A stretch of 25,845 nucleotides of DNA, taken from IMG/VR virus record IMGVR_UViG_3300030012_004034, positions 1 to 25,845 of that record. One strand, written 5' to 3'. The DNA is from a virus. Below are positions 1 to 25,845 of the stretch, piece after piece. Position 1 is the first letter of the stretch. Each line of letters opens with the position of its first letter. The translations under genes were made by a program, and so were the position numbers. The notes under the pieces were generated by a model. That model was given only the letters and a program-made list of their open reading frames with translations, had not been told where the DNA came from and did not search any database.

Positions 1-2
1 AT

Positions 3-989
3 TCTTTGAGAGCAGACCGAATCGGTGGTGTTCCAGAAAACGCATCATTAGATTCGGATTCGGACGGTCTTCAATCAATTGCTCCCGAATACGATACCCT
101 CTTTACGAGTCCAAAAATCATCGCTCATCAATTTGCTTTCAGCGAATTGGCTATGGAAATGGCTCAAATTGATGATGGTATCGGTGATATTCGTGCTCAA
201 TTGAGAGAGGATATGGGCAAGCATCACGCAGAAGTTCAGAATCAAATGCTTGTTATGCCTTTGGAAAACTATTCTCCAACTACGGCATATAACACAGCAA
301 ACGCTATTGATAGAGGATATACTTCTCTTTACAAGATTGTAAGCAACTCGGCTGAAATTACCGAATTGGCTGACGATTCTGGTGGAAACCTTGTTGGAAC
401 GGCAACTGACCAACAAATTGACACCCTTTACGGAAAACTCCGAAGTGCATCAGGCAACGAGTATTTGGACGCAGAAGTTTCTTTTGGCGATGGCTACCTT
501 TCCGCAGAAGCACGACAATTGACGCTTACTGTTATTAACGATATGATTCGCAGACTCCGTGTTGCAGGTGGTTCTCCAAAGGTTATCCTTACTGGATATG
601 ATACGCTTCAAACGCTTTCTGACTTATTACAGGCTCAAGAGCGATTTATGGACAGAAAAGAAATCGTTCCAACTGTGAACGGTGTTCGTGGTGTTAAGGG
701 TCAAGAAGTCGGTTTCCGTGTTTCTACCTACTACGACATTCCTTTGATTCCTGTTGCTGCTATGCCTTCTACTGGTAATAACTCAAGTCAAATTAGTGAT
801 ATGCTTTTCCTTGATACAGACCATTTGTGGCTATCTGTTATGAAGCCAACTCAATACTTTGAAGATGGTATTAGCAACGGAAACCCATTCGGTGTTGGAA
901 ATCTTGGAAACAAGGCTCTTTACCGAACAATGGCTGAAACTGGTTGTTCTTACTTCAAGGGTCAAGGAAAGATTACCAATCTCCTTTGA
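3..989 (+). CDS. HK97-fold major capsid protein (5' end probably off-window)
   Basis: This probably forms the icosahedral shell. After about 45 N-terminal residues there is a long amphipathic helix (from about FAFSELAMEM to HAEVQNQML) that fits the HK97 spine helix. Later come a helix-rich stretch (SAEARQLTLTVINDMIRRL), a beta strand (PKVILTGYDTLQTL) and YYDIPLIPVAAMP, the usual A-domain pattern of HK97-type capsid proteins. The reading frame is open to the window edge. The TTG at position 6 is the first possible start but has no visible ribosome-binding site, and an N-arm and E-loop should precede the spine helix, so I treat the gene as 5'-partial. Codons ending in C are common and GC is near 45% in a sampled 60-base line, unlike the AT-rich tail genes, which fits a highly expressed gene. 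The family is assigned by pattern, not by alignment. Confidence 0.78.
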   Translation, partial: SLRADRIGGVPENASLDSDSDGLQSIAPEYDTLFTSPKIIAHQFAFSELAMEMAQIDDGIGDIRAQLREDMGKHHAEVQNQMLVMPLENYSPTTAYNTANAIDRGYTSLYKIVSNSAEITELADDSGGNLVGTATDQQIDTLYGKLRSASGNEYLDAEVSFGDGYLSAEARQLTLTVINDMIRRLRVAGGSPKVILTGYDTLQTLSDLLQAQERFMDRKEIVPTVNGVRGVKGQEVGFRVSTYYDIPLIPVAAMPSTGNNSSQISDMLFLDTDHLWLSVMKPTQYFEDGISNGNPFGVGNLGNKALYRTMAETGCSYFKGQGKITNLL

Positions 990-999
990 GGTGATTTAA

Positions 1000-1365
1000 T
1001 TGACAGAAGAAGTTTTTACGGTGAGTCTGTTAGCAGACCACAAGGGTTTTACCAAACCGAGAGCAAATGGCGATGAATACATGGTTGATGCTCTACTTGA
1101 TGTTTCAACCTATGATGCTTCTGGTGTTGTTCTTAATGCAAGTAATTTCGGACTAAAAACAATTACTGCGGTTTCTCATACTGGAACTAGCAATGTAAAG
1201 TTTTATCCAACCTTTGTAATTTCAGGAACAGATGGAAGTTATACTAGCGCAACATCATTTACAATGCTGATTGTTGATGCTTTACAGGCTACTCCTGCCG
1301 AAGTTGCAGATGGTGGAACACATAGCGGAATGCAATTCAGATTGAGAGTATTTGGAAATCTTTGA
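1000..1365 (+). CDS. small beta-rich structural protein, candidate capsid decoration protein
   Basis: A 121-residue protein made mostly of beta-strand-like segments rich in Thr, Ser and Gly, ending in MQFRLRVFGNL. It has no signal peptide or membrane segment. It starts at TTG behind GAGGTGA, whose first bases overlap the capsid gene's TGA stop. Its place directly after the major capsid gene and its small beta-rich form suggest a head decoration or minor capsid protein. I do not recognise a named family, so the role rests on position. Confidence 0.6.
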   Translation: MTEEVFTVSLLADHKGFTKPRANGDEYMVDALLDVSTYDASGVVLNASNFGLKTITAVSHTGTSNVKFYPTFVISGTDGSYTSATSFTMLIVDALQATPAEVADGGTHSGMQFRLRVFGNL

Positions 1366-1375
1366 GGTGTTTTAA

Positions 1376-1696
1376 TTGGCAACAATTAAACTAACCAAAG
1401 GTTCAAGAGCAAAAACGCTCTTAATTAATGGGGAGTTATTGGCGAGGGATATTTCACTAGATGTTCCTACTCAAGACGCTTTGAGGTATTTAGGTGATTT
1501 ATCCCTTGATATTTCTTTCGCTGAAAGTGAAAGAAAGGAATTGCGGAAACTTGACCCATCTATCTTAACTCGCTTAGGTAAGGCTTTAAAGAGGGATTTA
1601 GATACACACGACAAACTGTGTGCATATCTTCTTCCCGCTAAGCCTAAAATCAAGAAAGCCCCTGCTAAGAGCAAAAAGTCGTCTTTGACTGAATAA
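1376..1696 (+). CDS. hypothetical protein with lysine-rich tail
   Basis: A 106-residue protein with two parts. Residues 1-30 look beta-rich (ATIKLTKGSRAKTLLINGEL), residues 35-85 are helical and charged, and the last 20 residues are Lys/Ala/Pro/Ser-rich and basic. The start is TTG behind GAGGTG, with the TGA of the upstream gene inside the same motif. It lies in the head gene block, so it is probably a minor head protein. The basic tail could contact DNA or another virion protein, which is inference. No family is recognised. Confidence 0.55.
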   Translation: MATIKLTKGSRAKTLLINGELLARDISLDVPTQDALRYLGDLSLDISFAESERKELRKLDPSILTRLGKALKRDLDTHDKLCAYLLPAKPKIKKAPAKSKKSSLTE

Positions 1697-1728
1697 TCCT
1701 AGCGATAGGGTTAAGAGGGTGATACCTC
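1695..1728 (+). other. tandem stem-loops in the 61-base gap between head genes
   Basis: Bases 1695-1701 pair with 1706-1712 (AATCCTA with TAGGGTT, one T-G wobble) around a GCGA loop, a GNRA-type tetraloop. A second short stem, GAGG (1715-1718) with CCTC (1725-1728), follows. The first stem begins in the TAA stop of the upstream gene. This is one of the larger gaps in a tightly packed operon, so the hairpins may affect RNA processing or expression of the next gene. No T-tract follows, so it is not an obvious terminator. Confidence 0.4.
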
Positions 1729-1757
1729 ATAGACTGTTTGAGCGAGAGTGATAAATC

Positions 1758-2033
1758 ATGCCGAGTTGCAGAAGTAGTGGAGCATTAACAGCAAATACGC
1801 AAGTTTTTACAGGCAAATGTAAATTGATTTCAATTCATGTCTGTAATGATGGTGGCGCACCATTTACTTGTAAAGTGTTTGATGGAACAGATAATACTGG
1901 TAAAGAAGTTGCTAGATTTGTATTACAACCTGATTCTACTATGGAATTTGATATGCATGGTGTGTTAATGTCCGAAGGTATCTTCTATGAAGAAACCACG
2001 AACAACGGCACAGTATTCATCAATTTCGCTTGA
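1758..2033 (+). CDS. small beta-sandwich-like virion protein, function unknown
   Basis: A 91-residue protein that alternates hydrophobic and polar residues in short strands, with a VFDGTDNTGKEVARF segment and a Gly-rich end (GTVFINFA). It looks like a single small beta-sandwich. Cys residues at about 4, 21, 29 and 38 are unusual for so short a protein. The ATG follows GAGAGTGAT. It sits among head genes, so a head fibre or decoration role is plausible, but I do not recognise a family. The next gene's GAGGTG site overlaps its TGA stop. Confidence 0.55.
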   Translation: MPSCRSSGALTANTQVFTGKCKLISIHVCNDGGAPFTCKVFDGTDNTGKEVARFVLQPDSTMEFDMHGVLMSEGIFYEETTNNGTVFINFA

Positions 2034-2042
2034 GGTGTTTAG

Positions 2043-2426
2043 ATGGCGGCATTAAGTCAAGATACTCGTCTAATTATGACAATTTTATTTGTTGGCGCAT
2101 TAAGCGGAACAAATGTTTGGGCATATGCGGCATTTGGGATGAATTTTCCATATGGCCCATTAGCCCATTCTGTTCTATTTGGTTTAGGAACGATTGGGGC
2201 AATTATGGTTATGAAAGCCATTTTTGATTTATCCCTCAATGATAGAATTGAACTTTGGCTCTTAGACCGTAAAATTGCGGCATACTGGGAAAGAAAGGCT
2301 AGAGATGAACAACAAAGACAAAAGATGCGTGAAAGCGCAAAGCAATACAACACTACCTTTTATCAACCTGTTCAGCAGGAAGAAGAAAATAGCGTTGGTA
2401 ATGAGTTCTTAGCCGCACTACAATAG
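2043..2426 (+). CDS. two-helix membrane protein with charged C-terminal tail
   Basis: A 127-residue protein with two clear membrane segments, about residues 10-31 (LIMTILFVGALSG and on) and 40-64 (HSVLFGLGTIGAIMVMKAIF). About 60 charged, Gln-rich residues follow, starting LNDRIELWLLDRKIAAYWERK. The likely topology is a hairpin in the membrane with the long tail in the cytoplasm. The ATG is 5 bases after GAGGTG, and the upstream TGA lies in that motif. It is the first gene of a membrane-protein and GTPase cluster set inside the head genes, which is odd for a tailed virus. Its tail could be a docking site for the GTPase; that is inference. Confidence 0.62.
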   Translation: MAALSQDTRLIMTILFVGALSGTNVWAYAAFGMNFPYGPLAHSVLFGLGTIGAIMVMKAIFDLSLNDRIELWLLDRKIAAYWERKARDEQQRQKMRESAKQYNTTFYQPVQQEEENSVGNEFLAALQ

Positions 2427-2437
2427 GCGGTGAAAGA

Positions 2438-2656
2438 ATGGTCTTTGGCGACATAATGGGCTTTTCTGATTCAGATTATGCTTATAATCAGCAAAGAGCG
2501 CATTCAGCAGACATTTTCTTTTTGAAGATGAGAATGCTTTTTTGGGCTTCTTGCTCTACGCTTTCAGCATTTTTAATCGGAAACATCTTAGGTGTTTTTG
2601 ATATTAACATCATGGGTTGGCTATTTGATAACCTTCTCAATGGGTGGGGGCATTAA
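2438..2656 (+). CDS. small membrane protein upstream of the GTPase
   Basis: A 72-residue protein. Residues 1-28 are polar (FSDSDYAYNQQRAHSADI), residues 30-52 form a membrane segment (MLFWASCSTLSAFLIGNILG), and an amphipathic Trp-containing end follows (MGWLFDNLLNGWG). The start ATG follows GGCGGTGA. Its TAA stop shares a base with the ATG of the GTPase gene (TAATG), so the two are probably translated together. No family is recognised. A partner or membrane adaptor of the GTPase is the simplest guess. Confidence 0.58.
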   Translation: MVFGDIMGFSDSDYAYNQQRAHSADIFFLKMRMLFWASCSTLSAFLIGNILGVFDINIMGWLFDNLLNGWGH

Positions 2657-3324
2657 TGTCCTTAATGACAGGATTTGCTATTCTTGTGGGTGAAGCAATA
2701 ATAGGATTCTATAAAAAAGTTCACGCTATTAATTTTGGAGTTTATGGAGCAACAATGGTTGGTAAAACAACATTAAGTCATCAATTAAGAACAAGAGGAG
2801 AAGTTCCACAAATTAATGAAAGAACAGTTGGGCGACATAGAGCAACGAGAAAAAATGTTAAAATTGATGGAAACTCACATACAGTAAGGAGTGCAGATAT
2901 TGGTGGAGAAGCAATTTACTGGAAAGAATGGGAAAAGGATATGCAAAACAGAAGAGTAAAATATATTATTTTTATGATTGACCACCGACATTTAGATAAT
3001 GAAATTAATTTAGACCATCAATTAGCATGGAAATTTTTAGTTGATTCAATAATTTCAAACACATGGTCTAATGGAAAAAAGAAAAGGGATTCCGATTACC
3101 CAATGGCGATAGGTATTTGGGCAAATAAATATGATATTTGGGGAAAGAAATATCCATTATCAGAAGGCCAAGAAATAGATAAACATGAAATTTTTGAACC
3201 ATTCAAATACGGTATGAGAAAGTTAAACGATAAAGGAATACCGTGTTTTAAATATATTGTATCTGCAAAATCTGACCCCGAAATGGTTTATAGAGGAATT
3301 ACCACAATGATAAAGGACTATTGA
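2656..3324 (+). CDS. membrane-anchored Arf/Ras-like small GTPase
   Basis: A 222-residue GTPase with all five G-motifs: P-loop GATMVGKT (31-38), switch I Thr in ERTVGR (T57), DIGGE (81-85, compare Arf DVGGQ), NKYD (157-160) and SAK (203-205). FMID at 106-109 and the helix after it match the Ras-like fold. The position of the catalytic Gln (Ras Q61, Arf Q71) holds Glu85, so intrinsic hydrolysis may be slow. Residues 2-19 form a hydrophobic N-terminal segment, probably a membrane anchor, so the protein should sit on the cytoplasmic face. I chose the ATG at 2656, which overlaps the upstream stop and has a G-rich site before it, over the GTG at 2644. GC is about 31% by hand count over 2701-3300. 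The fold is secure; the biological role is unknown. Confidence 0.85.
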   Translation: MSLMTGFAILVGEAIIGFYKKVHAINFGVYGATMVGKTTLSHQLRTRGEVPQINERTVGRHRATRKNVKIDGNSHTVRSADIGGEAIYWKEWEKDMQNRRVKYIIFMIDHRHLDNEINLDHQLAWKFLVDSIISNTWSNGKKKRDSDYPMAIGIWANKYDIWGKKYPLSEGQEIDKHEIFEPFKYGMRKLNDKGIPCFKYIVSAKSDPEMVYRGITTMIKDY

Positions 3325-3329
3325 TTATT

Positions 3330-3998
3330 ATGTATCAAAATAACATTATAGGACAAAATGCACCACAACAATTTAATCCTACTCTCTCGCCACTTCAACA
3401 GGCAAGGGCAAGCGGTGTTGTGCAAGAATACAAGTTTATTTCATATAAGCCGAAGACTCAACTGAAAGAACTTAAATTGGTCTTAAAAGCAGAACCAAAG
3501 AAGTTTTTAGGTATTAAGTATGGAAAGAAATTTAATCTTAAAGACAGGTGTGTTGTCTGTGGTTTCCATCATATTTGGGAACAAGGAGATTATATGCGTC
3601 CACCTATGCCTTTAGATGGGGTAGTGAAAGGACGACCCCTAATGGGAACTTATTGTCCTAAACACGCTTCTATGTATATGCAATTAGAAATGCTACAACA
3701 ACAAATTCTTGCAGATAAGCATGGGCTTGAATTTAGTGCCTTCAAACCACGAATGCCTAAAATGCTTAAAAGTGGCCCAATTAAGAATTTAAGCAAAGAA
3801 GATGTTATGAGCCTTACATCAGCAGGATGGTTTATAACCCCACCCGCTTTAGGAGATTCAAAGACGGCTACCGATGAGGTCATTCGTTTGATTACTGAAA
3901 TAAATATTATGACAGAAAGACTCAATCATTTGATGCTTAAGCACAATGTTCAAGCACAAAATGAATTACCTGAAAAAGAAAAAATTAAGGAGGAATAG
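3330..3998 (+). CDS. zinc-knuckle protein linked to the GTPase
   Basis: A 222-residue soluble protein. The N-terminal 30 residues are Gln/Asn/Pro-rich. A probable zinc site is formed by C74, C77, C109 and H112 (CVVC and CPKH), with extra His at 80-81. The following helix (MYMQLEMLQQQILADKH) and the C-terminal helix (about 185-205) could form coiled coils, and the end is acidic and Lys-rich. It starts just after the GTPase stop. A TTG at 3321 overlaps that stop and would add three residues. The position suggests an effector or partner of the GTPase, but it could be an independent virion protein. Confidence 0.6.
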   Translation: MYQNNIIGQNAPQQFNPTLSPLQQARASGVVQEYKFISYKPKTQLKELKLVLKAEPKKFLGIKYGKKFNLKDRCVVCGFHHIWEQGDYMRPPMPLDGVVKGRPLMGTYCPKHASMYMQLEMLQQQILADKHGLEFSAFKPRMPKMLKSGPIKNLSKEDVMSLTSAGWFITPPALGDSKTATDEVIRLITEINIMTERLNHLMLKHNVQAQNELPEKEKIKEE

Positions 3999-4000
3999 AA

Positions 4001-4648
4001 GTGGGAATATTAGGAACAAGCAATAGCACCGTGTTAGGTGCAGTTCAAGCACAAAGCGATACACAATTTAAAACGGTGAATAATTTACTTTCATTACAAG
4101 AAAATCATGTTGAAGAGTTCTTTCAATATCATGGAGAACAGTTCTTAGTTGCTCTTGAAAAGTTAATGGAAGATGTTGTTGAAAGAGTAGTTTCTCAAAT
4201 GTTGGCTAAGTTAAGTTTTGATTCTAATGGGAGCAGCCTTACTGTTAATAGAGATGCTCTTCGTGAATACGAAAGAATTACTCAAGAAAACATTGATTTA
4301 GATATTCAAAAGTTATTACAATCGGCCATCAATACTGAAGTTATTATGCAAAGAAAGATGGCTAAGCAACAATATCTTGAATCACAGGGCTTTAGTGGTG
4401 GAGGGCAACAACCATCAGCAGGAATGGCTTTAGCCAATATTACTGGAAATACTCAACAATTTAATCAAGTGAATAATGCTATGAACAATGGTTCAGGTTA
4501 TCCTATTCCTCCTTCGGGAACAGATGGATATGGTCGTCCTTATTGGATTGATGCTCAAGGACAAATGAGTTATGAGCCTCCTTCAAGTGGATTACATTTA
4601 GGTGCAGCAATCCAAAAAGGGGCGGCTTGGGCAAAATGGTTAATGTGA
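4001..4648 (+). CDS. hypothetical protein with helical N-half and Gly/Asn/Gln-rich C-half
   Basis: A 215-residue protein. Residues 15-70 look like long helices (HVEEFFQYHGEQFLVALEKL, MEDVVERVVSQMLAKL), as do residues 80-125. From about 130 on it is Gly/Gln/Asn/Pro-rich and probably disordered (QGFSGGGQQPSAG, NNAMNNGSGYPIPPSGTDGY). It has a very strong ribosome-binding site, AAGGAGGA, six bases before a GTG start. Its TGA stop is within the next gene's GTGAGGTGA motif. I do not recognise it. The helical-then-disordered layout would fit a scaffold-like or internal virion protein, but scaffold genes normally precede the capsid gene. Confidence 0.55.
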   Translation: MGILGTSNSTVLGAVQAQSDTQFKTVNNLLSLQENHVEEFFQYHGEQFLVALEKLMEDVVERVVSQMLAKLSFDSNGSSLTVNRDALREYERITQENIDLDIQKLLQSAINTEVIMQRKMAKQQYLESQGFSGGGQQPSAGMALANITGNTQQFNQVNNAMNNGSGYPIPPSGTDGYGRPYWIDAQGQMSYEPPSSGLHLGAAIQKGAAWAKWLM

Positions 4649-4658
4649 GGTGAAATAA

Positions 4659-6275
4659 GTGGTTAATTTCAATTGGGGTAAGCAAACACTTAGCCTACCT
4701 CGTTCAGCCTCTTTCATTGAAACACAAATGAAAGACTATGTTCTTAATGGCGATAAAGAATTTCGTCGCAAAATGAGAAAGGCTGTTGAAAGCGTAGAAG
4801 ATAGCGAGCCAAATAGTGCGGCACTAAAAAGCGAATTAACCAAAATTTTAGAAAAGGTTCTTGACGAACCGCTAAAACCAATCTTGGAAAGAGATACTGA
4901 TGCTTGGAAAGGGTTTTCTCGTAAGAGAGATAAAACTCCTAATGAAGCAAATCTTTCCTTTATTGAAGATAAAAAAGTTAAAGACATTACTAATGCAAGG
5001 GTTCTTGGAAGATTGAAAGGAACAGATGTTTCTTTTATTCGTGGTGGTAAGACCAAACTACCTGACTTTGACTTTGAAGATTTCTTTTCAGCATATGGCG
5101 ATAAACCTACTATTAATTATGATATTAAATTTAGAGAACATAAGAAACTCAATGATAGGTTTGCTTATGCCCATCAGCCTCAAATGAGTGGACTTAAAGC
5201 ACACATTGAGGCCAAAATTCCTGCGTTTGATTATAGTGATTTAGAAACGGTAAAAGCAGATTTTATCTTAGAAACAACTGGTCAAGAAGCATCTTATCGT
5301 TCTTCTAATCAAAAGTTTAAAATTGGAAAAGAAGTAATTGATTACTCTTTTGATGTTCCTAAATCTTTTATTGAAGCATTAGAAGGAGTTTCTGCACAAG
5401 AAAATTATGTCGTTGAAGCAGAATTAAATGAGGATGGAGAGTTTGAATCTGTTGGGGAAAAAATTATTCTTACACCTAATCCCGAAGAAGAAATCAATAT
5501 GCTCAATGTTCAATCAGCAATTGGTGATTTAAATAGAACGGAAGAGATGAAAGAAGAAAATATTATTGAATTAAATGGTAAATATTATTCCTTCGTATTT
5601 AAGCCCGAAGGTGAATCTGGTAAGCAAGCAAATCTTAAATTTCAAGGAGAGGGGAAAGGAACAATTGAAGGATTCTTTGAAGATGAAGCAGTCAAAAGGG
5701 TTATTATGAGAGTCTTTAGACCATTCTTAATTATTCCCGATGAAGTATATTCTTTTAAGGTTTATGGCAATATTAAGACCAAAAAGAAAACTCAACCAAC
5801 ATATAGAGACTTTGCTACTGCAACCGATGGTTTAAGAACAATGGGTAAAGATGGAAAGCCATTAACCCAACAAATGATTGATGAACAATCTAAAAGAGCA
5901 TTTAGCCACAAAACAGAAAAAGACGAGGATGGAAACCCTGTTTTTATTTCCGAAGAAGAATACGCTGAACTGCCAAAAGAAGAAAAAGATAACTACAAGT
6001 CTGAAATTAGAGTTTATGATGTTGGAGAAACTGGTGTTAGAGGAACAAAAGATTCTGCTGAATTTGGCGAAGAAACCTTTGGTAGCGAAACTCTTAAATT
6101 AAATGATATTGAAGATGCTTTTAGAAAGGCTTTTGTTGAATTAGAATTTGAGGTCATTAAGCATGGTGAATATAACTTAAGCGGCTCTCGTTCAAGACAA
6201 AATAGAAGTATGGTTGCTTATTCAAATAAGATTAAAAAGAATGTTAGAAAACTAAAGAGAATGATTGGTGTCTAA
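4659..6275 (+). CDS. large acidic hypothetical protein, 538 residues
   Basis: No family is recognised. The protein is rich in Lys and Glu. Residues 1-110 are helical (RKMRKAVESVEDSE and on), 110-400 are mixed with many beta strands, 400-470 are acidic and Gly-rich, and 480-538 are helical with a basic end (NKIKKNVRKLKRMIGV). It has no membrane segment or catalytic motif that I can see. The GTG start follows GAGGTGA, which contains the upstream TGA. It lies between the GTPase cluster and the head-tail adaptor, so it may be a virion or head-assembly protein. The basic C-terminus might bind DNA, which is a guess. Confidence 0.55.
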   Translation: MVNFNWGKQTLSLPRSASFIETQMKDYVLNGDKEFRRKMRKAVESVEDSEPNSAALKSELTKILEKVLDEPLKPILERDTDAWKGFSRKRDKTPNEANLSFIEDKKVKDITNARVLGRLKGTDVSFIRGGKTKLPDFDFEDFFSAYGDKPTINYDIKFREHKKLNDRFAYAHQPQMSGLKAHIEAKIPAFDYSDLETVKADFILETTGQEASYRSSNQKFKIGKEVIDYSFDVPKSFIEALEGVSAQENYVVEAELNEDGEFESVGEKIILTPNPEEEINMLNVQSAIGDLNRTEEMKEENIIELNGKYYSFVFKPEGESGKQANLKFQGEGKGTIEGFFEDEAVKRVIMRVFRPFLIIPDEVYSFKVYGNIKTKKKTQPTYRDFATATDGLRTMGKDGKPLTQQMIDEQSKRAFSHKTEKDEDGNPVFISEEEYAELPKEEKDNYKSEIRVYDVGETGVRGTKDSAEFGEETFGSETLKLNDIEDAFRKAFVELEFEVIKHGEYNLSGSRSRQNRSMVAYSNKIKKNVRKLKRMIGV

Positions 6276-6276
6276 A

Positions 6277-7578
6277 ATGGGAACAACAATCTCACCGAGC
6301 GATTTTACAGAAATTAATCCTGATTATTCTCAAGGTCGGGGTTTTTACACAAACGCTACCGAAGTTGCTAATTTGCTCCAAGTTCCCGCTTTTTCGGCTA
6401 CAACCTTCCCTACATTGGCTCAAGTCGGGTCAATCATTAAAAGAGTGGAAGGAATCATAGATGATAAGGTAAAGCGTTCATACCGACCAATTATCACGAA
6501 GGACGAGTATCATAACTTTGAATTTTCTCACTTGCCACACAAGGCATATTACGGTGGTCATGTCGGTTTTGTGCAATTAGCCAAAATGAAAGTAAGAAAG
6601 ATTGTTTCTTTACTTTTATGGCAAGGTAGCCAGTATATTGAAATTGCATCGGCTCAAGCCAAAATTACTTTGCTTGAAAATTTTAGAGATTTGCATTCTA
6701 TTATTTTACAATTACCAAACAACGGTGTATCTTTTGAGATGGTTGCTGAAAACAATTTAACTGATTTAGCAAACGATGAGTTCAATAATACCTTTGGTAT
6801 CAAAACAACCAACGAAGAAATCATCTCTTTGGTAAACGAATCTTTTCCTTCAATGTCTCAATTTACTGGTGCAACTGCACCAAAAAGCCTGACTTCTTCT
6901 AATTTATCCATTTCTGACTTTTTCTATGGTGCGAAGGCCAAGTCAAACGGGAAGCAAATTCTCTTCTCATCCCTACTTTCGGGGGATGATGGGGCAGATT
7001 GTGTCCTCAAGGCAACAATAAAACAGTCATGCACGACTGTAAATGCATCAACGGCTCTTACTGTCGCTGATTCGTCTAAATTATCTGTAGGTATGACTGT
7101 AAGTGGAACAGGCATTACAGGAACAATTACCATCGCTTCAATTACTGATGCAACAAATGTGGTGTTAAGTGGAACGGCATCGGGTAGTGGAACAAATACT
7201 CTAACCTTCACTACTACTAATGAAATTCCAACTGTCTGCACATTAGTCCCATTTACAGATAAAGAGGACTTAAGAAGGCTTGGTGATTTTTGGACAATTA
7301 ATGAAGAAGGCCGTATTTTCTTTTTGAAAGATTATCCTTACCATAGAAATAATTCAGTTATTGTTTCATATATTGCTGGCGATAATAGAGTTCCTTCTGC
7401 TATTCACGAAGCAACAACAAAATTAACAGCATCAGAAATTATTCGCCATGATGACCAAAGTATTTTAATCACAGAATCGGGTGGTAATATTTCTACCAAA
7501 GAAAAATATGATATTCTTCGTAAAGAGGCTATGGATATTTTGAAAGGAAAAGGCGACCTTGTTTATTTCTTGGATTGA
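6277..7578 (+). CDS. head-tail adaptor with inserted beta domain
   Basis: A 433-residue protein. The segment around residues 45-70 (VGSIIKRVEGIIDDKVKRSY) has the helix pattern of gp6/gp15-type head-tail adaptors, which form a ring under the portal. The C-terminal part (HEATTKLTASEIIRHDD, EKYDILRKEAMDILKG) also fits the helical core of that family. These proteins are usually 100-200 residues long. Here about residues 248-316 form a Thr/Ser/Gly-rich beta domain with VGMTVSGTGI and VVLSGTASGSGTNTLTF, a module type seen in many phage structural proteins. The ATG at 6277 is preceded by GGTG at a spacing of six; a TTG at 6265 is the alternative. Confidence 0.55.
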   Translation: MGTTISPSDFTEINPDYSQGRGFYTNATEVANLLQVPAFSATTFPTLAQVGSIIKRVEGIIDDKVKRSYRPIITKDEYHNFEFSHLPHKAYYGGHVGFVQLAKMKVRKIVSLLLWQGSQYIEIASAQAKITLLENFRDLHSIILQLPNNGVSFEMVAENNLTDLANDEFNNTFGIKTTNEEIISLVNESFPSMSQFTGATAPKSLTSSNLSISDFFYGAKAKSNGKQILFSSLLSGDDGADCVLKATIKQSCTTVNASTALTVADSSKLSVGMTVSGTGITGTITIASITDATNVVLSGTASGSGTNTLTFTTTNEIPTVCTLVPFTDKEDLRRLGDFWTINEEGRIFFLKDYPYHRNNSVIVSYIAGDNRVPSAIHEATTKLTASEIIRHDDQSILITESGGNISTKEKYDILRKEAMDILKGKGDLVYFLD

Positions 7579-7583
7579 TTTTT

Positions 7584-7799
7584 ATGGCAATTGAAATTGA
7601 TATTTCCAAGTTTAATGAATTAGTTAATATCCAAAAAGAAAGACAATTAGTGATGCAAGAATTATCTGAATCACTAGGAATTGATATTAGTTTTAGTGAT
7701 GAAGAAGTAATGAAATTTGCATTAGAAGAGTTTCAAAAAGAAATAGAAAAACAATTAAATGAGGAGGTATTATTATTGATGAAGTCTCTCTTCTCTTAG
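7584..7799 (+). CDS. small acidic helical protein, or first half of a frameshift product
   Basis: A 71-residue, Glu-rich, mostly helical protein (ISKFNELVNIQKERQLVMQE, EEVMKFALEEFQKEIEKQL). It starts at ATG 7584, nine bases after an alternative TTG. Its last 25 bases overlap the next coding frame. A strong GAGGAGGT lies within it at 7761-7768. It may be a separate connector-region protein, or the ribosome may slip back one base in the TATTATTATTG stretch to join it to the following gene. No family is recognised. Confidence 0.5.
   Translation: MAIEIDISKFNELVNIQKERQLVMQELSESLGIDISFSDEEVMKFALEEFQKEIEKQLNEEVLLLMKSLFS
7761..7768 (+). promoter_or_regulatory. strong ribosome-binding site inside the upstream gene
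   Basis: GAGGAGGT is the best Shine-Dalgarno match in this part of the operon. The frame it should serve has no ATG, GTG or TTG nearby. Three ATT codons follow in that frame at 7769, 7772 and 7775. From the end of the motif, the ATT at 7775 lies at a normal spacing of six bases. The ATG at 7779, in the upstream gene's frame, would make only six residues. Confidence 0.55.
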
Positions 7800-8287
7800 A
7801 TTTATTATCAAATAATTGGTCCTCTAATGCTACTGCTCTTGTTAGTGAAGGAGTAATTAGTGCTGACCACGCTGTTATACCAGACTTTATTGATATTAGA
7901 ACATTATCTGCTAATAAAGGTGTTCGTGTTGATTTAAGTAGAACACCCGCAACAATTGTTGTTTTTGAAGATTCACAATCAATTACATACCCAACAATTC
8001 ATTATGATGTAAGAAATGAAACTTATTCTTTTACCCTTCATATTCGGGTGTTGCACGACGAGCGAGGCGGAGCAGATGCCTCACACGGAAAAGACAGGCT
8101 AAGGGCTATATACTTGGTGCTTCGTAGGGTTCTTGAGAGCAAACGAACTGGTTATACTGCAAGTGATGGTTCAAAGTTCAATCAATTATTTGTTGGTTCA
8201 AGAAGCGAATCAAATGATAGAGCCAAGCGTTTATTCGGATATAAAGTCAATTTAGAAGCAAAAAGATTCGCATTATCTATTCCCTAG
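7775..8287 (+). CDS. tail-completion/tail-terminator-like protein with apparent ATT start
   Basis: The frame from 7775 to the TAG at 8285-8287 is open for 170 codons and reads as a real protein: IDEVSLLLDLLSNNW near the start, VRVDLSRTPATIVVFED in the middle, and SFTLHIRVLHDERGG, DRLRAIYLVLRRVLESKR and KRFALSIP at the end. The pattern of a helix, strands, a central helix and a final strand, and its place between adaptor and tail tube, fit a tail-completion or tail-terminator protein. The first ordinary start codon in frame is GTG at 8048, which would remove half of the protein. A strong GAGGAGGT lies six bases before the ATT at 7775. So either ATT is used as the start or a -1 frameshift links it to the gene at 7584. 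Coding status is fairly sure; the start is not. Confidence 0.62.
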   Translation: MDEVSLLLDLLSNNWSSNATALVSEGVISADHAVIPDFIDIRTLSANKGVRVDLSRTPATIVVFEDSQSITYPTIHYDVRNETYSFTLHIRVLHDERGGADASHGKDRLRAIYLVLRRVLESKRTGYTASDGSKFNQLFVGSRSESNDRAKRLFGYKVNLEAKRFALSIP

Positions 8288-8317
8288 TAAGTTTGTTAGG
8301 TAAGGGGGAGAAATAAC

Positions 8318-9952
8318 ATGAGCGCAGAAGATATATTTTTAGGAAGTCAAGCAAGTTTAACAATGGTTCCCGAAGTGGATTTGTATATTCCACTTGACCA
8401 TTCAAATAGCACAGGAAGCGGGGATAATGCCGCAAATACAAATACAGTAAAAGTTCACAGTAGTTGGGCAAATCATTTCTTGATGGTTAATAATTTATAT
8501 GTAGGTTGTATTGTCGAATTATATGCAGGGGCAGCATCCACGACTGTTATTTCTACCCATACCATTACTAGCAATACTGATAATGATATTACTTTAAGCC
8601 CTGACCCAAGAACAATTATCGCTAATGATTTTATTCATATTAGAGGATATGGTGCGCCTTGTGTTGGAGCAAAGAATACTAACACAAAAAGACTCAATGC
8701 TGATAATTGGATTGGTATTTTAGAAAGTGCTACTTTCCCTGATGTTGAAGTAGAGATGAAACAATTAAATTTGTCTCTTGGTGGTTCAAGAAACTATACT
8801 TATCAGTATAAAGGCATTGAAACCGCAGGTGCGGCTAATCTTAATCTTGTAGCAAATCATGGGGCTTTCTTATATTATGCTTTAGGAAAATGCACTCAAA
8901 TTGAGGCTAATTTTGAAGACCATCATCCCGCCAGTTCATTAGAAGCACATGGCTCAAATGGAAGTGCAGATGATAGAAGATTTGCTTTCCTTGATACTGG
9001 TGCTACTCATGGACAACAAACTATTACTTCGGGTTTTATAGAACAAGGCCCTCTTTTCTATAAAACAGCGAGAAACTCAAATATTTTAACTCCTCCTCTT
9101 CTACATGGCTTTGATACTGCCGCAAATGTAACATTGGTTAATAGAGCAGAAAGCGGAACAACAATTAATGATGCTATTATTTATACATTTGAAGAAGCAA
9201 ATGGAGAAAAATTACCTTCCTTTGCATTAGAACAAACAATGGCTAAGTCTAGCACATTAACAACTAATACTGCTTCTGATTCAGAAGATACTACATTTGT
9301 CAGAATTGCAAGAGGTAATCGAGTTAATACTTTAACAATGACGGCTAATGAAAATGAAGAAGTTAAGATGACTCTTGATTTAAATTCAAGAGCCGTTCAC
9401 AGTTTAGACCAAGATGAAAACTACGAAGCAAGAGGCGGCATTACTGATAATACTCAACTATTTAACTTTGAACAAAGGTCGGCTACTTCTTCAACAGATA
9501 AAGAACAAGAATTACTAGAACCTTTCTTTTTCTCAAGCGGTTTATTCAGCATATTTGGGCAACAATTCCTGAAAGTTACAAACTTAACTCTTACAATTAA
9601 TAACAATCTACAAGATAAAAGATTCATTGGTGTAGGTAATAAGTCAATTAAGGAAGCAATTCCTGCTCAAAGAACATATGAAGTGTCTTTTACTGCTATG
9701 GTAACTGATGATAAATTGTTTGAAGAATTATTGAATCAAACAGAAGTAGACAATGCTGCGGCTACTTTACTTACCTTACAATTTGATAAAGCAAACGGTG
9801 AACAGATTCTTATGAAGTTCCAAGATTACTTCTTAAGTTCTGCTAATTTTACCATTCCAGATGATAAAGGACCAATTACAGTAGAAGGAACTGTAATGCC
9901 AAGAACATTAAACTCATGCACAGTTAAAACACATTGGATTTTACAGGGGTGA
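8318..9952 (+). CDS. major tail (tube) protein
   Basis: A 544-residue protein, likely the subunit of the tail tube. Two regions with tube-fold patterns are visible: residues about 140-200 (ESATFPDVEVEMKQLNLSLG, YTYQYKG) and about 440-544 (RTYEVSFTAMVTDDKLFEEL, ILMKFQDYFLSSANFTIP, GPITVEGTVM). The position just before the tail chaperone and tape measure genes supports the call, and no sheath gene is present. It is longer than usual tube proteins (150-300). Residues about 44-113 form an added beta module (NNLYVGCIVELYAG, NDITLSPDPRTI, FIHIRGYG) that resembles the one in the adaptor. The ATG follows GGGGGAG. Confidence 0.65.
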   Translation: MSAEDIFLGSQASLTMVPEVDLYIPLDHSNSTGSGDNAANTNTVKVHSSWANHFLMVNNLYVGCIVELYAGAASTTVISTHTITSNTDNDITLSPDPRTIIANDFIHIRGYGAPCVGAKNTNTKRLNADNWIGILESATFPDVEVEMKQLNLSLGGSRNYTYQYKGIETAGAANLNLVANHGAFLYYALGKCTQIEANFEDHHPASSLEAHGSNGSADDRRFAFLDTGATHGQQTITSGFIEQGPLFYKTARNSNILTPPLLHGFDTAANVTLVNRAESGTTINDAIIYTFEEANGEKLPSFALEQTMAKSSTLTTNTASDSEDTTFVRIARGNRVNTLTMTANENEEVKMTLDLNSRAVHSLDQDENYEARGGITDNTQLFNFEQRSATSSTDKEQELLEPFFFSSGLFSIFGQQFLKVTNLTLTINNNLQDKRFIGVGNKSIKEAIPAQRTYEVSFTAMVTDDKLFEELLNQTEVDNAAATLLTLQFDKANGEQILMKFQDYFLSSANFTIPDDKGPITVEGTVMPRTLNSCTVKTHWILQG

Positions 9953-9956
9953 TTAA

Positions 9957-10076
9957 ATGGTTTCAAAATCAGAAAAAGGCCGTTTAATTAGAGAGAGACT
10001 TGAAGCCTCTAAGAAAAAGAAATCTAAAAAGGAAGAGGTTAAAGAAGAACCAGTTAAATCTAAATTAGCAGAATAA
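9957..10076 (+). CDS. 39-residue highly charged small protein
   Basis: A short frame with ATG at 9957 and TAA at 10074-10076. It begins MVSKSEKGRLIRERLEASKK and continues Lys/Glu-rich to the end (SKLAE). It is preceded by CAGGGGTGAT, with the tail-tube TGA inside that motif, exactly like the other junctions in this operon. It is probably a single charged helix. It could be a cofactor for tail assembly, since it lies between tail tube and chaperone genes. No family is recognised. Confidence 0.55.
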   Translation: MVSKSEKGRLIRERLEASKKKKSKKEEVKEEPVKSKLAE

Positions 10077-10080
10077 TATT

Positions 10081-10119
10081 CCACCAACACCGTTTGTTTG
10101 TTTGTTGGTTAGAAGGTGG
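10081..10119 (+). promoter_or_regulatory. hairpin that could mask the chaperone ribosome-binding site
   Basis: CCAACA (10084-10089) can pair with TGTTGG (10103-10108), with a GTTT tandem repeat in the loop. CCACC (10081-10085) can also pair with GGTGG (10115-10119), which is the ribosome-binding site of the chaperone gene starting at 10125. The pairings may nest, or switch at the shared CC, and set the level of chaperone translation. The gap has no other visible signal. Confidence 0.4.
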
Positions 10120-10124
10120 AGAAT

Positions 10125-10493
10125 ATGTTGAACAAAAAAGTTGTATCAGATAAAAGTGTGCTTTTTGCACTAAGCGAGCCTACGCTACACTATATTCGTG
10201 TAGCACCCGAAAAAGAAGAATACCTTAAAGTCTGGGTAAAAGAACCCACATGGCTTGAGGTTGATAAAGCCATTAATAGCGTTATGAAAATTAATACTAG
10301 AACGCAACAGATGGATTTAGATTTGAATGCCATGTTTAAATACATGGTTGAAAATTTTATTACAAAGACTGAACCTAGTCTTTCAGCGATTGATATTCTC
10401 AGATTAAATACTTATGTTGGTAATCAACTAAAAGATATTTTACCCAACCCATTTGATTCAATGTCAGGGGATGAAGAAAAAAACGAAGATTGA
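10125..10493 (+). CDS. tail assembly chaperone, short form (lambda gpG-like)
   Basis: The zero-frame product is 122 residues. It lies just before the tape measure gene, where siphoviruses carry the G/GT chaperone pair that coats the tape measure during tail assembly. The text WVKEPTWLEVDKAINSVMKI followed by helices (LDLNAMFKYMVENFI, IDILRLNTYVGNQL) fits these small helical proteins. The end is acidic (SGDEEKNED). I chose ATG 10125, five bases after AAGGTGG, over the GTG at 10116. A slippery A_AAA_AAC lies three codons before the TGA stop. The family is assigned by position, size and the frameshift rather than by sequence identity. Confidence 0.68.
   Translation: MLNKKVVSDKSVLFALSEPTLHYIRVAPEKEEYLKVWVKEPTWLEVDKAINSVMKINTRTQQMDLDLNAMFKYMVENFITKTEPSLSAIDILRLNTYVGNQLKDILPNPFDSMSGDEEKNED
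10478..10484 (+). promoter_or_regulatory. -1 programmed frameshift site A_AAA_AAC
   Basis: The seven bases are in the correct register (gaA AAA AAC) for a tandem -1 slip, within a run of seven A. AGGGG at 10466-10470, 7 bases upstream, could act as an internal Shine-Dalgarno stimulator, as at dnaX. After the slip, reading resumes at CGA (10484) and stays open to 10693. Such a shift is conserved in tail chaperone genes of tailed phages (lambda G/GT type). Confidence 0.75.
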
Positions 10494-10693
10494 GGGGAGC
10501 GTTAAAAGGTGGTAAAATACAACCACAAGATGTTTCTCTCATTATCGTCTATACGCTTTCTAAAGCGTTGGGCATTAGTCCTTTAGAGGTCTATAAAATG
10601 CCTAGCAGTTTAGTAGCAGATTTAATGATGATGGTTAATATACAAAATGAATTAGAAGCCGAAGAAATAGAAAAGGCAAAGAAAGGAAAGTGA
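10484..10693 (+). CDS. tail assembly chaperone, frameshift extension (lambda T-like)
   Basis: This frame is reached by the -1 slip and gives a fusion of about 189 residues (120 from the upstream frame plus 69). The added part begins RRLRGALKGGKIQPQD and continues with helices (SLIIVYTLSKALGISPLEVY, ADLMMMVNIQNELEAEE), ending in Lys. In lambda the T part binds the tail tube protein and the G part binds the tape measure. An alternative is separate translation from the TTG at 10490 that overlaps the TGA of the short form, but the slippery heptamer makes fusion more likely. Confidence 0.68.
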   Translation, partial: RRLRGALKGGKIQPQDVSLIIVYTLSKALGISPLEVYKMPSSLVADLMMMVNIQNELEAEEIEKAKKGK

Positions 10694-10697
10694 TATT

Positions 10698-12761
10698 TTG
10701 GCCGATGATGCTGCTTCAATAATGGCAACAAGAGTCGCTATGATTAATACGCGACTTGAGGTTCTTAATGAAAATCATAAGACAACAAAACAGGCTATTA
10801 AACAATTAGAAAGCACTTATACTAATTTACATGTTGAAGCAACCAAAGCATACCTGCTTACCGAAAATGGTATGAAACATATGGTTGAAACAATGGGAAA
10901 ATTAAATACAAAACTAGTTGAGCAAGAAACAGAAACGGAAGTGAAAAGACAAGAAACTATTACTAAGATTAAAGAAATATCAACTGCTAATGAAAAACTC
11001 AAAAAGGATATGCTAGAATCTAATAATGCTATTCAAAAATCAATTAAGAAAATAAATAAAGCATTAAAAAAACAACAGGCAAGTCAGCAAGATGCTGCTA
11101 AATTAATACAAGAAGAAAAGGACAGGGCTAAGGCATTTGAAAATCTTAAAAATAAATATGAAGGATTTATAACAAAAGAAGATGAGGCTATAAGTGCTTT
11201 AGATACTAGAAGTAGATTGCTTGGAAAAGCAATTGAAAAGTATAGAAAAGAAACAGGCGACAGAAAGTTGCCTTTCTTTGAAGGAATGTCTAGGTATTTA
11301 GAAGAAGGTGGAACAAGAGCAGAATATCTTGCTCAGTTTTTAACTTCATCAAGAGAAGAATTAAAAGTCTTTGGTGTTGAAGTGGGAACTGTTAGAAGAA
11401 TCATGTATGGGTTTTTACCGCCTGGAACTTTTAGAATTGTAAATAAATTCGCTTCATCTTTAAATGTCGTTGGTGCAGGTATAAGAAGCATAAGGGCTGA
11501 TGCTGAAGGAACAGGTAATATATTAACTAAAACATTATTTGCGGGAACTTTAGACAAAAAAGCCTTTGCTAGACTCAAGGGAAGAAAAGGAGAACTTGAT
11601 ACGCAAGTGTCTGAAGTTGAAGCGGATATTGCAGCAGAAGAAGGAATAATCTCAAGTTCTACTGCAAGTGACGCTCAAAAAGAATCAGCGAGAGAAGCAT
11701 TGGAATATCTTGAAGGAATAAAAGAAGAGTTGGTAAAAGAGAGAAAAGAGGTTGAAAAGAAAATTAAAAAGCAGGGCGGATTTATTGCAAAACAAATTTC
11801 TAATTCACGATTTGGAAAAGCGGGTATTGCTCTCAATGAAAGAATGACTAAAAAACTTGAAGCAATGAATGAATACTTAGATGATTTAGCAGAAAACGGA
11901 AATATTTTGCAAAAAGGTTTCGCTAAGGTCGCTAAGGTGGTCTTATCCGTAGGTAAATTTATATTCATGGCTTCAATGTATCTAATCCTTTTCTTAATTG
12001 CCTTTACTGTAATTAAGAAGTTCTTTACAAGTAATGCTGAAAAGTTTAAGGAATTCTTTAATATGGCTTCAAAAGTATTAATACCTTTGGTAAGTTTTGC
12101 TCTTGAAGGCATTATGAATACAATTAATTCAGTTCTTGAGATTATTACTGGGATATTTTCTGGTGATATAGACCAAATATTAGAAGGGGTGGTTGGTGTG
12201 CTTTTGGGTGTTGGTCAATTCCTTTTAGGGCTTATTGGAACTATTTTCTTAGGTGCGCTTTCTTTGGTTGCCTCTGTTGGTTATGTTTTGTGGGGTAAAT
12301 TCGTAGACTGGATAGAAAGTTCCGAAAGAAGTTTCATGGAAAAAATTGGAGACATTATTGGTCTAGCAATAACAATTGCAGCACTATTGTTCCTAGTTAG
12401 TTTGTTGCCTATACAATTGCCCTTCCTAATTGTGGCGGCTGTTGGTGTAGTTGTATTTAAAGCCGTTAAAAAGATAATAGAAGCAATTCCTGGTTTTGCA
12501 ACAGGAGGCGTTTCTTCTGGAGGATTGGCTATTGTCGGAGAAAAGGGACCAGAATTAGTTACTTTACCTAAAAATGCAAAAGTTCATTCTAATACAGAAA
12601 GTAAAAGCATGGTTAAGGGCGGCTCAACTGTTAATAATTTCAATATTACAATTAATGCAAAAGACTCCTCTAAAGCAGAAATGCGAAGAATGGCAGATGA
12701 AATTGGTAGAATGATAAGTTCAAAGATTAATAGAAGCACTTCCTCAAGCACATTACGGTGA
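10698..12761 (+). CDS. tail tape measure protein
   Basis: A 687-residue protein that sets tail length. Residues 1-150 form long coiled-coil helices (NEKLKKDMLESNNAIQKSI). Hydrophobic stretches lie at about 418-444, 462-487, 494-535 and 553-588, as usual for tape measures that cross the host membrane. At about 599-630 is the typical end motif FATGGVSSGG, GEKGPELVTLP. The usual ratio of about 0.15 nm per residue predicts a tail near 100 nm. It starts at TTG 10698, directly after the chaperone genes. Its TGA is part of the next gene's GGTGA. Confidence 0.85.
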   Translation: MADDAASIMATRVAMINTRLEVLNENHKTTKQAIKQLESTYTNLHVEATKAYLLTENGMKHMVETMGKLNTKLVEQETETEVKRQETITKIKEISTANEKLKKDMLESNNAIQKSIKKINKALKKQQASQQDAAKLIQEEKDRAKAFENLKNKYEGFITKEDEAISALDTRSRLLGKAIEKYRKETGDRKLPFFEGMSRYLEEGGTRAEYLAQFLTSSREELKVFGVEVGTVRRIMYGFLPPGTFRIVNKFASSLNVVGAGIRSIRADAEGTGNILTKTLFAGTLDKKAFARLKGRKGELDTQVSEVEADIAAEEGIISSSTASDAQKESAREALEYLEGIKEELVKERKEVEKKIKKQGGFIAKQISNSRFGKAGIALNERMTKKLEAMNEYLDDLAENGNILQKGFAKVAKVVLSVGKFIFMASMYLILFLIAFTVIKKFFTSNAEKFKEFFNMASKVLIPLVSFALEGIMNTINSVLEIITGIFSGDIDQILEGVVGVLLGVGQFLLGLIGTIFLGALSLVASVGYVLWGKFVDWIESSERSFMEKIGDIIGLAITIAALLFLVSLLPIQLPFLIVAAVGVVVFKAVKKIIEAIPGFATGGVSSGGLAIVGEKGPELVTLPKNAKVHSNTESKSMVKGGSTVNNFNITINAKDSSKAEMRRMADEIGRMISSKINRSTSSSTLR

Positions 12762-12765
12762 TAAA

Positions 12766-13380
12766 ATGTCAAATACAGTTTATTTAAAATTACAAACATT
12801 TGCTGGAACAGACAGCAGTATTGATACTATTCCTTTAAATGTAACTTCTGTAAGCATTTCTGTTGATAAACAGATTCCTGCCTTTCCTATACCTTTAAGT
12901 GGTTTAGCAACAGGAGAATCTCAAACAGCCGCTTTAGACTTGGGAATGTCAAGTAAAAGAATTTCTCTTAGCGGATTTATTAATGAAACTCAACTTAAAA
13001 GAAGCCATACTCCCGCTTCTGGAACAGCGACAACATTAAATTTTACTGCACAGGAGGTTGCTCAATTAATTGCTTCGGGTGTTGATTCAACTGGTCTTGC
13101 TGAATTTCAAGCAATAAATGAATTAATTATTCTTATTCCTTCTAAGATTAATGAATCTTATACAGAAGTGACTGAAAGAAATATTCCATTTACCTTTAGA
13201 GCAAGAGGCGACCCGAATGCTCTTGATAATATCAGCGTTGGCGGTTCTCAGCCATTCCCTACATCGGAAACTTCCGAAGGGCTAAAAGGGTTTATTCAAA
13301 ATTTTAATTTTGAACTAAGTTCAGAAAGTGTAGATATTAGTTTTAGTTTAGATTTCGTTGTCGCTTTAATTTTACCTTGA
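12766..13380 (+). CDS. distal tail-like structural protein
   Basis: A 204-residue, beta-rich protein without membrane segments. The N-terminal half has TIPLNVTSVSISVDKQIP, FPIPLSGLATGE and ALDLGMSSKRISLSGFI, a strand pattern like that of proteins that start the tail tip. The C-terminal end (SVDISFSLDFVVALILP) is also a set of strands. It follows the tape measure gene, the position of distal tail (Dit) proteins in siphoviruses. The family name is inferred from position and fold pattern. Its ATG lies behind GGTGATAA, and its TGA stop is within the next gene's TGAGGT. Confidence 0.5.
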   Translation: MSNTVYLKLQTFAGTDSSIDTIPLNVTSVSISVDKQIPAFPIPLSGLATGESQTAALDLGMSSKRISLSGFINETQLKRSHTPASGTATTLNFTAQEVAQLIASGVDSTGLAEFQAINELIILIPSKINESYTEVTERNIPFTFRARGDPNALDNISVGGSQPFPTSETSEGLKGFIQNFNFELSSESVDISFSLDFVVALILP

Positions 13381-13389
13381 GGTTATATC

Positions 13390-14586
13390 ATGGCATATGC
13401 TATTTTTACAGGAAAACAACGCTCGCTTGTTTTTCCAATTATGTGTAATGGTTTTTTAACTTTGAGTTATACAGATAATATTGCATCTTTAGGAACTGGC
13501 CTTCCCTATGGTTTATGGGATTTAGACAAAAATTTTACCTTTGAATGTGTTCTAACACCATATGAAATAAATGGTTATGGTTTTTATGGTGCATCAGGAA
13601 ATGAGTTTCCATCAGGATTTACAGACAATAATCCTTCGGGAAATGATAAAGCATATATTTCAGGAAGTAAAAAGATACAGAATGGATTGAATGCTCTCGC
13701 AACTGAAAGCAATTATGAAAGCCATAAATACATGGATAAGGATGATAGAGGAACACACGAAATGCGTATTTTTCATAGCACTAATTTACAAATTAGTTTA
13801 CTCAACAATACAACGCATAATTTCAATAATCCTGCAAGATATAAAATAAAAGTGGGAATAAAACTAGGAACAGCCGCTATGGAATATTTCACAACTGATG
13901 AAGTCATTGTTCCCAATTTAGGAGGACAATATTCTTATGCTGCTGATGAGTGGACTGACGGAGATAATGATTTAACAGGATTTAATGTGGACGGAAAAGC
14001 ACAGTATCGTCTTATTGGAAAAACCAGTTCTTTGATTAATGTAAGTAATGCTTACAATATAAGCGGTGGAAATCCTAACGATTTTGTCGGAACATCATTT
14101 CAGGATAAAGAAATATTCAAAAGAGATGGATTTACCTTTACTTCTATTGGATTTAGTCAAAGTGCCACATCTAGCGCATTAACTTTAAAAGCCGCCCCTT
14201 CTCCTGCAATTGGGGTAAATACTGATTTATATGTCCATGATAAATTTTTTGAGCCAAGTTATATCAATAATACACATCATATTGCGTGTGCATGGGATAA
14301 TTCCACTAAAGAGATACTTATTTTCTTCAATGGCAGATTAATCAAGAGGGCGAACCATACCCAAACAGATTCATTTTCAATGGCCGCAGAAGATTTTTAT
14401 ATTGGTGCAAATGGTCAGGGAACAGAAGGAGCAGACTCAGCCAAAACGAATAATCAGTTTATGGGAGAATTGCATGAATTAAGCATCATGAACATCAGAA
14501 AAACACAATTTAATGCAATAAATAATCTAATGCCTAATTTTAATAATACTGTCCTTTATTTAAGATTTGAGGAGGTTGATGAATAA
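13390..14586 (+). CDS. tail-tip protein with LamG/concanavalin-like lectin domain
   Basis: A 398-residue protein. The C-terminal half shows a jelly-roll lectin pattern: HHIACAWDNSTKEILIFFNG, then FYIGANGQG and FMGELHELSIMNI, as in LamG/pentraxin-like domains. The N-terminal part (FTFECVLTPYEINGYGFYG) may contain the first strands of the same or a second such domain. Such modules bind carbohydrate and are common in receptor-binding tail proteins, so it may recognise host surface glycans. The ATG follows TGAGGT. Its stop overlaps the next start as TAATG. Confidence 0.6.
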   Translation: MAYAIFTGKQRSLVFPIMCNGFLTLSYTDNIASLGTGLPYGLWDLDKNFTFECVLTPYEINGYGFYGASGNEFPSGFTDNNPSGNDKAYISGSKKIQNGLNALATESNYESHKYMDKDDRGTHEMRIFHSTNLQISLLNNTTHNFNNPARYKIKVGIKLGTAAMEYFTTDEVIVPNLGGQYSYAADEWTDGDNDLTGFNVDGKAQYRLIGKTSSLINVSNAYNISGGNPNDFVGTSFQDKEIFKRDGFTFTSIGFSQSATSSALTLKAAPSPAIGVNTDLYVHDKFFEPSYINNTHHIACAWDNSTKEILIFFNGRLIKRANHTQTDSFSMAAEDFYIGANGQGTEGADSAKTNNQFMGELHELSIMNIRKTQFNAINNLMPNFNNTVLYLRFEEVDE

Positions 14587-17500
14587 TGGTTGTTGATTTA
14601 AGCCCCTCAAGTGCAAAATCTGATGCACCAACAAATCCAAAATTTTCGGATAGTTCTGTTTCATCTATCCAAATGCTTTATACTGCTATTGCGACAGATG
14701 GCGAAAGCACATTTTCAACCTCATCAATTACAGGGGCAGTTCCCGAAGAAAACTTAGCAACAACAAAAGGATTTAGAATTAAATGTTATGATGCTTTAAC
14801 TACTACTGGATTTCAATTTAATCCTGGAGATTTTGAAACATATTACTATTTTGTTCTAGTTCATGCTAGAGATGATAAAAAACATCATTTTGCTAGAATT
14901 ACAGAAATTCTAACAGAAGATTCTGCGGGAGATGCTTTTGAATTTGAACCGAAATTAGGAAATGAAATACCCAAAGGAAGCAAATTTCATATTATTAAGG
15001 GACATGCAAAAACAAATACAAATATTGTCGCTTTTTCAGGAGGAATCTATGTAGATAAGGGAGGCGGTGGATTATCTTTAAATGAAAATTTAGTTTGTGC
15101 TAGACCTTTATTTTATTTCTTTAACGATTTATTAGATAAGAAAAATGAGTTAGACCATAATACTAAATATTATTGTATGCAAAAAAATAATTTTTCTTCG
15201 GCAACTTTGACATTTAATACTACTGATGCTGTTGTTTTTAGAACAGTTCAAGACTTTGGAAAAACAGTTATTGATTATAGTAAATTTTCTCATAGAGTAA
15301 CTTTAACAGATAAATTAAGAGGATTAGATAATACTATAACTCAAGGCGATTCAATAACAACAAATGAAGGGGCTACAATTACTGCTGCTACTAATGACTA
15401 TAATGCTATGTTTCCTAATGCTAGAAGAATTAGTGATGATTTGTTAAGCACACCCACTTATACTGGCCCAACTAGATACCTACATTATGATTTTTCTCCA
15501 ACAAAGGCAAATATTCTATACAATGTATATGAACATAGTAATACAGAAAGTATTGATGGCAAGGGAGGTTTTTCCGAAACATCGGTTGTTGATAATGGCC
15601 GAATTGTTCTAAAAAAGGTTAATGAATTCGCTCCGTATAGGGTGAGACATAATATACATAGAGGAGACTTGAATGCCTTTTTCCCATTAACAGCAACATA
15701 CAGTTCAAAAACTTCAAATGCTGTTTTTTCGTTTGATACTGATTATAATTTAAATACTGTTTTAAATGAAGGAGATGAGGTTAAAATAGGAGATAAAATT
15801 TTAATTGTTGCATCTTTTGGAAGCCTTTCTGGAAGGACACAGGAGATTACCTTTCAAAGCGATACAGAACCCTATGCAAGAGGCGAGAACGACTCTGCTT
15901 TTACTGCACAGGCAACGACCCCGACAAGCGGAGATGTGCTTCATAGGCGAGCATATAACGCAAATGATGGCACACTTATGCTTGATACTCACCTCATAAA
16001 TGGTAGGTTTAGCAAGATGTATGTTGCTTTTACCTCATTAAATCATAATGAAAGATTTGCTACAATTACTGCTTGTGATGCAGTAAAAGGAATGATTACT
16101 TTATCATTTAGCGGGGATTCTTATAATTCTAATCCATTAAGTTTTGCTAAGGGGCAGTATCAAATTTTTATTGAAAGATTTAATGGTGAAATTGAGACCA
16201 TTGAAAGTAAAAAAGTAGAAGGACAAACTTTAGTAGAAATTAAAGGTAGAGACAAATTTAATAAACTATTGTCTCCTATTATTAATTTAAACACATTATT
16301 TAGTAATGACATAATATATTCTACTAATAGCCCTTATAATCAATTAACTAATATTAAAAACGGAACAACACATACTATTGCTTTTAACGCAACTACTCTT
16401 GATACGGGACAAACAACATTAGATGTTGTTCCTAGTCAAAATGATTATATTTTTAGTTCAACGGGAGTTATTGGTAAAATTAGTAGTGTATCTGGAGGAG
16501 GCTCTAGTAATTATGTTTTAAACTTTAGTGCTTCAATGAATGAAGTAACAAATAGCGCAATATATGTTTCTTCTGTTAAAAATTATATTTTAAATAAAGC
16601 ATTAAGCACCTCTCATTATAATACAAAAAACCCAAGTAGTCTAACTGGGGCTGCTAATAAAGGGTTTATTTTTACAAGTGGTGTAGAACTGTCAGGTTCT
16701 ACTGAGGGTAATCCCTTGTCTGGAACTACAAATAGTCAATTAACTGGGGCTTTAGGTTATGATATTTTACACCCTTCATCTATAAAAAATGATTTATTTT
16801 TCCAAACAAAATTAACAAGCACCTCAAAAGATACTATTAATTCATTGATTGATTTTGAAATTATAGATATTGTTAAAAATGAAGGAGAATCACAAATCAC
16901 ACTTGCACCATATTTACCTATTACTTTGGGAAGAAAATTTAAAAATTATGGAAACTCCTCTTCTTATACTTTTACTGAGATAGCAACTATACAAAATACT
17001 CTTGTTTCGGGAGTAACATTAAATTCTTCATTCCCTTCTGTCATAGAAGTAGCAACCGATGGAATTAAAAATATGGATTTTGGCGACCCAGTTTTTATTG
17101 GCGGTTCGGGAGCAACTTCTAAATTTGCTGGTTATATTGTTGATTTTCTTTTTATAAAAGGACAGCCCAATTTTGGGCCAATACTGCTTTTAGATAGAGA
17201 TGTTTCCCCTACTACTGGACATAAAATATTTTCTGTATCAAAAGATACGCATGATTTATTTTTTGTCAATGGTGAGCATCTATGGGGAGGTAAAATTTTA
17301 TCAATTCCTCATCCTAGAATTACTTCTTCTGGAAGCGTTCCTTTAAATTTTGAAAATATATATTCTTCAAACACTACTACGGCAGAAAAATATGGACAAC
17401 CATATTATAAATTATTAAGCATGTCTAATGGTAATTTTAATCTTTTAAATTCAAAATCTACTGATATTGATGATTCACAAAACAATATGTATGAAAATAC

Positions 17501-20500
17501 TTCTAAATTGAAATATCACTCTATTTCATATAAATTTTCACCAAACACCGCTTCTGATAATCTAAATGTTTTTGATAAAACGGGAACAGGAGATAATATA
17601 CAAATGGACTTTGATTTAAGAGGTTATGGAAGTCCTTACGGTAGTATTTTTAATGGGCAAAACATTAGGCTACAAAGAACAGATACGAATGTTAAATATC
17701 CAAATACATTCAATGCGACAGATTTATCTCAAATTGAGCGTCTTAAATCAGCCCTTGAACAAAAAGACACTTCTGCGGCAACTCTTTTCTTTTATGTTAA
17801 TAGTGACATTTTACCATATTCTTCTTTAAGGCAAGATAGTTTAATGGATGGTAATAAAAATATACAAAAATACGATATGTTTTTATTACAAAATAACAGA
17901 AATATTGATGGTGATTTAGAATTTACAGAAACAACTGATGGTAAAAGAAAATTATTAACAGATGAATCATTTAAAACTATATCATTTGATTCTGAACAAG
18001 ATATAAGTTCACTTAAAAGATTTGGAATAATGAGATTAACAGAACTGTGTTTTGATGCCCATTTTAACCCAGTTAATCCAGAAAAACGAACAATAGAGGA
18101 TAAAGACTTTATGAGAGTTGCTGACTTTGATGCTTACAATTTTTCTAGCACCAGTAATACAATTCATGTTTCAAACAGCGAAAGTGCAGGAAATAATCAA
18201 ATAGTATTAGATACGGTGGGAGGCAGTAATCCTGCAAACGGAGAAGTGCTTTATGATTCTGATTTTAGATTAATAGGAACAGTTAGTTCATATTCTTCTG
18301 GTAGTAAAACTATAACTTTTACTGATGAAGTGGCTTTAAATTACAATAGTACCTTTACTTCTGGTTTAATATATAAAAGAACTGCGAAATTAGATGTTAA
18401 TTTAAAAGGAACAAAAGGGATGGACACCTTTATTACTCAAACTAGGGCACATTTACAAAAAGGAGCACTAGTTACACAAAATTATGCTTCTGACTCTAAT
18501 GATTTTTGGGCAACTAATTCTGATAATCATTCTGTTGTTTTGGCTTTTGACCCTGCGGATAGAATTTCTCTTCCGTTTAGATTTAATTATAGCAGTTCTT
18601 CTGATTTAACTTCAGCCAACTATTATTTTCCAAGTAGATTATTTAGATATTTTTATGCATCAAGCGCCCAAACTTTTAATCAATGTAAAGCGATTGCTTT
18701 AGATAGTTATGCAATAGAGCAAGGAGGTTTAGTTAGTGTTGAGAATGGTTTGGCTATTCCGTCTACGGGAATACGCATTCTTCAATTTGATGATGCAAAT
18801 GGCGAGCATACTGATTTTTTCATGCTAAAAAACGGTACAAAAACATTTGGTAAAGAATTTCCGCAATCAAGTCCTTCAACGGGATTGGCTGCTTCAGGGA
18901 GCGCAAGATATGAAGCATCAGGAGCAAAATTGTGTTTTACTGCTCGTTTAGCATATGTTCAATCTGAACATGATACTCCTGCAACAATTTCTTCTTCTAA
19001 TGGTAATTTATATTCAGTCGGATTAAATGCTTTTTCTACTGCTGGAAATGGGTGGTTAGATTTCATTGATATTACTGGCTGTTATTTAGTCTCAGAAAAA
19101 GGATTTGATACGGAATTAAAAGCAGCCCATTCAACTGGCGGAACACAGGCCACAATTATGAGAAGAATGGATAATTCTATTCCAGAAGAAATAATATATG
19201 TTATCTCTCATGAAATAAATAATAGTGGCTCAGTTAAACATAATTTAACAACTGATTTTCCATTAACAGATGGTAGGTCATATAGAATTATGAAACCAAA
19301 TGAAACGGCCTTCCATACTAATTCTCCTAAAAAAATAAATATTAATACCCTATCACCGCTATACACTAAAGAGGCTAACTCAGATAAAATGTATTCACCA
19401 AAACAAGATTATGAAGTAAAAGAGGGTTCTAGGGATAAATTTAACACGGTAAAACCGCAAACAACAAACGATTCTGGTCCAGTTCAAGAAGCAATTTTAT
19501 CTATGTATGTAATAGTTGATTTAGATAAACAAAGTAGTAATGAAAACTACATCGTATTAAGAAAAGCAAAAAACTTTCTTGACCTTTTACCAGAAGGAGG
19601 TTATAATCTATACATGACTGATGGTGTAAATAATCAATTAACCTCTATCAATGTTAGAGATAGTGCAAGTTTTGATAGTGGGTCAGAAAAACAAGTAATA
19701 GTTACTTTCGGTGAAATGAAAGAAATGAATGGCATTGTTAGTGTTTCTGAGCCCTTTACCGTTTCTTCTTTTAATGAAATTAATATAGAACCAACTAGGG
19801 CGTGTATAGGAACAACCGTTTCTGTTGGTTTAGAAGGACAAGATTTGATAAATGAACTTTTAGAGAGAGAAGGAATAGTTTTTGATATTCCTAGTAATGA
19901 AAGTCCTCCTATTTTTATGTCTCCTAATTTTCAAGGAGTTGATTTATATTCTGCAATTCGCTTTGTTGCTGAAAGAAAAAATATGAAATTAGTTGAAGAA
20001 AATAATGCTTTTAAACTATTATCTGATAACGATAGTTTAATACGCACAAATATTACCATAGATGATACTGGGGATTATCTAATAAGTGAATTTAATAAAA
20101 CTACTGCCCTTTTTGATTTCTTTAATGAAATTACTGTATATGGGCAATCACATAAATCAACAAGAAAAGATATTCGCTCTATTCAAAAAATAGGTAGAAA
20201 AACTTTGGAGGTTGTAGATAGTTCTTTAATTACTCAAGAAGAAACAGACTCTAAGGCTGTAGGTCTTCTAAGACTGCATTCAAAATTTAATACTAAACTT
20301 TCTTTTACTATGCAAAATAAAGGGATAAATCAACTTAGAGTAGGAGATATTGTAAATGTATCTATTCCTAGAGAAAATATTGAGATGTCTGAATTTATTG
20401 TATTAGAAATGGAACATCAATTAAGTGGCTTTATTAAACTCCAACTTGGACGATACACTAAAGATTTATCTGACATTTTTTCAGAACTACTAATTTCTTC

Positions 20501-20738
20501 TAAAGAAACAAAAGCAGCATTAAGAAAAGATAAATTGACAACAAATGAAATATCGTTTAACTTCATCAATGAGATAGACACCAAAGAACTTAAATTGTTG
20601 GTGCGTAAGAGAGAAGCGTCGGGGGCTACGAGGACTCTTGGTTTTGGAACAGCCTTTGGTTTCTCTTCAAATAGCCAACTTGGTTTTACTGGCGGAGCAA
20701 TCGTAATTACTGATTTAATAGAGGAGGATTTAGCATGA
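14586..20738 (+). CDS. giant tail hub/baseplate protein with many beta modules
   Basis: A 2050-residue protein, the largest in the window. The C-terminal part, about 1720-1980, has the pattern of gp27/gpD-type hub proteins (LRVGDIVNVSIPRENIEMSE, FIVLEMEHQLSGFIKLQLGR), placed after a short segment like a secretin STN or hub domain (FQGVDLYSAIRFVAERKNMK). The first 1700 residues are Ser/Thr/Asn-rich beta structure. At least four stretches look like related small barrels, near residues 395-450, 613-660, 829-870 and 1205-1266 (for example GEVLYDSDFRLIGTVSSYSS). Composition is very AT-rich. The final 40 residues are coded by a GC-richer stretch (20590-20700). Long hubs often carry the cell-wall or receptor contact. 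The hub call is fairly sure; the rest is not assigned. Confidence 0.6.
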   Translation: MVVDLSPSSAKSDAPTNPKFSDSSVSSIQMLYTAIATDGESTFSTSSITGAVPEENLATTKGFRIKCYDALTTTGFQFNPGDFETYYYFVLVHARDDKKHHFARITEILTEDSAGDAFEFEPKLGNEIPKGSKFHIIKGHAKTNTNIVAFSGGIYVDKGGGGLSLNENLVCARPLFYFFNDLLDKKNELDHNTKYYCMQKNNFSSATLTFNTTDAVVFRTVQDFGKTVIDYSKFSHRVTLTDKLRGLDNTITQGDSITTNEGATITAATNDYNAMFPNARRISDDLLSTPTYTGPTRYLHYDFSPTKANILYNVYEHSNTESIDGKGGFSETSVVDNGRIVLKKVNEFAPYRVRHNIHRGDLNAFFPLTATYSSKTSNAVFSFDTDYNLNTVLNEGDEVKIGDKILIVASFGSLSGRTQEITFQSDTEPYARGENDSAFTAQATTPTSGDVLHRRAYNANDGTLMLDTHLINGRFSKMYVAFTSLNHNERFATITACDAVKGMITLSFSGDSYNSNPLSFAKGQYQIFIERFNGEIETIESKKVEGQTLVEIKGRDKFNKLLSPIINLNTLFSNDIIYSTNSPYNQLTNIKNGTTHTIAFNATTLDTGQTTLDVVPSQNDYIFSSTGVIGKISSVSGGGSSNYVLNFSASMNEVTNSAIYVSSVKNYILNKALSTSHYNTKNPSSLTGAANKGFIFTSGVELSGSTEGNPLSGTTNSQLTGALGYDILHPSSIKNDLFFQTKLTSTSKDTINSLIDFEIIDIVKNEGESQITLAPYLPITLGRKFKNYGNSSSYTFTEIATIQNTLVSGVTLNSSFPSVIEVATDGIKNMDFGDPVFIGGSGATSKFAGYIVDFLFIKGQPNFGPILLLDRDVSPTTGHKIFSVSKDTHDLFFVNGEHLWGGKILSIPHPRITSSGSVPLNFENIYSSNTTTAEKYGQPYYKLLSMSNGNFNLLNSKSTDIDDSQNNMYENTSKLKYHSISYKFSPNTASDNLNVFDKTGTGDNIQMDFDLRGYGSPYGSIFNGQNIRLQRTDTNVKYPNTFNATDLSQIERLKSALEQKDTSAATLFFYVNSDILPYSSLRQDSLMDGNKNIQKYDMFLLQNNRNIDGDLEFTETTDGKRKLLTDESFKTISFDSEQDISSLKRFGIMRLTELCFDAHFNPVNPEKRTIEDKDFMRVADFDAYNFSSTSNTIHVSNSESAGNNQIVLDTVGGSNPANGEVLYDSDFRLIGTVSSYSSGSKTITFTDEVALNYNSTFTSGLIYKRTAKLDVNLKGTKGMDTFITQTRAHLQKGALVTQNYASDSNDFWATNSDNHSVVLAFDPADRISLPFRFNYSSSSDLTSANYYFPSRLFRYFYASSAQTFNQCKAIALDSYAIEQGGLVSVENGLAIPSTGIRILQFDDANGEHTDFFMLKNGTKTFGKEFPQSSPSTGLAASGSARYEASGAKLCFTARLAYVQSEHDTPATISSSNGNLYSVGLNAFSTAGNGWLDFIDITGCYLVSEKGFDTELKAAHSTGGTQATIMRRMDNSIPEEIIYVISHEINNSGSVKHNLTTDFPLTDGRSYRIMKPNETAFHTNSPKKININTLSPLYTKEANSDKMYSPKQDYEVKEGSRDKFNTVKPQTTNDSGPVQEAILSMYVIVDLDKQSSNENYIVLRKAKNFLDLLPEGGYNLYMTDGVNNQLTSINVRDSASFDSGSEKQVIVTFGEMKEMNGIVSVSEPFTVSSFNEINIEPTRACIGTTVSVGLEGQDLINELLEREGIVFDIPSNESPPIFMSPNFQGVDLYSAIRFVAERKNMKLVEENNAFKLLSDNDSLIRTNITIDDTGDYLISEFNKTTALFDFFNEITVYGQSHKSTRKDIRSIQKIGRKTLEVVDSSLITQEETDSKAVGLLRLHSKFNTKLSFTMQNKGINQLRVGDIVNVSIPRENIEMSEFIVLEMEHQLSGFIKLQLGRYTKDLSDIFSELLISSKETKAALRKDKLTTNEISFNFINEIDTKELKLLVRKREASGATRTLGFGTAFGFSSNSQLGFTGGAIVITDLIEEDLA

Positions 20739-21088
20739 TTACAGACAAATTAAAAACACTAGTAGCAACATACATTAAAGATAATTTATTTGATAGTGCT
20801 GATATAGGATTAGGTGGTAATTCTACTAATCCTGTATCTGATGCTTTAGATGTTCCTCTTGGTTTAACCCTTACTGTCGCCAATGGAGGATTAGTCATAA
20901 CAAACTCAGCATTGAATGTAATAGAGGTAAAAGTATCTGTTGCAGGAACTAGTATTCAAGGAAAAGTTATTCGTGAAGTTGCTCTTTTTGATGGAAGTAA
21001 TATGGTATATAGAACCAATTTTGATGGAGTTGGCCCTTTTTCTACAACAGAAACATTAGAACTGTTTATTTTGTTGGAGGTAGAATAA
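20735..21088 (+). CDS. short tail fibre / tip-attached protein
   Basis: A 117-residue beta-rich protein with IQGKVIREVALFDGSNMVYR in its C-terminal half. This follows a pattern common in tail fibre and tail-tip proteins (G..IREvgLFd..g..vyR). Its ATG overlaps the hub stop as ATGA and is preceded by GAGGAGG, a strong site. It lies next to the fibre gene, so it probably joins fibre and hub or forms the base of the fibre. The motif is recognised by eye only. Confidence 0.55.
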   Translation: MITDKLKTLVATYIKDNLFDSADIGLGGNSTNPVSDALDVPLGLTLTVANGGLVITNSALNVIEVKVSVAGTSIQGKVIREVALFDGSNMVYRTNFDGVGPFSTTETLELFILLEVE

Positions 21089-21089
21089 T

Positions 21090-22334
21090 ATGGTAAGTAA
21101 TCCGAACTATTACAGTCAAAGCACAACGGCTACATTTAATCAAATAGAAGATGGTCAAGATTTTCCTCATACTGGAATTATTAAATCTTTATCTCAAGGA
21201 TTAGGTCAAAACTATGCAATTAGTGGGTTTGACATTACTTTTGATAGTGCTACGCAAATTGATGTAGGAGCAGGAGTTATCTTTAGAGATGGTAAAAGAC
21301 ACGCAATTAGCGCAGTTCCTAATTTAACTTTGGGTAGGACTGATGTTGGAGAAAATTCTTATCATTTAGTTGTTGTTGATAAAGATAATGCAATCGCCAT
21401 TAGAAGCCCAAGTGCTAAAGATAAAGTAGCACCATATACTGAAAGAACGGGTAGTAATACTCATGGAGACACAATTATTGCTATGGTCACTCATAATGGC
21501 AGTAATCCAATGCCAGTTCAATATTTAACAATAAGTAAAGCAGAAAATTCTCAATCTATTGGATATAGCAATAGTGGGACATATACTGAGGCTATGTCAA
21601 TAGAAGGCACTTCTACTAAAACAACCTTCCATAACAAAATAGCAGATGCTGATGTTAGATTTGTATTAGGAGACAATACTGCTGATGAAAAATTTGAGAT
21701 TGTTACTGATGATGACGCTGATGGAGACTTAACTGATACACTTACTGAAGTATTTTCAGTAAATGGATTAGGTGCTACTTCAATTGCAGGAACGGTTAAT
21801 TTAGGAAGTGTAGTTAATGCTGGAACAGATACAGATAAATTCTTAGTTTTAGATAGTGGCGGAAATGTAGATTTTAGAACTGGAACGGAAGTAAGAAGCG
21901 ATATTGGAGCAGGAACATTAAGTGCAGAATCAGATACATTAGATACTGTCACAGGAAGAGGAAACACAACTGGTAATGATATAACAGCAGGGTCTATTGC
22001 ATCTACTATTAATCAGAACATATCATTTGAATTAATTACTGCTGGACAACCCATTAGTGGAGGAAAAACAGTTGTTTATGCATTTCAACTTAGTGGTCCT
22101 GTTGCTTTACCTGCTCCCGCTACTGGAAATATTCTTTATATTAAAAATATAGACCCATCAGGGCCAATAACTATTATTGGAAGTCCTTTAATTGATAATG
22201 GTGTTCATCCAAGTCATCCTAAACTTACAGGGGCAAATCAAATTACATTAAATCCATTTGAAACCGTAACCTTACAAGCAGTAAATGATGTTAGTGGGGT
22301 TATACAAGCAGGTCATATGATTATAAGTGATTGA
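21090..22334 (+). CDS. tail fibre protein
   Basis: A 414-residue protein with a modular fibre layout. The N-terminal part (FDITFDSATQIDVGAGVIFR, YHLVVVDKDNAIAIRSPS) resembles baseplate-attachment domains. The centre has short Gly/Asn/Thr repeats typical of trimeric fibres (GNVDFRTGTEVRSDIGAGT, LDTVTGRGNTTGNDITAGSI). The C-terminal part (NILYIKNIDPSGPITIIG, LNPFETVTLQAVNDVSG) is a beta domain like knob-end domains of phage fibres. It starts at ATG two bases after the previous stop, with GGAGG upstream. It probably makes the first contact with the host. Confidence 0.65.
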   Translation: MVSNPNYYSQSTTATFNQIEDGQDFPHTGIIKSLSQGLGQNYAISGFDITFDSATQIDVGAGVIFRDGKRHAISAVPNLTLGRTDVGENSYHLVVVDKDNAIAIRSPSAKDKVAPYTERTGSNTHGDTIIAMVTHNGSNPMPVQYLTISKAENSQSIGYSNSGTYTEAMSIEGTSTKTTFHNKIADADVRFVLGDNTADEKFEIVTDDDADGDLTDTLTEVFSVNGLGATSIAGTVNLGSVVNAGTDTDKFLVLDSGGNVDFRTGTEVRSDIGAGTLSAESDTLDTVTGRGNTTGNDITAGSIASTINQNISFELITAGQPISGGKTVVYAFQLSGPVALPAPATGNILYIKNIDPSGPITIIGSPLIDNGVHPSHPKLTGANQITLNPFETVTLQAVNDVSGVIQAGHMIISD

Positions 22335-22415
22335 ATGGAATTAATTGTATTGGCTATAATAGCCTTTATCTGTGGTTTTCTTGCAACATGGTTAGCCACA
22401 ATTGACGATTTATGA
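22335..22415 (+). CDS. 26-residue single-pass membrane peptide
   Basis: A short frame that starts at ATG directly after the fibre stop and ends at TGA 22413-22415. It reads MELIVLAIIAFICGFLATWL followed by a short acidic end (ATIDDL), which is a single membrane helix with one Cys. Position at the end of the late operon is where lysis or egress genes of tailed viruses often lie, so a holin-like or membrane-disrupting role is possible. The ribosome-binding site is weak. The frame is short, so confidence is limited. Confidence 0.4.
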   Translation: MELIVLAIIAFICGFLATWLATIDDL

Positions 22416-22429
22416 CCAACTTTGCCGTT

Positions 22430-22531
22430 GCATTCAAATCAAGTCGCAGGAGGTATTGAATGCAGGTGTGTCATGCCTAATATGAGAAAATGCTCTCATT
22501 TAGGCCAACAAAATTCGTAATAAGCGAATTT
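22430..22531 (+). ncRNA. candidate structured RNA: three stem-loops in the operon tail
   Basis: Three consecutive stem-loops are visible. GCATTCAA (22430-22437) pairs perfectly with TTGAATGC (22456-22463) around an 18-base loop that holds AGGAGG. CCTAA-ATGAGA (22476-22487, one T bulged) pairs with TCTCATTTAGG (22494-22504) around six bases. AAATTCG (22511-22517) pairs with CGAATTT (22525-22531) around seven bases. A terminator hairpin follows at 22565. The region has no supported reading frame. It may be the 3' end of the late mRNA or a separate small RNA. The AGGAGG in the first loop could bind the 16S anti-Shine-Dalgarno end. This is inference from pairing only. Confidence 0.42.
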
Positions 22532-22555
22532 AAAATTGAACATTAGAAAAAATCC

Positions 22556-22600
22556 AAAAAAAAAGAGAGGGAGCATACGCTCCCCCTCAATTTGTTTTTT
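22556..22600. terminator. bidirectional hairpin terminator between converging operons
   Basis: GAGAGGGAGC (22565-22574) pairs with GCTCCCCCTC (22579-22588) around ATAC, with one A-C mismatch. On the plus side it is followed by TTTGTTTTTT (22591-22600). On the minus side it is followed by the complement of nine A (22556-22564), giving a T-tract there also. It lies where the late operon and the replication operon converge, and could stop transcription of both. The last codon of the minus-strand zinc-ribbon gene overlaps the right arm. Confidence 0.65.
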
Positions 22601-22730
22601 CCGACCAAATGGAATTACAGGCTCTACATTCCCACAATTTTACTTGTTCAGTAGAACCAACATAAAAGCCAAGTAATCGTCTTGCTACTGTCTTTTCTTT
22701 ACAGTAGAAACATTCTTGCTTCAATGCCAT
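22587..22730 (-). CDS. small zinc-ribbon protein
   Basis: A 47-residue protein on the minus strand, from ATG at 22730 to TGA at 22587-22589. Two Cys pairs, C7/C10 (CFYC) and C35/C38 (CRAC), form a classic four-Cys zinc ribbon. The linker is basic (KEKTVARRLLGFY). It starts four bases after the stop of the membrane gene in the same operon, and its own stop lies in the terminator hairpin. Such ribbons often bind nucleic acid or act as transcription regulators; the target is unknown. Confidence 0.6.
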   Translation of the reverse strand: MALKQECFYCKEKTVARRLLGFYVGSTEQVKLWECRACNSIWSEKTN

Positions 22731-22734
22731 ATCA

Positions 22735-22881
22735 TCACTTTTGGCTATCTTCGCCCATCAGCCGCTTCATGTATTCTTCAACGCTTTCATCGGTAATATT
22801 TGTTCCACCGAAAGCGGCAAAGAATAGAAGCATTAGAATGCTGATGAAAAAGAATAAACCAATCCATTCCCATGTTGTCAT
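22735..22881 (-). CDS. small single-pass membrane protein
   Basis: A 48-residue protein on the minus strand. Residues 4-24 form one membrane helix (WEWIGLFFFISILMLLFFAA). The rest is acidic and polar (NITDESVEEYMKRLMGED). Its ATG shares a base with the exonuclease TAA stop (TAATG), behind a good GAGGTGAT, so translation is clearly supported. It could anchor a replication protein at the membrane or act in lysis or egress. No family is recognised. Confidence 0.58.
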   Translation of the reverse strand: MTTWEWIGLFFFISILMLLFFAAFGGTNITDESVEEYMKRLMGEDSQK

Positions 22882-23474
22882 TACCACATCACCTCTAATT
22901 CTTTATGTTCGCCTTTTTCTAAAGAAAAAGCCTTAACGATACCATTTGTTTGCCCATACTTCCAAAGGTCATAGACTAATTGAGTATCTTTCATACAATA
23001 CTCAACAACTTCATCATATTGCCCTGCTTTCCATAACTTAGGGGCATCTGCACTATCCATTAGTTTAAAATCATCCATTGTGCATTTAACTAGATTTTTT
23101 AATTGAAATCTTTCACCATGCTCTTTCAAAAGTATTCTTGAAGTATCAATGAATTGTTCTTCTTTGAGATACTTATTGATACAATAGATGTCCATAGAAT
23201 CTCTAAGAATAGGCAAATCAAAAGCCTTAATGTTATGCCCCAATAATAGTCCTCCCTTTTGAAAATGATTATCTAAATCATATTTAAGTTCAGAAAGAGG
23301 TTTAATAGTATGGCCTGATTTAGCAAAAGTATCAACAGGTTCATCAACATAAACCGTTCCATTTTGTCCATCCCATGTTGCTACGGTTGATACTTGAAAC
23401 ATATGGGTATTGCTGAAACCACCAATGTCATACGACATATTTTTGGTTTCTAAATCAATAGCCAACACAGACAT
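22881..23474 (-). CDS. DEDDy-type 3'-5' exonuclease (RNase H-like fold)
   Basis: A 197-residue protein with the three exonuclease motifs: AIDLE (D7, E9), HNIKAFDLP (D86) and YCMKD (Y159, D163). These residues bind two metals and cut nucleotides from a DNA or RNA 3' end. The Tyr in the third motif places it in the DEDDy group, as in proofreading domains of DNA polymerases. It has no polymerase domain, so it is probably a stand-alone repair, recombination or proofreading enzyme. The start at ATG 23474 is preceded by GGTGA at a spacing of five; a GTG at 23483 overlapping the upstream stop is the alternative. Confidence 0.75.
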   Translation of the reverse strand: MSVLAIDLETKNMSYDIGGFSNTHMFQVSTVATWDGQNGTVYVDEPVDTFAKSGHTIKPLSELKYDLDNHFQKGGLLLGHNIKAFDLPILRDSMDIYCINKYLKEEQFIDTSRILLKEHGERFQLKNLVKCTMDDFKLMDSADAPKLWKAGQYDEVVEYCMKDTQLVYDLWKYGQTNGIVKAFSLEKGEHKELEVMW

Positions 23475-23475
23475 A

Positions 23476-23703
23476 TCATTCACCGTTAGACCAAAGTTTG
23501 CTAATCTTTTCTTCTTCTTTATTTACTTTAGGTTCTTCGTTAAGGTCGGTTCTTCGCTTTAAAAAGCAGACAATCTGCTTATTTGCAACAATTAATTGGG
23601 AACAACATTCCCAACCATCTTCACCATAAGTATTCAATGTATCAATGATTACTTTTGGCCCTTTCTCAACTTGAAACACCAGATAGGTATTTTCCCACTT
23701 CAT
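23476..23703 (-). CDS. DUF4177-like small protein
   Basis: A 75-residue protein. The first 50 residues (YLVFQVEKGPKVIIDTLNTY, GEDGWECCSQLI, FLKRR) follow the pattern of DUF4177-type proteins: a strand, a helix with LN-x-x-G-x-x-GWE, then strands ending in KR. The remaining 25 residues are charged and probably flexible. Function of that family is not known. The start overlaps the ATPase stop (ATGA), and the stop lies in the next gene's start region, so it belongs to the replication operon. Confidence 0.55.
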   Translation of the reverse strand: MKWENTYLVFQVEKGPKVIIDTLNTYGEDGWECCSQLIVANKQIVCFLKRRTDLNEEPKVNKEEEKISKLWSNGE

Positions 23704-25163
23704 TCTTCATCACTCCGTATTAACTTAACATAAGTCCTATTACTTGCACCTTTTTGTTCCTCAAACTTGTGTCTAATTACATCAAAATGCCTATACACCT
23801 GCGCTCTTGATTTTTTCGCTTTGGTTCGGACTTCTGTTAAGAGTGTTGTTTTATTGACAAAACCTTCATCATCTTTCTTCATTTTGCTATAAACATCCAT
23901 AAAGAGAGATTCAAGCGAGTTCTCGGCTATGCTCTTACGCTTCGCTCGGAGGCTATCAGTTAGCCAGTCCACCAATGACCTATAACATTGTCGGACGATT
24001 GTTGATGCTTGACGGACATTATGCCCAGTAACGACGAATCTTTGGTTTTTATCCTTAATTGAAGGAGCAGACGCAACACTACAAAGAACAGACATTTTAT
24101 AGAGAATCTTCATCAAACGGGTGGTAAAATTACCCGCAATTTTAGCAACATGGCTAGGATAAGATTGAATATACATACGCATACTTTCATATTCAAGTCT
24201 TAGAACTTGATTAAAGTCAGGAGTATATTTCATTGTTTTAAGAGGGTCGCCTCCTACTTCATTAAATCTATCACGGGTTAATTCATAGAGAGTAAAGATA
24301 GCATCGGCATACTTGTCAATTGGTTGATTAACTTCTTCAACCGTTCCCGCCTTTTCAATTTGTTCAAGACGCATCTTATGTTGGATAAACTCAGGAACAT
24401 CCCAAACATACAATAGCATTCTTTGTAGGACACCCTTTTCTGCCATAACATCATTTAGATTGGTTGGTGGATAAGTCATAGCCAAAACGGAACGCTCACA
24501 GAAACATTCCATAATCATTCCACCAAAAGAAGTCAAAGCCTTAGAAATAATCCAAGACTCTCCCGCTAATGAGTTCATCAAAGTATTGAGATATACAATA
24601 GAGTTTTCTTTATGTTGGCTTTGTTTAAAGATACCAGAATATTCAAACTCATCCCAATGAGCAAGACCATTTCCTTCTAAAACTCCTGGCCTTCTATTAT
24701 ATTCAACTTCTCCATCATCATCAATTTCTTTGTCATAACCACCAATAAGAACAGAATCAGTATAATCAGTTACGCCAAATGTATTAAAAATACGATTCAT
24801 AGGTAGATTGTTTCTAACAAATGGTGGGTGTTTGTTGCTAGCATTAATCTTAGCAAATGTTCTTTCTGCAACTGGCCCAACAAAGTTCCACATTGTAGAT
24901 TTACCTGTTCCGCTTGTTTGAACCCAACAAAAATGTATTCTTGTATCTTCATGGTTTCTTCCATTAGGAATAGTAATGAAATCTTTCACTACTTGACCTA
25001 AAATGTTAAAGAAACAAATACCAGCAGGAATATCATTATAGTGTGATACTTCAACTGCTGATGCTTGAAAATCCCTTACAATTGCGGGTAATGCTTCGCT
25101 GAAAACACCTGCATTTGATTCAAGTGCTTCCATATATTCTTCTTCGTTAATTTCTTCATTCAT
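23700..25163 (-). CDS. P-loop ATPase with C-terminal winged-helix-like region, candidate replicative helicase
   Basis: A 487-residue protein. The Walker A motif is TSGTGKST (83-90) and a probable Walker B is LAHWDEFE (D171, E172). The stretch SVLAMTYPPTN (225-235) is in the place of a sensor-1 strand, and GVLQRMLLYVW (around 243) may carry an arginine finger. The last 65 residues (GFVNKTTLLTEVRTKAKKSR, QVYRHFDVIRH) look like a winged helix. This layout fits MCM-like or DUF3987-type primase-helicase ATPases of archaea and their viruses. The first G of the usual GxxxxGK is Gln82. It overlaps the ERCC4 gene as ATGA. The helicase role is probable; the exact family needs a profile search. Confidence 0.6.
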   Translation of the reverse strand: MNEEINEEEYMEALESNAGVFSEALPAIVRDFQASAVEVSHYNDIPAGICFFNILGQVVKDFITIPNGRNHEDTRIHFCWVQTSGTGKSTMWNFVGPVAERTFAKINASNKHPPFVRNNLPMNRIFNTFGVTDYTDSVLIGGYDKEIDDDGEVEYNRRPGVLEGNGLAHWDEFEYSGIFKQSQHKENSIVYLNTLMNSLAGESWIISKALTSFGGMIMECFCERSVLAMTYPPTNLNDVMAEKGVLQRMLLYVWDVPEFIQHKMRLEQIEKAGTVEEVNQPIDKYADAIFTLYELTRDRFNEVGGDPLKTMKYTPDFNQVLRLEYESMRMYIQSYPSHVAKIAGNFTTRLMKILYKMSVLCSVASAPSIKDKNQRFVVTGHNVRQASTIVRQCYRSLVDWLTDSLRAKRKSIAENSLESLFMDVYSKMKKDDEGFVNKTTLLTEVRTKAKKSRAQVYRHFDVIRHKFEEQKGASNRTYVKLIRSDEE

Positions 25164-25845
25164 ATTTTCACCTTCTCTTCCGAGTTTAATGTGGAGATTA
25201 TTCTGTTGGCTAAGGTTTCTCCGATTCCCTCAATGGCTTGTAATTCATATGCTGAACACTCACCTATTTCCATAATAGAGCCAAATTCTTTTATTAGTTG
25301 TTTTGCTTTTTTAATTGATACGCCTTTAATACTGCTTAATAAATCTAGTCTTAAATCATCTGTTGTTAATCTTTTAAATACTTGTGGTGCTATTACATCT
25401 CTTGTCATTGGTTTCATTTTACTTACTGCTGTTATAATTAATGCTGCTTCTTCTTCTGTTTCTACCCATACTGGTTTTACATCTGTATCAAGAATTAACC
25501 TACCAATAGCACCAAGAAACTTTTGGTTTAGCATAATACTCCTACTGCTAATCGGCATTTTACTGGGTGAATTTTGTATTACATTCATAATTGCTTCATC
25601 AAGACTACCATGAATAATTACTACATTTGTTTTATAGTGCCTATCCATGTTATCAATTTGAGTCCATAATCTTTTTGATATTACTGACCCTAAGAAGTCT
25701 GTGGTGGACTTTGCCTCAAAACAAACATCATCATAAACATAGTCGCCTATCTCAATCCAACGCTGTTCGTATTGTATATTTAAGCCCTTTGCTTTTTGCA
25801 TAACCAATTTGGCTAATTTAGACTTCTCTCTTGAATCAATTACTA
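25160..25845 (-). CDS. ERCC4 (XPF/Hef-type) nuclease with HhH pair, 5' partial
   Basis: The frame is open to the window edge. Its first visible residues are VIDSREK, the start of the ERCC4 nuclease domain, so a start at 25807 would cut the catalytic site. The central motif is GDYVYDDVCFEAKSTTDF, the GDXnERKX3D signature with Ala in place of Arg. The end has two helix-hairpin-helix motifs (IKGVSIKKAKQLI and IEGIGETLANRI). Such enzymes cut branched DNA, flaps and stalled forks. They are typical of archaea and eukaryotes, with fewer in bacteria and phages, so this is one clue to an archaeal host. It probably resolves replication or recombination intermediates next to the helicase. Confidence 0.8.
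   Translation of the reverse strand, partial: VIDSREKSKLAKLVMQKAKGLNIQYEQRWIEIGDYVYDDVCFEAKSTTDFLGSVISKRLWTQIDNMDRHYKTNVVIIHGSLDEAIMNVIQNSPSKMPISSRSIMLNQKFLGAIGRLILDTDVKPVWVETEEEAALIITAVSKMKPMTRDVIAPQVFKRLTTDDLRLDLLSSIKGVSIKKAKQLIKEFGSIMEIGECSAYELQAIEGIGETLANRIISTLNSEEKVKI

Follow-up and report, generated by a model that had tools for sequence, protein, structure and literature searches.

A conserved U-tract terminator and a swappable fibre cassette appear to meet between converging operons of a magrovirus-like genome

What is a row of four stem-loops doing where two viral operons run towards each other? The question is raised by the window, meaning here the whole record IMGVR_UViG_3300030012_004034, a virus fragment of 25,845 bases. 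A preliminary description had placed four stem-loops at the junction of converging operons at 22416-22600 and read them as a possible viral structured RNA. All four are present, and the ends of the open reading frames (ORFs) on both strands confirm the convergence: plus-strand ORFs stop at 22334, with a 26-aa ORF ending at about 22414, and minus-strand ORFs stop at 22587. The reading favoured here, with a probability of about 0.72, is that the junction is the 3' seam of two oppositely transcribed modules, at which an archaeal terminator forms the anchor and a late fibre cassette can be swapped.

The plus strand of the window carries an SU10-type capsid gene, a tail tube gene and a tape-measure-like gene, and the minus strand a DNA-polymerase-type exonuclease and an ERCC4/HHH nuclease, all assigned by Pfam/PHROG profile matches. 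A 487-aa protein of the minus strand has relatives in 49 virus loci, and 80 of the 215 loci matching the exonuclease were retained. The largest relatives are mostly 92-97 kb long, and a Cpn60/TCP-1 chaperonin is encoded in 17 of 18 large relative records. Magroviruses, known solely from metagenomes, are tailed viruses assigned to marine Poseidoniales archaea (PMC12999244). Within the order Magrovirales, the profile of the family Apasviridae describes genomes of 90-110 kb with oppositely directed morphogenetic and replication modules, and members that have no integrase (PMC12999244). The layout is the same here: structural genes stand opposite the replication module in the window and its relatives, and the large relatives carry the chaperonin. 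This fits part of a magrovirus-like genome, from a tailed virus of archaea abundant in the ocean, likened to Magrovirales at the level of the order, with Poseidoniales as the probable host by analogy. The Apasviridae profile gives no account of the junction. DNA searches against named phage records gave no match, and a scan of species genomes returned no relative and no host match, only one irrelevant weak match. One relative, IMGVR_UViG_3300021958_000021 (L014), is 184,733 bases long, roughly double what is usual for magroviruses, and has two chaperonin genes; it may be a concatemer of two genomes.

Three of the four hairpins are read on the plus strand, and the first belongs to a longer module:

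22416..22472, plus strand: type-A module, a lead (CCAACTTT..CG) followed by H1, seen by RNAalifold and in covariance-model matches
22429-22437/22456-22464 (arms), plus strand: H1, 8-9 bp, with AGGAGG in its loop at 22448-22453
22475-22487/22494-22505 (arms), plus strand: H2, 12 pairs with one bulge
22511-22518/22524-22531 (arms), plus strand: H3, in the nearest relatives only

The density of hairpins is indeed beyond chance, as had been suspected. For the 185-nt stretch the folding energy is -50.4 kcal/mol, where dinucleotide shuffles give -32.9 +/- 3.7 (z -4.68, 0 of 1000 as good), and the 135 nt that are left when the terminator is removed reach z -3.2, with 3 of 1000 shuffles as good. Taken singly, H1 scores z -2.3 (22 of 1000), H2 -4.8 (none), H3 -4.0 (4) and the terminator -5.9 (none). 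Strength of folding is not unique to the junction, which ranks 16th of 395 segments of 130 nt by minimum free energy alone; 50 sampled segments of this length have a mean z of -0.46 (sd 1.41, minimum -4.33), and 1356-1485 reaches z -5.5. The minus strand of the stretch folds well too (z -4.0), so folding by itself cannot choose the strand. No tRNA was found in the window. Far from the junction, the region 1340-1500 has an unusually stable fold (z -4.1 to -5.5) that spans the start of an ORF at 1376.

The fourth hairpin lies at the end of the early operon and is read on the minus strand:

22565..22588 (arms 22565-22574/22579-22588), minus strand: hairpin of the early-operon terminator, which overlaps the CxxC ORF at its stop
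22547..22564, minus strand: double U-tract, U9-GG-A-U6, read from 22564 down to 22547
22587..22730, minus strand: 47-aa CxxC...CxxC ORF (MALKQECFYCKEK...), the early operon's final gene
22881..23483, minus strand: DNA-polymerase-type 3'-5' exonuclease (phrog_403, RNase_H_2), the anchor gene

On this strand the stop codon of the last early ORF is where the hairpin begins, with the U-tract right behind it. The 132 loci that carry the 47-aa CxxC ORF gave 74 distinct junctions for comparison. A T-run of 7-11 nt is present in all 66 distinct relatives, and a second T-run, giving the double T pattern, in 67 of the 74 junctions. Of 62 distinct 45-nt stretches, 49 have the hairpin immediately ahead of six or more T on the minus strand; in the other 13 no hairpin lies just before the T-run, L045 having it displaced and the remaining 12 having none there. 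It comes in two main allele classes whose stems and loops differ (GTAT loop; UUCG loop). The terminator proposed in the preliminary description is supported by this comparison and conserved in the relatives.

According to parts of PMC8716108, U-tracts are the archaeal termination signal, two are the most effective and a hairpin is no absolute requirement. By sequence, the end of the early operon carries such a signal, which calls for at least one tract of at least four U at the transcript end and is strongest with two. As at archaeal U-tract terminators dependent on aCPSF1/FttA, two U-tracts stand at the operon end, and the hairpin is dispensable in deep relatives; unlike at those terminators, most relatives here add a bacterial-style GC hairpin right before the U-tract. 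The GC-rich hairpin directly before the U-run that marks a bacterial-type intrinsic terminator is present in the 49 stretches and not in the 13. The minus-strand operon thus appears to close with a conserved archaeal-type U-tract terminator in which the hairpin is facultative; that transcription ends there is what we infer. On the plus strand, a T-run of at least six lies just past the hairpin, within the CxxC ORF, in 38 of 66 relatives. It is possible that the terminator acts on this strand as well, and that arrangement is less constant.

The late side of the junction is made up of the following features:

21090..22334, plus strand: putative tail fibre/receptor-binding gene, 414 aa, with its N-terminus conserved and its C-terminus replaced among close relatives
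22334..22414, plus strand: 26-aa single-transmembrane ORF MELIVLAIIAFICGFLATWLATIDDL, its start overlapping the fibre stop, with related ORFs at 8 other loci
22490..22506: seam motif ATGCTCTCATTTAGGCC (relatives ATGCTCTCATTTAGCC / CTGATTTAGCC), the point at which the conserved anchor begins on its left side in many pairs

Searches of Pfam/PHROG with the 414-aa protein gave no match. Its C-terminal half cannot be aligned in most of the relatives whose early genes are 94-96% identical. Its fold model is of low confidence (mean pLDDT 50.6), and the best PDB match to that model is the tail fibre of Haloferax tailed virus 1 (E 1.1e-3). Position, variability and this low-confidence model together suggest a putative tail fibre or receptor binder. 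The 26-aa ORF travels with the fibre end and has coding-like differences by codon position (0.21/0.10/0.30). In several clades the same place is held by other short membrane ORFs.

The seam was profiled in 71 pairs, covering 37 of 52 loci, chosen for an identity of 90% or more across the final 900 nt of the early side. The early side is 100% alignable over 2900 nt. On the late side, the aligned fraction past the last stop is 97% at 0-100 nt, 47% at 100-200 nt and 14% at 1000-1100 nt, and it recovers to 57-59% at 1500-1700 nt, roughly where the fibre gene's conserved 5' part and the neighbour upstream of it lie. Among 55 close pairs (at least 92% identity), homology ends 60-150 nt past the stop in 35, and 7 run through the seam beyond 1000 nt. 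Several of the breaks coincide with the motif ATGCTCTCATTTAGCC (22490-22506 in the window), which in several relatives comes directly after the fibre stop codon or contains the stop itself, as CTGATTTAGCC. A CTSATTTA motif is found within 140 nt in 32 of the 74 junctions. Homology edges therefore cluster at a short conserved sequence on the edge of a module, the arrangement expected of a boundary sequence. Such edges mark where shared sequence ends and not the positions of crossovers; crossovers in the early module combined with selection would look alike. In L026, L028, L029, L030, L031, L042 and L046, part of the H2/H3 sequence is matched by the last codons of a short membrane ORF (for example ...DFDLPEQNSK*); the anchor thus encodes protein in this one clade and is non-coding in the window.

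Comparison of individual genomes points in the same direction. In their early genes, L002-L006 match the window at mostly 93-97% identity (83-99% by gene), while in L002-L004 and L006 the C-terminal half of the fibre can hardly be aligned or not at all. The fibre is not replaced in every relative, as the whole gene of L005 can be aligned with that of the window at about 80%. Between L005 and L006 the early protein distance is 0.000, against 0.18 for a 117-aa protein and 0.32 for the fibre N-terminus; between L036 and L038 the values are 0.003 against 0.55 and 0.62. Chimeras of this kind, with identical early proteins and differing fibre genes, argue that the late side was exchanged and did not drift fast. 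The capsid end (window 1-1091) is 88-91% identical in L002 and L003, and the region from tail tube to tape measure about 70%. Because the capsid end and the early side are both more alike than the tail region, the tail and fibre genes form an island flanked by two more constant blocks. Judged from these alignments, the four hairpins sit on the right edge of that island. A variable gene with constant flanks in close genomes is also the arrangement of a hypervariable cassette.

Under the favoured reading, the constant anchor on the right (22490-22590) would close the early/replication operon. Early transcripts would pass from the last stop into the GC-rich hairpin and end at the U9 and U6 tracts by the archaeal route. 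The swappable cassette on the left would consist of the distal putative fibre gene and often the tiny transmembrane ORF; in some lineages it would add a short hairpin module, either type A, which is H1, or type B, the TTTTCATATGAAAA palindrome. New fibre cassettes would come in through homologous exchange between two conserved flanks, the anchor and the 5' end of the fibre gene. H1 would then be part of the late mRNA's 3' UTR and would be carried along with the cassette.

H1 occurs in the window and in the contigs of nine close relatives (10 records, 7 distinct sequences) and emerges unprompted from RNAalifold. Its covariance-model search returned the 10 known records and then weak rows only, two of which are the type-B site (L086, E 0.12; L003, E 0.61). 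Across the 7 sequences, 15 of 18 arm columns are invariant, against 1 of 18 inner and loop columns. With four-fold degenerate sites of early genes as the comparison set (94 of 222 invariant, 42%), the arm invariance has a binomial P of 0.0005, read with the proviso that the junction's history may differ from that of the early genes. Covariation is modest: three inner pairs have double changes, several inner pairs are broken, and the outer stem has two one-sided changes, which on the plus strand turn G-C into G.U and C-G into U.G and keep the pairing. The inner stem shows a compensatory A-U/U-A swap in L011 and is broken in others. For the whole structure the covariation count exceeds that of shuffles, in sequences that are related. 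The idea that the AGGAGG loop competes for the anti-SD end of the ribosome was rejected, as AGGAGG is found in just 3 of the 7 sequences. A role for AGGAGG as the ribosome site of a tiny ORF was rejected too: on inspection, the ORFs that begin at or close to it stop immediately or shift frame in relatives.

The strict H1 pattern was found in 4 of 19 records, in one copy per genome (G002 is listed twice because its match is palindromic); no second copy was found in the genomes searched, and H1 as a repeated or widespread site was discarded. Pattern matches outside magroviruses (9 of 18 loci; 10 of 14 in a second search) lacked the module on inspection. In L003, L018, L025 and L086, an unrelated palindrome, TTTTCATATGAAAA, occupies H1's place between similar flanks, so two unrelated inverted repeats share one site, between CCAACTTT and CTCATTTAG. 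By sequence conservation, H1 is a hairpin kept in one group of relatives and appears to be a modest new element. Of the structured 3' UTR that had been suggested, H1 is the part that stands, within the window and nine contigs. It may be a hairpin in the late mRNA's 3' UTR that moves with the cassette.

Could the whole of 22416-22600 instead be a single viral structured RNA, either a small RNA or a protective 3' UTR of the late mRNA, that ends at the terminator? The excess folding is shared by L002, L004 and L011 (z -3.8, -3.1 and -6.3) and H1 is conserved, but folding of the whole stretch drops to z -0.5 in L017 and -0.8 in L014, both of which still have H1, while H1 is missing from most relatives that retain the terminator. 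Rfam had no match in the window at the gathering score. The full stem of H2 exists in the window only: its outer pairs depend on a base unique to the window and are broken in 6 of 6 relatives, which have GCC opposite a GCC arm or its variants. A shorter AAATG/CATTT pairing is left in the H2 consensus, and its variation is not telling. H3 is identical or nearly so in 5 of the 7 H1-bearing sequences, is lost in L007 and L011, and by inspection shrinks to about 3 pairs in wider relatives. Of the original four hairpins the RNAalifold consensus recovers only H1 and the terminator; H2 and H3 are mostly local accidents and require no function of their own. The preliminary description had let its claim depend on folding beyond the shuffled range and on compensatory changes in homologues; the former was found, whereas the latter are confined to H1, where only its inner part has them, and to the terminator, where they take the form of different alleles. 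One RNA with four hairpins is accordingly quite improbable. A doubtful but less strained alternative treats H1 and the type-B palindrome as DNA sites and not RNA hairpins, serving as inverted repeats for a dimeric protein or as cruciforms in recombination or replication. The H1 arms are conserved in sequence and not in pairing alone, and two unrelated inverted repeats at one place would suit such a site. A single copy per genome where searched leaves no inversion partner, however, and the two outer-stem changes keep a plus-strand G.U pairing that a DNA dyad would lose, although these are just two events.

The exchange of cassettes can also be questioned. If the fibre end simply evolved very fast after a common ancestor, the seam would be no more than the onset of constraint; fibre genes are expected to diversify, and some relatives, such as L005, are about 80% alignable throughout. 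Against this stand the pairs with identical or near-identical early proteins whose fibre N-termini are 32-62% different. L086 adds the reverse case, sharing the fibre end (92%) and the transmembrane ORF (95%) with the window despite a larger divergence of its early genes (79-87% identity); its contig ends there. Unless these contigs are chimeric assemblies, fast evolution without exchange is already contradicted, and it is given very little credence. A stronger form of the favoured reading is unlikely, though it deserves mention: the junction would be an evolved docking site for the exchange of fibre cassettes among lytic archaeal viruses that have no retroelement or inversion systems, and the type A and type B repeats would be functional elements that travel with the cassettes and aid either the exchange or the 3' end of the late mRNA.

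Diversity-generating retroelements (DGRs) and invertible fibre cassettes also vary phage receptor genes. In DGRs, a hairpin follows the variable region. No reverse transcriptase was found in any of 18 records searched, and a DGR was rejected on this ground. Metaviromic islands, or host-recognition cassettes, of marine phages likewise replace tail and receptor genes between very similar viruses, as described in parts of PMC3909814. The islands treated in those parts are defined by read recruitment, whereas the present one is defined by genome comparison, belongs to archaeal viruses and has a defined conserved 3' edge. The boundary-sequence model of phage mosaicism, as outlined in sections of PMC3233612, places a short conserved sequence at gene ends, as here, where the boundary is drawn from homology edges.

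No description of the junction was found in the literature searched, most subscription literature lying outside that search. The terminator and the fibre island are mostly of known kinds, met here in a new place within a poorly described virus group. A fixed seam beside the most variable gene offers a handle to collect and type the fibre cassettes of magroviruses, and it lets one ask how viruses of uncultured archaea change their host range. The series of terminators with and without a hairpin in one virus group provides a natural comparison for the rules of archaeal termination. H1 is small and testable, and nothing so far raises it above a lineage-specific 3' UTR hairpin.

A further observation concerns 10116-10700, ahead of the tape-measure-like gene. 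A 125-aa ORF ends there at 10493, a slippery run, AAAAAAAC, lies at 10477 before its stop, the -1 frame is open over 10475-10693, and a strong stem (z -3.6) follows the run. The sequence makes a programmed -1 frameshift before the tape-measure-like gene likely, in an arrangement similar to that of tail assembly chaperone pairs, lambda G/GT among them.
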